Shown here: piece by piece, positions 1 to 64,000 of the stretch
How the letters are laid out: every line of letters begins with the position of its first letter
Numbering within the stretch: the stretch's first letter is position 1
Source of the DNA: Flavobacteriaceae bacterium
GTDB lineage: Bacteria; Bacteroidota; Bacteroidia; Flavobacteriales; Flavobacteriaceae
NCBI GenBank assembly: GCA_024638225.1
Contig: JAHEKR010000002.1
Location: forward strand, 1-64,000
Direction of reading: 5' to 3'
DNA length: 64,000 nt
Translations under genes and position numbers: made by a program
The notes under the pieces: model-generated
Databases searched by the model: none
Told to the model about the DNA's origin: nothing
The model's input: the letters and a program-made list of their open reading frames with translations, nothing else

Positions 1-630
1 TTAACGCTTAAAAACGCAAAAATATACAACAGTGCCTCAGTTAATTTATGGGGTAAAACCGCTCATATTTATGCTGAAAACAGTGTTTTTGGTAGTGCGG
101 GACAGTTGTCTTTTTTTGGAAATATTGGCGGTGAGTATGAGTTTGTGCATTGCACGTTTGCCAACTACTGGAATAAGAGCTTTAGAACAAATCCTGCTGT
201 ACTCTTAAACGACTATACCCCAATAGATTCGGACAATAATTTCATTAAACCCCTAACACAGGCCAACTTTCACAACTGCATCATTGAAGGAAATCAACTT
301 GTCGAATTTTTTGTAACGCAAGAGGGTACAGACCCCCTCCGTTTTAACTTAAACCATACGGCCATACAGTTTGAAAGTTCATCAAACACTGTAGTAGACA
401 ATCCCTATTTTGATTGGAATGATGCCATGTTTTACAATCAACTTACGCGTAATGCTACTCCTGGGTTTGTACTTCCAGAAGAACACGATTACCGCATTAA
501 TCAAGAAAGCGACTTTATAGGCATAGGCAAACAAACTCAAGCCGACCTTGTTCCACTAGATTTGTTAGGAAAAGACAGACGTAATACTGTAGATCTTGGG
601 GCCTACCAACACGTAATTATTGATAATTAG
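1..630 (+). CDS. C-terminal part of a secreted/cell-surface protein, probably right-handed parallel beta-helix type; 5' end outside the window
   Basis: Frame 1 is open from base 1 to the TAG at 628-630; the 106 start is only an internal TTG. Sequence ends [17 protein letters not shown], a typical C-terminus of choice-of-anchor/beta-helix proteins. Confidence 0.7.
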
Positions 631-1907
631 GCGTTAAAAAGGGGCCGATGAGCCATCATCGCATTGACTTGTTCGGCTACACCTGCCAAAACGGTCTCAT
701 TTTCAGGTTGCTTGATTACTTCGTCTATCAGCCCAACAATTGGCTCCATATCAGCAGCTTCTAAACCACGTGTTGTAATCGCAGCGGTACCAAATCGGAT
801 TCCAGAGGTTACAAATGGAGATTTATCGTCAAAGGGAACCATATTTTTATTTGCTGTGATATCTGCTCGTACCAGTGATTCTTCTGCCTGTTTTCCCGAT
901 ATATTTTTGTTGCGCAAATCAACCAACATCATATGGTTGTCTGTACCACCAGAAATAAGGTTATAGCCTCTGTCAACGAAAGCTTTTGCCATCGCTTGTG
1001 CATTTTCACGTACCCTAAGGATATATTGCAAGAAGTCATCTGTTAGGGCTTCTCCAAAAGCAATGGCCTTTGCCCCGACTACATGCTCCAAGGGTCCGCC
1101 TTGGTTTCCTGGGAAAACAGCCATATCGAGCAATGAAGACATCATACGGGCATTTCCATTTTTAAAAGTAAGCCCAAATGGATTTTCAAAGTCCTGCCCC
1201 ATAATCATTAAACCACCTCTTGGCCCACGAAGCGTTTTGTGTGTAGTTGTTGTGACTACATGGCAATGTGGCATGGGATCATTGAGAATTCCCTTGGCGA
1301 TTAGTCCAGATGGATGCGAGATATCGGCCAACAAAAAGGCACCTACACTATCAGCAATCTCTCGGAAGCGTTTAAAGTCAATATCGCGAGAATAGGCAGA
1401 TGCACCCGCAATAATCATATTGGGTTTCTCTAGAGCAGCGATTTCAGCGATGGTATCGTAGTTAAGACGACCGGTTTCTTTTTCTACTCCATAAAAAACA
1501 GCATTGTAAAGTCGCCCCGAAAAATTAACAGGAGAACCGTGAGTTAGGTGTCCACCATGTGCGAGATCAAATCCCATAATCTTGTCACCTGGATTAATAA
1601 AGGCGTGGTAAACTGCTGTGTTGGCTTGAGAACCTGAATGAGGCTGAACGTTAGCGTATGCAGCGCCAAACAAAGCCTTAGCCCTGTCAATGGCAATGGT
1701 TTCGATTTCGTCCACTACTTCGCAACCACCATAGTAACGCTTTCCCGGATAGCCTTCAGCATATTTATTGGTGAGTATGGAACCTGTGGCTTCCATAACT
1801 TGGGGACTGGTAAAGTTTTCTGAGGCGATCAGCTCTATTCCAGAGACTTGTCTCGCTTTTTCCGCATCAATTAACTCAAAAATTTGTTCGTCGCGCTCGA
1901 TTTTCAT
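627..1907 (-). CDS. glyA: Serine hydroxymethyltransferase
   Basis: [40 protein letters not shown] and [11 protein letters not shown]. The true ATG is MKIERDEQ (ends 1907); the ORF-track N-terminus is an artefactual extension. Confidence 0.97.
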
Positions 1908-1922
1908 AGCAAATATTAAAGC

Positions 1923-1950
1923 ACAAAAATAAACAAACACCCCATGACAA
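1923..1950 (-). promoter_or_regulatory. Candidate Bacteroidota-type promoter for glyA
   Basis: On the minus strand: TTG - about 17 nt - TATTTTTG (TAnnTTTG -7 consensus), just upstream of the glyA ATG. Confidence 0.5.
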
Positions 1951-2016
1951 CACACGAAAAAAGTGTGTTTTATCAAAAACAAATGAACATACGACAGAAC
2001 ATCATACTTTTGCATA

Positions 2017-2481
2017 GTGCAAAAACAAATTAACATAAAGAACAAACGCGCTCGATTTGAGTACATCCTTATGGATCAGTACACCGCTGGAATCGTCCTG
2101 ACGGGAACGGAAATTAAATCCATACGCGCGGGGAAGGCTTCTATAGCGGAAAGTTTTTGTGAGTTTAATGATGCGGCAGAACTTTTTATCGTGAATATGT
2201 ATGTGGAGGAATACAGTCATGGTGGGTACATCAACCACCGTACAAAAGGAGATAGAAAATTACTCCTCCAAAAAAAAGAATTAAAAAAGCTATACAAAGA
2301 AGTCCAGAACGTAGGACTAACCATAATTCCACTTCAACTATTTTTGAATGACAGAGGACTGGCAAAAGTGCGGATTGCCTTGGCAAAAGGAAAAAAGATT
2401 CACGACAAGCGTGAGACCTTAAAAGACAGAGAAAACAAACGGCAATTAGATCGTATCAAAAAGAGTTTTAAGCGAGGGTGA
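2017..2481 (+). CDS. smpB: SsrA-binding protein SmpB (GTG start)
   Basis: [50 protein letters not shown]... Confidence 0.97.
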
Positions 2482-2602
2482 CGTTTGGTATATGAAAAGT
2501 AGTGAATTGCGAGCTTCAAACTTATCAAACAGTTGCAATTTTGAAATGGGCTACAGTCCTTTAATGTAGTACTGTCACGCCTATTTTGTATAACATTGTT
2601 GG
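2481..2602. repeat. Structured non-coding element with nested inverted repeats, attC/REP-like (identity unproven)
   Basis: GTAG..AATTGC (2499-2510) pairs with GCAATT..CTAC (2535-2554); a second hairpin ACAGT (2553-2557)/ACTGT (2571-2575); flanked by ACGTTTGGTATATGAAAAG and GCCTATTTTGTATAACATTGTTGG. Confidence 0.4.
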
Positions 2603-2618
2603 TATTAGTTTTTCTTGT

Positions 2619-3068
2619 TTAACTCATTGTTTTTAGTTCCGTGTCATAAACTAATAATCCTTCATTAAGGTTGTCAAGCTGTCCTTTTAAAATCCCATTG
2701 TCATCCCAAATAGAAGTTTGTCCGGCACTTTCAAAATCATCACAAAATCCAATACAATTAGACATTAACACTGAAATCGAATATTTGCTTGCTATTTTTG
2801 GATAATAAAGAAATGCTTTTTTAATTCCATTTTGAGACTTTGCAACACTTGCAATATAAAACTCTGCCCCCAATTCAATTGCACTCTCTAAATGTTTAAT
2901 CTGCAATGACTCATAGCAAATAGCTATTGCAATTTTAGTATCCTTTATATTAAGAAATGTCTGTTCGTTTCCTTCTATGAAATAAGGTTTTTCATCTGAA
3001 TGCAATATCTGTTTTGAATAAGTCTGTCGTGGTCGATTCGGTTGGAAAACAGATATTCTTATTAAAAA
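2619..3068 (-). pseudogene. 5'-truncated carbon-nitrogen hydrolase (nitrilase superfamily) remnant
   Basis: Frame open from the stop at 3069-3071: RISVFQPNRPRQTYSKQILHSDEKPYFIEGNEQ...IAIAICYESLQIKHLESAIELGAEFYIASVAKS. Catalytic Cys region present, N-terminal Glu region absent, no ATG (track start is an internal TTG). Confidence 0.65.
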
Positions 3069-3091
3069 TTATGTAACGTTTTTCAGTAAGG

Positions 3092-3736
3092 TCAGTTTTT
3101 ATCACCTAACAAGGGAACAAATCGAAATTCACCCAAGATTAGCTTCTCAAAATCTGCTTGCGAAGTCCTCGTTATTATTGTCATTTTTTGTTGCTCATCC
3201 CCTACTGGAATAACCATCCTACCTCCTACAGCAAGTTGTGCCAATAATGCCTCGGGGACAACTGGAGCGCCGGCAGTAACAATTATCCGGTCAAATGGAG
3301 CCTTCTCTGGAAAGCCTTTGTAGCCATCACCGAAAATGAGTTTTTTGGGTGAAAATCCTAAGGCTGGCAAACGCTTAAGGCTTGTGCGAAATAACTCGTG
3401 TTGACGCTCTATCGAGTATACTTCAGCTCCCATATGACACAAGACAGCTGTTTGGTACCCTGAGCCTGTACCAATTTCCAATACACGCATGCCGGGTTTA
3501 AGCATTAATTGTTCCGATTGAAAAGCTACAGTATAGGGTTGTGAAATGGTTTGCTCGGCACCGATGGGAAAGGCTTTGTCTTGGTATGCGTGATCTTCAA
3601 AGCTACTATCCAAAAATAAATGACGTGGAATGGATGCTATGGCTGCTAAGACTGCGGTGTCTTTTATTCCCTTTTCAGACAAAATATTCGCCAATCGACG
3701 ACGTTTACCCTGATGCTTAGTGGTGTCTTGATTCAT
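3092..3736 (-). CDS. pcm: Protein-L-isoaspartate O-methyltransferase
   Basis: QTISQPYTVAFQSEQLMLKPGMRVLEIGTGSGYQTAVL. Confidence 0.95.
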   Translation of the reverse strand: MNQDTTKHQGKRRRLANILSEKGIKDTAVLAAIASIPRHLFLDSSFEDHAYQDKAFPIGAEQTISQPYTVAFQSEQLMLKPGMRVLEIGTGSGYQTAVLCHMGAEVYSIERQHELFRTSLKRLPALGFSPKKLIFGDGYKGFPEKAPFDRIIVTAGAPVVPEALLAQLAVGGRMVIPVGDEQQKMTIITRTSQADFEKLILGEFRFVPLLGDKN

Positions 3737-3795
3737 TTTACCAAAAATACAAAATCAACTGCCTCCCACCAGACGAATCTTGTTACATTTGTATT

Positions 3796-4779
3796 ATGAG
3801 TAAAGCACTAAAAATAGGAGTACTTGGCGCTGGTCACTTGGGCAAGATACATCTACGCCTGCTGCATGAATCCAAAAAATATAATTTAGTTGGATTTTAT
3901 GATGAAGACCCGGCTGTACGAAAAGCAGTTCATGAATCATTTGGCTTTCACCCATTTTCGAGCGATGATGCCCTATTAGATGCTGTTGATGTAGTCGATA
4001 TTGTCACGCCTACCATGTTTCATCATGCACTGGCAAAAAAGGCAATTGTAAGTGGGAAACATATTTTTTTAGAAAAACCCATAACCAAAACTGTTGAAGA
4101 GGCGCAAGAATTAATCGATTTAGCAGCGAAGCACCATGTTTTGGGGCAAGTGGGACACGTTGAGCGTTTTAATCCTGCTTTCCTAGCTGTAAAAGACCAT
4201 ATTAAAGACAGTATGTTTATCGAGACGCATCGCTTGTCTGAGTTTAATCCAAGGGGAACAGACGTTCCTGTAGTCCTCGATCTCATGATACACGACATAG
4301 ATACTGTCCTGAGTCTGGTTCACTCAAAAGTGAGTGCTATTTCGGCAAGTGGGGTTTCTATAATCAGCGAAACACCAGACATTGCCAATGCACGTATTGA
4401 GTTTGAAAACGGATGTGTTGCCAATCTTACTGCAAGCAGAATTTCCCTTAAAAGTATGCGTAAAGCCCGATTTTTTCAAAAAAACGCATATATTTCTATT
4501 GATTATTTGAGCAAAAAGGTAGAAGTGGTTAAAATAGAGGATGCACCCGAAAATACGGGTTCGTTTGACATGGTCTTGGAAAATGCACAAGGCACCAAAA
4601 AACGAATTTATTTCGATAATCCAGAAGTTGCTGAGGTCAATGCCATTCAGATGGAACTCGAGTGCTTTGCTGAAGCAATTCGTACGGAAGCGCCCGTAAT
4701 TGTTTCCCTTCAGCAAGGGCTTCATGCACTGGATATCGCTCTTCAGGTTTCTGCATTAGTAGAAAAATCAACAAAATGA
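3796..4779 (+). CDS. Gfo/Idh/MocA family oxidoreductase
   Basis: N-terminal Rossmann GAGHLGKIH; HIFLEKPITKTVEEAQEL; VGHVERFNPA. Confidence 0.93.
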   Translation: MSKALKIGVLGAGHLGKIHLRLLHESKKYNLVGFYDEDPAVRKAVHESFGFHPFSSDDALLDAVDVVDIVTPTMFHHALAKKAIVSGKHIFLEKPITKTVEEAQELIDLAAKHHVLGQVGHVERFNPAFLAVKDHIKDSMFIETHRLSEFNPRGTDVPVVLDLMIHDIDTVLSLVHSKVSAISASGVSIISETPDIANARIEFENGCVANLTASRISLKSMRKARFFQKNAYISIDYLSKKVEVVKIEDAPENTGSFDMVLENAQGTKKRIYFDNPEVAEVNAIQMELECFAEAIRTEAPVIVSLQQGLHALDIALQVSALVEKSTK

Positions 4780-5417
4780 TTGCATCGAAAATCAAGGAAC
4801 TTAAAGGAACACTTGCCAAAGACGTAACACTCGTAGCTGTTTCCAAAACAAAACCTAACAGTGCCCTTATTGAGGCCTATGAAGAAGGTCAACGTGACTT
4901 TGGTGAAAACAAGGTACAAGAGTTGTGCAAAAAAGCAGCAGAACTACCCAAAGATTTCCGTTGGCACATGGTTGGGCATTTGCAGCGAAATAAAGTCAAA
5001 TACATTGCTCCTTTTGTACACTTAATCCACGGCGTAGACAGCCAAAGATTACTCAATGAAATAAACAAGCAGGCTGCCAAAAACAACCGTATCCAAGATG
5101 TACTACTTCAGCTTCACATAGCAGAGGAAAGCAGTAAATTTGGCTTTTCCTTCGAAGAAGCGGATGCGTTTTTACAACAGGAGCTACCGCTTGAGCATGT
5201 TCGTATAAAAGGCTTAATGGGCATGGCTTCTTTTACAGAGGATAAGTGGCAAATAACACAAGAGTTTACCCAATTGGCTACTTTTTTTAACAAATGGAAA
5301 GAGCTAAAATCTTTTGAGGTGCTTTCGATGGGCATGAGTGGTGATTACCCCCTAGCGATTGAAGCAGGAAGTAATATGATACGTGTAGGAAGCCTAATTT
5401 TTGGCAGTAGAATGTAA
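4776..5417 (+). CDS. YggS family pyridoxal phosphate-dependent (PLP homeostasis) protein
   Basis: VTLVAVSKTKP; DFGENKVQEL; RWHMVGHLQRNKVKYI; LSMGMSGDYPLAIEAGSNMIRVGSLIFG. Confidence 0.95.
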   Translation: MIASKIKELKGTLAKDVTLVAVSKTKPNSALIEAYEEGQRDFGENKVQELCKKAAELPKDFRWHMVGHLQRNKVKYIAPFVHLIHGVDSQRLLNEINKQAAKNNRIQDVLLQLHIAEESSKFGFSFEEADAFLQQELPLEHVRIKGLMGMASFTEDKWQITQEFTQLATFFNKWKELKSFEVLSMGMSGDYPLAIEAGSNMIRVGSLIFGSRM

Positions 5418-5420
5418 GCT

Positions 5421-6794
5421 ATGTATGCAGTTGTTGATGTAGAAACGACCGGAGGGAAATACAATGAAGAAGGAATTACGGAAATTGCTATTTTTAAATA
5501 TGATGGCAATAAGATTGTAGATCAATTTATAAGTCTTATCAATCCGGAGCGTCCCATACAGCCTTTTGTTGTACAACTTACAGGTATTAACGAGAATATG
5601 CTCCGCAATGCGCCTAAGTTTTACGAAGTAGCTAAGCGTGTTGTAGAAATTACGGATGAATGCACGCTAGTAGCACACAATGCTAGCTTTGATTACCGCA
5701 TGTTAAGTACAGAGTTTAGTCGCCTCGGTTTTACTTTTGAGCGCCCAACATTGTGTACCGTTGCACTATCCAAAAAACTTATCCCAGAACAAGCTTCTTA
5801 CAAGCTCGGCAAACTCGTACGCGCGTTAGGAATTCCACTGAGCGATAGACATAGAGCAGCAGGAGATGCGCGAGCAACAGTCAAACTGCTTAAATTATTG
5901 TTAGATAAGGATGTCAGCAAATCAATAGTTAAAGAAGTGCTGAAGACAAAAGAACACGACCAGGTAAAAAGAAAGTTTTTACAACTTGTAGATCAGGTAA
6001 AAGGAGTGACTGGTGTTTATTATTTACACAACCAGAAAGGAGATGTAATTTATATCGGAAAAAGTACCAATATGCGAAAGCGTGTTAACCAGCATTTTAC
6101 AGGTAAAAGCAGAAAAGCCTTAAAACTCCAATTGGAAACACATGCCGTCAGCGCTGAGGAAACAGGAAGTGAACTTATTGCCTTGCTTAAAGAAATAGAG
6201 GAGATACAGCTACACAAACCCAAGCACAATAGGGTGCACAAAAATGATCGCATCCGATTCGGCCTCGAGGAAGGGGTAAATGCAGGAGGATATCGTTTTT
6301 TACGTATTGTACATGCTCAAGATGGCGGAACTTATGTTACTACATTTAAAAATTTACCCAATGCGCGTAAAGTGCTCTATTTCTTTGCGCAGAAATACAC
6401 CTTATGTCTAAATCTTGTTGGACTCGAATCTGCTATAGATGGATGCAGCTATGTCCAAATAAATAAATGTCTGGGCGCCTGTATCGAAAATGAGACGACA
6501 ACACCCTACAATCAACGTGTTAAGGAATGCATCAATCGCATGAGCTTTCCAGCGCCTAATTTATTGCTTATCGATAAGGGAAGGACACATGATGAGCGAA
6601 GTATAATACTTATACAAAACAATGATTATAAGGGATTTGGATATGTAGACCTAAACTATCAGATTAATAATATAGAAGTGGTTAAAACCATCATTACGCC
6701 CATGAAAAACACACGTGCAGCACGCCATCTGATTCAGCAATTCATCCGAAAAGGGAAAGTCAAACAACTAATTAATCTAGATGAGTCGTCCTAA
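5421..6794 (+). CDS. 3'-5' exonuclease (DnaQ-like) fused to a GIY-YIG (UvrC N-terminal-like) nuclease domain
   Basis: YAVVDVETTGGKYNEEGITEIAIF, HNASFDYRML, HRAAGDARATVKL followed by GVYYLHNQKGDVIYIGKSTNMRKRVNQHF and SELIALLKEIEEIQLHKPKHN. Confidence 0.92.
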   Translation: MYAVVDVETTGGKYNEEGITEIAIFKYDGNKIVDQFISLINPERPIQPFVVQLTGINENMLRNAPKFYEVAKRVVEITDECTLVAHNASFDYRMLSTEFSRLGFTFERPTLCTVALSKKLIPEQASYKLGKLVRALGIPLSDRHRAAGDARATVKLLKLLLDKDVSKSIVKEVLKTKEHDQVKRKFLQLVDQVKGVTGVYYLHNQKGDVIYIGKSTNMRKRVNQHFTGKSRKALKLQLETHAVSAEETGSELIALLKEIEEIQLHKPKHNRVHKNDRIRFGLEEGVNAGGYRFLRIVHAQDGGTYVTTFKNLPNARKVLYFFAQKYTLCLNLVGLESAIDGCSYVQINKCLGACIENETTTPYNQRVKECINRMSFPAPNLLLIDKGRTHDERSIILIQNNDYKGFGYVDLNYQINNIEVVKTIITPMKNTRAARHLIQQFIRKGKVKQLINLDESS

Positions 6795-7689
6795 GTTAAT
6801 ATGCATTGTAGGACCTACGGCTGTTGGCAAAACATCCTTTGCTGTATCGCTTGCCAAGCCGTTAGATTGTGAGGTATTGTCTTGCGATGCGCGTCAGTGT
6901 TACAAAGAGATGCGTATCGGTACAGCTGTTCCAGAAAAGACTGACTTAGCGGGTGTACCTCACCATTTTATTCAGCACAAGAGTATACATGAGGGTTATT
7001 CAGTAGGTGAATTTGAACGAGATGCACTAAATCTATTAGCGCAGTTGCACAAAAAGCATTCATTCGCCATTCTGGTTGGTGGTTCCAACCTATACAGCGA
7101 TGCTGTGGTCAAAGGCCTTGACCGTTTTCCAATAATTCCGCCAACAGTGAAGCAACATTGGCAAAAGACCTATGCGGACAGAGGAATAGCATACCTACAA
7201 CAAGAATTAGCACGTCTAGACCCGGATTATCATGCCACTGTAGACCTACAAAATCACATGCGTTTACTTCGAGCATTATCCGTTTGTACTGTTTCGGGTA
7301 TGCCCTACTCCTCTTTTATTGGCCAACAAAAAGAAGAACGCCCGTTTGATGTAATTTCTATTGCGCTGACGATGAATCGTGAATCCCTTTACCAAAGGAT
7401 AAATACAAGAGTCGATCAAATGATCGACGCTGGACTAGTCGACGAGGTCAAATCACTGCTTCCATACAAAACACTTCAAGCACTTCAAACAGTCGGCTAC
7501 AGCGAGCTGTTCCCCTATTTAGAAGGTAAGGCAGACTTAAATACTTGCGTAGATCAAATTAAAAAAAACACAAGACGCTTTGCCAAAAGACAACTTACAT
7601 GGCTTCGAAATCATCCATGTACACACCAAATTCCATACGACACAGTTGTAAACGAATCGCTACTACTTCGGTTGGGATTGAAAAAATAG
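6781..7689 (+). CDS. miaA: tRNA dimethylallyltransferase
   Basis: [69 protein letters not shown]. Confidence 0.96.
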
Positions 7690-8619
7690 ATCTAAATTGT
7701 GTTGCATTCTCTGTGAGACATTAGAAAGATCTGCCTTTTGAAACGACTTCCCAGTAATATGTTCGTATAACTCAATATAGCGCTCCGAAACAGACGCTAT
7801 ATACACATCGGACATATCGGGTAGCTGTTGGCCTGATTTGCCCTGAAAACCGTGCTCCATGAGCCAACGCCGCACAAATTCCTTTGAGAGTTGTCGTTGC
7901 GGCTCGCCCTTGGCCTGTCGTTCAGCATAACCATCCGCATAAAAATATCGAGAAGAATCGGGCGTGTGTATCTCATCGATTAAAAGAATTTCTCCAGAGG
8001 CATCGATGCCAAACTCATATTTGGTGTCAACTAATATCAAGCCTTGCTTTGCGGCCATTTCTGTGCCACGCGTAAATAGGGCTCGGGTATATCCTGCTAA
8101 TAAATCATAAACTTGTTGTGACACAATCCCTCTGGAAACAAGCGCTTCAGGAGTGATGTCTTCATCGTGCGCCCCTAGTTCAGCTTTGGTCGCTGGCGTA
8201 ATAATCGGTTCTGGAAAGGCATCATTTTCGCGCATGCCCTCAGGCATGGAAGCCCCACAGAGCAAGCGTTTACCGAGTTTATACTCACGTGCCGCATGAC
8301 CCGCCAAATAACCTCTAATAACCATTTCAACCTTTAAGGGAGTACAGGCTTTACCGACCGCTATATTTGGATCTGGAGTAGCAAGTAGCCAATTTGGAAC
8401 AATATCGGCAGTAGCTTCAAGCATATGCGCTGCAATTTGATTTAAAATTTGCCCCTTGTATGGAATTCCTTTGGGCATAACTACATCAAAAGCCGATAGC
8501 CTATCGGTAGCGACCATGACCAGCATATTGTTATCTAAAGTATAAACCTCGCGTACCTTCCCTGTGTACTTGTCGGAACAGCCATTTAGCTGTAAGTCAG
8601 ATTGCATGATAGTTTGCAT
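7663..8619 (-). CDS. purC: Phosphoribosylaminoimidazolesuccinocarboxamide synthase
   Basis: [77 protein letters not shown]. Confidence 0.96.
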
Positions 8620-8625
8620 GAAGTG

Positions 8626-9582
8626 CTAGTTGTGATGCTCTGTTTGCTTGTAGGCATCAATGACTTTTTTAACCAATCGATGACGTATAACATCCCGATC
8701 GTCCAAATAGATTAACCCAATACCCTTAATGTTGCCTAAGACTAGAATAGCTTCCTTTAAACCTGATATAACACGGCGCGGAAGGTCAATTTGACCAGGA
8801 TCGCCCGTAATCATAAATTTTGCGTTTTTACCCATTCGCGTAAGAAACATCTTCATTTGATTGTGTGTGGTGTTTTGTGCTTCATCCAAAATAACAAAAG
8901 CATTATCAAGCGTTCGACCACGCATAAATGCCATGGGAGCAATTTGAATGATACCCGTTTCTATATAATGATCTAGTTTCTCAGCAGGTATCATATCTCG
9001 AAGTGCATCGTACAAGGGTTGCATATACGGATCAAGCTTTTCTTTTAAATCACCAGGAAGGAAACCGAGATTTTCTCCAGCTTCAACTGCTGGTCGGGTC
9101 AAGATAATTCTTTTAACCTGCTTTGATTTTAGTGCTTTTACAGCCAAAGCGACTCCAGTATAGGTTTTTCCAGTTCCCGCTGGACCTACAGCGAAAACCA
9201 TATCGCTCTTTTCCATTGCTGCAACCAATTTAGATTGATTTAAGGTTTGTGCTTTGATTATCCTGCCTCCTACTCCGTGTAGGATTACCTTGTTATCTTC
9301 TGGATCGAGTCCAAAATTATCATCTTGGTCGCTTTCTAGAATTTGCTCCACTGTTTCGCTGTCCAAAGCATTAAATTTTCCGTAGTGCATCACTAATCGG
9401 TCTACTTGCTTTTCAAAGACTTCGAGGAGTTCCTCTTCGCCAAATGCAGTGATTTTATTTCCGCGAACTACGATTTTAATTTTAGGGAAATACTTTTTTA
9501 GTACGCTGACATTTTTATTGTTTTTTCCACCGTAAAACTCTGTTGGGTTTACTTCATCAAGTTCGATAGTAATTTCGTTCAA
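8626..9582 (-). CDS. PhoH family ATPase
   Basis: VFAVGPAGTGKTYTGVALAVKAL; RPAVEAGENLGFLPGDLKEKLDPYMQPLYDAL; FVILDEAQNTT. Confidence 0.96.
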   Translation of the reverse strand: MNEITIELDEVNPTEFYGGKNNKNVSVLKKYFPKIKIVVRGNKITAFGEEELLEVFEKQVDRLVMHYGKFNALDSETVEQILESDQDDNFGLDPEDNKVILHGVGGRIIKAQTLNQSKLVAAMEKSDMVFAVGPAGTGKTYTGVALAVKALKSKQVKRIILTRPAVEAGENLGFLPGDLKEKLDPYMQPLYDALRDMIPAEKLDHYIETGIIQIAPMAFMRGRTLDNAFVILDEAQNTTHNQMKMFLTRMGKNAKFMITGDPGQIDLPRRVISGLKEAILVLGNIKGIGLIYLDDRDVIRHRLVKKVIDAYKQTEHHN

Positions 9583-9688
9583 ATGCGTTCGTTTAGATAT
9601 TATTCCTTTATGGGTTTGTTTTTGATAACTTTGTATTCAAAATTAAGCAATTTTTACATTGTTCGTTTACGTTTAGGTTAATAGTTAC

Positions 9689-10513
9689 ATGCCACTTATT
9701 ACACTTACTACTGATTATGGATTGCAAGACGCTTATGTGGCTTCGTTCAAGGCTGGACTCTACCAGCAATTGGGTACGCCCATTGTTGTCGATATCGCCC
9801 ACCTTATCGATCCTTTCCACATGGGACAAGCGGCTTATGTTGTACGATCGGTTTACCGTAACTTTCCTCAAGGCAGCATTCATTTTATAGGCGTAGATTT
9901 TAATAAAACACCAGAGCAAGACCTATTGGCTGCTAAACTTAACGAGCACTTTTTTGTTTGCGCCGATAATGGTTTTTTGTCTTTACTTGAACCCGAGCTT
10001 AAGCCTAATCAATGTGTTAAATTAACTATAGCGCAAAAATCAGTTCAGCAAATGGGAATCGAAGCTGTTGCGCATATCGCCCGTGGTGGAGCCCTGAGTT
10101 TGATAGGCACCCAAGTGGCTCGGCTCAAACAACGCACACAACATGCCCCACGCATTAATCCGCAAAAAACAGAAATCCAGGGACATGTGTTGCACATAGA
10201 TCGATTTGGGAATGTGATCACCAATATCAGTAAACAGTTATTCACACAGACTGCGGAGCAACGTAAATTTGTTATTCATGCACGCAATCACAGGTTTGAT
10301 GCCGTTTATGATCACTATCACGACGCCATTCGTTTTGATGTTCCACAAGAAAAGCGTGAAGAGGCAGGAAAAAAACTAGCCCTATTTAATCAGCAGGGAC
10401 ATCTTGAATTAGCCATCTACAAAGGGAATCCTAATTATGGAGGTGGCGCAAGTACTTTGTTTGGGTTGGCTTATCTAGACCCGATTCGTGTGGCGTTCAT
10501 AAATGAGCCTTAG
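9689..10513 (+). CDS. S-adenosyl-L-methionine hydroxide adenosyltransferase family protein (DUF62; SAM hydrolase)
   Basis: LITLTTDYGLQDAYVASFKAGL; VDIAHLIDPFHMGQAAYVVRSVYRNFPQGSIHFIGVD; HIDRFGNVITNI. Confidence 0.92.
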   Translation: MPLITLTTDYGLQDAYVASFKAGLYQQLGTPIVVDIAHLIDPFHMGQAAYVVRSVYRNFPQGSIHFIGVDFNKTPEQDLLAAKLNEHFFVCADNGFLSLLEPELKPNQCVKLTIAQKSVQQMGIEAVAHIARGGALSLIGTQVARLKQRTQHAPRINPQKTEIQGHVLHIDRFGNVITNISKQLFTQTAEQRKFVIHARNHRFDAVYDHYHDAIRFDVPQEKREEAGKKLALFNQQGHLELAIYKGNPNYGGGASTLFGLAYLDPIRVAFINEP

Positions 10514-10577
10514 CTGTTGATAAATTTCTTTTAGGATGGCCATTTGAAACAATATATTTGTAGTAAACAACGTCTTT

Positions 10578-11696
10578 ATGAAGTTCATCGTTTCAAGCAC
10601 CCAACTACTCCGCCAATTACAAACACTTAGTGGGGTTCTAAACAGTAGTAACACCCTGCCAATCTTGGATCATATTTTATTTGAGCTAAAGCCAAAGCAG
10701 TTGTGTATTACGGCTACAGACCTTGAAACCACGATCAGTGCTGTATTGGAGGTTGAATCTTCTGAAGAAGGTCGTTTGGCTATTCCTGCGCGACTTCTAC
10801 TCGAGACGCTCAAAACCTTTCCAGAGCAACCCCTAACATTTTCACAAGCGGAAAACAATACGCTTGAAATTAGTTCTGAACAAGGAAAGTATGCGCTTGC
10901 ATACGCTGATGCTGCTGAATTTCCACAGGCAGTAGAAGTTACCGATGCGTCAGCAATTCAAGTTGTTGGTGACAACTTAGCAACGGCTATTAACAATACC
11001 ATATTTGCTAGTGGAAACGATGACCTGCGCCCCGTGATGAGTGGTGTGTTTTTCCAGCTATCCTCAACGGGCCTAACTTTTGTTGCAACAGATGCACACA
11101 AATTGGTTAAATACGAGCGTACAGATCTTGTAGCGCCCGAAACAGCAGAATTCATCATGCCCAAAAAACCGCTAAACCTACTCAAATCGGTATTGGTTGG
11201 CAGTGAGTCTGAAGTGAAGATTGAATACAACAACAGTAATGTACTGTTTAGTTTTGATGAAACCGTAATGGTTTGTCGTCTTATCGATGGTAAATATCCG
11301 AATTATGAAGCTGTAATTCCGAAAGAAAACCCTAATGTGATGAGTATTAATCGCGTTCAGTTTCTAAATACAGTGAAACGGGTGAGTATATTCGCCAACA
11401 AAACAACGCACCAAATTCGCTTGAGGATCGCAGGTGCTGAATTGCATATTTCTGCCGAAGACATTGATTACAGCAATAAAGCAGAGGAACGGCTAAGTTG
11501 TTCTTTTCAGGGCGACGATATGCAGATTGGCTTCAATGCACGTTTCCTGACCGAAATGCTCAACAACTTAAATTCAGAGGAAATTCAGTTGGAATTGTCC
11601 TTACCCAACAGGGCAGGAATCATTACTCCTGTCGACGGTTTAGAAGCGGGAGAACAGCTGACCATGCTGGTCATGCCTGTTATGCTGAATAATTAA
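10578..11696 (+). CDS. dnaN: DNA polymerase III subunit beta (sliding clamp)
   Basis: MKFIVSSTQLLRQLQTLSGVLNSSNTLPILDHILFEL; TDAHKLVKYERTDL; KYPNYEAVIP; C-terminal LVMPVML. Confidence 0.97.
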   Translation: MKFIVSSTQLLRQLQTLSGVLNSSNTLPILDHILFELKPKQLCITATDLETTISAVLEVESSEEGRLAIPARLLLETLKTFPEQPLTFSQAENNTLEISSEQGKYALAYADAAEFPQAVEVTDASAIQVVGDNLATAINNTIFASGNDDLRPVMSGVFFQLSSTGLTFVATDAHKLVKYERTDLVAPETAEFIMPKKPLNLLKSVLVGSESEVKIEYNNSNVLFSFDETVMVCRLIDGKYPNYEAVIPKENPNVMSINRVQFLNTVKRVSIFANKTTHQIRLRIAGAELHISAEDIDYSNKAEERLSCSFQGDDMQIGFNARFLTEMLNNLNSEEIQLELSLPNRAGIITPVDGLEAGEQLTMLVMPVMLNN

Positions 11697-13280
11697 TTAC
11701 AGTAAATAATCAGTAGAAATAAAATTAGATTTGTGCGTGTCTAATAACTCGCGTAAAATTTCTTTGTTATCTTCATTGTCTTTAGTAGCAACAAAAGTAC
11801 GAATGGAAAATGAACGCAGTGCATCGCGTACACTCAAGGTACTTACTGCTGAATTTTTACGCCCTGTAAAAGGATACACATCTGGTCCGCGTTGACAAGC
11901 ACTATTCAGGTTAACACGACAGACCAAATTGGATAAAGTATCAATCAACGGCCCGAGTTTGTCTACATTTTTACCAAACAGACTAACCTGTTGTCCATAC
12001 ATAGACGCTGCCATATCGTCAAGCGGTGTATCGATGTCAGTAAACGACACTACAGGGATAACAGGCCCAAATTGCTCTTCTTCGTAAACACGCATGTCGC
12101 GAGTAACAGGATAGAGTACGGCAGGAAAAATATAATTCGTCGAATGCGTTCCTCCTTTTTCGTTCAGCACTTTTGCCCCTTTTTCTTTGGCATCATCTAT
12201 AAGTTCTTGGATGTAGGCAGGCTTATTGGGTTCGGGAAGTGGCGTAAGCAAGGTGTTTTCCCACGGCATACCAAATTTTTGTGCATCAACAGCTTTGGTG
12301 AATTTTTCCAAAAAGGCGTCCTTTATATCTTCGTGTACATACAAAATCTTTAGTGCAGTACAGCGCTGACCGTTGAAAGACAGCGTTCCCGAAATACATT
12401 CTTGTACCGTTTTGTCCAAGTCAGCATCCGGCAAAATAATAGCCGGATTTTTTGCTTCAAGTCCAAGTACCAAACGTAGCCTATTCTTCTTTGGGTGTAG
12501 GTCTTGAAGGGAAAGTGCAGATGAACTATGCCCAATAAGCGCAAGAACATCTACTTTACCTGTTTCCATTATGGGCGTAGCAACGGTGCGTCCACGGCCA
12601 AAAACAATATTCACCACACCTGGAGGAAAACTTTCTTTAAAAGCTTTTAGTAGAGGAGCTATAAGCAAAACGCCGTGCTTGGCTGGCTTAAAAATAGCTG
12701 TATTTCCCATGATAATGGCAGGGATAAGCAATGCAAAGGTTTCATTAAGCGGGTAATTGTACGGACCCAAACACAGGACAACTCCAATAGGACCGCGTCG
12801 AATGTGAGCATAAACACCTCCGTGATTGTGAAATTTAGCACTATCTCGGTCGATTGATTTGTATTCGTTGATGGTGTCGTCAATATAATCAACGGTTCGA
12901 TCAAATTCTTTTTCAGAGTCTTGTAGGTTTTTTCCAATTTCCCACATGAGTAATTTTACAACAGCTGCACGTTGTTGCTTCATCAAAACCACAAAGCGCT
13001 CCATACAAGCAATTCGATCGGCAACCTTCATTGTAGGCCAATCGCCTTTTCCTTTATCAAAAGCGGAAGTAGCGGCATCTAAAGCTTTCAGCGCATGGGC
13101 TTGATCCATATCGGGAACAGAACCTAAGTGTGTCGGTGCCAAATCCCCTGACTCATTGGGTGTTTGTATGGATGAATAAACATCAGCGTTTGGTCCATCC
13201 CAAAGGGTGAGGTCTCCGTTAATCAAAAAACTGTTGTGATGATAGGGTTTACCTAATGCAAATTCTGCGGGTACATTCAT
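11697..13280 (-). CDS. NADP-dependent glyceraldehyde-3-phosphate dehydrogenase / aldehyde dehydrogenase (GapN-like)
   Basis: ALDH fold: [42 protein letters not shown]; catalytic [31 protein letters not shown]. Confidence 0.88.
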
Positions 13281-13306
13281 AATTTTAATTTCATAGCACT
13301 ACAAAA

Positions 13307-14557
13307 CTATACCAAAAATTGAAATAAATCGGGTTTATTATTTAAATAATCACCAAAAAAACCCTTTTCTTTCATACGATATAGCAATGGATCAAAGTCA
13401 TCTGTAGATTTTAACTGAATACCAACTACTGCAGGTCCTTGCGAACGGGCACTCTTTTTGGAGTATTCAAAATATGTAATGTCATCTGTTGGGCCCAAAA
13501 TATCTTGTACAAATTCTTTTAATGCGCCTGCACGTTGTGGAAAACGAACAATGAAATAGTGCTTTAGTTCACTAAACAACAAAGCCCGTTCTTTGATTTC
13601 TGCCATACGGGTAATATCGTTATTACCACCACAAACGAGACTGACTACATTTTTCCCTTCTATTTGCTTTGCTAGTTGCGACAATGCAGCGGTAGACATC
13701 GCTCCCGCAGGCTCAACGACAATTGCATCTTGTGTATACATGTCCAAGATGGTTTGACAAATTTGTCCTTCATCTACAAGAAGTATATCGTCCATGTATT
13801 GCGTACAATAATCAAAGCTGTACTCACCAATGGTTTTAACTGCTGCTCCATCAACAAAAACATCAATTTCGTCCAAGACGATACGTTTTTTTTCTTTTAG
13901 GGAAGTGTACATACTGGGCGCACCCATGGGTTCAACCCCAATAATCTTGGTATTTGGTGATTCTCGCTTAAAGACATTAATGATACCAGAAATTAGTCCG
14001 CCCCCGCCGATAGGTACAATGATGAAATCAATGGGAAAGTCTGCTTGCGCCAGAATTTCTTTGGCTAGTGTAGCCTGTCCAGCGATTACTTCTGGGTCAT
14101 CAAAAGGATGAATAAAAGTTTTGCCAGATTTAGCCACATACGCTTTTGCAGCCTCATAACAATCATCATAGGTGTCACCCACCAGTTCGATAGTTATGTT
14201 TTCACCGCCAAACATAGCAACTTGAGCTACTTTTTGTTGGGGTGTTGGGATGGGCATAAAAATCGTTCCGTGTATTTTATGGTGGCTGCACGAGAACGCC
14301 ACACCTTGAGCATGGTTACCAGCACTAGAACAAACTACGCCTTTCGATTTTTGATTATCGTCAAGCAGAGATATCTTGTTAAAAGCTCCTCTTATTTTGA
14401 AAGAACGCACGGGTTGTAGATCCTCGCGTTTCACCCAAATATTAGACGCGAATTTTTGACTTGTTCGTTCATGCTTATGAAAAGCCGTAGGAACAGCAGC
14501 AGCAGCCACACGTTTCTGTGCCGCCTCGATCAACGCTAAGTCAAGTAATGGACGCAT
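13307..14557 (-). CDS. ilvA: Threonine ammonia-lyase
   Basis: WVKREDLQPVRSFKIRGAFNKI; SSAGNHAQGVAFSC; IVPIGGGGLISGI; C-terminal regulatory domain. Confidence 0.95.
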   Translation of the reverse strand: MRPLLDLALIEAAQKRVAAAAVPTAFHKHERTSQKFASNIWVKREDLQPVRSFKIRGAFNKISLLDDNQKSKGVVCSSAGNHAQGVAFSCSHHKIHGTIFMPIPTPQQKVAQVAMFGGENITIELVGDTYDDCYEAAKAYVAKSGKTFIHPFDDPEVIAGQATLAKEILAQADFPIDFIIVPIGGGGLISGIINVFKRESPNTKIIGVEPMGAPSMYTSLKEKKRIVLDEIDVFVDGAAVKTIGEYSFDYCTQYMDDILLVDEGQICQTILDMYTQDAIVVEPAGAMSTAALSQLAKQIEGKNVVSLVCGGNNDITRMAEIKERALLFSELKHYFIVRFPQRAGALKEFVQDILGPTDDITYFEYSKKSARSQGPAVVGIQLKSTDDFDPLLYRMKEKGFFGDYLNNKPDLFQFLV

Positions 14558-16030
14558 TTACACGATTCGCTTCATAGCGGTCATGGACGCGCGTAAGGTT
14601 TTTCCAACCTGCTCAACAGGGTGATTGCGGATTTGATCGTTTACAGCAATTAATTGTTGATTATCAACTCCATTACTTTCGGCACCAAAAGAGGTCCCAA
14701 TTACTGAAGTGTCAATTGTTTCCATAAAGGATGCCAACAAAGGCTTACACGCATGATCAAATAAATAACAACCATATTCTGCGGTATCTGAAATTACCCG
14801 ATTCATTTCATAAAGTTTTTTTCGTGCAATTGTATTGGCAATAAGTGGTGTTTCGTGTAAAGACTCATAATAGGCTGAAGCATCCTTAATTCCAGCTGCA
14901 ACCATCGTATCAAAAGCCAATTCAACGCCTGCACGCACAAACGCAACCATCAAAACCCCATGATCAAAATATGTCTGCTCATCAATTTCATCCGTAGTAG
15001 GAGTCGTTTTTTCAAAGGCTGTTTCGCCTGTAGCTGCACGCCAAGTAAGTAGATTCACATCGTCATTTGCCCAGTCTTCCATCATTGTTTTAGAAAAATA
15101 TCCGGACATGATATCATCCATATGCTTGTTAAACAAGGGCTGCATGATTTCTTTGAGTTGCTCAGATAACTCAAAGGCCTTAATTTTTGCTGGGTTAGAT
15201 AATCGATCCATCATATTGGTAACGCCACCGTGCTTTAAAGCTTCAGTGATGGTTTCCCATCCATATTGTATCAATTTGGCAGCATAGCTGGGATCAATCC
15301 CCTCAGCAACCATTTTATCAAAGCTCAAAATGGAACCTGTTTGCAATACACCACACAAAATGGTTTGTTCCCCCATCAAATCAGACTTTACTTCAGCCAC
15401 AAATGAGGACTGAAGAACACCTGCTCTGTGGCCACCTGTTCCAACACAGTAAGCCTTTGCTTGCTCCAGACCTTTTCCTTCTGGATCGTTGTCTTCATGT
15501 ACGGCTATAAGTGTCGGCACACCAAAATCACGTAAATATTCTTCACGAACTTCCGAACCTGGGCTTTTTGGAGCCACCATAATAACAGTCAAATCTGGTC
15601 TCACTATCATGCCTTCCTCAACGATGTTAAATCCATGTGAGTAAGATAAAGTTGCACCCTTTTTCATCAAAGGCATCACAGCATTTACAACTGAAGTATG
15701 ATTTTTGTCTGGAGTCAAATTAATTACTAAATCTGCAGACGGAATCATTTCCTGATAAGTCCCAACCTTAAAGTCATAAGAAGTAGCGTTAATGTAGGAA
15801 GCGCGTTTTTGTTCAATTGCGCCATCGCGAAGGGCATAGGCTACACTTAGTCCTGAGTCACGCATGTTGAGCCCTTGGTTTAGTCCCTGCGCACCGCAGC
15901 CAACAATGACAATATCCTTCCCTTTTAATGCAGAAATTCCATCCGAGAATTCTTCGGCATCCATAAAACGGCATTGTGATAACTGATGTAGTTGATCCCT
16001 TAGGGGCAGTGTGTTAAAATAATTACTCAT
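14558..16030 (-). CDS. ilvC: Ketol-acid reductoisomerase (class II)
   Basis: [61 protein letters not shown]. Confidence 0.97.
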
Positions 16031-16040
16031 GTTTGAAATT

Positions 16041-16562
16041 TTAGTCGTTGAGTTTTGTTAATAAAGCTTTGATATTCATTGGAGATTTGGTGACCGAAAT
16101 TCGCCCAGAGCGAACAAACTGAAGCAAACCAAATGGCGCCAAATCATGATATAATTTTTCTGTCTCATGGCGAAAGCCCGTCTTTTCGATTACAAAGAAT
16201 TCCTTGTTTACGGTAACTATGTTGGCATGACTAGCCTTGATGATGTTTTGTATATGACGTTCTTCAAAGAGTGATTTAGAGGCGACTTTATACAAGGCTG
16301 ATTCCTGAAAAATAGTTTCCTCATCTGTATGGTAAAACGCCTTGATTACTTCAATTTGTTTCTCAATCTGTCCAACCACTTTTTTAACAGCTTCTTCTGT
16401 CATGCTGACGACAATGATAAAACGCGATACTTCTTCAATTTCAGACGCAGAGGAAGTTATGCTAATAATGTTGATATGTCGTTTCTGGAAAATAGCCGAT
16501 ACTCGGTTGAGCAACCCAACGCTATTTTCTGTATATATTGAAATGGTGTATTTTTTTTGCAT
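16041..16562 (-). CDS. ilvN: Acetolactate synthase small (regulatory) subunit
   Basis: N-terminal ACT domain [46 protein letters not shown]; sits between ilvB and ilvC. Confidence 0.94.
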
Positions 16563-16563
16563 A

Positions 16564-18261
16564 TTACGAAAGTCTAATATCTGACACAGAGGCTCCTGAA
16601 GGTATCATCGGGAATACATTATCTTCTTTTTCGACACAAACCTCTAAAAAATACGGCTTATCAGATGCCATCATTTTATCTACAGCATCGCTAAGTTCCT
16701 CACGTTTTTGCACGCGTTTTGCCTCGATAAAATAGCCTTCCGCTATCTTGACAAAATCGGGGTTTACCATTTCAGTGGACGCATAGCGCTTGTCAAAAAA
16801 CAACTGCTGCCATTGACGAACCATACCCAAAAAATCGTTGTTCAACACGACTACTTTTACAGCAGCTTGTGTTTGAAAAATAGTGCCTAATTCTTGTATG
16901 GTCATCTGAAATCCGCCATCGCCAATGATGGCTACAACCTCACGGTTGGGCGCTCCCATTTTGGCACCCAAGGCTGCTGGAAGTGCAAAGCCCATGGTTC
17001 CCAAACCACCAGATGTGACATTACTCTTGGAATGATTAAATGCTGCATAGCGACAAGCAATCATTTGGTGCTGACCTACATCGGAAACGATAACCGCATC
17101 GTTATTGGAGGCGCGATTAATTTCTTTTAAAACCTCACCCATGGTTAAACCATCTTTAGTCGGATGCAAATCATTTTTGATTACACGATCAAATTCGATT
17201 TTGTCAAAGGCTTTAAAAGCAGCAAACCATTCTGTGTAGGGTTTTGCCGACACTAGCGATGTAAGTAAAGGCAGCGATTCTTTCACATCAGCCAAAACAG
17301 CAACATCTACGTCAACGTTTTTATTTATTTCAGCAGGATCAATTTCGAGGTGAATAATCTTGGCTTGCTTGGCATAAGTCTCTAAATTTCCTGTGACACG
17401 ATCGTCAAAGCGCATCCCAATAGCAATAAGCAAATCACACTCATTGGTGAGTTTGTTTGGTCCGTAATTCCCATGCATACCAACCATACCTACGTTAAGT
17501 GGATGGTCTGTTGCGATGGCCGATACGCCAAGTATGGTCCAAGCAGCAGGAATATTGGATTTTTCGACAAATGCCTTAAATTCTTCTTCAGCTTTTCCAA
17601 GAATCACTCCCTGACCCCAAACAATCATCGGCTTTTTAGCTTGATTGATTAAGTCGGCGGCGTGTGCAACAGCTGTCTTATCTAATTTTGGAATGGGCTT
17701 GTAACTGCGTACCTGCTTGCATGGAGCGTATGTAAAATCCGCTTTGGCAAACTGGGCATCCTTGGTAATATCAATCAAGACTGGTCCTGGACGACCCGAA
17801 CGAGCGATATAAAAAGCCTTTGCCATGATTTCCGGAATCTCTTTTACATCCGTTATCTGATAGTTCCATTTGGTAACAGGGGTAGAAATACCAATAATAT
17901 CTGTTTCTTGAAAAGCATCTGACCCCAGTAAATGAGAGGGTACCTGACCCGTTAAACAGACCATGGGAGTCGAATCGATCATGGCGTCTGCGATTCCAGT
18001 CACTAGATTGGTTGCACCTGGTCCAGAAGTAGCAACGCATACACCAACTTTACCAGTAACCCGAGCAAAACCCTGCGCTGCATGAGTAGCGCCTTGTTCG
18101 TGTCGTGTAAGTATATGCTGCAATTTGTCTTGAAACTTATACAGCTCGTCATAAAAGGGCATAATAGCTCCACCGGGATATCCGTAAATAAGATCTACAC
18201 CCTCTGCCAATAAACAGTGGATAAGGGCCTCTGAACCAGAAATGTTCTTTTTTTCTGCCAT
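16564..18261 (-). CDS. ilvB: Acetolactate synthase large (catalytic) subunit
   Basis: VDLIYGYPGGAIMPFYDELYKF; GATNLVTGIADAMIDSTPMVCLTGQV; TPP motif GDGGFQMTIQELGTI. Confidence 0.97.
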   Translation of the reverse strand: MAEKKNISGSEALIHCLLAEGVDLIYGYPGGAIMPFYDELYKFQDKLQHILTRHEQGATHAAQGFARVTGKVGVCVATSGPGATNLVTGIADAMIDSTPMVCLTGQVPSHLLGSDAFQETDIIGISTPVTKWNYQITDVKEIPEIMAKAFYIARSGRPGPVLIDITKDAQFAKADFTYAPCKQVRSYKPIPKLDKTAVAHAADLINQAKKPMIVWGQGVILGKAEEEFKAFVEKSNIPAAWTILGVSAIATDHPLNVGMVGMHGNYGPNKLTNECDLLIAIGMRFDDRVTGNLETYAKQAKIIHLEIDPAEINKNVDVDVAVLADVKESLPLLTSLVSAKPYTEWFAAFKAFDKIEFDRVIKNDLHPTKDGLTMGEVLKEINRASNNDAVIVSDVGQHQMIACRYAAFNHSKSNVTSGGLGTMGFALPAALGAKMGAPNREVVAIIGDGGFQMTIQELGTIFQTQAAVKVVVLNNDFLGMVRQWQQLFFDKRYASTEMVNPDFVKIAEGYFIEAKRVQKREELSDAVDKMMASDKPYFLEVCVEKEDNVFPMIPSGASVSDIRLS

Positions 18262-18264
18262 AGT

Positions 18265-19938
18265 TTATTCGTCAGTTACGCAACCGTCAGATGCCGAAGC
18301 AACTGCGCGTGCGTATTTGTACAATACTCCTTTTTTTACCTTAAGTGCTGGGGCAGTCCAAACAGCACGACGCTGATTTAGGATTTGATCACTCAGCCTC
18401 ACACTCAATTCATTTTTTTCGGCATCTATGCATATAATATCTCCGTTTTCGATTAAGGCTAGTGCTCCTCCGATTTGTGCTTCTGGGGTTATGTGGCCCA
18501 CAACAAAACCGTGTGTTCCACCCGAAAAACGACCATCGGTAATAAGTGCAACATCCTTACCCAAACCTGCGCCCATGATGGCGGCAGTTGGTTTTAACAT
18601 TTCAGGCATACCGGGACCGCCCTTTGGACCCTCGTAGCGAATGACGACCACTTCACCCTTTTTGACTTCACCAGCTTTAATACCTGCATTTGCAGCAAAC
18701 TCCCCGTCGTAAACACGTGCAGGACCTTCAAAATATAAACCTTCTTTCCCTGTGATTTTAGCTACAGAACCTGCTGAAGCCAAATTGCCAAATAAAATAC
18801 GAATATGCCCTGTCTCCTTGATGGGATTGTCTGTTGGACGAATTACTTTTTGTCCGGAGGAAAGGGAAGGGACATTGGCCATATTTTCGGCAAGTGTTTT
18901 TCCTGTAACGGTCATGCAATCTGCATGAAGCATATTGGCATCAAGCATAAACTTAATCACCGCAGGAATACCACCAACACGATGCACATCCTCCATTAAA
19001 AATTTTCCACTAGGTTTAAGATCAGCTAGGAAAGGAGTTGTATCGCTGATACGCTGGAAATCATCCAATGTGAAGTCAACCTCTGCTGCCTTGGCTATTG
19101 CCAAAAAGTGCAACACTGCATTGGTAGATCCACCCAAAACAGTAACCAGTCGAATGGCATTTTCAAGAGACTTTTTCGTTACAATATCCTTGGGTTTAAT
19201 GTCTTTTTCAATCAACAAGCGCATGGCTTTTCCTGCCGCGACGCAACCGTCTATTTTTTCTTGGCTTACCGCTGGGTTTGAAGCATTATACGGAAGCGCA
19301 AGTCCCAATACCTCGATGGCAGATGCCATGGTATTGGCAGTGTACATACCACCACAGGCGCCTGCCCCTGGGCAAGCATTTTGGATCACTTCTTTGTATT
19401 TAGCTTCGTTGATGGAGCCAGCTACTTTTTCACCCCAAGCTTCAAAAGCCGAGACAACATCTAATTTTTTGTCAGCCACACAGCCAGAAGCTATTGTTCC
19501 TCCGTAGACCATTATGCTAGGCCTATTAAGTCGAAGCATTGCCATTACAGAACCGGGCATATTTTTGTCACACCCCACTACGGCTACCATGCCATCGTAA
19601 GACATTCCACCCATAACCGTTTCCATAGAGTCCGCAATCAAATCGCGAGAAGGAAGCGAAAAACGCATCCCTGGGGTACCCATAGAAATACCATCACTAA
19701 CACCGATAGTGTTGAAAACTAATCCGACTAAATCAACTGCTGCAGTACCCTTCTTGATGTGCTGCGCCAAATCGTTCAAGTGCATGTTGCACGGGTTACC
19801 TTCGTATCCGGTACTTGCTATCCCAACGAGTGGCTTCTTGAAGTCATCGTCCGTTAAACCTATGGCATGAAGCATAGCTTGTGCTGCAGGTTGGCTAGGG
19901 TCTTGTGTAACAACTTTGGAATATCGATTGTGTGCCAT
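18265..19938 (-). CDS. ilvD: Dihydroxy-acid dehydratase
   Basis: [61 protein letters not shown]. Confidence 0.97.
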
Positions 19939-20106
19939 ATTGTATCAAAAGTAATTATAAGAATATCGAAGAACGAATATCCAAAAAAACAAAACGATAT
20001 TCAAAGAATAAATTAATTTTTAATATACTTATTATAAGATATTTATAAAATATTATGTGTGATACCCAATTTTAAATGTCCAACTAAAGGTAATTCATAA
20101 AGATTT

Positions 20107-20136
20107 CAAAAATAAGTAAAGTAGTTTGCAAACAAA
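20107..20136 (-). promoter_or_regulatory. Candidate promoter of the ilv operon
   Basis: On the minus strand: TTTG - 18 nt - TATTTTTG, fitting the Bacteroidota -33/-7 consensus; implies an approximately 160-nt 5'UTR for ilvD. Confidence 0.4.
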
Positions 20137-20188
20137 ATGAAAAACATATTTTTACCAAATTCCTAACAAACGGTAAATCTATTAGCGC

Positions 20189-21577
20189 ATGACTAAAGAA
20201 AATACATTATTGGCTGTAAAATCTGCACAAGCTGCTTTTTTTAGAGCAGGCAATACCATTCGTATTTCCGAAAGGATAGATCGACTCAAGCATTTAAAAC
20301 GCTGTGTTAAATCAAATGAAACTGCCATCGTCAAGGCCTTGCGAGAAGATTTGGGTAAACCTGAATCAGAGAGTTGGCTAGCAGAAATTTATGTTGCATT
20401 GGATGAACTCAATACGGTAGTGAAAAACCTAAAACTATGGGCAGCCCCTAGGCGCGTGCCCAGCAAATGGCTTAACATGCCAAGTAAAGATTGGATAACG
20501 GCCGAACCCTATGGGTGTACCTTACATATTGCACCTTGGAATTACCCCTTTCAATTAGCATTAAACCCCTTAATCGGAGCTGTTGCTGCGGGAAATACCG
20601 TTGTGCTCAAACCTTCTGAGCATGCACCCAAAACAGCTGAAATTTTAAGCAAAATTCTCAAAGAAGTGTTTCCAAAAGAGTGGGTTTATGTTGCCAAAGG
20701 TGGTCCAGAGATAGCACAAGAACTTCTTCAGATACGTTGGGATTATATTTTTTTTACGGGAGGTGTCCGTGTTGCCAAGCTTGTTGCAAAAGCTGCTGCC
20801 GAGCATCTAACCCCTACTACTTTGGAATTGGGCGGGAAAAATCCCTGTATCATCGATCATACAGCCAATATCAAAGTCAGTGCTCGTCGTATTGCTTGGG
20901 GTAAGTTTATGAATTGTGGACAAATATGCATGGCGCCCGATTATGTCCTAGTGCACAAAAGCCAATACGAGGCTTTGGTTCACGCGCTTAAGCAAGAGAT
21001 TGTCCGCATGTATGGAGAGAACCCAGAAAATGCTGAAGACTATGCTCGGTTGGTACATGAAGGTCATGCGACTGCCATGAAAAATCTAATGGAAGACCAA
21101 CAGATACTGCACGGCGGAACTTATGCTATTGAAAATCGATATGTTGCACCAACGCTAATAAAGGTAGATGACCTTAAAAACAAACTGATGCAAGATGAAA
21201 TTTTTGGTCCTATCTTACCGATACTTATTTATGAAGATGAAGCAGAAATTGATAAAACCATCCATCATTACGAAAAACCCCTGTCTTTTTATGTTTTTTC
21301 GGAGCGCAAAAAATGGGCAAAGAAACTACTGCAACGTCACAGTTTTGGCGGTGGAATGATCAATGATGTAATTGTTTATTTCACAAATCATCGTCTTCCT
21401 TTTGGTGGTGTGGGACATAGTGGTGTGGGCAGCTATCATGGAAAATATTCATTTGATGCGTTTACCCATTACAAGCCTTATGTAGCACGGGTAACTTGGT
21501 TTGACCCTATTCAGCGTTATGCCCCTTACCGAAAGCATTTTCCACTTTTAAAAAAGCTCTTGAAACTCATTAGCTAA
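20189..21577 (+). CDS. Aldehyde dehydrogenase family protein
   Basis: LHIAPWNYPFQLALNPLIGAVAAGNTVVLKPSE; TLELGGKNPCIID; MNCGQICMAPDYVLVH; FGGVGHSGVGSYHGKYSFDAFTH. Confidence 0.94.
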   Translation: MTKENTLLAVKSAQAAFFRAGNTIRISERIDRLKHLKRCVKSNETAIVKALREDLGKPESESWLAEIYVALDELNTVVKNLKLWAAPRRVPSKWLNMPSKDWITAEPYGCTLHIAPWNYPFQLALNPLIGAVAAGNTVVLKPSEHAPKTAEILSKILKEVFPKEWVYVAKGGPEIAQELLQIRWDYIFFTGGVRVAKLVAKAAAEHLTPTTLELGGKNPCIIDHTANIKVSARRIAWGKFMNCGQICMAPDYVLVHKSQYEALVHALKQEIVRMYGENPENAEDYARLVHEGHATAMKNLMEDQQILHGGTYAIENRYVAPTLIKVDDLKNKLMQDEIFGPILPILIYEDEAEIDKTIHHYEKPLSFYVFSERKKWAKKLLQRHSFGGGMINDVIVYFTNHRLPFGGVGHSGVGSYHGKYSFDAFTHYKPYVARVTWFDPIQRYAPYRKHFPLLKKLLKLIS

Positions 21578-22845
21578 CCCAACCAACCTTCGCGGTCCAA
21601 GCTTCGTTATTGAATGGCTTCTGCAATATGGGCATCGCTTATAGTATCCATAGCTGCAAGATCGGCAATGGTTCGGGCAACTTTGAGTATTCGGTCATAA
21701 GCGCGTGCCGATAGCCGTAGTCGATCCATAGCGCTTTTGAGTAAAGCTAAAGAGGTTTTTGACAAAGCACAATAGTTGCGGATTTGTTTGGTGCAAATCT
21801 CAGCATTGTGATGTATGTGTGGAACAGCAGCAAATCGTTGTGCCTGACGTTGTGTGGCTGCTATGACTCGCTTGCGTATTTCCCCGCTTGATTCAGCCAA
21901 AGGGGTTTGGGCAAGCTTTTCAAAAGGAACCGGCTGAACCTCTACATGTAAGTCAATTCGATCGAGCAATGGTCATGATATTTTGCCTAAATAGCGCTGC
22001 ATTTCGGCTGCAGAGTGCCCCGGACTTGTCTTGTCGTCGTGAAAGTAGCCCGAAGGAGTAGGATTCATACTGGCCACAAGCATAAACGAAGCAGGATAGG
22101 TAAGCGTAAACTTAGCACGAGCAACGGTTACCTCTCTATCCTCCAAGGGTTGACGCATGACTTCCAACACACTGCGCTTAAACTCGGGCAACTCATCCAA
22201 AAACAATACCCCGTGATGTGCAAGGGAAATTTCACCTGGTTGCGGATAGGTTCCCCCTCCTACCAGTGCCACGTCAGAAATGGTGTGGTGCGGCGAACGA
22301 AACGGCCGCTGATGAATAATGCCGTTCCCTTTCATTTGTCCCGCAACCGAATGAATCTTAGTTGTTTCCAATGCTTCGGCAATGCTCATAGGCGGCAGTA
22401 TGCTGGGCAATCGCTTGGCAAGCATGGTCTTGCCTGCTCCAGGAGGTCCAATCAATAAAATATTGTGTCCGCCAGCGGCAGCCACTTCCATGCATCTTTT
22501 GATGGATTCCTGCCCTTTTACGTCTTCAAAATCGAGAATGGTTTCGGGGCTGTGATTGAGTTATGCCGACAGATCGTAAACAACTAAATTATCTTGGTGG
22601 TACGCCTGAAGAAAGTTAATAAGGTCAGTTAGATGCGCAAACGCATGTACTTCGATATCGTCAACGATAGCGGCTTCTTGCCCATTCTCCATTAGCGCGG
22701 CAGCGATGCGTTGGTTACTTTCCTTAACCGCATTGTCGGGTAGACCAACCAGATGGTAGCCTACACCCGGATGAATATGTACTTCAATGGTTATTTGCTG
22801 GGCATCAATGCCAAAGACGGCACTGCCATAGATTTGGGTAAGCAT
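21574..22845 (-). pseudogene. YifB/ComM family Mg-chelatase-like AAA+ ATPase, disrupted by an internal in-frame deletion and three in-frame stops
   Basis: Three ORFs (22845-22561, 22491-21973, 21969-21607) lie in one frame: MLTQIYGSAVFGIDAQQITIEVHIHPGVGYHLVGLPDNAVKESNQRIAAALMENGQ|EAAIVDDIEV...[56 protein letters not shown]...YLGKIS*PLLDRIDLHVEV...HIAEAIQ*RSLDREGWLG*. Confidence 0.92.
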
Positions 22846-22893
22846 AAGTAGGTATTTGGAATAAAATTACAAATTTTCACGTTCTTTGTCCCC

Positions 22894-23361
22894 ATGAACA
22901 CAAACGATTTTAGAACCATCTGCGGACAATTTACCACGGGTATTACGGTAATCACAACATCCTACAACGAACAGCCCTATGGCTTTACAGCCAACTCCTT
23001 TGCGTCTGTTTCACTCGAGCCACCCATTGTCCTTTTTTGTTTAAAAACGGAATCGGAAACCAACAAGGCATTTCAGGGCAGTAAGCGCTTTGCAATCAAT
23101 ATCTTGTCAGACAAACAAGAGGCCGTTTCCAATACTTTTGCCTCTTCCAAAAACAGTCAGGAAGTTCGTTTTGAACAGGTCGAGCTGCTGTCCAATTCCG
23201 CTCCCGTAATTAAAGGAGGTCTTGGCTATTTAGTTGGTGACATCATCAAGTATGAGGAAGTCGGTGACCACATTGTCTATTACGGACAGGTAACAGAAGG
23301 ACAGCACGTTGAGGGCAACCCCCTACTCTATGCCAAAGGCGGGTACCAACGGCTTGGGTGA
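22894..23361 (+). CDS. Flavin reductase family protein (FMN-binding)
   Basis: FRTICGQFTTGITVITTSYNEQPYGFTANSFASVSLEPPIVLFCLK; FAINILSDKQE. Confidence 0.92.
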   Translation: MNTNDFRTICGQFTTGITVITTSYNEQPYGFTANSFASVSLEPPIVLFCLKTESETNKAFQGSKRFAINILSDKQEAVSNTFASSKNSQEVRFEQVELLSNSAPVIKGGLGYLVGDIIKYEEVGDHIVYYGQVTEGQHVEGNPLLYAKGGYQRLG

Positions 23362-25272
23362 TTTACCCGCAGCAATCCCCTCTTTAAGCCAAGCTAAATA
23401 AGTGGCTTTATCGGTATACTGAATAGGTGTATTTAAAATAGTTCCGTCTGCTTTCATGAGTACATAATAGGGTTGAGAAACCGATTTAAAATTAATTGCC
23501 TGAAAGGCAGACCACTTCTGCCCTACCGTTTCCAACACACGGCTACTGCCATCAGCATAGGTAATTGTTCGTTGCGCACCTTCGGGTAATGTTTTACGAT
23601 CATCCACATAGAGGGAAATGACCACTACTTCGTCACGCAAAAGTTGATACACTTCTGGTTGTGTCCAGATGTTTTCTTCCACCTTTCGACAGTTCACACA
23701 AGCCCAGCCCGTAAAGTCGAGTAGTATGGGCTTTTGCTGATTTATCGCTGCGGCTTTGCCTTGCTCAAAATCTTTGTAGCAATCCAAATTTAGCGGACAG
23801 TCGGATTCGGTTTGGTAAACAGAATAAAATGCTGGCGGTGGAAAACCACTCAAGGCACGTAATTGCGTTTGTTGATTAGGTACTAAGCCCTGCCCCAGAT
23901 AAATCACAAACAGCACCACAAGCATACCAATTGCTTTTTGCTTAAGGCCATTCTTTTTGGGCTTAGGATGCATAAAACCAAAGCCACCAAATAGGTAAAT
24001 TGCCCATAGCAACAAAATCAACATCCAGATTCCGATAAATAATTCTCTTGGGAGTATGCCCCAACCCTGAACCATATCGGCATTGGACAAAAACTTTAGG
24101 GCTAATGCCAATTCGACAAATCCAAGCGAAACCTTCACATGCTGTAGCCAACCCCCCGATTTGGGAAGTTTACTCAATACATTCGGAAAAAAGGAAAGCA
24201 CGCCAAAAGGCAATGCCAAGGCAGTCCCAAAACCAAGCATTCCAGCAGTAAGTTGACTAGCACCTCCATCAGCAGTAAGCGATCCCACGAGCAAGGAACC
24301 CAAAATAGGACCTGTGCACGAAAAAGACACCACAGCCAAGGTCAACGCCATAAAGAATATTCCTAGATAGGAAGAACGTGTGGCTGCTTCATCTGATTTT
24401 GCAGACCATTTTGAAGGAAGTGTTAGGTCAAACAGACCAAAAAAGGAAAGTGCAAACAGGAGAAACACTGCAAAGAAAATCAAATTGAGCACCACATTGG
24501 TCGCAATGGCATTTAGCACTTCTGGCCGCAGTTGGTCTAAAAAGTGAAAAGGCAAACTCAACAACGCATAAATCCCAACAATGGAAAAGGCATAAGATAG
24601 CGAGCGTCTAATACCCACCGCACGGCTCACACTGCTTTTGGAAAAATAAGATACGGTAAGGGGTATAAGTGGGAAGACACAGGGCGTAAGTAATGCCAAA
24701 AATCCACCTAGTAAACCAAGAACAAAAATACGCCACCAGGATGCGGAAACATTAGGGCCTGAACCCGCAAGGAGTTCTGTGTTTTTTAAATCTAATGTCA
24801 AGTCATTGTCCGCAAGTGTAACATCTGTAAGATCGCGTTGCGTAGCGTTAACCAAAGAACCGTCAGTAGGAATTAGGAGTGGTTCTTCCCGAAAAATGCA
24901 AAGTGCATCATCACAGGCTTGATATTCAATAAGCAGATCGATTTCTGAAGATGTAGTCTCTACTGTTTGTACCCAAAGCACTTCGTCGGTATAATACGCC
25001 AAGTCCATTTCAAAAATAGGATCATAGCCAGTCTTGGCCGTACTGCCTTCTAAAGAACCGATAGCTGTCGCATTATTCCATATCAATACTGTGGGTAATG
25101 GACCTCCATCAGGGAGGGTAGTGTCGTATAGCTTCCAGTTTTCCTGAATGTTTGCTTTGAGAATTACATCATAGGTGTTGGTGTCGGTTTGTCGTGCTTG
25201 CGCACTCCATTTTACGGGATCTTGCCCCCAGGAGAAGCTTAAGCAGCAAAAAAGAAAAAGGAAATATCTCAT
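23323..25272 (-). CDS. Thiol:disulfide interchange protein, DsbD-like (N-terminal sensor domain, CcdA-like membrane domain, C-terminal thioredoxin)
   Basis: LGLLGGFLALLTPCVFPLIPLTVSYFSK; FSCTGPILGSLL; KPILLDFTGWACVNCRKVEENIW. Confidence 0.93.
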   Translation of the reverse strand: MRYFLFLFCCLSFSWGQDPVKWSAQARQTDTNTYDVILKANIQENWKLYDTTLPDGGPLPTVLIWNNATAIGSLEGSTAKTGYDPIFEMDLAYYTDEVLWVQTVETTSSEIDLLIEYQACDDALCIFREEPLLIPTDGSLVNATQRDLTDVTLADNDLTLDLKNTELLAGSGPNVSASWWRIFVLGLLGGFLALLTPCVFPLIPLTVSYFSKSSVSRAVGIRRSLSYAFSIVGIYALLSLPFHFLDQLRPEVLNAIATNVVLNLIFFAVFLLFALSFFGLFDLTLPSKWSAKSDEAATRSSYLGIFFMALTLAVVSFSCTGPILGSLLVGSLTADGGASQLTAGMLGFGTALALPFGVLSFFPNVLSKLPKSGGWLQHVKVSLGFVELALALKFLSNADMVQGWGILPRELFIGIWMLILLLWAIYLFGGFGFMHPKPKKNGLKQKAIGMLVVLFVIYLGQGLVPNQQTQLRALSGFPPPAFYSVYQTESDCPLNLDCYKDFEQGKAAAINQQKPILLDFTGWACVNCRKVEENIWTQPEVYQLLRDEVVVISLYVDDRKTLPEGAQRTITYADGSSRVLETVGQKWSAFQAINFKSVSQPYYVLMKADGTILNTPIQYTDKATYLAWLKEGIAAGKSPKPLVPAFGIE

Positions 25273-26555
25273 ACAAGTTGAATTTGGAGCGTAGATGTAT
25301 TGGCTACGGCCTCAAATTTACGATTTATTCGTTTGCCAACTACCCAAACAATATCGTTTCCCGAACACAGCAGCCATTGTTGTTTTTTGTCCAGCGCAGA
25401 CATTTTTTCGTCTTTGAAAAATTTAGCCACTTTTTTCTTGCCTGTCATGCCCGATGGATAAAACACATCGCCACTTCTCCAACGTCGCAAAATCAAAGGG
25501 AAATCCAATTTTTTCTTGTCTATCAACGCGTACTTAGACGTGGGCTTGGATGCGACAACATCCGCTGAAATCTTTAGTTTGATGGGGGTTTCTAAGCCTT
25601 CCTCAGGAACCAAGAAATAGTCTTGCTCAGTTGCTGCAGTTACAGCAGTGGGTGTCAAAATCAGGTGAAGGCGTTCTCGCGTTAAAATATATTTTTCGCC
25701 TGTACATTTTTTTCCCGCATGGGTGTTCAGCAGTTTTTCAACTTCTTTGACATCAAAGCCATAAGGCGCAAACAAATGATGCAGCCAAAAGCTTTTTGGA
25801 TGCAATGCATCAATAGATGAGAAAGGAATTTTCAAGGCTTCTCCTTGTTGCTTCCAATGTGATGTAATGTTTTGCAGTTGCGACTGTATGCCTTCATAGG
25901 CATCACGCAAATGTTGCATACTGGACAGTGTATTGGCAGCTGCATCAGTTGACAACTCCATAAAAGACGGCAATACCTTATGTCGAATGGCATTGCGTAA
26001 ATATTGGGTAGAACTGTTGGAAAAATCCTCGCGCCATTGGAGCTTTTGTTCCTTGGCAAAAGCCAAAATTTCATCTTTTCGAAAGGGCAATAACGGACGC
26101 ACCAAAGCGCCCTTTTTATCATGTATTCCTCCCAAACCTTCAAGGCCACTTGCTCTAGTTAGGCGCATGAATAAGGTTTCCAATTGATCGTCTGCATGGT
26201 GTGCTGTCAAGATAATATCGTAGGTATTTCTTTCAAGCACTTCCATAAACCAACTGTAGCGTAGGTCTCGTGCTTTTTCTTGAATACCCGATGCAGCGGG
26301 GTCTATGGGTGATTGTGTTACATGACAAGGTACATCTAGGGAAGCTGCCAAGTCACGAACCAACTGCTCATCGGCATCACTATCTGCTCCACGTAACCCA
26401 TAATTCACGTGTGCAATACCAAAATCAATTTGTACTGTATGTAACAAATGTGCCAACACCACACTGTCCACACCCCCGCTAACTCCTAGCAAAAAGCGAT
26501 GTTTTTTTGGTGTGCCCAAAAGGGAAACAATATGGTCGCTAAACCTTTGTACCAT
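25269..26555 (-). CDS. tilS: tRNA(Ile)-lysidine synthetase
   Basis: PP-loop FLLGVSGGVDSVVLAHLLHT; LTAHHADDQLETLFMRLTRASGLEGLGGI. Start reassigned to MVQRFSDHIV; the upstream ORF extension overlaps pabB. Confidence 0.94.
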   Translation of the reverse strand: MVQRFSDHIVSLLGTPKKHRFLLGVSGGVDSVVLAHLLHTVQIDFGIAHVNYGLRGADSDADEQLVRDLAASLDVPCHVTQSPIDPAASGIQEKARDLRYSWFMEVLERNTYDIILTAHHADDQLETLFMRLTRASGLEGLGGIHDKKGALVRPLLPFRKDEILAFAKEQKLQWREDFSNSSTQYLRNAIRHKVLPSFMELSTDAAANTLSSMQHLRDAYEGIQSQLQNITSHWKQQGEALKIPFSSIDALHPKSFWLHHLFAPYGFDVKEVEKLLNTHAGKKCTGEKYILTRERLHLILTPTAVTAATEQDYFLVPEEGLETPIKLKISADVVASKPTSKYALIDKKKLDFPLILRRWRSGDVFYPSGMTGKKKVAKFFKDEKMSALDKKQQWLLCSGNDIVWVVGKRINRKFEAVANTSTLQIQLV

Positions 26556-27864
26556 GGATATTGGGAATTGTTTTTTTATTTGCCAAAACACGCTTAATGG
26601 CTTTGACCTTAAGCTGACATTCGTCGTATTCTTTAGATGGATCGGCAGCTGCGGTGAGTGCACTCCCCACATGCGTGGACAGGTATTTTGAAGACGCATC
26701 ATAAACCAAACTGCGGATAACCACATTAAAATCAAAATCGCCATTGGGTGCAAAATACCCCACTGCCCCACTGTACAACCCTCGTTGTCCGTGTTCATAT
26801 TGATTGATAAGTTCCATGGCACGTTGCTTGGGTGCGCCTGTCATGCTGCCCATAGGAAAACAAGCATTGACAACGTCCAAAGAAGTAAAGGCGGGGTCAC
26901 ACTGAGCCTTAACGGTTGAAATCATTTGATGCACCTGTGCAAATGGATAAACGGCACATTGCTCGCTAACTACAACAGAGCCTTTTTTGGCAATCCTAGA
27001 AAGGTCGTTGCGTACTAGGTCTGTTATCATGATATTTTCAGCGCGTTCTTTGGCATCAAGCTTTAGCGCCTCGGCTACCGATTTGTCCATAACGGCATCC
27101 TCATGTCTTGCGGCAGTTCCTTTGATGGGTTGGGACATAAGGGCTTCGCCTCTGCGTTGTAAAAACCTTTCGGGCGAGGCAGACATCAAATACGTATTGT
27201 CAAAAGAAAGAAAGGCAGAAAAGGGTGTTTTGCCGATGCGATTTAATGCATTGAACAAGGTCATGGGCGAAACATCAACTTCATCGGCATACCATTCCAT
27301 GCAGTAGTTTACTTCATATATATCACCACGCATGATATGCTGCTTGAGTGCGCTTGCGTGTTGTAAATAGATATCCTTGCTGATGCGCGGCGACAAATCA
27401 ATAGCCGTTAAAGATGCTTCAGTTCTTGTTATGTTGTTTGTGATGCGTTCAAAGTCAACGGCAGGATTATCCGATTCTAAATATAGGGCCGTGAGTAAAT
27501 CGCCTTTGAGCAGCCATAGTTTTTTGGGTTTAAAGAATTGAAGTTGTGGCACAGACAAAAAAGAGGGGTTGGTGGGCGCTACTTGCTCCCAAGCTGTATT
27601 GTATTCGTAACTAAAAAAACCAAAGAGCCAGTCGGTTCCCAATTCGGTTTGTAACTCCTTTTCGGATGTATGCCATTGGTTTTCTTCAAATGTTTCAAGA
27701 GCAAGAATGGCGTCAAAATCGTTGTTTTGATGGGGGTAATCATTGGAATCGTACCACGCAATAGGCGAAGAATCACCAGCCCAATCCAAGAGCTGTGCCT
27801 TGATATCGGGATAGTTTGATACATTATAGACTGCTTTTGAGCGTGTTACCAACTTTTGCTTCAC
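26539..27864 (-). CDS. pabB: Aminodeoxychorismate synthase component I / anthranilate synthase component I family protein
   Basis: GDIYEVNYCMEW; SASPERFLQRRGEALMSQPIKGTAAR; MITDLVRNDLSRIAKKGSV; FPMGSMTGAPKQRAMELI. Confidence 0.88.
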   Translation of the reverse strand: MKQKLVTRSKAVYNVSNYPDIKAQLLDWAGDSSPIAWYDSNDYPHQNNDFDAILALETFEENQWHTSEKELQTELGTDWLFGFFSYEYNTAWEQVAPTNPSFLSVPQLQFFKPKKLWLLKGDLLTALYLESDNPAVDFERITNNITRTEASLTAIDLSPRISKDIYLQHASALKQHIMRGDIYEVNYCMEWYADEVDVSPMTLFNALNRIGKTPFSAFLSFDNTYLMSASPERFLQRRGEALMSQPIKGTAARHEDAVMDKSVAEALKLDAKERAENIMITDLVRNDLSRIAKKGSVVVSEQCAVYPFAQVHQMISTVKAQCDPAFTSLDVVNACFPMGSMTGAPKQRAMELINQYEHGQRGLYSGAVGYFAPNGDFDFNVVIRSLVYDASSKYLSTHVGSALTAAADPSKEYDECQLKVKAIKRVLANKKTIPNIHGTKV

Positions 27865-27921
27865 TTATGAAACAAAATTACTTAATTAATAACGATAGCA
27901 TCATCGCTTTAAAAAAAAATA

Positions 27922-27929
27922 TATATTTG
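27922..27929 (+). promoter_or_regulatory. Candidate -7 box (TATATTTG) of the arginine operon
   Basis: Exact match to TAnnTTTG, followed by GC; no clear -33 TTG seen at the expected spacing. Confidence 0.4.
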
Positions 27930-27933
27930 CATT

Positions 27934-27996
27934 GTGATTGTAAATAACGTTTCACGTAATTCTTTTTCCCCGCGCGCTCGTCGCCCCTTGGGGTAA
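27934..27996 (+). CDS. Putative Arg-rich leader peptide (V/M)IVNNVSRNSFSPRARRPLG*
   Basis: Read by hand: GTG ATT GTA AAT AAC GTT TCA CGT AAT TCT TTT TCC CCG CGC GCT CGT CGC CCC TTG GGG TAA. Four Arg codons in 20, between the -7 box and the arginine biosynthetic operon. Confidence 0.5.
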   Translation: MIVNNVSRNSFSPRARRPLG

Positions 27997-28048
27997 TTCA
28001 CTGTATATGAAACTTAGGTGTGTCCGGTTTCCCCCTCAATTTTTTTTC
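27990..28048 (+). terminator. Candidate attenuator/terminator hairpin upstream of the arginine operon
   Basis: Nested pairing GGGG (27990-27993)/CCCC (28032-28035) and GAAAC (28009-28013)/GTTTC (28027-28031), followed by TCAATTTTTTTT. Competing stem GTTTCA (27949-27954)/TGAAAC (28008-28013). Confidence 0.4.
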
Positions 28049-28077
28049 AATCATTTTTTTCTTTTCAATCCAGTAGC

Positions 28078-28668
28078 ATGGAAATTCAAGTAGCCAAACG
28101 CATACACGTCAAGTATGCAACCATCATTTCGGAAACCATATCCAGTTCAGCACAAGTGCGTGGAACAGGAATTGCACGTCGCACTCCAGAGTATATTCAA
28201 CAAAAAATCGAATCCGGTAATGCCATTATTGCGCTAGACGGAGAAACTTTTGCGGGTTTCTGCTATATAGAGGCATGGGGACACGAAAAATACGTTGCCC
28301 ATTCAGGATTAATTGTTGATCCTAACTACAGAGGCATTGGTCTTGCGAAAAAAATCAAAACGCAAATTTTTAATTACACTAAAGAAAAGTATCCGGGAGC
28401 CAAGATATTTGGAATTACCACAGGACTTCCGGTAATGAAAATCAATTATGACTTGGGCTACAAGCCTGTAACCTTTTCTGAACTAACAGACGACCCTGCC
28501 TTCTGGAAGGGATGTCAAACCTGTAAAAATTACGATGTACTCACACGAACCAAGCAAACCATGTGTTTGTGTACTGGAATGTTGTACGATCCTGCTTCAA
28601 AAAACAACAACGGTTTTGTTGGTAGGTTACAGTCATTTAAAAAAGCATTTAAACGAGATAAAAAATGA
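28078..28668 (+). CDS. GNAT family acyltransferase, candidate first enzyme (ArgA-like N-acylglutamate synthase) of the arginine operon
   Basis: MEIQVAKRIHVKYATIISETISSSAQVRGTGIARRTPEYIQQKI; HSGLIVDPNYRGIGLAKKIK acyl-CoA loop; first gene of the cluster. Confidence 0.8.
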   Translation: MEIQVAKRIHVKYATIISETISSSAQVRGTGIARRTPEYIQQKIESGNAIIALDGETFAGFCYIEAWGHEKYVAHSGLIVDPNYRGIGLAKKIKTQIFNYTKEKYPGAKIFGITTGLPVMKINYDLGYKPVTFSELTDDPAFWKGCQTCKNYDVLTRTKQTMCLCTGMLYDPASKNNNGFVGRLQSFKKAFKRDKK

Positions 28669-29846
28669 ACAAAAAATTAGTTTTAGCATACAGCGGAGGT
28701 TTGGATACTTCCTATTGCGTCAAGTCGCTTAGCGAAGCGGGCTACGAAGTACATGCCGTTAGCGTTAACACGGGTGGTTTTGATACAACTGAAGTGTCGG
28801 CACTTGAGTCAAAGGCACTTACTTTAGGTGCCAAATCATACACCAATATAGATGCCGTAGAAACATTCTATGAAGACATCGTCAAATACCTCATATTTGG
28901 CAATGTTCTCAAAAACAACACCTATCCCCTTTCGGTAAGTGCGGAGCGTGTTACGCAAGCTGTTGCGATTGTTGGGCATGCCAACAAATTAGGCGCGCAA
29001 TACATTGCTCACGGCAGTACGGGAGCTGGAAACGACCAAGTCCGCTTTGATTTGATTTTTCAAACATTAGCACCAAAAATTGAGATTATCACTCCTATAC
29101 GAGACAACAAGCTTTCACGTGAAGAAGAAATAGAATATTTGAAATCACATGGTGTTGATTGGTCTTGGGAAAAAGCACAATATTCCATCAATAAAGGCTT
29201 GTGGGGAACATCGGTTGGCGGTAGCGAAACCTTAAAATCTCGCGAACCACTACCCGATAGCGCATACCCTAGCGATTGTACAAAAACGGCATCGGAAAAA
29301 ATTTCCTTGCATTTTGACAAAGGAGAATTGGTCGGAATTAACGATACCACTTACAGCCCAGTTCAAGCCATTCAGCAATTACAAACACTTGCGGGTGCAT
29401 TTGCTATTGGCAGAGACATTCATGTGGGCGATACCATTATTGGCATCAAAGGTAGAGTTGGTTTTGAAGCCGCTGCAGCACTGGCGAGCATCAAGGCGCA
29501 TCAGCTGTTGGAAAAGCATACACTAAGCAAATGGCAATTGCACCACAAAGACTATATCGGCTCGTATTACGGCATGATGTTGCACGAAGGGCAATATCTT
29601 GACCCTGTAATGCGTGATTTTGAGGCCTTACTTAACAGTAGTCAAAAAACGGTAACAGGAACTGTGTTTATTACGCTTCACCCCTATCGATTTACTCTAG
29701 ATGGAATCAAATCTGACTATGATCTAATGGACAATTCGTTTGGGACTTATGGCGAAGCCAATGAAGCCTGGACTGCAGACGAAGCAAAAGGATTTATCAA
29801 ACTATCGGCCAATGCCGGAAAAATTTATCAGCATGTCAATAAATAA
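28665..29846 (+). CDS. argG: Argininosuccinate synthase
   Basis: LVLAYSGGLDTSYCVKSLSEAGYEVHAVSVNTGG; AHGSTGAGNDQVRFDLIF. Confidence 0.96.
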   Translation: MNKKLVLAYSGGLDTSYCVKSLSEAGYEVHAVSVNTGGFDTTEVSALESKALTLGAKSYTNIDAVETFYEDIVKYLIFGNVLKNNTYPLSVSAERVTQAVAIVGHANKLGAQYIAHGSTGAGNDQVRFDLIFQTLAPKIEIITPIRDNKLSREEEIEYLKSHGVDWSWEKAQYSINKGLWGTSVGGSETLKSREPLPDSAYPSDCTKTASEKISLHFDKGELVGINDTTYSPVQAIQQLQTLAGAFAIGRDIHVGDTIIGIKGRVGFEAAAALASIKAHQLLEKHTLSKWQLHHKDYIGSYYGMMLHEGQYLDPVMRDFEALLNSSQKTVTGTVFITLHPYRFTLDGIKSDYDLMDNSFGTYGEANEAWTADEAKGFIKLSANAGKIYQHVNK

Positions 29847-30819
29847 ACTAACTGCAGGCGTTGTTGGAGGAGCCGGATATACTGGAGGAGAACTCTTACG
29901 CTTGCTTGTAGATCATCCTAATGTATCCATAGACTTTGTGTACAGCACCACTCGAGCAGGCAAAGCTGTTTCGGACACACATACCGACTTGATGGGAATT
30001 TTGGACATACCCTTTTCGGCGGAGCTAAACCAAGAGGTAGATGTGTTGTTTCTTTGCCTAGGGCATGGCAATTCAGCTGCTTTTTTACACGACAATGTAG
30101 TAAACGACAACACCAAAATCATTGATTTAAGTAACGACTTTCGACTTAAAGACGACCACGATTTTATGGGACGTTCTTATGTGTATGGGCTAACCGAAGT
30201 AAACAAAGAAAAAATCAAATCAGCACAAGCAATTGCCAACCCAGGCTGCTTTGCTACTGCCATTCAATTGGCGCTACTCCCTTTAGCAGCAGCAAAAAAA
30301 CTAAAGCAAGACGTGCACATAAATGCGATTACAGGAAGTACGGGCGCTGGTGCGGTACCCTCAGCAACAAGTCATTTTAGCTGGCGAAACAACAATATAT
30401 CTTATTACAAGCCTTTTGTACATCAACATCTAGGAGAAATCGGCGAAACCATCGTACAAGAACAAGGCAGCAATGCCAAGTTGCATTTTTTACCCATAAG
30501 AGGAAATTTCACCAGAGGGATATTTGCTACAACCTATACCTCATATGACGGAAGCTTGGAAGATGCCTATGCCATTTTTGAGGATTACTACAAAGACTGC
30601 CCGTTTACGTTTGTTAGCCGTGCACCATTGGCACTCAAACAAGTGGTCAACACGAACAGGTGTTTGGTACACCTACATTTGCACGAGGGTCAGCTTTTGG
30701 TGACCAGTATTATTGATAATTTAGTGAAAGGAGCATCGGGTCAGGCAGTAGAAAACATGAACTTGATGTTCGGAATTGAACAAACAACAGGATTACATTT
30801 AAAATCAACTTCTTTTTAA
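29833..30819 (+). CDS. argC: N-acetyl(acyl)-gamma-glutamyl-phosphate reductase
   Basis: AGVVGGAGYTGGELLRLLVDHPNV; AIANPGCFATAIQLALLPL; ITGSTGAGAVPSATSHF. Start MSINKLTAGVVGG at 29833. Confidence 0.96.
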   Translation: MSINKLTAGVVGGAGYTGGELLRLLVDHPNVSIDFVYSTTRAGKAVSDTHTDLMGILDIPFSAELNQEVDVLFLCLGHGNSAAFLHDNVVNDNTKIIDLSNDFRLKDDHDFMGRSYVYGLTEVNKEKIKSAQAIANPGCFATAIQLALLPLAAAKKLKQDVHINAITGSTGAGAVPSATSHFSWRNNNISYYKPFVHQHLGEIGETIVQEQGSNAKLHFLPIRGNFTRGIFATTYTSYDGSLEDAYAIFEDYYKDCPFTFVSRAPLALKQVVNTNRCLVHLHLHEGQLLVTSIIDNLVKGASGQAVENMNLMFGIEQTTGLHLKSTSF

Positions 30820-30821
30820 TT

Positions 30822-31616
30822 ATGAAAATAGCCATACTAGGAGCCGGAAATTTAGGACTAAGCATTGGACGTGGACTAATCACCAACAACAACCTTACAC
30901 AGTTATATCTTACAAGACGTAATGTAGAGAGTATTAATTCTTGGACGGAGTATGCCAACACTTACGTCACGGCAGACAATAAAAAAGCTGTACAAGAGTC
31001 TGACATCATCATACTTGCTGTACAACCCAGACAACTCGGCGGGCTGCTCGAAGAAATAAAAGGTTTACTTCACGACAACCACGTATTAATTTCAACGGTC
31101 ACTGGTTTTTCGATTAAAAAGATGGAAGAAGTAGTAGGTCAGGAGGTATTTATTATCCGTTCCATGCCCAATACTGCCATATCTGTTGGTAAATCGATGA
31201 CTTGTCTTTGTGCCAACAAAAAGGGTGCAGAACGCATGCCCATAGCCGAAGCTATTTTTAATGGACTCGGAACAAGTATTGTAATCGAAGAACAGCACAT
31301 GCGTGCAGCAACGGTGATTTGTGCGTCAGGAATTGCCTTTTGGATGCGCTTAATTCGCGCTACAACACAAGGAGGCGTACAGCTTGGTTTTGACGCTGAA
31401 GAAGCCATGAAAATGTCGATGTACACTGCTATGGGCGCAGCTTCTTTGCTTATTGAAACAGGTGCGCACCCAGAAGAAGAAATCGATAAAGTAACCACAC
31501 CCAGAGGATGCACCATTGAGGGGCTAAACGAAATGGAGCACCAAGGACTAAGTTCATCGCTTATCCAAGGTATCGTAGCCTCATTTAAGAAAATTAACGA
31601 AATAGCACAAGACTAA
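30822..31616 (+). CDS. proC: Pyrroline-5-carboxylate reductase
   Basis: MKIAILGAGNLGLSIGRGL; VFIIRSMPNTAISVGKSMT; TTPRGCTIEGLNEMEHQGLSSSLIQGI. Confidence 0.94.
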   Translation: MKIAILGAGNLGLSIGRGLITNNNLTQLYLTRRNVESINSWTEYANTYVTADNKKAVQESDIIILAVQPRQLGGLLEEIKGLLHDNHVLISTVTGFSIKKMEEVVGQEVFIIRSMPNTAISVGKSMTCLCANKKGAERMPIAEAIFNGLGTSIVIEEQHMRAATVICASGIAFWMRLIRATTQGGVQLGFDAEEAMKMSMYTAMGAASLLIETGAHPEEEIDKVTTPRGCTIEGLNEMEHQGLSSSLIQGIVASFKKINEIAQD

Positions 31617-31618
31617 TT

Positions 31619-32743
31619 ATGCCATTATTTGATGTATATCCACTTTATGACGTAACACCCGTTAAAGCCAAAGGGGTATATGTCTATGGCGCAGACCGAA
31701 AGAAGTATCTTGACTTATACGGTGGTCATGCGGTAATCAGTATAGGACACCAAAACTCGGTGTACAACCGACGACTTAAGAAGCAAATTTCGCGCATTGG
31801 CTTTTACTCCAATGCCATTCAGAACCCATTGCAAACCCAACTGGCAGATGAAATTGAAGCACAGTCAGGGTGTGAGGGCTATCAACTGTTTATGTGTAGC
31901 TCGGGAGCTGAAGCCAATGAAAACGCACTTAAGCTCGCCTCGTTTCATACAGGTAAGTCAAAAATAGTCGCTTTTAAAAATGCCTTTCACGGCAGAACAA
32001 GTGCAGCAGTTGCCGCCACAGATACGCCTAAAATTATTGCACCACTCAATGCGCAGCAGGAGGTTATATTCCTTGAATTTGGCGATGAAAAAGGGCTAGC
32101 AGAAATTTTGTCAAAAGGAGATGTATGTGCCGTTATCATCGAAGCCATTCAAGGGGTTGGTGGTTTGGATATGCCCACTGAAAAATTCATGAAACAGGTG
32201 GAAAAAAGCTGTCGTGAGACCGATACCTGTCTTATTGCAGACGAGGTGCAATCTGGTTTTGGACGTTCGGGCAAATTCTTTGCCTTTCAACACTATGGCA
32301 TTACACCAGATATAATTTCCATGGCCAAAGGCATGGGGAACGGATTTCCTGTAGGTGGCATTTTGGCACATCCCGACATCAAGCCTTGGTATGGGATGCT
32401 GGGAACAACATTTGGCGGAAACCACTTGGCCTGTCAGGCAAGTCTGGCGGTTTTGGAAGTATTAAAGAAAAAGAAGTTAATGGAGCACGCCACCCAACTG
32501 GGCGAAGCCTTTTTCGATAGAGCTAAACGTATTCCCGATATAAAAAAGGTAAAAGGTCGTGGACTGATGCTAGGATTGGAATTTGACTTTGAAGTAGGTG
32601 AACTACGCAAAAAACTCATTTACGAACACCGCATATTTACCGGAGGGAGCAGCAACAAAAAGTTATTGCGGATTTTACCTCCACTCACCGTGCAGCAAAA
32701 ACACCTTGACCAGTTTTTCACTGCATTAGAAAATGTATTATGA
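31619..32743 (+). CDS. argD: Acetylornithine-type aminotransferase (class III)
   Basis: LDLYGGHAVISIGHQN; FKNAFHGRTSAAVAATDTPK; DEVQSGFGRSGKFFAFQHYGITPDIISMAKGMGNGFPVGGIL. Confidence 0.93.
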   Translation: MPLFDVYPLYDVTPVKAKGVYVYGADRKKYLDLYGGHAVISIGHQNSVYNRRLKKQISRIGFYSNAIQNPLQTQLADEIEAQSGCEGYQLFMCSSGAEANENALKLASFHTGKSKIVAFKNAFHGRTSAAVAATDTPKIIAPLNAQQEVIFLEFGDEKGLAEILSKGDVCAVIIEAIQGVGGLDMPTEKFMKQVEKSCRETDTCLIADEVQSGFGRSGKFFAFQHYGITPDIISMAKGMGNGFPVGGILAHPDIKPWYGMLGTTFGGNHLACQASLAVLEVLKKKKLMEHATQLGEAFFDRAKRIPDIKKVKGRGLMLGLEFDFEVGELRKKLIYEHRIFTGGSSNKKLLRILPPLTVQQKHLDQFFTALENVL

Positions 32744-33681
32744 AACAATTTTTAACGCTTAATGACCTTCAAAATTTTGATGCGCAAGTAGCTCTTGCCA
32801 AAGAAATCAAAGCAAATCCATATCAATACGAGAAACTAGGCAAACGCAAAACCCTCGGGCTGTTGTTCTTTAACCCTAGCTTACGAACACGATTGAGTAC
32901 TCAAAAAGCAGGTCGTTTGTTGGGCATGGATGTAATGGTGATGAATTTCAGTAACGAGGCTTGGGCCATTGAATACGAAGACGAAACCATCATGGAAGGC
33001 TTGCGCTCAGAGCATGTTAAAGAAGCTGCACAGGTGGTTTCACAATATTGCGATGTGGTGGGCATCCGTGCCTTTGCCACGCTGACGGACAAAGAAAAAG
33101 ATGAGTCCGAGCAGGTGTTGCAGCGATTTATTGAACATGCTACGGTACCCATTTTAAATATGGAAAGTGCAACTGCCCATCCTTTACAGGCCTTAGCCGA
33201 TGCGCTTACACTATCCGAGCTTGAGCTCCCCAAAAAACCAAAGGTAGTGTTGACATGGGCACCGCATCCAAAATCATTACCGCACGCAGTAGGCAATTCA
33301 TTTACTAGAATGATGGAATACCTAGATGCGGATTTCGTTATCACTAATCCGGTAGGTTATGACTTGGATCCACGTATCACTAAGGATATTCCTGTAGTTC
33401 ACAACCAAGACGAAGCACTCAAAGGTGCCGACGTGGTTTATGCCAAGAATTGGAGTTCCTATGGTTCCTATGGACAGATTCTACGAACAGACAACGAGTG
33501 GATGTTAACCCCAGAAAAATTAGCTTTGACCAATCAAGCAGCTTTTATGCACTGCTTACCCATCCGAAGAAATGTGGTGGTATCTGATGGTGTATTGGAC
33601 GGTCCAAACTCCAAAGTAATTGAGCAAGCCAACAACAGAACCTATGCCGCTGCTGCGGTATTAAAAACATTACTGTCGTGA
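32740..33681 (+). CDS. N-acetyl- or N-succinyl-L-ornithine transcarbamylase (ArgF' type)
   Basis: FFNPSLRTRLSTQKAGRLLGMDVMVMN; W75; AHPLQALADALTL; FMHCLPIRRNVVVSDGVLDGPNSKVIEQANNR. Confidence 0.9.
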   Translation: MKQFLTLNDLQNFDAQVALAKEIKANPYQYEKLGKRKTLGLLFFNPSLRTRLSTQKAGRLLGMDVMVMNFSNEAWAIEYEDETIMEGLRSEHVKEAAQVVSQYCDVVGIRAFATLTDKEKDESEQVLQRFIEHATVPILNMESATAHPLQALADALTLSELELPKKPKVVLTWAPHPKSLPHAVGNSFTRMMEYLDADFVITNPVGYDLDPRITKDIPVVHNQDEALKGADVVYAKNWSSYGSYGQILRTDNEWMLTPEKLALTNQAAFMHCLPIRRNVVVSDGVLDGPNSKVIEQANNRTYAAAAVLKTLLS

Positions 33682-34454
33682 AACCAAAGCTACATATCCT
33701 AAAAGTTGGGGGCCATTTGGTCAACGATGCTGCAGCGCTGCAAGAAGTACTTGCTGCCTTTGCTGGCTTAGCGGGAGCCAAACTCTTGGTGCACGGCGGT
33801 GGCAGACATGCGACAGCACTTGCAAAGCAATTGGGTATATCACCCAAAATGGTAAACGGCAGACGCATAACAGATACTTCCATGCTTGATGTAGCCGTGA
33901 TGAGCTATGCCGGTTTATCGAACAAAAAAATTGTGGCTGAACTTCAAAAATTAGAGGTAAATGCTGTCGGCCTTAGCGGAGCAGACGGGAATTGCATACA
34001 AGCAATCAAAAGACCTGTTACAGATATTGACTACGGATTTGCTGGAGATATTACACAAGTAAATACGGAGGTATTTGCCGCATTGACATCACAAGATTTT
34101 GTTCCGGTACTTTGTGCCATCACGCACGATAAAAATGGGCAATTACTCAATACAAACGCGGATACCATAGCTGCGCAAGTAGCCATAGCCATGCAGGTGG
34201 AATATGACGTATCGCTCTTCTATTGTTTCGAGCATGCGGGCGTACTTAAAGACACCAATAAGCCTGAGGACGTTATTGCTGAATTGTCCAAAGAAACAAC
34301 CGAAACCTATATTGCGACAGGAGTCATTCATCAGGGAATGGTACCCAAATTGCACAACGGCTTTGACGCACTCCAAAATGGCGTTAAAGAAGTAATCATC
34401 AGCAATGTTGCAGCACTTTCAGAAATAAATGCACCGAAAACTACATTGATATGA
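33678..34454 (+). CDS. argB: Acetylglutamate kinase
   Basis: LHILKVGGHLVND; KLLVHGGGRHATALAKQLGISPKMVNGRRITD; GLSGADGNCIQA; LLNTNADTIAAQVA. Confidence 0.95.
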   Translation: MKPKLHILKVGGHLVNDAAALQEVLAAFAGLAGAKLLVHGGGRHATALAKQLGISPKMVNGRRITDTSMLDVAVMSYAGLSNKKIVAELQKLEVNAVGLSGADGNCIQAIKRPVTDIDYGFAGDITQVNTEVFAALTSQDFVPVLCAITHDKNGQLLNTNADTIAAQVAIAMQVEYDVSLFYCFEHAGVLKDTNKPEDVIAELSKETTETYIATGVIHQGMVPKLHNGFDALQNGVKEVIISNVAALSEINAPKTTLI

Positions 34455-35512
34455 GTCGAATCGAAGAACTGCAACAAGAGGCAATTCAATTGCTTCAAGA
34501 CCTCATCAACACCCCTTCGCTTTCGAGTGAGGAAGACCAAACGGCTGCCATCATTAAGCAGTGGTTAGAAAAACACGGGGTTGTTTGTCAACAAGAGAAC
34601 AACAATGTGTACGCCATAAACAAACACGAAGATCCTACCAAACCTTATTTGCTACTTAACTCACACCACGACACCGTGCATCCCAATAGTGGGTACACCA
34701 AAGACCCATACAAAGCTGAAATCAGTGACGGGAAACTCTATGGCTTGGGCAGCAACGATGCCGGGGGTGCCCTTGTATGTTTGTTGACAACCTTTGTGTA
34801 TTTCTACGAGCAAAAAGACATGGCATATAACCTTGTTGTGGCTGCCACAGCAGAGGAGGAAACTTCTGGGCCAAACGGACTAAACAGTTTGTTGCCTATC
34901 CTTCCGCCTATTGATACCGCAATCGTGGGCGAACCCACGCAAATGCACTTGGCAGTATCCGAAAAAGGATTGGTGGTATTTGATGTAACAATACATGGAA
35001 CGGCAAGTCATGCGGCACACCCTAACAGCGATAACCCCATTGATAAAATTGGCAGCGTTATCGATTGGTTTAATTCGTATGATTTTGATCGAGTTTCGGA
35101 AACCTTAGGTCCTGTAAAACTTACCGTTACGCAAATTAATGCGGGAAAGCAACACAATGCCGTTCCGGCAGATGTAAAAATGGTATTGGATGTGCGTGTA
35201 AACGACCGCTATACCAATGCTGAAATAAACGAATTGTTACAGGCTGCGCCATGTGAGGTAAAAGCACGTTCGCTGCGGTTAGGCTCATCATCTATTCCGA
35301 TGGAGCATCCCATTGTTAAAGCCGGGGTTGCAACAGGACGCGAAACCTACGGTTCCCCTACCCTTTCGGATCAAGCAGTACTCTCGTGCAATTCGCTAAA
35401 ATTAGGACCTGGCGATTCGCCACGCTCGCATACGGCAGATGAATTTATTTATGTAAAGGAAATTGAAGAGGCAATCCCGTTGTATATTACCATATTAAAA
35501 CAAGCGTTATGA
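34451..35512 (+). CDS. argE: M20 family metallo-hydrolase (acetyl/succinyl-ornithine deacylase)
   Basis: LLLNSHHDTVHPNSGYTKDPYKAEISDGKLYGLGSNDAGGALVCLL; AATAEEETSGPNGL. Confidence 0.88.
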   Translation: MSRIEELQQEAIQLLQDLINTPSLSSEEDQTAAIIKQWLEKHGVVCQQENNNVYAINKHEDPTKPYLLLNSHHDTVHPNSGYTKDPYKAEISDGKLYGLGSNDAGGALVCLLTTFVYFYEQKDMAYNLVVAATAEEETSGPNGLNSLLPILPPIDTAIVGEPTQMHLAVSEKGLVVFDVTIHGTASHAAHPNSDNPIDKIGSVIDWFNSYDFDRVSETLGPVKLTVTQINAGKQHNAVPADVKMVLDVRVNDRYTNAEINELLQAAPCEVKARSLRLGSSSIPMEHPIVKAGVATGRETYGSPTLSDQAVLSCNSLKLGPGDSPRSHTADEFIYVKEIEEAIPLYITILKQAL

Positions 35513-36792
35513 AGCTTTGGCAGAAAAAAAAGACAAGCACATCAGAACAAGTAGATCGATTTACTGTTGGTGCCGATAGACATTGGGATGTTCGGTTGGC
35601 TCCATATGATGTTTTGGCATCAAAAGCACATGCACAGATGCTGGCAAGCGTAGGCTTACTCTCTAAAGAAGAAGGAAAACAGCTTACTGATGAGCTGGAT
35701 AACATCATGTCGCTGGTAACCAAAGAAGATTTTGTAATCGAAAAGGATTTTGAAGATATCCACTCTAAAATTGAATTTTTACTAACCGAGCGTCTTGGTG
35801 ATGCAGGGAAGAAAATTCATACGGCTCGTTCGAGAAACGATCAGGTCCTTACGGCCATGCAACTGTTGCTAAAGGATGAACTGACAGAAATAAAAAACCT
35901 AGCAAAAGACCTATTTGATACGTGGATGCAGCTCGCCGATAAGCATAAAGATGTCTTGCTACCAGGTTATACGCACCTGCAAGTGGCCATGCCCTCCTCC
36001 TTTGGCTTGTGGTTTTCTGCCTATGCAGAATCACTGATAGACGATGTTGTATTGCTAAATGCAGCCCATACCATTTGCGACCAAAATCCATTGGGAAGTG
36101 CAGCAGGCTATGGAAGTTCGTTTGGTATCGATCGTTCCCAGACAACAAAAGCACTTGGGTTTAAAGCGCTTAAGGTAAATGCGGTTGCCGCACAAATGGG
36201 AAGAGGCAAGACAGAGCGCATCACGGCCAATGCACTTGGCTCACTGGCATCCACCCTTGGAAGGTTTTCTATGGACGTATGCCTCTACATGAGCCAGAAC
36301 TTTAATTTTCTCTCGTTTCCAGACCACCTGACTACAGGGTCGAGTATCATGCCGCACAAAAAGAATCCAGATATTTTTGAACTTATAAGAGGAAAATGTG
36401 CTTTGATTCAAGGGTTGGGTAATGATTTTGCACTGCTTGGTCAAAACCTGCCAAGTGGCTATCACCGCGAAATGCAGCTATTTAAAGGTAGAATGCTCGA
36501 GGGCATAGATGAACTTAAAGACTGCCTTACTATCCTAAACAGCACTATCAAACAAGTACAGGTGCGCGACGACATTATGGAAGACAGCATCTACACCTAT
36601 GCCTTTACGGTAGATGCGCTGAATGAGTTGGTACAGCAGGGTGTTCCATTTAGAGATGCGTATAAGCAGGTTGGACAACAGCTTGAAGAAGGAACATTCG
36701 TTCCGCCAAAAAAACTGTCCCACACGCACATGGGAAGTCTTGGAAATTTGGCTTTGGATAACATTCAGGACAAGTTCAACCAATACTTCTAA
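35509..36792 (+). CDS. argH: Argininosuccinate lyase
   Basis: FTVGADRHWDVRLAPYDVLASKAHAQML; IHTARSRNDQVLTAMQLL; TGSSIMPHKKNPDIFELIRG. Confidence 0.96.
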   Translation: MKLWQKKKTSTSEQVDRFTVGADRHWDVRLAPYDVLASKAHAQMLASVGLLSKEEGKQLTDELDNIMSLVTKEDFVIEKDFEDIHSKIEFLLTERLGDAGKKIHTARSRNDQVLTAMQLLLKDELTEIKNLAKDLFDTWMQLADKHKDVLLPGYTHLQVAMPSSFGLWFSAYAESLIDDVVLLNAAHTICDQNPLGSAAGYGSSFGIDRSQTTKALGFKALKVNAVAAQMGRGKTERITANALGSLASTLGRFSMDVCLYMSQNFNFLSFPDHLTTGSSIMPHKKNPDIFELIRGKCALIQGLGNDFALLGQNLPSGYHREMQLFKGRMLEGIDELKDCLTILNSTIKQVQVRDDIMEDSIYTYAFTVDALNELVQQGVPFRDAYKQVGQQLEEGTFVPPKKLSHTHMGSLGNLALDNIQDKFNQYF

Positions 36793-36801
36793 TGTAGCAC
36801 T

Positions 36802-37839
36802 ATGTTAAGGCAACGGCTTTATTTTATTGATGCCCTTCGCGCCTTTGCTATTTTGATGATGCTGCAGGGCCATTTAATCAGTGGATTGCTTGACCCATCG
36901 ACCATTGACCCAAATCATTTTGTTTACCAATTGTGGTACTACTGCCGTGGATTTACCGCGCCCGTATTTTTTACAATCACGGGCTGGGTGTTTATGTTTT
37001 TGTTATTGCGAAATGGTGAATCCGGTTGGGCAAATCCAAGAGTCAAAAAAGGGCTAAAAAGAGCTGTTGAACTCATTCTTTGGGGATATGCACTTCGGCT
37101 ATCTTTTGTCTACTTATTGTCTTCTGGAAAACTAACCAAAACCTTTATGCAACCCGATGTACTGCACATCATTGGGCTTGGGTTGGTGTTTTTGGTTGGT
37201 TCCTATCTTATTTTGCATAAACTTGGTAAAATAAATGCACTGGTTTTCTTTTTGATCACCGTAGCTGTCTTTTCAACCAATACCCTTTACACAGACATCG
37301 TTTTTGATAGACTTCCCTATTTTATCGCAGCCTATTTAACCAAAGCAAACGGAGCTGTATTTTATATCCTTCCGTGGCTAGGATATGTAAGTTTTGGCGC
37401 GGGTATTGCCTATATCTTTCCTACGCAAACAAAGAAACTAAGGTTGTGGAGTCTTGCTTTTATCGCTACTGGGTTTGTGCTTTCTTTTCACAACCAACTT
37501 TTTGGACAGCTTGGAGATACAGACTTTTTGTTTGTCCGTCTTGGCGATGTGCTGCTGCTATTTGGTTTTTTCATGCTTTTGGAGCCGTTGATTCGGCAAA
37601 GCTTATGGCAAAAAATCGGCACCAAAACCTTATCGCTCTATATTGTACACTACGTGATATTATACGGAAGTTTTACCAGCATTGGTCTGTATAAATTTTA
37701 CAAAGAATCGCTTTCTTGGCAAGTAACCGTTGTTGGTGCACTTGGCTTTGTGGTTGGGATTACGGCAGTTGTGTTGCTTTATCCAATAACGCTAAAGCCT
37801 TGGGTTGGGCGGGTGAGGCGTGGTTTGGGGTTGAAGTGA
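36802..37839 (+). CDS. Integral membrane acyltransferase-like protein (heparan-alpha-glucosaminide N-acetyltransferase/DUF1624-like)
   Basis: MLRQRLYFIDALRAFAILMMLQGHLISGLLD; multiple TM helices; LWYYCRGFTAPVFFTITGWVFMFLL. Confidence 0.7.
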   Translation: MLRQRLYFIDALRAFAILMMLQGHLISGLLDPSTIDPNHFVYQLWYYCRGFTAPVFFTITGWVFMFLLLRNGESGWANPRVKKGLKRAVELILWGYALRLSFVYLLSSGKLTKTFMQPDVLHIIGLGLVFLVGSYLILHKLGKINALVFFLITVAVFSTNTLYTDIVFDRLPYFIAAYLTKANGAVFYILPWLGYVSFGAGIAYIFPTQTKKLRLWSLAFIATGFVLSFHNQLFGQLGDTDFLFVRLGDVLLLFGFFMLLEPLIRQSLWQKIGTKTLSLYIVHYVILYGSFTSIGLYKFYKESLSWQVTVVGALGFVVGITAVVLLYPITLKPWVGRVRRGLGLK

Positions 37840-37909
37840 ATGGCGAATGTGATACTTTATGTGTTATTTTTTTGATCCGTAAAATTATATACAACGATTT
37901 TCATATTTT

Positions 37910-38464
37910 TCATTCCGTCTTTATCCTCATCTTTTTCAGTTTTCCACGCTTGGAAAAATATTTAATTTTCAATTTCACACCTTCCTTTTTTAATAAAGCT
38001 TTTAGTTTCGGATAAGCTTCAATTCCATAGCCATTAATTGAGTTAATTTCCATGCCGTCTTCAATACCCTTTTTATCCAATTCGGAGTTTGGCTGTACAC
38101 TTTCAAAAAGCATTTTATTGCCTTCCCTATTTATTCTAAAGTCAGTGCACGGATACTCAAACTTACTGTTATTCAAACTGTTTGGTTCATAATATGCGGT
38201 TAATTCAGAATAATCAAAAATCCAATTATAACGATTCATTATACCATTTCCCAGAATACCCAATATGTTTGGGAAAGTATTGACGCCTTCCTTTGATAGT
38301 GGAATAGAGATGGGGACATCTGTGTGGTTTTCCTGCATAAAATTTAAAGAAAGTAAGCTGCTTTCAAACAGTTCATCTTCTCCAGTTAACGTTTGGAATG
38401 AGGCAATAACTTTGGGATCAAATACTTCTAGCAAATTGTTATCCCTCGTAATGTTACTATTCAA
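37910..38464 (-). pseudogene. N-terminally truncated aspartyl protease/PDZ domain protein remnant
   Basis: GILGNGIMNRYNWIFDYSELTAYYEPN (retropepsin-like C-terminal strand) followed by PDZ-like LFESVQPNSELDKKGIEDGMEINSINGYGIEAYPKLKALLKKEGVKLKIKYFSKRGKLKKMRI. Start is a TTG; the protease N-terminal half is missing. Confidence 0.55.
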
Positions 38465-38481
38465 TAAAAAAAGTTGGGCAT

Positions 38482-38510
38482 AAAAAAAGGCGTTACAAAC
38501 GCCTTTTTTA
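38482..38510 (-). terminator. Rho-independent terminator (bidirectional-looking) downstream of lpdA
   Basis: AAAAAAAGGCGTtacaaACGCCTTTTTT: GGCGT/ACGCC stem with A/T tracts on both sides, about 20 nt past the lpdA stop. Confidence 0.85.
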
Positions 38511-38529
38511 TCATTTTGCTGTAGTTACG

Positions 38530-39927
38530 CTACACGTGCAAGGCACGGTCTTCGGTAGCGGCTAGTGCTGCTTCTTTTACCGCTTCGGCATAGGTAGGGT
38601 GCGCATGGCTCATCCGTGCTACATCCTCGGCAGAGGCGCGGAATTCCATAGCCGTTACGGCTTCTGTAATCAGGTCGGAAGCTCGTGCGCCTATCATGTG
38701 TGCGCCCAAGATTTCATCTGTTTCTGCGTGCGCTAATATTTTGATAAAACCATCTGTATCCATACTTGCTCTGGAACGTCCCAGCGCACGCATGGGGAAT
38801 TGCCCTTTTTTGTAGGCAACTCCAGCAGCTTTAAGCTCTTCCTCCGTTTTGCCTACTGCAGCTACTTCTGGCCATGTGTAAATAACGTTTGGAATAAGGT
38901 TGTAGTCAATATGCGGTTTTTGTCCGGCAATAAACTCAGCGACCATGACGCCTTCTTCTTCGGCTTTGTGTGCCAACATGGCTCCTCGGACCACATCGCC
39001 AATGGCGTATATGTTTGGTGCTGCTTGAAGTTGATCGTTTACTTCTACCTGACCTTTGTCGTTGAGTACAATTCCAGCAGCTTCGGCATTAAGTCCATTG
39101 GTGTAGGGCCTACGTCCAACAGAAACCAAACAGTAATCCCCTTCAAATGTCTGGGCTGCTCCTTTTTTGTCATTTGCCGTTACCGTTACCTTTTTTCCTT
39201 TGCGGCTTACAGCAGTAACTTGATGTGAGAGGTGAAATTTCACCCCTTGTTTTTTCATCACTTTCATCAATTCTTTAGAAAGTGCAGCATCCAGTACCGG
39301 ACTGATGCGAACGGCGTATTCAATGACGCTTACCTCAGCACCCAATCGGCGGTATACCTGTCCGAGTTCCAATCCAATAACACCTCCACCAATGACAACG
39401 AGATGTTTGGGAATTTCAGAAAGCTCCAAGGCCTCTGTGGACGTAATGACACGTTCTTTGTCTAAGTCAATAAACGGCAGGCTGCCCGGCGTAGAGCCCG
39501 TGGCAATGATGGTCTTTTTTGCTTCAATCACTTGAGCATCTTTCCCTGTGATTTTAATATGGGTCGCGTCTTCAAAAGAACCCAATCCCCGAAGGACAGT
39601 GATTTTGTTTTTATCCATCAGGTAATCAATACCCTTGACGGTTGTAGAAACTACTTCTCGCTTGCGGGCAATCATTTGCGGAAAATTGACCTCAATAGCA
39701 CCTTTGACGTCTATACCGTGCTCGGCAAAGTCTTTTGTGGCTGTTTCGTAGTGATGCGAAGAATCTAAAAGAGATTTGGATGGAATACAACCCACATTAA
39801 GGCAAGTACCTCCTAGTGTAGCTTCTTTTTCTATTAATGCTGTTTTCATGCCTAGTTGAGCACAACGAATGGCGGCAACATAGCCCCCAGGTCCAGATCC
39901 AATAATGGCAACATCAAATTGATTCAT
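38530..39927 (-). CDS. lpdA: Dihydrolipoyl dehydrogenase
   Basis: DVAIIGSGPGGYVAAIRCAQLGMKTALIEKEATLGGTCLNVGCIPSKSLLDSSH; C-terminal MSHAHPTYAEAVKEAAL. Confidence 0.97.
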   Translation of the reverse strand: MNQFDVAIIGSGPGGYVAAIRCAQLGMKTALIEKEATLGGTCLNVGCIPSKSLLDSSHHYETATKDFAEHGIDVKGAIEVNFPQMIARKREVVSTTVKGIDYLMDKNKITVLRGLGSFEDATHIKITGKDAQVIEAKKTIIATGSTPGSLPFIDLDKERVITSTEALELSEIPKHLVVIGGGVIGLELGQVYRRLGAEVSVIEYAVRISPVLDAALSKELMKVMKKQGVKFHLSHQVTAVSRKGKKVTVTANDKKGAAQTFEGDYCLVSVGRRPYTNGLNAEAAGIVLNDKGQVEVNDQLQAAPNIYAIGDVVRGAMLAHKAEEEGVMVAEFIAGQKPHIDYNLIPNVIYTWPEVAAVGKTEEELKAAGVAYKKGQFPMRALGRSRASMDTDGFIKILAHAETDEILGAHMIGARASDLITEAVTAMEFRASAEDVARMSHAHPTYAEAVKEAALAATEDRALHV

Positions 39928-40020
39928 CTCACTTAATTTTAATACAAATGTACGGGTATGTGAGTATATTTAGCAAAGTAAAATACCTATTCACAACAAA
40001 ATCGTATTATTACATCATAA

Positions 40021-41454
40021 ATGAAACAAAAGCCCACCCTACCACTTCGTTTGGCCATGCTCCCCATAGTGGCATTGGTTCTGTTACTTTCGCTAAATGT
40101 TAGTATTTATGGAGATGATGCATTGGGCGGTTCCAATCAGTTTATCTTACTCCTTGGCGGTGCCGTTGCAGCTATGGTTGGTTTTAGAAAAAAAGTCAGT
40201 GACAAAGACATGCTACAACAAGTGGCGGAAAACCTCAAATCGGTTACGGGTGCTATACTTATCTTGTTGTTTGTGGGTGCTTTGGCTGGAACATGGCTGG
40301 TCAGTGGCATTATTCCCGCCATGATTTATTATGGACTTCAAATTTTACATCCCACCTTTTTCTTGGCAGCTTGTATTATTATCTGTGCGCTCATTTCAGT
40401 GGCTACGGGCAGCAGCTGGACCACTTCAGCCACCGTGGGCATTGCACTCATTGGCATTGGAAAAGCCATGGGTCTTCCTGTGGGCATGATTGCTGGAGCG
40501 GTTATATCTGGGGCTTATTTTGGCGATAAGATGTCGCCTTTGAGTGACACGACCAACCTTGCACCTGCTATGGCTGGTGGTGAATTGTTTTCGCATATAC
40601 GCTATATGACCATCACCACCGTCCCAACCATATTGGTGACGCTCGTTGTGTTTCTCATTATCGGCTTCACCCATGACACAACAGCCGTTGCACAAACCGA
40701 ACCCTTGCTATTGGCCATTAAAGAACGTTTTAGCATCAGTCCACTTTTGTTTATAGTGCCGGTAATTGTCGTGGTGCTTATTGCCCGCAAAACTCCTCCA
40801 TTAGTAGCCTTACTTATCGGGACACTTTTGGGTGTGATTTTTGCACTTATCTTTCAGCAAAATCTACTAACCGAATTAGCAGGTGTTGCCCAATTAAAGC
40901 TTTCATCTGGATACAGGGTACTCATGGATACCATAACCATTTCTACATCTATAGAAACAAGTAACCCACTACTGAATGATTTATTTCAATCGGGTGGAAT
41001 GGCTGGAATGCTTGGCACTATTTGGTTGATTATTTGTGCCATGGTGTTTGGAGGTATTATGGATGCCATTGGTGCGCTTAAAGCAATTAGTGCAGCACTG
41101 TTAAGCTGGGCGCAATCTACTTTTCAATTATTTGCCAGCACTGTTGTTTCTTGTCTGGCGATTAATGTTACAGCTTCTGATCAATATTTGTCCTTGGTTG
41201 TACCGGGGAAAATGTTTGACCAAGCGTATAAAGACCGAAACCTAGCTCCCGAAAATTTGAGTCGTACACTCGAAGACTCGGGTACCGTAACCTCCGTTTT
41301 GGTACCCTGGAATACTTGTGGTGCATACCAGTCTGGAGTTTTGGGTGTTTCTGTAGCTGAGTATTTTGTATACGCCATCTTTAATTGGTTAAGCCCATTT
41401 ACTACCTTGCTTGTTGCTGCCATTGGCTACAAAATCAAGCAGCTAAAATCCTAG
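40021..41454 (+). CDS. nhaC: Na+/H+ antiporter NhaC family protein
   Basis: ATGSSWTTSATVGIALIGIGKAMGLPVGMIAGAVISGAYFGDKMSPLSDTTNLAPAMAGGELFSHIRYM; SDQYLSLVVPGKMF; VPWNTCGAY. Confidence 0.92.
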   Translation: MKQKPTLPLRLAMLPIVALVLLLSLNVSIYGDDALGGSNQFILLLGGAVAAMVGFRKKVSDKDMLQQVAENLKSVTGAILILLFVGALAGTWLVSGIIPAMIYYGLQILHPTFFLAACIIICALISVATGSSWTTSATVGIALIGIGKAMGLPVGMIAGAVISGAYFGDKMSPLSDTTNLAPAMAGGELFSHIRYMTITTVPTILVTLVVFLIIGFTHDTTAVAQTEPLLLAIKERFSISPLLFIVPVIVVVLIARKTPPLVALLIGTLLGVIFALIFQQNLLTELAGVAQLKLSSGYRVLMDTITISTSIETSNPLLNDLFQSGGMAGMLGTIWLIICAMVFGGIMDAIGALKAISAALLSWAQSTFQLFASTVVSCLAINVTASDQYLSLVVPGKMFDQAYKDRNLAPENLSRTLEDSGTVTSVLVPWNTCGAYQSGVLGVSVAEYFVYAIFNWLSPFTTLLVAAIGYKIKQLKS

Positions 41455-41551
41455 CATCAGCATTAATTATTAGTTGATAGATAATTAAAATAAAGTTCGC
41501 CTCTAACCTCTTGTAATTTTTGTATTTTTATTTCATTAAAAATCAATAGTT

Positions 41552-43675
41552 ATGAGCGAAAGTAAATGCCCCTTCCACGGAGCAACAACCCAACCCAACC
41601 TTGGAACACAAAACAAAGATTGGTGGCCAAATCATTTAAACTTAGATATCCTAAGACAACACGACGCCAAAAGTAACCCCATACAAGAAATTAACTATCG
41701 TGAAAACGTTAAGAACCTTGACCTTGAAGCGGTAAAGGAAGATATTGTTCAGGTGATGCGTGACAGTAAAGACTGGTGGCCTGCGGATTATGGTCATTAT
41801 GGTCCCTTTTTTATTCGTATGACATGGCACGTAGCTGGAACTTACCGCACTGGTGATGGACGAGGAGGTGCAGCTACTGGCGCTCAACGCTTTGCACCAC
41901 TGAATTCATGGCCTGATAACGGAAACCTTGACAAAGCACGTCGCTTACTTTGGCCTGTTAAGGAAAAGTACGGAAACGACCTTAGCTGGGCGGACCTACT
42001 CGTTCTTGCAGGGAATGTAGCCATTGAAGACATGGGCGGACCTAACCACGGTACCGCTTTGGGAAGAGAAGATATTTGGCATCCAGAAAAAGATATTTAT
42101 TGGGGAGCAGAAGACGAATGGCTTGGCGACAACCGTTACGGAAAAACACGTCAAGATTTAGAAAATCCCTTGGCGGCTGTTCAGATGGGCCTTATTTACG
42201 TAAACCCTGAAGGACCCAATGGAAACCCAGATCCTGCATTGTCAGCACAAGACGTACGCGAAACATTTAAGCGCATGGCAATGAACGATGCGGAAACTGT
42301 AGCGCTAACCGCTGGAGGGCATACATTTGGCAAAGCCCATGGAGCAGGAGATGATGGTCTGGTTGGTGTTGAACCTGAAGGAGCTTCCATTGAAGAGCAA
42401 GGTTTTGGTTGGATGAGTACTTTTAAATCTGGTAAAGGAGTAGATGCCATAACTAGTGGTATTGAGGGGCCTTGGACGACCAACCCAACACAATGGGATA
42501 TGGGTTATTTCGATCTGCTGTTCAAGTATGAGTGGGAATGTAAGAAAAGTCCTGCTGGGGCTTTTCAATGGCATCCTGTAAATTGTGCTGAAGAAGACAT
42601 GGTTCCACAAGTAGATGGAAGTGACCATAAAGTGCTTCCGATGATGACCACGGCGGATATCTCGCTAAAAGTTGATCCTGCGTACAGAAAAATCTGTGAA
42701 CGCTTTATCGAAAACCCGGATGAGTTTGGCGAAACCTTTGCGCGAGCCTGGTTTAAGTTACTTCACCGTGATATGGGACCAAAAAGCAACTATGTAGCAG
42801 GGGACTTTAAAGATGTTGACTACATTTGGCAAGATCCTGTACCAGCGGGAAAAACACTTTCTGCGGCAGATGAAGAAAAAGTAAGAGCTGCGCTTGAATC
42901 CAGTAGGCTTACTCATCAACAAATGGTAGAAACTGCTTGGGCATCTGCATCAACCTTCCGTGGGTCAGACAATCGTGGAGGTGCCAATGGGGCGCGAATC
43001 CGACTTAAACCGCAAAAAAATTGGGCGGTTAACAAACCTGGCCAGCTTTCAGCAGTACTAGCCGTTTATGAGGATATAGCAGCCAACACGGGTGCTAGTG
43101 TTGCAGATGTTATCATTCTTGGTGGTGCTGTGGGTATTGAGCAAGCAAGTGGTGCCCAAGTAACTGTTTCGACAGGGCGTGGCGATGCTACTCAAGAAGA
43201 TACAGATGTTGATTCATTCAACTTACTCAAGCCTAGAGCATGTGGATTTAGAAATTACAGCGAAAAAGAATTTGCCGTATCGCCTGAAGAAATCATGCTT
43301 GACAAAGCCCAGCTTCTTGGAATTACCCCTACCGAAATGACCGTTTTGGTTGGAGGCATGCGCGCGATGGGCATTTCGTCTAATGATGATGGCGTTTGGA
43401 CAGATGGGAAGTTAGATAATAGTTGGTTTAAAACGCTTTTATCTATGGATGTTAAATGGCAGACTGCTGCTTACAACTCCTATGTTGGTCATGACAGGAC
43501 TACTGGAAAAGAAGTGCGTACAGCATCACGAACAGATTTGGTTTTTGGGTCGAATTCTGAGCTACGTGCTATTGTCGAAGTCTATGCGCAAAACGACAAT
43601 AACGACAAGTTTGTACATGACTTCATAGCTGCTTGGAATAAGGTTATGGATGCAGATCGATTCGATCTAAAATAA
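41552..43675 (+). CDS. katG: Catalase-peroxidase
   Basis: [71 protein letters not shown] (Trp-Tyr-Met triad residues present). Confidence 0.97.
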
Positions 43676-43705
43676 TTATTCTATTCAATAGAAAGTCACA
43701 TTATA

Positions 43706-43735
43706 AAAGCTCGATGGAATCATCGGGCTTTTTTG
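43706..43735 (+). terminator. Rho-independent terminator after katG
   Basis: AAGCTCGATGgaatCATCGGGCTTTTTT stem-loop (one G:T pair) plus T-tract. Confidence 0.75.
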
Positions 43736-43757
43736 TTGTATTTTTGATACATAAACA

Positions 43758-46040
43758 ATGATGAGTAAATCAAGATTTCGCGTCAAAGCGCTAAACCGAC
43801 AACAGCAAATTGTTTGGGGTGCCTTTTGTGTCCTTATTTCAATTTTACTTTTTGCCGCTTTTTTCTCGTTTTTCCAAACTTGGAAGGCAGACCAAAGTAC
43901 GCTTGGCCAATTTACCGACCGAACGGTAGTAGCCCAAAACAGCATTCGCAAGTTAGGAGCAATACTAAGTCATTTATTTATTTATCAAGGAGTGGGTATT
44001 GGTGCCTTTCTTGTAGCTTTTATGGTGTTTGTTACGGGAATCAGCTATTTTTTAAACCAAGGAGTGGCAAAAATTAGTGGGCGTTGGATATGGACTTTGT
44101 TGTTGGCACTATGGGTTTCAATGGCTGTTGCTTTGGTTTTACCGCAGTACCCGTTATTGAGTGGAGTAACTGGTTTTGAAAGCACTACCCTACTGGTACA
44201 ATACATAGGACCGCTAGGCGTAGGTGCACTGCTTGCGATGATTGGTATAAGCTTTTTGGTCTTTCAACTTAAATGGAAACCTGAAAATGTTCGCCTACCA
44301 TCATTTAAAAAATCAGTCAAAGAAGAACCAATTGAAGAAGTTATCCCACAAGAAGAAGTGAATGAAGTATCATTCAAAGCTCCACCTGAACCTAAAAAAC
44401 CAGTAACAAAAGTCAAGGAGAAAGCCATTTCGGAAACGCGAAAACAAGAAGACGATGTAACCCTATCAGTTGTAGATACAGAAGAGGATGAAGTCGTCAA
44501 AAAGGCGAAGAAATTAGTAGCAGATTTTGGTGAAGTTGATCCAACACTAGAATTAAAGAATTTCCATTCTCCGACTGAATCGCTGCTTAAAAGCTATCCA
44601 CATGAGGGAATTACCATTAACGAACAAGAGTTAGAGGAAAACAAAGAACGAATTGTGGAGACCCTTAGTAACTATCAAATTGGGATAGCCGACATCAAAG
44701 CGACTATTGGACCTACCGTCACCCTTTATGAAATAGTTCCCGCCGCTGGTGTTCGCGTATCCAAAATCAAGAACTTAGAAGATGATATTGCACTATCTCT
44801 TGCTGCTTTAGGAATTCGAATTATCGCACCTATCCCAGGAAAAGGAACGGTGGGTATTGAAGTGCCAAACAAAAATGCGACTATAGTTTCCATGCGCTCG
44901 GTCATTCTAGCGAAAAAATTTCAAGAAGCAGAGATGGAACTACCGCTTGCCTTGGGAAAAACAATCAGTAATGAGACTTTTGTTGTTGATCTTGCCAAGA
45001 TGCCTCACTTGCTAATGGCGGGTGCTACTGGGCAAGGAAAGTCAGTAGGCTTAAATGTCATTTTAACTTCATTGCTATACAAAAAGCATCCTGCCGAAAT
45101 CAAGTTCGTACTTGTTGATCCAAAGAAAGTGGAACTGACCTTATTCAACAAAATAGAACGGCATTATCTTGCTAAGCTTCCTGATGTGGAAGATTCCATT
45201 ATTACAGATAACAAACAAGTTATCAATACACTAAACTCGTTATGTATCGAGATGGATCGACGGTACGACATGCTTAAAAACGCCATGTGTCGCAACATAA
45301 AAGAGTACAACGCTAAATTTAAAGAGCGACGATTAAATCCCCACGATGGTCACGCCTATCTACCGTATATCGTTTTGGTTATTGATGAGTTTGCAGATTT
45401 AATTATGACCGCAGGCAAAGAAGTAGAGACTCCTATTGCGAGATTGGCACAGTTGGCTAGAGCTATTGGTATTCACCTTATTATCGCCACACAGCGTCCG
45501 TCTGTGAATGTCATTACAGGATTGATTAAGGCAAATTTTCCTGCTCGAGTTGCCTTTCGGGTTACTTCCAAAGTAGACTCACGTACCATTTTAGATAGTG
45601 GTGGTGCTGATCAACTCATTGGAAGAGGAGATATGCTGTTTACACAAGGGAACAACCTCATCCGGCTTCAATGTGCTTTTGTGGATACCCCGGAAGTTGA
45701 AAAAATAACCGACTTTATTGGTGCGCAACGTGCATATGCTCAAGCTCATCAACTTCCAGAATACGTTTCTGACGATTCGACAAGTACCAAAGAAAACAAT
45801 ATAGAAGATCGTGACCCTATTTTTAGAGAAGCTGCTGAAGTTGTCGTTAATGCACAACAAGGCTCGGCATCCCTTTTGCAACGAAAGCTAAAATTGGGCT
45901 ACAATCGAGCAGGTCGAATCATTGATCAATTAGAGGCTGCCGGTATTGTTGGTCCCTTTGGCGGTAGCAAAGCTCGTGAGGTTTTGTTTCCTGATGTGAT
46001 TTCGTTGCATGAATTTTTAGAAAATGAACAAAATAGCTAA
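43758..46040 (+). CDS. ftsK: DNA translocase FtsK/SpoIIIE family
   Basis: 4TM N-terminus; HLLMAGATGQGKSVGLNVILTSLLYKKHP; VLVIDEFADLIMTAGKEVE; C-terminal gamma domain SLLQRKLKLGYNRAGRIIDQLEAAGIVGP. Confidence 0.96.
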   Translation: MMSKSRFRVKALNRQQQIVWGAFCVLISILLFAAFFSFFQTWKADQSTLGQFTDRTVVAQNSIRKLGAILSHLFIYQGVGIGAFLVAFMVFVTGISYFLNQGVAKISGRWIWTLLLALWVSMAVALVLPQYPLLSGVTGFESTTLLVQYIGPLGVGALLAMIGISFLVFQLKWKPENVRLPSFKKSVKEEPIEEVIPQEEVNEVSFKAPPEPKKPVTKVKEKAISETRKQEDDVTLSVVDTEEDEVVKKAKKLVADFGEVDPTLELKNFHSPTESLLKSYPHEGITINEQELEENKERIVETLSNYQIGIADIKATIGPTVTLYEIVPAAGVRVSKIKNLEDDIALSLAALGIRIIAPIPGKGTVGIEVPNKNATIVSMRSVILAKKFQEAEMELPLALGKTISNETFVVDLAKMPHLLMAGATGQGKSVGLNVILTSLLYKKHPAEIKFVLVDPKKVELTLFNKIERHYLAKLPDVEDSIITDNKQVINTLNSLCIEMDRRYDMLKNAMCRNIKEYNAKFKERRLNPHDGHAYLPYIVLVIDEFADLIMTAGKEVETPIARLAQLARAIGIHLIIATQRPSVNVITGLIKANFPARVAFRVTSKVDSRTILDSGGADQLIGRGDMLFTQGNNLIRLQCAFVDTPEVEKITDFIGAQRAYAQAHQLPEYVSDDSTSTKENNIEDRDPIFREAAEVVVNAQQGSASLLQRKLKLGYNRAGRIIDQLEAAGIVGPFGGSKAREVLFPDVISLHEFLENEQNS

Positions 46041-46674
46041 GCTCCTACTCATCTGTCTTTGTACTTCTAGTTTTACACTTGCGCAAGAGCATGAAGCGCG
46101 AGCCAACAAATTATTGGAAAAAGTATCGAAAACGCTTGCCTCTTATTCGAATATTAAGGTTGATTTTACCTACGAATTGGTAAACAGAAGTGAATACATT
46201 CAACAAAAAGAGCGTGGTTCACTAGTTGTCCAAGGCGACTCCTATTTATTGAATTTAATGGGGATAAAACAAATATGTGACGGTAGCCAAGTGCATACTG
46301 TCAATCCTGAGAATGAAGAAGTGCTTATCGAAGATGTCGGCGATGCCTTAGGCGAAGGGCTCAACCCATCCTCACTTTTTAGCTTCTACAAAGAAGGTTA
46401 TCTATTTACATGGGATATAAAACAGCCCATTCTAGGTGGAAGAACGATACAATACATTAAATTAACTCCTATTGACACCTATGCACAAGCCGCATACCTG
46501 CTGCTGGGAATAGATACCAAAACCTATCATATCTACAAACTTATTGAAGTTGGTGAAAACGATACAGAGACCACGCTGACAGTTCGAAGCTTTACCCCTG
46601 ATGTGGACTTGGCAGCAGATACTTTTGTGTTTGACCAAAAAGATTATCCCAACTATTACATAGATCGTCTTTAA
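46024..46674 (+). CDS. LolA-like outer membrane lipoprotein carrier protein
   Basis: Signal peptide; LEKVSKTLASYSNIKVDFTYEL; GSLVVQGDSYLLNLMGIKQICDG; overlaps the ftsK 3' end. Confidence 0.85.
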   Translation: MNKIAKLLLICLCTSSFTLAQEHEARANKLLEKVSKTLASYSNIKVDFTYELVNRSEYIQQKERGSLVVQGDSYLLNLMGIKQICDGSQVHTVNPENEEVLIEDVGDALGEGLNPSSLFSFYKEGYLFTWDIKQPILGGRTIQYIKLTPIDTYAQAAYLLLGIDTKTYHIYKLIEVGENDTETTLTVRSFTPDVDLAADTFVFDQKDYPNYYIDRL

Positions 46675-48119
46675 TGAAGGTTTCTATTTTAGATCGGTAT
46701 ATTTTAAAAAGCTACCTAACAGTGTTGGTGAGTTTCTTTTTTATACTGATGTTTATTTTTATCATACAAACTGTTTGGGTTTTTATCGATGAATTTGCAG
46801 GAAAGGGGCTTGATGTCATTGTATTGCTTAAGTTTTTGCTTTACTATTCGCCCAAACTCATCCCGTTGGTACTGCCACTAACCATTTTACTGGCTTCCAT
46901 CATGACATTTGGAAATTTTGCCGAGCGTTATGAATTTGCCGCAATGAAATCTGCAGGAATCTCACTAATGCGTGCCATGCGCCCTTTAATCATCATCAAT
47001 AGTATTGTCTGTATACTCACTTTTTACGTAGCCAACACGGTTATCCCACTTGCAGAATTTAAAACCTATAACCTGCGAAAAAATCTATCTAAGATGCGTC
47101 CAGCGCTAGCCATTACAGAAGGAATGTTTAACGACATTGGAGAAAGCAATATAAAGGTTGGTCGAAAGTATGGAGAAAATAACCGTATGCTGGAAGATGT
47201 CATTATCCACGAAAAATCTCCTGATCAGGTAAATCGGATCGTGATAAAGGCAAAACGAGGCGAATTAAAGAGCGAAGAACTAAGTGAGGGAATCCAACTG
47301 ATTTTGTACGATGGTTTTCGTTATGAAGAAGTCTTTCAGAAAAAGGCGACCAAAAAAACATATCCACACAGCCGAATTGCTTTTGAACAATATGTCATGA
47401 ATATTGATTTGCGCACTTTTAACGACGTAGATTTAGAAGAAACGAACTACTCCAATACATTTAAAATGCAAAATGTTAGCGAGTTAAGTCAAAGTATAGA
47501 CTCGCTTTCGTCTAAGTACATCACGGAAATTAAAGGGTTTGGGAATACTATATATTTACGATCAGGGATCAAATCATTGCATCAAATAAAAAAACGTGCT
47601 ACTACAACTTCATTCGAAGGCAGAAAAGCATATTTAGCGACAATCGCCCGAAAAGATAAAGTACGTGTATTGACAACAGCAAAGGACAATGTACAAATGC
47701 AACTAAATAGCTTTTCGAATCAGAAAAATGTTTTTTTTATTCGGGAAAAAGTCATCAATCTACACCGCCTTTGGCGTGATGATAAATTTGTTTCTGCATA
47801 CGCTGCCTTACTGCTGTTTTTTGTTGGCGCTCCACTAGGTGCCATTATCCGCAAAGGTGGATTTGGGTTACCCATCGTTGTTGCTTTATCTGTTTTTTTG
47901 ACTTATCATTTTGCGGGCACTTTATTTAAAAATAGTGCTGAGGACGGAAGTTTACATCCATTTTGGGGAGCATGGTTAACCTCACTTGTGTTAACTATTG
48001 TGGGGATAATTGCCGTACTTCGCGCAACAAAAGATAAGTCTGTTTTTGATGTTGAACGTTTAAAGCTAACACTTCGGCGTTCGCAACAATTCATTTTAAA
48101 AAAAATAAAGCATGGCTGA
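46674..48119 (+). CDS. LptF/LptG family permease
   Basis: MKVSILDRYILKSYLTVLVSFFFILMFIFIIQTVWVFIDEFAGKGL; PLVLPLTILLASIMTFGNFAERYEFAAMKSAGISLMRAMRPL. Confidence 0.93.
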   Translation: MKVSILDRYILKSYLTVLVSFFFILMFIFIIQTVWVFIDEFAGKGLDVIVLLKFLLYYSPKLIPLVLPLTILLASIMTFGNFAERYEFAAMKSAGISLMRAMRPLIIINSIVCILTFYVANTVIPLAEFKTYNLRKNLSKMRPALAITEGMFNDIGESNIKVGRKYGENNRMLEDVIIHEKSPDQVNRIVIKAKRGELKSEELSEGIQLILYDGFRYEEVFQKKATKKTYPHSRIAFEQYVMNIDLRTFNDVDLEETNYSNTFKMQNVSELSQSIDSLSSKYITEIKGFGNTIYLRSGIKSLHQIKKRATTTSFEGRKAYLATIARKDKVRVLTTAKDNVQMQLNSFSNQKNVFFIREKVINLHRLWRDDKFVSAYAALLLFFVGAPLGAIIRKGGFGLPIVVALSVFLTYHFAGTLFKNSAEDGSLHPFWGAWLTSLVLTIVGIIAVLRATKDKSVFDVERLKLTLRRSQQFILKKIKHG

Positions 48120-49224
48120 ACACATTCGCCTAGATTCCATTGAAGCTGCAATTGACGATATAAGCAATGGCAAGGTCATCATTGTTGTAGATGATGAAAA
48201 CCGAGAAAACGAAGGAGATTTTGTCGGAGCAGCCGAGATGGTTACACCTGAGATGATCAATTTTATGGCAAAGCACGGTCGGGGACTCATTTGTACACCC
48301 ATTACCGAACAGCGCAGTAGAGACTTGGACCTCTACCCAATGGTCAACAACAATACCGATCCGATGGGCACTGCATTCACGGTCTCTGTAGATTACAAAG
48401 GGAATGGGGTTACTTCTGGAATTTCAGTTGCTGATCGAGCAAAAACCGTTCGTCACCTCATTCAAGAAGATGCTATATCATCCGATTTCTTACGCCCAGG
48501 ACACATTTTTCCATTGACTGCTAAAGAAGGTGGTGTTTTACGACGAACAGGACATACGGAAGCTGCTATTGACTTTGCGCGTTTGGCTGGATTTAAACCT
48601 GCAGGAGTTATTGTCGAAATCATGAATGAAGATGGAACGATGGCGCGTTTACCTCAGTTAAGAAAAGTTGCTGATCAACACGGGCTAAAGCTTGTGTCTA
48701 TAGAAGATTTAGTTAGCTACCGTATGAAACACGATAGCCTTATAGATTTGCAAGAAGATTTTGAAGTAGCCACTGGATACGGAAATTTTCGCTTACGCGC
48801 ATACCACCAAAAAACAAACGATCAAGTGCATGTAGCACTCACTCTTGGCTCATGGGAAAAGGATGAAGCCATCCTTACACGCGTGCACACGCAACAATTA
48901 AACAGCGAATTGATGCGGATAGTAAAAAAAGATGCCAACAATATACTTGATGGAATATTTTCACGAATTCAGCAAGAGGGAAAAGGCGCTGTGATTTTCA
49001 TTAACCAATTACAGCCAGCCAGTAAACTATTGGCACAACTCAAGGCGTTAAAATCTAAAAAACCATTTCCAAAGAAAATGGACGAAAAAGATTTTGGTAT
49101 TGGCGCCCAAATGATTCATGCCATTGGTATTTGCAATATCAAGCTTTTATCGAATAGCAATAAAATCAAGCGGGTTGGTATGTTGGGTTATGGACTAAAA
49201 ATTGTCTCCTACGAGAAGTACTAA
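48112..49224 (+). CDS. ribB: 3,4-dihydroxy-2-butanone-4-phosphate synthase with degenerate GTP cyclohydrolase II-like C-terminal domain
   Basis: VDDENRENEGDFVGAAEMVTPEMINFMAKHGRGLIC; LRRTGHTEAAIDFARLAG; C-terminal half keeps the RVH start but lacks the zinc-binding Cys motif. Confidence 0.94.
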   Translation: MAEHIRLDSIEAAIDDISNGKVIIVVDDENRENEGDFVGAAEMVTPEMINFMAKHGRGLICTPITEQRSRDLDLYPMVNNNTDPMGTAFTVSVDYKGNGVTSGISVADRAKTVRHLIQEDAISSDFLRPGHIFPLTAKEGGVLRRTGHTEAAIDFARLAGFKPAGVIVEIMNEDGTMARLPQLRKVADQHGLKLVSIEDLVSYRMKHDSLIDLQEDFEVATGYGNFRLRAYHQKTNDQVHVALTLGSWEKDEAILTRVHTQQLNSELMRIVKKDANNILDGIFSRIQQEGKGAVIFINQLQPASKLLAQLKALKSKKPFPKKMDEKDFGIGAQMIHAIGICNIKLLSNSNKIKRVGMLGYGLKIVSYEKY

Positions 49225-50026
49225 AGAATACCGCCTCCGCTACTTTTCTCATCATTTTCACGCTGCCTTCTTGACTTAGCGCGGTAATTACTACTTCCGA
49301 AACGGTAATTAAAACCAAGCATCTGATTTTTAAGTAGCACTATATTGATGATACCACTCATACCATCAGGGTTGTATTTTGCTGATGGGTTGGTGATGAG
49401 TTCAACCGCTTTTATCGCTGAAGATGGGAATTGCTTGAGTAATTGAGCTGCTGGTATGTTGGAAAGTTTGCCGTCAACCATAAAGGGACATTTTCATTTC
49501 CACGAAGGCTAATAGCACCACTTTGTGGATCGACGTTTATTGAAGTAATACCCACCAAAAGTTCGGAAGCCGTACCAACAGTAGCCAAATCCTTGCTAAT
49601 GGTAATTCCTTTTCGATCTATTTTTTATTCGATTGTGGATACTTCGGCGATTACTTCCACCTCATCCAATTCAGTTAAAGTCTCTTGCAAGAGAAGGTTG
49701 CCTAAGTTAATGCTATATGCATTCCCGCCAATAGAAACACTCCGCTCTACTGTTTGGTAGCCAATATATTGTACCCTAAGGTTATGTGTTCCTACAGGGA
49801 CTTTTTCTAGTTTAAAATCTCCATTTTTATGTGTAATTCCACCCAATAAGGTGTTGCGATCTTTATCCTGCACAAGCACAGTAACATAAGGAAGTGGCTC
49901 GGATAGAGAGGCGTCAATTACTGTTCCCGTTAGGATTCCTGTTCGCTGGTCCGAAGCAGGTTGCGCATGTACAAAACATAAAGAGAGAAATAAAAGTATG
50001 CAGCTTAGTTTGGTGAAGTAGGTCAT
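49221..50026 (-). pseudogene. TonB-dependent receptor remnant (CarboxypepD_reg-like and plug N-terminus plus the last beta-strand; barrel deleted)
   Basis: 50026-49625: signal peptide, GTVIDASLSEPLPYVTVLVQDKD...LDEVEVIAEVSTIE*. Then in the same frame KIDRKGITISKDLATVGTASELLVGITSINVDPQSGAISLRGNENV, a frameshift, and MVDGKLSNIPAAQLLKQFPSSAIKAVELITNPSAKYNPDGMSGIINIVLLKNQMLGFNYRFGSSNYRAKSRRQRENDEKSSGGGIL*. Confidence 0.88.
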
Positions 50027-50101
50027 GGGGGTATGATTTATTTTGATTTTGGGTTTAATTCAATAACGAACGCACAAAATAATTGTTACAACAAATAATA
50101 G

Positions 50102-50854
50102 TTAATAGAACCATAATTTAATAGACATGGCTATCACCATGAGCATCATCACCTTTCTTATAACGCCCTCGCCCTTGCGAACCGAATATCGTGAAGCAAA
50201 AAAAGCACCTGCTGCATTTCCAGAAGCCAAAGCAATGCCGTACTCCCAATCGATATGACCACTAAGGGCAAATGTGGTAAAAGCTGCAGTGGTATAAATA
50301 AAAGCGACCATTACCTTAGTAGCATTCACACGAACCAAGTCCATCTGGTTGACATAATTTAAAAATAACATCATGACAAAACCAATACCCGCATTGATAA
50401 ATCCGCCATATATACCAATAAAGAAAAAGGCAGTCATGGACCAGATTAGGGTTTTCCCCGTGGTTTTGGGTTGAAGTAGTTTTGTTTGATAATTGGGCTT
50501 GAATACCATTAGCAGCACAACAAAAAGCATAATAATAGCCAATATTCGGTTAAACAAAGTGCCTTCTATATCAATGGCAATACGGGCACCCAACAGAGCA
50601 CCCAATAAGGCTGTAGACCCTAAATATAGACTAAAGGGTCTGCTACTTACTTTTTTGGAGCGAAAACCCATGACAGCTGAACTGGTGGCAACCAGTATGG
50701 CAACTCGATTTGTTCCGTTAGCAGTGGCTGGCGGAAGTCCTAAAAAAATCATTAAGGGCAGGGTTAATAAGGAGCCACCACCTGCCATGGTATTGACAAA
50801 TCCAGCAAAAAGCCCAGCGCCAATAAGTAAAAGTATATCGTAAGGAAAATCCAT
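50102..50854 (-). CDS. Sulfite exporter TauE/SafE family membrane protein
   Basis: LIGAGLFAGFVNTMAGGGSLLTLPLMIFLGLPPATANGTNRVAILV. Confidence 0.93.
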   Translation of the reverse strand: MDFPYDILLLIGAGLFAGFVNTMAGGGSLLTLPLMIFLGLPPATANGTNRVAILVATSSAVMGFRSKKVSSRPFSLYLGSTALLGALLGARIAIDIEGTLFNRILAIIMLFVVLLMVFKPNYQTKLLQPKTTGKTLIWSMTAFFFIGIYGGFINAGIGFVMMLFLNYVNQMDLVRVNATKVMVAFIYTTAAFTTFALSGHIDWEYGIALASGNAAGAFFASRYSVRKGEGVIRKVMMLMVIAMSIKLWFY

Positions 50855-50900
50855 TCTATCACAAAAGTAATTAAACCTATTATCTATATGGGCTTAAATG

Positions 50901-50931
50901 TTTTGTATAACCAAAAAGGAAGTTATATTTG
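50901..50931 (+). promoter_or_regulatory. Bacteroidota-consensus promoter of tRNA-Ser
   Basis: TTTTG (50901-50905) - 18 nt - TATATTTG (50924-50931), 9 nt upstream of the tRNA 5' end. Confidence 0.7.
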
Positions 50932-50939
50932 CAGCCACT

Positions 50940-51024
50940 GGAGAAATGGCAGAGTGGTCGAATGCGGCAGTCTTGAAAACTGTTGAGGGTCACACCTCCG
51001 GGGGTTCGAATCCCTCTTTCTCCG
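50940..51024 (+). tRNA. tRNA-Ser (anticodon TGA)
   Basis: GGAGAAA...TTTCTCC acceptor stem, anticodon loop CTTGAAA (TGA), long variable arm, GGTTCGAATCC T-arm, discriminator G; CCA not encoded. Confidence 0.96.
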
Positions 51025-51031
51025 CAAAAGG

Positions 51032-51062
51032 AAACCCGCAACTAAAGTTGTGGGTTTTTGTT
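51032..51062 (+). terminator. Rho-independent terminator after tRNA-Ser
   Basis: AACCCGCAACtaaaGTTGTGGGTTTTTGTTT stem-loop. Confidence 0.8.
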
Positions 51063-51081
51063 TAGATAAGCGAGTAAGGCA

Positions 51082-51438
51082 CTAGTGCTTCATCATGGTA
51101 CCGTGCATCTCCTTAGACGATTCATCACGATACTGGCAGCACATAGGTAAATCAGCATAAACCTCATCCTTTACCGCAACACCATTGGCCTCATGCCCTA
51201 CGGCAGAAATAGACGCGGCAATGCTGTCAACAGTTGTCTTTTTGGCGTTGAATAACACCCTGAGTTGCTCGGTTTCGGCTTGCCAAACGGCGTACTTAAC
51301 ACCCTTAACTTGTATGGCAGCCTTTTCAATTCGGGCTTTGCACATACCGCAATTACCGCGTACATCTATTCTTTCTTTTTGTGTTTGCGCTACTGCTACA
51401 GTAGTAAAAAACAACATAACGATTACATTTATTTTCAT
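51082..51438 (-). CDS. Heavy-metal-associated (HMA) domain protein with signal peptide
   Basis: RIDVRGNCGMCKARIEKAAIQVKGVKYAVWQAETEQLRV: CxxC HMA motif; C-terminal MCCQYRDESSKEMHGTMMKH. Confidence 0.9.
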   Translation of the reverse strand: MKINVIVMLFFTTVAVAQTQKERIDVRGNCGMCKARIEKAAIQVKGVKYAVWQAETEQLRVLFNAKKTTVDSIAASISAVGHEANGVAVKDEVYADLPMCCQYRDESSKEMHGTMMKH

Positions 51439-51447
51439 GGTATCAAT

Positions 51448-53676
51448 TTATAAATTAAAGCGGAATCCAGCATAAAACATACGTCCAAAAACAGGAGCAT
51501 AGGTTTGACTTGTATCAAAACTTGCGCCAAAAGGATCGTTTGCTCCCAAAACCGCATCGGATTGTTTGACATCAAGTAAGTTTTCAGCACCGACATAAAC
51601 AGAGAATTTATCTGAAAACTGTCGCGTCACTTGGGAACTCAACAGAGAAAAACCGTTGGCCATTCGTTCTTGTGTACTGTTCGTTGCCACCAATCTTTGC
51701 TGCCCAACACGGTGTACTGTTGCATCTGCACGCCACTGCTTGCCGTCAAGCGGCTCGGTCGCATAACCCAAAAAGGCAAACCAACGATTTTTGGGTTGCA
51801 AAGGGGCACGCTTCATTCCAGAACGATATGTCGTTTGTATGTCATAAGATTTATAAGCAAATCGGAACTCTACACGATCGCTAAAGGATGTGTTCGCCGA
51901 TAGTTGTATACTTTGCGCGTAACTATCACCATTTAGGTTATAAAACGAAATCTCACTGGGGTTCTCCCAATCGACAACAACACGGTTGGTAAACGCTGTA
52001 CGGTATACGTCTAGTGCTAGTTCTAATGGTCTAGTAAAAAGCGATGCTTGTTGAATCCAACTAAAACCATAATTCCATGCGCGCTCGGGAAGCAAGCCAT
52101 ACATCGGTTGTTGTGGAGCTGCAAGCATCAATTGACGCTGGCTACCGAAAAACTTCTGGTGTTCGGCAAATATGCTCGAAATACGTCGCCCCTCGCCTAC
52201 GGAAGCGCGTAATACCGTTTTGTTATCAAACAATGCATAGCGTAAATGGGCACGTGGGGTTATAAAATTGCCCAAAATATTATGATGGTCAACCCGTAGC
52301 CCCAAGACTAAATTGAAATTCTCCAAGCTGTCATAGGTATATTCAAAAAATCCACCGAAATTATATTCATTTCGATTGATGTTCCCTAAGGACAATTTTT
52401 CCTCATATAGATCGGTCATGTATTGCAAGCCCGCTTTAAACTTATGTTGGGTACTTCCAAGAATTGATTGGTAAACCAAATGATGAAAAAAGCTTGTGTA
52501 GGTGACATCATAGGTACGGTTACCAAAGTATGCATCTTGATTATGACGGCTAATAGCGGTTTGAAACCCAAGACTGCGGTAAGGAATGTCAGGGTTTACA
52601 TAGCCCGTTTTTAGGGTAAAATCCCATTTATCCGTTTGTATTTCTCCACCCCAGAACTGAGTGCCAAACTTATGTTGCGCAGGCGCGTAGTTCAACTGCC
52701 CGATTTGTTTGCTATCACGCAAATAGCGCAAGCTTAAAAAGCCAACAACTCCCTTTTCCGGATTAATGTATTGCCATCTATTCAGCATGTTTATTTGATC
52801 GGACAATGGCATATCCAAAAAACCATCCTTGTTTTGATCGGTCTTCATGGTACGTTGGTTGGCGTGTACAAACAGTGATGTCGACCATTTTGAGGACAAA
52901 TCTTGTTTTGCCTGTACGTTTAGCTCTGTACGCCCATTGAGCGAACGATATCCATTGACAAAAAACGGAGGGGCAGACAACGGCTTAACTAGTTCTGTAT
53001 TGATTTGACCAGACATGCTTTCATAACCACTGGTAACCGTTCCAGCGCCCTTGGTAATCTGTATGCTTTCTACCCAGGTACCAGGCGTAAATGTCAATCC
53101 ATAGGTCTGGTTGCTTCCACGAAGACTAGGGATGTTTTCCTGAGTAAATAAAATATACGGACTCGTCAATCCCAACATCTGAATTTGCTTGGTCCCGGTA
53201 AGGGCGTCAGCGTAATTAACATCGATAGAGGGGTTGGTTTCAAAACTTTCGGACAGATTACAGCACGCTGCCTTTAACAATTCCTCACTGCCTATTGTCG
53301 TCATATTCCGAGGACTAAAAATAGCGCGCTTAAGCGGTTCCCGCTTTTTGGTTAAGGTAATTTCGTCTAGTGTCGTTGCATCTTCTGCAGCCAATACCAC
53401 ACGAATAGGATTGCTGAAATCTGGTGTTAGTCGTACGGTCTCAAAGCTTAAAAATGAAACGACCAATACTGTAGATTCATCGGTATGTACAATGCTAAAA
53501 AAGCCGTTTTCGTCTGTAGTTACTCCCGTAGTGGAGTTTTCCCAATAGACACTTGCACCTGCAAGAGGAAGTTCATTGGTGCCTTCAAGGCCATAAACAT
53601 AGCCTGTTAGTTTGTGCTGTGCATGTAGCGCACAAGCAAGAAATAAATAATAAAATAAAAAATAGTTTTTAAACAT
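51448..53676 (-). CDS. TonB-dependent receptor (CarboxypepD_reg-like domain, plug, barrel)
   Basis: ALHAQHKLTGYVYGLEGTNELPLAGASVYWENSTTGVTTDENGFFSI; plug MLGLTSPYILFTQENIPSLRG; C-terminal GRMFYAGFRFNL. Confidence 0.95.
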   Translation of the reverse strand: MFKNYFLFYYLFLACALHAQHKLTGYVYGLEGTNELPLAGASVYWENSTTGVTTDENGFFSIVHTDESTVLVVSFLSFETVRLTPDFSNPIRVVLAAEDATTLDEITLTKKREPLKRAIFSPRNMTTIGSEELLKAACCNLSESFETNPSIDVNYADALTGTKQIQMLGLTSPYILFTQENIPSLRGSNQTYGLTFTPGTWVESIQITKGAGTVTSGYESMSGQINTELVKPLSAPPFFVNGYRSLNGRTELNVQAKQDLSSKWSTSLFVHANQRTMKTDQNKDGFLDMPLSDQINMLNRWQYINPEKGVVGFLSLRYLRDSKQIGQLNYAPAQHKFGTQFWGGEIQTDKWDFTLKTGYVNPDIPYRSLGFQTAISRHNQDAYFGNRTYDVTYTSFFHHLVYQSILGSTQHKFKAGLQYMTDLYEEKLSLGNINRNEYNFGGFFEYTYDSLENFNLVLGLRVDHHNILGNFITPRAHLRYALFDNKTVLRASVGEGRRISSIFAEHQKFFGSQRQLMLAAPQQPMYGLLPERAWNYGFSWIQQASLFTRPLELALDVYRTAFTNRVVVDWENPSEISFYNLNGDSYAQSIQLSANTSFSDRVEFRFAYKSYDIQTTYRSGMKRAPLQPKNRWFAFLGYATEPLDGKQWRADATVHRVGQQRLVATNSTQERMANGFSLLSSQVTRQFSDKFSVYVGAENLLDVKQSDAVLGANDPFGASFDTSQTYAPVFGRMFYAGFRFNL

Positions 53677-53723
53677 GATATATGATTTAATGATACAAAT
53701 AGTTCAACAGAAGTATTGCAGCA

Positions 53724-54116
53724 TCAAATCAAATATTGTTCGTAAAGTATATGTAGTTCTTGTGTAACTCGCTTTGGCGGTGGTCGTGGTATATACTGAT
53801 GCGTATGCGAAGCCTCTATAATATGTGTTGTAGGAATAATATAAAAAACATAGGTCGCTGCGATAACATCAATGGATATACTATTATCCTGAAGTACTGT
53901 ATCGTTGAGTTGAGTGTCAAAAGACGAAAGTTCACAACAAACCTCGCTAAACACAGGTCCGGGATGGTCTTTTTTCATACAGCAACTGGACAAGTCTTTA
54001 TTTATGGCTGCAGCAACAAATTGATTGTGACAAAAATGCAGCATAAAGCTAGTCTCTGTTGAAAGAAACAAAGTAAAAAGTGCCAGTACAAAAGCGATAC
54101 GACCTCTCATTATCAA
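53724..54116 (-). CDS. Small Cys-rich HYC_CC_PP-type protein
   Basis: N-terminal TM/signal; HFCHNQ, SSCCMKKDHPGP, EVCCELS, C-terminal YIPRPPP. Confidence 0.75.
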   Translation of the reverse strand: MIMRGRIAFVLALFTLFLSTETSFMLHFCHNQFVAAAINKDLSSCCMKKDHPGPVFSEVCCELSSFDTQLNDTVLQDNSISIDVIAATYVFYIIPTTHIIEASHTHQYIPRPPPKRVTQELHILYEQYLI

Positions 54117-54120
54117 TTGA

Positions 54121-54537
54121 TTACAGCTGCAAAGTTAAGGATTTAATTGTTTGGTCGTTAAGAATTTCTAGAGTTCGATCACGAACTTGTTCAAACACCG
54201 CTTTTATCTCACAGGACTCCTCTTCGCATTCATCACATTTACGGTAATAATTGAGTGATACACAAGGTAACATAGCTATTGGACCATCGATGATACGCAT
54301 TACTTCAGTTAGATTAATTTCGGATGCAGGACGCAACAGTCGGAAACCACCATCCTTGCCTCGCTTACTCTCCAAAATGCGATTATTTCGAAGCTCGCGT
54401 AGAATAATTTCCAAAAATTTTCGAGGTATTTGTTGCTCACGCGCAATATCTGCAGTCATTACAGGTCTATCATCTTGCTCATTATTAGCAATGTACACTA
54501 GTGCCTTAATTGCATACTTGCACTTATTTGAAATCAT
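54121..54537 (-). CDS. Rrf2 family transcriptional regulator
   Basis: CKYAIKALVYIANN; IPRKFLEIILRELRNNRILESKRGKDGGFRLLRPASEINLTEVMRIIDG; Cys cluster PCVSLNYYRKCDECEEESCEIK. Confidence 0.95.
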   Translation of the reverse strand: MISNKCKYAIKALVYIANNEQDDRPVMTADIAREQQIPRKFLEIILRELRNNRILESKRGKDGGFRLLRPASEINLTEVMRIIDGPIAMLPCVSLNYYRKCDECEEESCEIKAVFEQVRDRTLEILNDQTIKSLTLQL

Positions 54538-54570
54538 ACCACAAAACTAAAAAAATAAAAACTATATATC

Positions 54571-54600
54571 CTATCTATTTGATAGTATTTGTTATATTTG
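54571..54600. promoter_or_regulatory. Inverted repeat CTATCtatttGATAG upstream of TATATTTG in the Rrf2/cys divergent intergenic region
   Basis: CTATC/GATAG perfect 5-bp dyad at 54571-54585, 7 nt upstream of a -7-type TATATTTG (54593-54600). Confidence 0.45.
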
Positions 54601-54616
54601 TCGACAATTAAAGGTT

Positions 54617-54871
54617 ATGCTTGTTGATCAAATATTTATAGCAGCTGCTCGAAAAAAGTCCACAAAAAACAGCGAAGGTTGGCCTAGGTCTCTGTTAAAG
54701 TCCATCAGTTGGCGCATTATTGGCACCTTGGACACCATACTAATCTCGTACATCATCACTGGAAAATTAGCCTTTGCCTTATCTATTGGAGGCATAGAGT
54801 TGGTCACTAAAATGATTTTATACGTGGTTCATGAGCGCTTGTGGAATAAAGTAAATTGGGGGAAAAGATGA
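54617..54871 (+). CDS. DUF2061 domain-containing membrane protein
   Basis: RSLLKSISWRIIGTLDTILISYIITGKLAFALSIGGIELVTKMILYVVHERLWNKVNWG. Confidence 0.93.
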   Translation: MLVDQIFIAAARKKSTKNSEGWPRSLLKSISWRIIGTLDTILISYIITGKLAFALSIGGIELVTKMILYVVHERLWNKVNWGKR

Positions 54872-55578
54872 GTGCACAGCGAGTTGCTTTACTTAATGAA
54901 AAGTATGCATCGACGACTAAGCTCGATGATTTATTTAGCACTTTATTGGAAGATAATCTTGGGGAAATCGCTTTCTCCACTTCACTTGGACAAGAAGATC
55001 AGGTACTCACACACCATATCGCTACCCACAATCATCCAATAGAAGTATTTACCCTAGATACGGGTCGTTTGTTCCAAGAGACCTATGATGTATTGGCGCA
55101 TACGCAGCAGAAGTACAATGTACCGATAAAAGTGTACACACCAGAGCACACACAAGTAGCTTCACTGCTAAGCACCAAGGGACCCAATAGCTTCTATACT
55201 TCTGTCGAAAATAGAAAAGAATGCTGTTCCATTCGAAAAATAGAGCCATTAAAAAGAGCATTAAAAGGGAAAAAGGTTTGGATTACGGGGCTTAGACAGG
55301 CACAATCAGCAAATCGGAATACATTGGATTTATTTAGCTATGATTCGAGCTTTGATATCATAAAATTTAATCCACTTCGCGATTGGTCTTTGGATGCTGT
55401 AAACGACTATTTAGAAACGTATCGCGTACCTCAAAACACGCTGCATAAAAAAGGGTTCGTCAGCATTGGATGCGCTCCGTGTACACGCGCCATAGAGCCG
55501 GACGAAGATATTCGGGCCGGTCGCTGGTGGTGGGAAAGCAGTAAAAAAGAATGTGGACTACACACAAGTAAATCATGA
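54856..55578 (+). CDS. cysH: Phosphoadenylyl/adenylyl-sulfate reductase, [4Fe-4S] APS-reductase type
   Basis: AFSTSLGQEDQVLTHHIA; NRKECCSIRKIEPLKRAL; ITGLRQAQSANR; GCAPCTRAIEPDEDIRAGRWWWESSKKECGLH. Confidence 0.94.
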   Translation: MGEKMSAQRVALLNEKYASTTKLDDLFSTLLEDNLGEIAFSTSLGQEDQVLTHHIATHNHPIEVFTLDTGRLFQETYDVLAHTQQKYNVPIKVYTPEHTQVASLLSTKGPNSFYTSVENRKECCSIRKIEPLKRALKGKKVWITGLRQAQSANRNTLDLFSYDSSFDIIKFNPLRDWSLDAVNDYLETYRVPQNTLHKKGFVSIGCAPCTRAIEPDEDIRAGRWWWESSKKECGLHTSKS

Positions 55579-56465
55579 GCATACTGAAGCAGTTAGAAGA
55601 AGAGTCAATATATATTATTCGAGAAGTAGCAGGGCAATTTGACAATCCCTGTCTTTTGTTCTCGGGTGGAAAAGATTCCATAACCCTCTTGCATTTGGCT
55701 AGGAAGGCATTTGCGCCAGCGAGCATACCTTTTCCTTTGGTGCATATTGATACAGGGCATAATTTTCCAGAAACCATTGAATTGCGTGACAAACTTGTAG
55801 CCGAACACGGACTACGACTCATTGTTGGAAGTGTTCAAGAGGACATTGATGCTGGAAACGTATTGGAAGAAAAAGGAAGGCACGCAAGTAGAAACAGCTT
55901 ACAAACCACTACCCTACTAAACACCATTGAGCAACATAAGTTTGATGCGTGTATGGGTGGTGCACGTCGCGACGAAGAAAAGGCACGTGCTAAGGAGCGC
56001 GTATTTTCGGTTCGTGATGACTTTGGTCAATGGAACGAAAAGCTACAACGTCCAGAACTATTTGATATGCTCAACGGCATGATTCACAACGGAGAGAACG
56101 TTCGCGTTTTTCCAATTAGCAACTGGACAGAACTCGATGTTTGGCATTACATCCGTCAAGAGAAGCTCGAGATACCGTCTATTTACTACGCACACGAGCG
56201 CGAGGTATTTTTACGCGACAATCAATGGATGCCCGTTTCCGATTATGTGCAGGTGACCGATCAAGATGAACGACGAGTGGCTTCGGTTCGATTTAGAACG
56301 GTTGGTGATATGAGTTGTACCGCAGCTGTACTTTCCAAGGCAACATTGTTGGACAATATAATTGAAGAAATAGGAGGTTCTGACTTTTCAGAACGCGGCT
56401 CACGTATGGATGACAAACGTTCGGAAGCAGCCATGGAAGAACGTAAAAAAGTGGGGTATTTTTAG
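55575..56465 (+). CDS. cysD: Sulfate adenylyltransferase subunit CysD
   Basis: PCLLFSGGKDSITLLHLARKAF; HIDTGHNFPETIELRD; GGARRDEEKARAKERVFS; WTELDVWHYIRQEKLEIPSIY. Confidence 0.97.
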   Translation: MSILKQLEEESIYIIREVAGQFDNPCLLFSGGKDSITLLHLARKAFAPASIPFPLVHIDTGHNFPETIELRDKLVAEHGLRLIVGSVQEDIDAGNVLEEKGRHASRNSLQTTTLLNTIEQHKFDACMGGARRDEEKARAKERVFSVRDDFGQWNEKLQRPELFDMLNGMIHNGENVRVFPISNWTELDVWHYIRQEKLEIPSIYYAHEREVFLRDNQWMPVSDYVQVTDQDERRVASVRFRTVGDMSCTAAVLSKATLLDNIIEEIGGSDFSERGSRMDDKRSEAAMEERKKVGYF

Positions 56466-56466
56466 T

Positions 56467-57714
56467 ATGGAACTTATCAAAATTGCAACCGCGGGTAGTG
56501 TTGACGATGGAAAAAGCACCTTAATTGGAAGGTTGTTGTACGAAACAGGTGCATTAAAAACAGATCAAATTCAGCACATTGAAGAGAAAAGCACAGCCAG
56601 AGGCTTTGGGTATTTGGATTTGTCTTTAGCCACAGATGGGTTGCTTACCGAGCGTGAACAAGGCATTACCATTGATGTGTCGCACATATTTTTCTCAACG
56701 CCCAAAAGACGTTTTATCATTGCTGACTCACCAGGTCATGTAGAATACACCCGAAACATGGTCACTGGCAGTTCTACGGCAAAAGCAAGCATTATTTTAC
56801 TCGATGCGCGCAAAGGAGTAATCGAGCAAACCAAACGACACTTTTTCATTACACAATTGTTAAACATCAAACATATCATATTTGCCATAAATAAGATGGA
56901 TTTGGTTGATTATAGCGAAGCGATTTTTGATGAAATCAAAGCAACCCTCAATGACTTGGTAAGCAAGCATGGTGCTGAAGGGGTTACGTATTATTTTAAT
57001 CCTGTTTCTGCACTTTTAAACGAAAATATCGTATCCAAATCGGAAAAACTAGACTGGTTCCAAGGTGAACCACTTCTTCAACTAATCGAATCGATCCCAA
57101 TTCAGAATAACAAAATAAAGGATGCCGCTTTTCAAGTGCAATACGTCATTCGGCCAAAGCGTGAAGACCTGCACGATTACAGAGGCTTTGCGGGCAATGT
57201 TCGTTCAGGGCGTTTTAGTATTGGGGATGCCATTAGCATACATCCATCAGGAAGAAGAAGCCACATAAAGCGCATAGAAAAGTATGGTGAACATGTGAAT
57301 GTTCTGGAATCAGGAGAGAATGGAACACTACTTTTAGCAGATGAAGTAGATGCCTCCAGAGGAGACAGTATTCTCAGAGAGGATGCAGAAATGGAGCAAG
57401 GAAAAAGCATCAACGCAACCTTTTGCTGGATGCAAGACAACCCAATGTCTGTTGGGGACAAATATTGGTTGCAGCAAGGAGTTCAGCGGAGTTTGGTAAA
57501 AGTCAAGAATATAGATGCTAAAATGGATTTGGAGGCACTAGAAGACAAACCAACGGATACGTTAAACCTTAATGATATTGGAAAAGCTGGATTGGCCTTG
57601 GCGCAATCAATTGTTAGTAAGCCGTATGTAAAAAACCCAGCGCTTGGAACGTTTATTATGATTGACCCCAACACCTATAACACCGCAGGAGTTGGCTTTA
57701 TAGAATCTTTATGA
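56467..57714 (+). CDS. cysN: Sulfate adenylyltransferase subunit CysN (GTPase)
   Basis: IATAGSVDDGKSTLIGRLLYETGAL; EREQGITIDVSHIFFSTPKRRFIIADSPGHVEYTRNMVTGSS. Start MELIKIATAG at 56467. Confidence 0.96.
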   Translation: MELIKIATAGSVDDGKSTLIGRLLYETGALKTDQIQHIEEKSTARGFGYLDLSLATDGLLTEREQGITIDVSHIFFSTPKRRFIIADSPGHVEYTRNMVTGSSTAKASIILLDARKGVIEQTKRHFFITQLLNIKHIIFAINKMDLVDYSEAIFDEIKATLNDLVSKHGAEGVTYYFNPVSALLNENIVSKSEKLDWFQGEPLLQLIESIPIQNNKIKDAAFQVQYVIRPKREDLHDYRGFAGNVRSGRFSIGDAISIHPSGRRSHIKRIEKYGEHVNVLESGENGTLLLADEVDASRGDSILREDAEMEQGKSINATFCWMQDNPMSVGDKYWLQQGVQRSLVKVKNIDAKMDLEALEDKPTDTLNLNDIGKAGLALAQSIVSKPYVKNPALGTFIMIDPNTYNTAGVGFIESL

Positions 57715-59783
57715 AAAGTTTTAGAACAGAAATAGAAAATCCCGTAGTCGAACAGGACATACTGGAGTTAGAGCGCAAAATATTTGCATTCAAATCTGGA
57801 GAATTGGATGAGGAAAAATTTCGTAGCCTACGCCTTGCCAGAGGTGTTTATGGCCAGCGTCAACAAGGGGTCCAGATGGTACGCATTAAGTTTCCCTATG
57901 GAAAATGTAGTGCGCAACAGTTGCGTAGAGTAGCAGCTGTTTCTGATGAATATTCCAATGGTAACATTCATATTACCACCAGGCAGGATGTTCAAATTCA
58001 CTATGTATCTTTAGACAGAACCCCAGAACTATGGACAGAATTAGAACGGGATGCAATTACCATGCGTGAAGCGTGTGGAAATACCATCAGAAATATTACG
58101 GCTTCACCCATGGCAGGCATTGACCCGGAGGAGCCTTTTAATGTAACTCCTTACGCGCATGCCTTTTTTGAATATTTCCTGAGAAACCCAATATGTCAGG
58201 ACATGGGAAGAAAAATAAAGGTGGCCTTTTCCAGTTCTGTAAAAGACGATGCACTTACGTTCACTCATGACATTGGCTTCATTCCCGTTATTCAAGAAGG
58301 TAAACGCGGGTTTAAAATGCTTGTAGGTGGTGGCATTGGTGCACAACCCAGGGTGGCTGATGTGCTCAAGGAATTTATTTCCTTTGACGAGTTTATCCCA
58401 TTCACCGAGGCAGTTGTTCGGGTTTTTGACCAATATGGTGAGCGTAATAGAAGAAACAAGGCGCGGATGAAGTTCTTGATTAAGGAGCAAGGCTTTGACA
58501 ATTTCCAACAGCGTGTATCGGACGTATATGCTTCTGTAGAACCAAAAGAACTTCACATTGCCAAAGAAGAATTCAAGCTAAAAGAAACCACTTTATACAA
58601 AGCAAACACGCCCCTTGATGATGACTTTGAAAACTGGAAATCGGGTAATGTGTATGCACAAAAGCAAGCAGGTCTTGTTGCCGTAGGTATTGCCATAGAC
58701 ACGGGAGATATTTCATCAGACAAAGCACGTGCACTAGCCGAAGTTATTGAAGCATTTTGTGGAGATGATTTCCGATTTACTATTGGACAAAGTATATTGT
58801 TGCGCGGGATCAAAGAAGAAAATCTGCCTGCACTGTACCAAGCACTTCAACAACTCAGCTTATCAAAAGCTGGTTTTCATAAGGTTAATGATATCGTAGC
58901 ATGTCCAGGAACAGACACCTGTAACCTTGGCATTGCCAGCAGTATGGGCTTGGCAAAAGAATTACAACGCATCATAGAAAAAGAATATGCTACTGTGGTA
59001 GCAAAGCACGCGCTAAACATCAAAATTAGTGGGTGTATGAACGCCTGTGGGCAGCATGCCATTGCCGACATTGGTTTTCAAGGTATGACCGTAAAGTCTG
59101 AGGGAAATATTGCTCCTGCGACACAGGTATTGCTTGGCGGTGGTATCTTAGGAGATGGTGGCGGGCGTTATGCAGATAAAGTATTAAAAGTTCCTGCAAA
59201 GCGAACTCCTGCAGTGTTGCGGTGGTTGCTGGACGACTACACAACAAATGCTTTAGATGGAGAGTCATTTTTAAGGTATTACTTAAGAAAAGAGACGGAT
59301 TATTTTTATCAAAACTTAAAAATTTATGCCGATAGTAGTTCACTCACGCAAGACGACCTAATTGATTGGGGAGCAACAGAAACATACAAAAAGGCCATTG
59401 GTGTGGGTGAATGTGCAGGGGTAACCATTGATTTGGTACAAACCCTGCTTTTTGATGCAGAGGAACAACTTGAAAAAGGAATGAATGCACTTGCAACTGG
59501 TGCGTGGGCAAACAGTATTTATTACAGCTATGCGGCACGAATTCGCGCTGCCAAAGCCTTACTTACTACACGAGCTGCTAAGATTAATTCACATCATTCC
59601 ATCATCGATGCCTTTGATACGCATTTTCCAACTTACACAAGTGTACACAACAAATCGTTTGGTACAACCACCCGATTACTAAACTCCACATCGCCAAATG
59701 AGGCTTTTGCAAATGAATATTTTAATGATTCGAAGCAAGTGTTGAATTGGATTAAAAATTACAGAGATGCGCAAAGAAATTAA
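57711..59783 (+). CDS. Siroheme [4Fe-4S] nitrite/sulfite reductase with C-terminal HEPN-like domain
   Basis: GVQMVRIKFPYGKCSAQQLR; CPGTDTC...SGCMNACG siroheme/4Fe-4S cysteines; C-terminal LEKGMNALATGAWANSIYYSYAARIRAAKALLTTRAAKINSHHSIIDAF. Confidence 0.92.
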   Translation: MKSFRTEIENPVVEQDILELERKIFAFKSGELDEEKFRSLRLARGVYGQRQQGVQMVRIKFPYGKCSAQQLRRVAAVSDEYSNGNIHITTRQDVQIHYVSLDRTPELWTELERDAITMREACGNTIRNITASPMAGIDPEEPFNVTPYAHAFFEYFLRNPICQDMGRKIKVAFSSSVKDDALTFTHDIGFIPVIQEGKRGFKMLVGGGIGAQPRVADVLKEFISFDEFIPFTEAVVRVFDQYGERNRRNKARMKFLIKEQGFDNFQQRVSDVYASVEPKELHIAKEEFKLKETTLYKANTPLDDDFENWKSGNVYAQKQAGLVAVGIAIDTGDISSDKARALAEVIEAFCGDDFRFTIGQSILLRGIKEENLPALYQALQQLSLSKAGFHKVNDIVACPGTDTCNLGIASSMGLAKELQRIIEKEYATVVAKHALNIKISGCMNACGQHAIADIGFQGMTVKSEGNIAPATQVLLGGGILGDGGGRYADKVLKVPAKRTPAVLRWLLDDYTTNALDGESFLRYYLRKETDYFYQNLKIYADSSSLTQDDLIDWGATETYKKAIGVGECAGVTIDLVQTLLFDAEEQLEKGMNALATGAWANSIYYSYAARIRAAKALLTTRAAKINSHHSIIDAFDTHFPTYTSVHNKSFGTTTRLLNSTSPNEAFANEYFNDSKQVLNWIKNYRDAQRN

Positions 59784-60528
59784 AGGAGAGCTCACAATTG
59801 TAGGTGCAGGACCTGGTGATCCAGAACTGATCACACTTAAGGGGATAAATGCTATTAGGCAAGCTGATATCATACTATACGATGCGCTGGTCAACAAAAA
59901 ACTATTAAAGCATAACACAAAGGGAAAGCATTTTTTTGTTGGAAAGCGGAAGGGAGCGCATTCGTTTAAGCAGCACGAAATTAACAAGATGCTTGTAAAC
60001 TTTATTCTGGAGGGAAAGGATGTCGTTCGCCTAAAAGGAGGTGATGTGTCGGTATTTGCTCGAACTGCTGAAGAAATTGATTATGCCGAACAACACAATA
60101 TTGAAGCCAGGCTCATCCCGGGTATTTCTTCTTTTACAGGAATAGCTGCTGCCCACCGAATTTCACTTACAAGGCGTTGCCAATACGAAAGTATATGGGT
60201 GACTACGGGCTATACTTGTGACGGAAGACTTTCGCCCGATATTGAATTTGCAGCGCAATCATCAGCCACGATTGCCATACTTATGGGTATGACGCATCTA
60301 GAAGAAATAATACGCCTGTTTGGCACCTACAAGCCAAAAAATTACCCTGTTGCTGTTGTACAAAACGGCACCTTACCTTCGGAAAGGTGGGTGGTGGGAA
60401 CCATAGAAAGTATTGTAAAAAAAGTGAATGAGGCGGGCATCAGTAACCCAGCTACCATTTTTGTAGGACCAGCAGTAACTGATTCGACAAGCAGATGGCA
60501 ACTTCACCATGAAGTACAATTTGCATGA
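59767..60528 (+). CDS. cobA: Uroporphyrinogen-III C-methyltransferase
   Basis: LTIVGAGPGDPELITLKGINAIRQADIILYDALV; VRLKGGDVSVFARTAEEI; IPGISSFTGIAAAHRISLTRR. Confidence 0.95.
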   Translation: MRKEIKGELTIVGAGPGDPELITLKGINAIRQADIILYDALVNKKLLKHNTKGKHFFVGKRKGAHSFKQHEINKMLVNFILEGKDVVRLKGGDVSVFARTAEEIDYAEQHNIEARLIPGISSFTGIAAAHRISLTRRCQYESIWVTTGYTCDGRLSPDIEFAAQSSATIAILMGMTHLEEIIRLFGTYKPKNYPVAVVQNGTLPSERWVVGTIESIVKKVNEAGISNPATIFVGPAVTDSTSRWQLHHEVQFA

Positions 60529-61100
60529 ATACCCTCTACCCTATTTTTCTAAAGACAGAGCAGTTATCGGTACTCGTTGTGGGTGGCGGTTATGTAGCGC
60601 TGGAAAAACTGCAGTTCCTGTTTAAATCATCGCCCAATGCTCAGGTAACCCTATTGGCACCTATGGTTAGAGCGGAAACTAAAGCGTTTATTGAGCATAA
60701 AAATGTTCATGTAATTAAAGGAACCTATCGGCGTAAATATTTACAAAAAAAACATGTGGTTATCGCGACCACAGACCAACCCAAAGTAAACGAACGAATT
60801 TATTGTGATTGCAGGAGAAAACACATTTTGGTGAATGTGGCGGACAATCCACCGCTCTGTGATTTTTATATGGGAGGTATTGTAACTAAAGGAAACCTAA
60901 AGCTAGCTATTTCTACAAACGGAAAATCCCCTACTTTAGCAAAACGTTTACGACAGTGGTTAGAGGTGTTTTTGCCAGAGGAGACCGATGCACTATTGGA
61001 TAAATTAAACATCTATCGAAATAGGTTGAAGGGAGATTTTGAGCAAAAAGTAAGGGCGATGAATAAATTAACAGAAAAACTACTTGAGCAACATGATTAA
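60525..61100 (+). CDS. Precorrin-2 dehydrogenase/sirohydrochlorin ferrochelatase-like protein
   Basis: LYPIFLKTEQLSVLVVGGGYVALEKLQFLF; VNVADNPPLCDFYMGGIVTKGNLKLAISTNGKSPTLAKRLRQWLE. Confidence 0.93.
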   Translation: MNTLYPIFLKTEQLSVLVVGGGYVALEKLQFLFKSSPNAQVTLLAPMVRAETKAFIEHKNVHVIKGTYRRKYLQKKHVVIATTDQPKVNERIYCDCRRKHILVNVADNPPLCDFYMGGIVTKGNLKLAISTNGKSPTLAKRLRQWLEVFLPEETDALLDKLNIYRNRLKGDFEQKVRAMNKLTEKLLEQHD

Positions 61101-62127
61101 AACGGACATCATTATTATTGGAGCTGGACCAGTTGGGCTTTTTGCCGTATTTGAAGCTGGATTAATGAAATTGCGTTGTCATCTAATTGACGCTATTCCG
61201 CAGGCGGGTGGACAATTGTCTGAAATTTATCCAAAAAAACCCATTTACGACATTCCGGGTTATCCAGCGATTCTCGCAGGTGAGTTAGTTGATAATTTGA
61301 TGGAACAAGCCGCACCTTTTAAGCCCGGATTTACCCTTGGTGAACGTGCAGATAGTATTGAGAAACAAGCGGATGACTCATTTGTTGTGACTACTAGCAA
61401 AGGAACACAACACCATGCACCAGTGGTGATGATTGCTGGGGGGCTAGGAAGCTTTGAACCCCGTAAGCCGTTGATTGACAACCTAGCTGACTTTGAAGAT
61501 AAAGGAGTACGTTATATTGTTAAAGACCCAGATCAGTTTGAAGGAAAAGATATGGTTATTTCTGGAGGTGGTGATTCCGCTCTTGACTGGGCCATCTACT
61601 TTGCCCAGAAAGGAAGTTTTGTACACCTTGTACACCGCAGCGACCGATACAGAGCGCATAAAGATTCCATCGAACAAGCACACAAATTGGCCGCAGCTGG
61701 AAAGATGAAACTCCACACCTTTGCTGAGGTAAAAGAATTGAGTGGAAATGGGAAACTTGAGTCAGTTGCTATTTTCAATAAAGAAGAGAAAACACAAGTT
61801 GAGACAACCTTGTGGTTCCCCTTATTTGGTTTATCACCAAAACTTGGACCCATTGGAGACTGGGGACTTGAGATTGAAAAAAATGCCATAGTAGTAGACA
61901 CCTTTGATTACCAAACCAACAGACCCGGAATTTTTGCTATAGGGGACGTTAATACATATCCTGGGAAGCTAAAGCTTATACTTTGCGGATTCCACGAAGC
62001 GACACTTGCTGTGCAAACCGCCTATAAAATCATCAATCCAGATAAGAAGTTCACCCTTAAGTACACTACTGTTCAAGGAGTGCAAGGTTTTGAAGACGAG
62101 CATCCAAAAGAAGCCATTAAATCTTGA
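61093..62127 (+). CDS. Ferredoxin--NADP reductase (thioredoxin reductase-like NAD(P)/FAD oxidoreductase); ATG 61093 in MIKTDIIII
   Basis: IIIIGAGPVGLFAVFEAGLMKLRCHLIDAIPQAGGQLSEIYPKKPIYDIPGYPAI; ISGGGDSALDWAIYFA; GIFAIGDVNTYPGKLKLILCGFHEATLAVQTAYK. Confidence 0.93.
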   Translation: MIKTDIIIIGAGPVGLFAVFEAGLMKLRCHLIDAIPQAGGQLSEIYPKKPIYDIPGYPAILAGELVDNLMEQAAPFKPGFTLGERADSIEKQADDSFVVTTSKGTQHHAPVVMIAGGLGSFEPRKPLIDNLADFEDKGVRYIVKDPDQFEGKDMVISGGGDSALDWAIYFAQKGSFVHLVHRSDRYRAHKDSIEQAHKLAAAGKMKLHTFAEVKELSGNGKLESVAIFNKEEKTQVETTLWFPLFGLSPKLGPIGDWGLEIEKNAIVVDTFDYQTNRPGIFAIGDVNTYPGKLKLILCGFHEATLAVQTAYKIINPDKKFTLKYTTVQGVQGFEDEHPKEAIKS

Positions 62128-62450
62128 GTATAGACATCAACATTACAGTCATTGACCGACAGGGAGAGGAGCACAACATACAGGTTCCGACTGATATGAA
62201 TCTCAATTTGATGGAGATTTGTAAAGGATATGAACTTCCAGTAGAGGGTGTTTGTGGTGGTATGGCGATGTGTGCTTCGTGCCAGGTTTATATACTATCT
62301 ACAGAACATTTTGGAGAACGAAATGAAGACGAACAAGCCATGCTTGACGAAGCCTATTTTGTACAAGAAAACTCGCGCTTGGGCTGTCAAATTCCCATTA
62401 CGCCTAAACTCGAGGGCCTAAAAGTAGCTTTGGCACCAGAAGAGCCATAA
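62124..62450 (+). CDS. 2Fe-2S ferredoxin (adrenodoxin-type), probable TTG start
   Basis: VEGVCGGMAMCASCQVYIL...RLGCQIPIT: CX5CX2C...C ligands. Confidence 0.93.
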   Translation: MSIDINITVIDRQGEEHNIQVPTDMNLNLMEICKGYELPVEGVCGGMAMCASCQVYILSTEHFGERNEDEQAMLDEAYFVQENSRLGCQIPITPKLEGLKVALAPEEP

Positions 62451-62514
62451 ACCTAACATCCGTTAAGGAAATAATCCATATGTTTGGTTTCAAGATCATT
62501 TTAAATCATTCAAA

Positions 62515-63270
62515 ATGTTTACAAAACTCCCAAATTTATTTTTTATTTCTTTTTTAACACTCTTCTTCTTTTCGTGTTCTAAAGATGATGTTGAAGAGAA
62601 CACAGCTGAAGTTTGCCAGACTCTTGAGACCGGAACTACAATAATGCCGCTTGGCGCCTCTAGGGTCCAAGGCTTTCCTCCTTTTTTTGAAAGTTATCGC
62701 TATAAATTATGGAAAGATTTGTTGGATGGTGGCTGGGAGTTTGACTTTGTTGGTACTTTCGAGGATACAGTAGTCTATGCAACGTATAAAAACTATTGTT
62801 TTGACAATGACCATGAAGGAAGAGCAGGTTGGACAGCAGCGAGAATTGATGAAAATATCGATACTTGGTTAGACCAATCAAAAAACCCTGACATCGTTTT
62901 GTTTAGCTCTCCTGGAGGTAATGATATTTTGGATGGTGGAAATGTAGAAGATGCATTAGTTCATGTCAATTCAATTATAGATAAAATTCAAGCTCATAAT
63001 CCAAATGTGACCATCCTCATCGAAATATTAGCTCCTGCCAAATCAACCTACATGGATGAAGAAGGGCTCGCGGCTATTTTTTCACAAATGAAAGCCATAA
63101 TTGACGGGATTGCTCAAAATAAAACAACAACTACCTCGACAGTGGTTGCAGTAGATATGGCCACAGGGTTTTCGGATGATTTCCTTGCCGATGACATACA
63201 TTACAACAAAGCAGGAGCTGCATTTATTGCTGAGCGTTACTACGATGCGTTAATTCCCTTTTTAAAATAG
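62515..63270 (+). CDS. SGNH/GDSL-type hydrolase lipoprotein
   Basis: Lipobox FFFSCSKDD; IMPLGASRVQGFPPFFESYRYKLWKDLL; GGNDILDGG; DDIHYNKAGAAFIAERY. Confidence 0.88.
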   Translation: MFTKLPNLFFISFLTLFFFSCSKDDVEENTAEVCQTLETGTTIMPLGASRVQGFPPFFESYRYKLWKDLLDGGWEFDFVGTFEDTVVYATYKNYCFDNDHEGRAGWTAARIDENIDTWLDQSKNPDIVLFSSPGGNDILDGGNVEDALVHVNSIIDKIQAHNPNVTILIEILAPAKSTYMDEEGLAAIFSQMKAIIDGIAQNKTTTTSTVVAVDMATGFSDDFLADDIHYNKAGAAFIAERYYDALIPFLK

Positions 63271-63318
63271 GTTTGTGTCGTCTATAAAATATGTACTTTA
63301 GGACTCTAATAAGCATAA

Positions 63319-63828
63319 ATGAAAAAGATTGTATTACTTTTAATCGTCTCTGTTCTATGGCTTTCATGTCAACACAGCCAATTAGAAATTGGACTAGATG
63401 CCAAAAGTGGTTCTACTGCTGCAGGTTTTGCCTTACTTAGTGAAAAAAATGGCACCGTTTACCTGAGTGCTACTATCCGCGGTCTATCTGCGGGTACACA
63501 TGCTATTCACCTACATGAAAAGGCAGACTGCTCATCAGACGATGGTAAATCAACTGGGGGGCATTGGAACCCCACTTTTGCTCCGCATGGAGCTTGGGGA
63601 AGTGCTGCAGGGTACCACAAAGGGGATATCGGAAATTTTGAGGTAGATGATGACGGAATTGGTCGTGTTTTCTTTGAAACAGACGAATGGTGTATCGGAT
63701 GTGACGATCCAACTAAGGATATTCTTGGCAAAGCGATTATTGTACATCAAGGAGCAGATGATTTCGTATCACAACCCTCTGGAGCGGCTGGAGCACGCAT
63801 CAGTTGCGCAGGAATAGTGATGGAATAA
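63319..63828 (+). CDS. Cu/Zn superoxide dismutase family lipoprotein
   Basis: Lipobox LWLSCQHS; LSAGTHAIHLHEKADCSS...GGHWNPTFAPHG...HKGDIGNFEVDDDG...GKAIIVHQGADDF...GARISCAGIV. Confidence 0.93.
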   Translation: MKKIVLLLIVSVLWLSCQHSQLEIGLDAKSGSTAAGFALLSEKNGTVYLSATIRGLSAGTHAIHLHEKADCSSDDGKSTGGHWNPTFAPHGAWGSAAGYHKGDIGNFEVDDDGIGRVFFETDEWCIGCDDPTKDILGKAIIVHQGADDFVSQPSGAAGARISCAGIVME

Positions 63829-63830
63829 AG

Positions 63831-64000
63831 CTATTTTTTCGGTACTTGTTCAATAGCTTCCGCTATTTGCTTAACTAAGTCTTCATTGGATTTATTGAGA
63901 TCAAAAACCATTGGTTTTTTGATGTGCATAGACTGTTTTATTCCCTTTTTCTTTATAAAGATTCCCTTCTTATCAAACGAACGGCGAAAGCCGTCAATCA
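63831..64000 (-). CDS. C-terminal 56 codons of an uncharacterised protein; 5' end outside the window
   Basis: Open minus-strand frame to the window edge: IDGFRRSFDKKGIFIKKKGIKQSMHIKKPMVFDLNKSNEDLVKQIAEAIEQVPKK*. Confidence 0.6.
   Translation of the reverse strand, partial: IDGFRRSFDKKGIFIKKKGIKQSMHIKKPMVFDLNKSNEDLVKQIAEAIEQVPKK

Follow-up and report, generated by a model that had tools for sequence, protein, structure and literature searches.

The arginine biosynthesis operon of a Flavobacteriaceae bacterium is preceded by a short open reading frame (ORF) that ends in clustered arginine codons and is accompanied by two conserved hairpins, H1 and H2. The element probably serves the arg operon as an arginine-sensing leader, acting through ribosome-mediated attenuation but lacking an intrinsic terminator. 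Comparison across related genomes establishes its anatomy (the leader ORF with its Arg codons, both hairpins and their position) and shows that ArgR is absent and that no intrinsic terminator is conserved. The sensor part of the leader is well supported, the output stage less so.

The leader ORF and its arginine codons

The window, the whole 64,000-nucleotide stretch analysed here, is part of a 93-kb contig in an assembly of 1.48 Mb that is ~80% complete. The leader and the operon behind it comprise the following features:

27922–27929, + strand: -7 promoter box TATATTTG of the TAnnTTTG type, recognised from the sequence
27934–27996, + strand: leader ORF MIVNNVSRNSFSPRARRPLG, stop codon TAA at 27994–27996, read from the sequence and with an Arg-rich C-terminus kept in relatives
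27973–27984, + strand: putative sensing codons CGC GCT CGT CGC (R-A-R-R), from Arg enrichment in the last eight codons
27983–27994, + strand: hairpin H1, CCC 27984–27986 paired with GGG 27991–27993, loop CUUG, plus the pair G27983-U27994, from alignment
28009–28031, + strand: hairpin H2, GAAACU/GGUUUC, bulge UA, GG-UGUGU-CC, loop 28019–28023, from covariation
28032–28077, + strand: unstructured spacer ahead of the first gene, low in G and containing C (~4% G, 26% C), a candidate Rho-loading tract
28078–28668, + strand: first operon gene, encoding a GNAT acetyltransferase, with the ATG at 28078 as its most likely start
28665–36792, + strand: argG-argC-proC-argD-argF' (N-acetylornithine carbamoyltransferase)-argB-M20 deacylase-argH

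The leader ORF has 20 codons from the GTG at 27934, and its Arg codons start at 27955, 27973, 27979 and 27982. On re-reading the sequence, the coordinates that the initial annotation gave are exact, including those of the segments from which it built its stems (GTTTCA 27949–27954, TGAAAC 28008–28013, GAAAC 28009–28013, GTTTC 28027–28031, GGGG 27990–27993 and CCCC 28032–28035). Its R-A-R-R cluster is also present, except that three of the four Arg codons fall within four codons rather than the five it claimed. The operon order from GNAT and argG to argH stands as well, with the qualification that the product called argE matches M20 or ArgE-DapE-type models only below their cut-offs. The intergenic region that holds the leader is shared with a divergent pabB-type gene (aminodeoxychorismate synthase component I; 26539–27864, minus strand). 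Elsewhere in the window, a large ORF at 41552–43675 appears by eye to be catalase-peroxidase-like (KatG-like).

Relatives were collected with the first gene as bait (GNAT, likely start 28078), giving 80 loci from named genomes and further whole-genome loci, and homologous leaders were found upstream of the argG operon across Flavobacteriaceae. Of 101 distinct upstream regions, nearly all have a TAnnTTTG-type box and, directly 3' of it, a short ORF ending in clustered Arg codons. The arrangement first proposed for the window, an Arg-codon leader directly behind a Bacteroidota promoter and ahead of the arg operon, is thus conserved far beyond it. Bacteroidota promoters and translation initiation differ from those of model bacteria. 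Among 72 dereplicated relatives, 65 have a -7-like box ahead of the leader, 39 of them in the strict TAnnTTTG form, and the box is separated from the start codon mostly by 4–9 nt. Given this short distance, transcription probably begins at the start codon of the leader or immediately ahead of it, which would make the mRNA leaderless or close to it.

The leader peptides end in R-R-R-P-stop in most genera, in A-R-R-P-L-G-stop in the clade of the window and in R-R-P-F-G-G-I-stop in a third group. Across 72 dereplicated leaders, Arg accounts for 43% of the eight final codons, compared with 5% (0.053) elsewhere in the leader and 6% expected from composition. The codon preceding a CGC-CC anchor encodes Arg in all 72, as CGT in 57 and CGC in 15, and the second codon before the anchor is Arg in 82%. 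Change confined to the wobble position, with the amino acid kept, indicates selection on coding for arginine and not on RNA structure alone. The feature expected of a his/trp-type attenuator on the sensing side, a leader ORF with codons for the regulatory amino acid upstream of the matching operon, is therefore present.

The R-R-R-P-stop that ends most family leaders could also suit a nascent arrest peptide that senses free arginine and stalls at Arg-Pro-stop, like the fungal arginine attenuator peptide. This reading is very improbable, since the C-termini vary (RRP-stop, RRPLG, RRPFGGI, RR-stop, RV-stop and RI-stop), the rest of the peptide is unconserved, and clustered Arg codons are kept rather than a peptide motif.

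Hairpins H1 and H2 and the terminator question

Folding of the window sequence alone, suggested by the initial annotation as a check, was no better than shuffles (z -0.30) and is uninformative, and a terminator scan of the window found none on the strand of the leader. The window by itself would leave the element unproven; we regard it as real because the Arg leader is conserved and H2 carries compensatory changes. Both hairpins were derived from an alignment of 75 sequences. H1 wraps the end of the ORF and in most relatives reads GCCC-GUAA-GGGU, with the stop codon within the loop. Its three C-G pairs are present in 75/75 aligned sequences, so covariation is uninformative on H1; the hairpin is kept while its loop sequence and the position of the stop vary. 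H2 has changes on both sides in 6/8 pairs, with 62 such cells, and none of 500 shuffles scored as high; every slid control was far lower. In Flavobacteriaceae, the top of H2 has the form bulge-GG-UGNGU-CC. The GAAAC/GTTTC hairpin proposed earlier at 28009–28031 is thus borne out as H2.

Several further roles for the hairpins were considered and set aside. Pairing of the Arg codons or H1 with the H2 loop as a pseudoknot reached a permutation P of ~0.05 across 30 lineages, a value driven by a few cases such as L194 and L250, so that the pairing was not accepted as general. Conserved support was found neither for the H2 loop AGGUGN as a Shine-Dalgarno mimic nor for H1 as an RNA polymerase pause signal. 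H2 is not a general module of amino-acid leaders: AGGTGNGTCC occurs six times in the genome, and only the arg site lies in a leader. As a separate observation, the H2 loops of L194 and L250 have 7–10 nt of perfect complementarity to the H1 region, a possible kissing interaction in single lineages.

The initial annotation had proposed that the level of Arg-charged tRNA sets a choice between terminator and antiterminator. Such a classic intrinsic attenuator, with an antiterminator competing against a terminator hairpin and its U-tract, would share its layout with the his and trp leaders of the family, and the window does have a U8 run 8 nt 3' of H2. The intrinsic pair nevertheless finds no support in stems, complementarity or U-run. 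Firstly, the alternative stem GTTTCA/TGAAAC, unlike the covarying H2, is lost in close relatives (L005, L007, L008 and L010) that keep H2. For the G-run that had been proposed to nest H2 against a downstream CCCC, the partner in 75/75 sequences is the neighbouring CCC of H1, and the CCCC is not conserved. Secondly, the H2 arms are complementary to the leader to no greater degree than to shuffled leaders, and no mutually exclusive antiterminator pairing of the his/trp type was found. Finally, the U-run is not conserved: only 7/72 relatives have an 8-nt stretch behind H2 with at least five T, and no U-run was found at the corresponding place in 20 class H2 tails.

Leaders for histidine and tryptophan served as positive controls, and the same script found strong terminators with U-runs in 6/8 his and 7/8 trp leaders, at -13 to -19 kcal/mol. 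The his leader of the same genome (L221, G000:C31, upstream of hisG) encodes MKKTHFFHHNNIAFQTC, followed by the terminator AACCCGTTTG...CAAACGGGTTTTTTG, and is conserved in the genus; the Bacteroid-trp leaders of the family carry the strong intrinsic terminator GGCUUGUC/GACAAGCC-U(n). No intrinsic terminator with a GC hairpin and U-tract was found before the first gene of the arg operon in the window. The script flags 17/72 arg leaders, most among those listed at H1 and with a loose T-rich stretch, at -6 to -10 kcal/mol, far weaker than the his and trp terminators of the family. A few genera do have a U-run behind H2, as in two Cellulophaga leaders (L053 and L056) that the script also reports, at H2 followed almost directly by U5–6; the element may therefore have a terminator role in some genera. 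For the family as a whole, a classic intrinsic attenuator is quite improbable. Elsewhere in the window, the region upstream of an ilvD-type gene (18883–19836, minus strand) differs from his, trp and arg in that neither a leader peptide nor a terminator is recognisable there, and no recognisable leader was found for ilvD in the genus of the window.

Rho, ArgR and the proposed mechanism

The spacers between H2 and GNAT are G-poor on average in the relatives, with 6.8% G and 20.6% C in 72 of them; the control, 22 upstream regions from the window and so from one genome, has 15.8% G and 17% C. Rho is present, and the G-poor spacer together with Rho is compatible with Rho loading, for which G depletion is indirect evidence. 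This combination of Rho with a C-containing, G-poor, unstructured tract, as in systems of the speF, topAI and mgtL type, is necessary for Rho-dependent control and not sufficient for it. ArgR was not found in any of 121 Flavobacteriaceae genomes, with 8/14 control genomes positive and the window's own assembly ~80% complete. The lack of an ArgR-like gene, noted initially for the window, thereby extends to the family, and an ArgR-controlled operon finds no support in these genomes. Control by ArgR would resemble the leader in making the same genes dependent on arginine, but it acts through protein and DNA. With ArgR absent from the searched family genomes, the leader would fill a real regulatory gap.

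In the proposed mechanism, the transcript would start beside the leader start codon, so that a ribosome would load immediately. When Arg-tRNA is scarce, the ribosome would stall on the C-terminal Arg codons; when it is plentiful, the ribosome would reach the stop and leave. With the usual footprint, a stalled ribosome would cover the 5' arm of H1, whereas a ribosome at the stop would cover H1 and end just before H2, and H1 would close only with the ribosome departed or absent. Ribosome position would in this way set the state of H1, H2 and the G-poor tract. Completed translation of the leader would lead to premature, probably Rho-dependent, termination in the G-poor tract, and stalling would allow read-through into GNAT-argG...argH. 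Stalling, the regulatory direction and the parts played by H2 and Rho are our inference; termination on completion and expression on stalling are assigned because of pathway logic and the speF precedent. By analogy with that system, the output is tentatively taken to be non-intrinsic, Rho-dependent termination in the G-poor, C-containing tract. The alignments contain no conserved structure linking ribosome position to this tract.

In the speF leader of Salmonella, low arginine is sensed through two Arg codons of orf34, a hairpin 3' of the stop plays a part, and the output is produced by Rho termination and RNase G (PMC6386406). The arg leader resembles orf34 in its consecutive Arg codons, in a hairpin behind the ORF and, as proposed here, in Rho-dependent termination. 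It differs in that speF encodes ornithine decarboxylase, the orf34 leader is long with a conserved DUF2618 peptide, and the arginine effect there runs via RNase G (PMC6386406). The two show no evident relationship, and speF offers a partial precedent by analogy.

An arrest-peptide, mRNA-stability or reinitiation output would be expected to have the same anatomy. Of these, control of mRNA decay or processing was considered further: a stalled or terminating ribosome, parked near the 5' end or acting through the conformation of H1 and H2, would protect or expose a nuclease site. The nearly leaderless start would suit such control, as would an H2 that is strongly conserved yet without terminator features, and the arginine effect at speF is read out by RNase G (PMC6386406). 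No cleavage signal was identified, and nuclease rules in Bacteroidota are little known; we judge this output unlikely and prefer ribosome-mediated attenuation with termination in the spacer.

Distribution, known relatives and significance

A covariance model built from the leader region (R1) matches 184/301 Flavobacteriaceae genomes and 150/237 genera, with essentially one site per genome; the query GNAT was found in 199/301 genomes. In a sample of the phylum, strong R1 matches are confined to Flavobacteriaceae. Distant homologues were not recovered by R1, as the checked matches below 25 bits sit inside or antisense to coding regions. Two strong R1 sites (L289 and L290) belong to genomes without the query GNAT (G154 and G085) and precede a different GNAT-like gene followed by argG. 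The first gene of the operon has been swapped in these genomes while the leader stayed, which indicates that the leader goes with the arg operon and not with the query GNAT. In one genus (g129; L171, L173, L197–L199 and L201), GNAT is present, but the sampled genomes give no strong match to R1. A different conserved short ORF, MNKxSLHITSLSRTxxPxTSPEVRML, lies there ~240 nt before GNAT with hairpins behind it, and is possibly a diverged arginine leader.

Many other Bacteroidia families have short ORFs upstream of the same operon that again end in Arg codons, with sequences otherwise different. These leaders often have one hairpin at the stop and another following it. Of 36 lineages in these families, 16 show a five-base loop in their best downstream hairpin, and 12 of the 16 loops read UNNGY (binomial ~1e-15, a value that overstates the strength of the motif because the lineages are non-independent and it was first noticed on part of the same data). 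A pentaloop kept class-wide on an otherwise divergent stem, together with a bulge and GG/CC closing pairs that Flavobacteriaceae retain, raises the alternative that H2 is a binding site for some further protein or RNA, with the leader ORF only setting access. This alternative is rather unlikely: there is no candidate protein, and the conservation of the Arg codons would go unexplained unless binding were combined with sensing. A broader proposal, which we put forward as a tentative possibility, is that Bacteroidia have a class-wide, ribosome-sensed Arg leader in the place of ArgR, whose terminator-independent readout uses a UNNGY-pentaloop hairpin recognised by an undescribed factor or process.

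Among known systems, the his, trp, leu and ilv attenuators are like the arg leader in that a short ORF directly upstream of the operon carries several codons in a row for the pathway amino acid and has hairpins behind it. They differ in that the arg leader lacks a conserved U-tract terminator or antiterminator stem, that its H1 closes around the ORF end and that its start is near-leaderless. The Bacteroid-trp leader (RF01692) also encodes a leader peptide in the same bacterial family, in 43/61 family genomes; it has Trp codons, another structure and a strong intrinsic terminator. The arg leader gives no RF01692 covariance-model match, so the combination of match and Trp codons is absent, and no Rfam family scores above its gathering threshold in it (T-box 9.5 bits, against 93 on the opposite strand). 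T-box, riboswitch and Bacteroid-trp identities were set aside for want of an Rfam match.

In Flavobacterium psychrophilum, a member of the same family as the organism of the window, strong clues to leader-peptide attenuation have been described upstream of amino-acid biosynthesis operons, and the main text names no arginine leader among them (PMC9723704). Leader candidates in B. thetaiotaomicron are mentioned in general terms (PMC7366714). A literature search, with supplements and subscription papers outside its reach, found no Bacteroidota arginine leader.

The arg leader is best filed as a variant of ribosome-mediated attenuation that lies outside the intrinsic-terminator class and is not in Rfam. 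Because the his and trp leaders use intrinsic terminators and the arg leader does not, the three offer a clean comparison for an alternative output of attenuation among Bacteroidota. The leader is a testable cis-element in 150 of the 237 sampled Flavobacteriaceae genera and new to Rfam, and the H2 pentaloop hairpin provides a concrete handle for finding the missing factor. More broadly, for a very large bacterial group in which the family-wide search found no ArgR, the leader suggests a possible way of regulating arginine synthesis. With that repressor missing, the ribosome probably measures arginine supply at a leader conserved across a large bacterial class, without the usual terminator switch.
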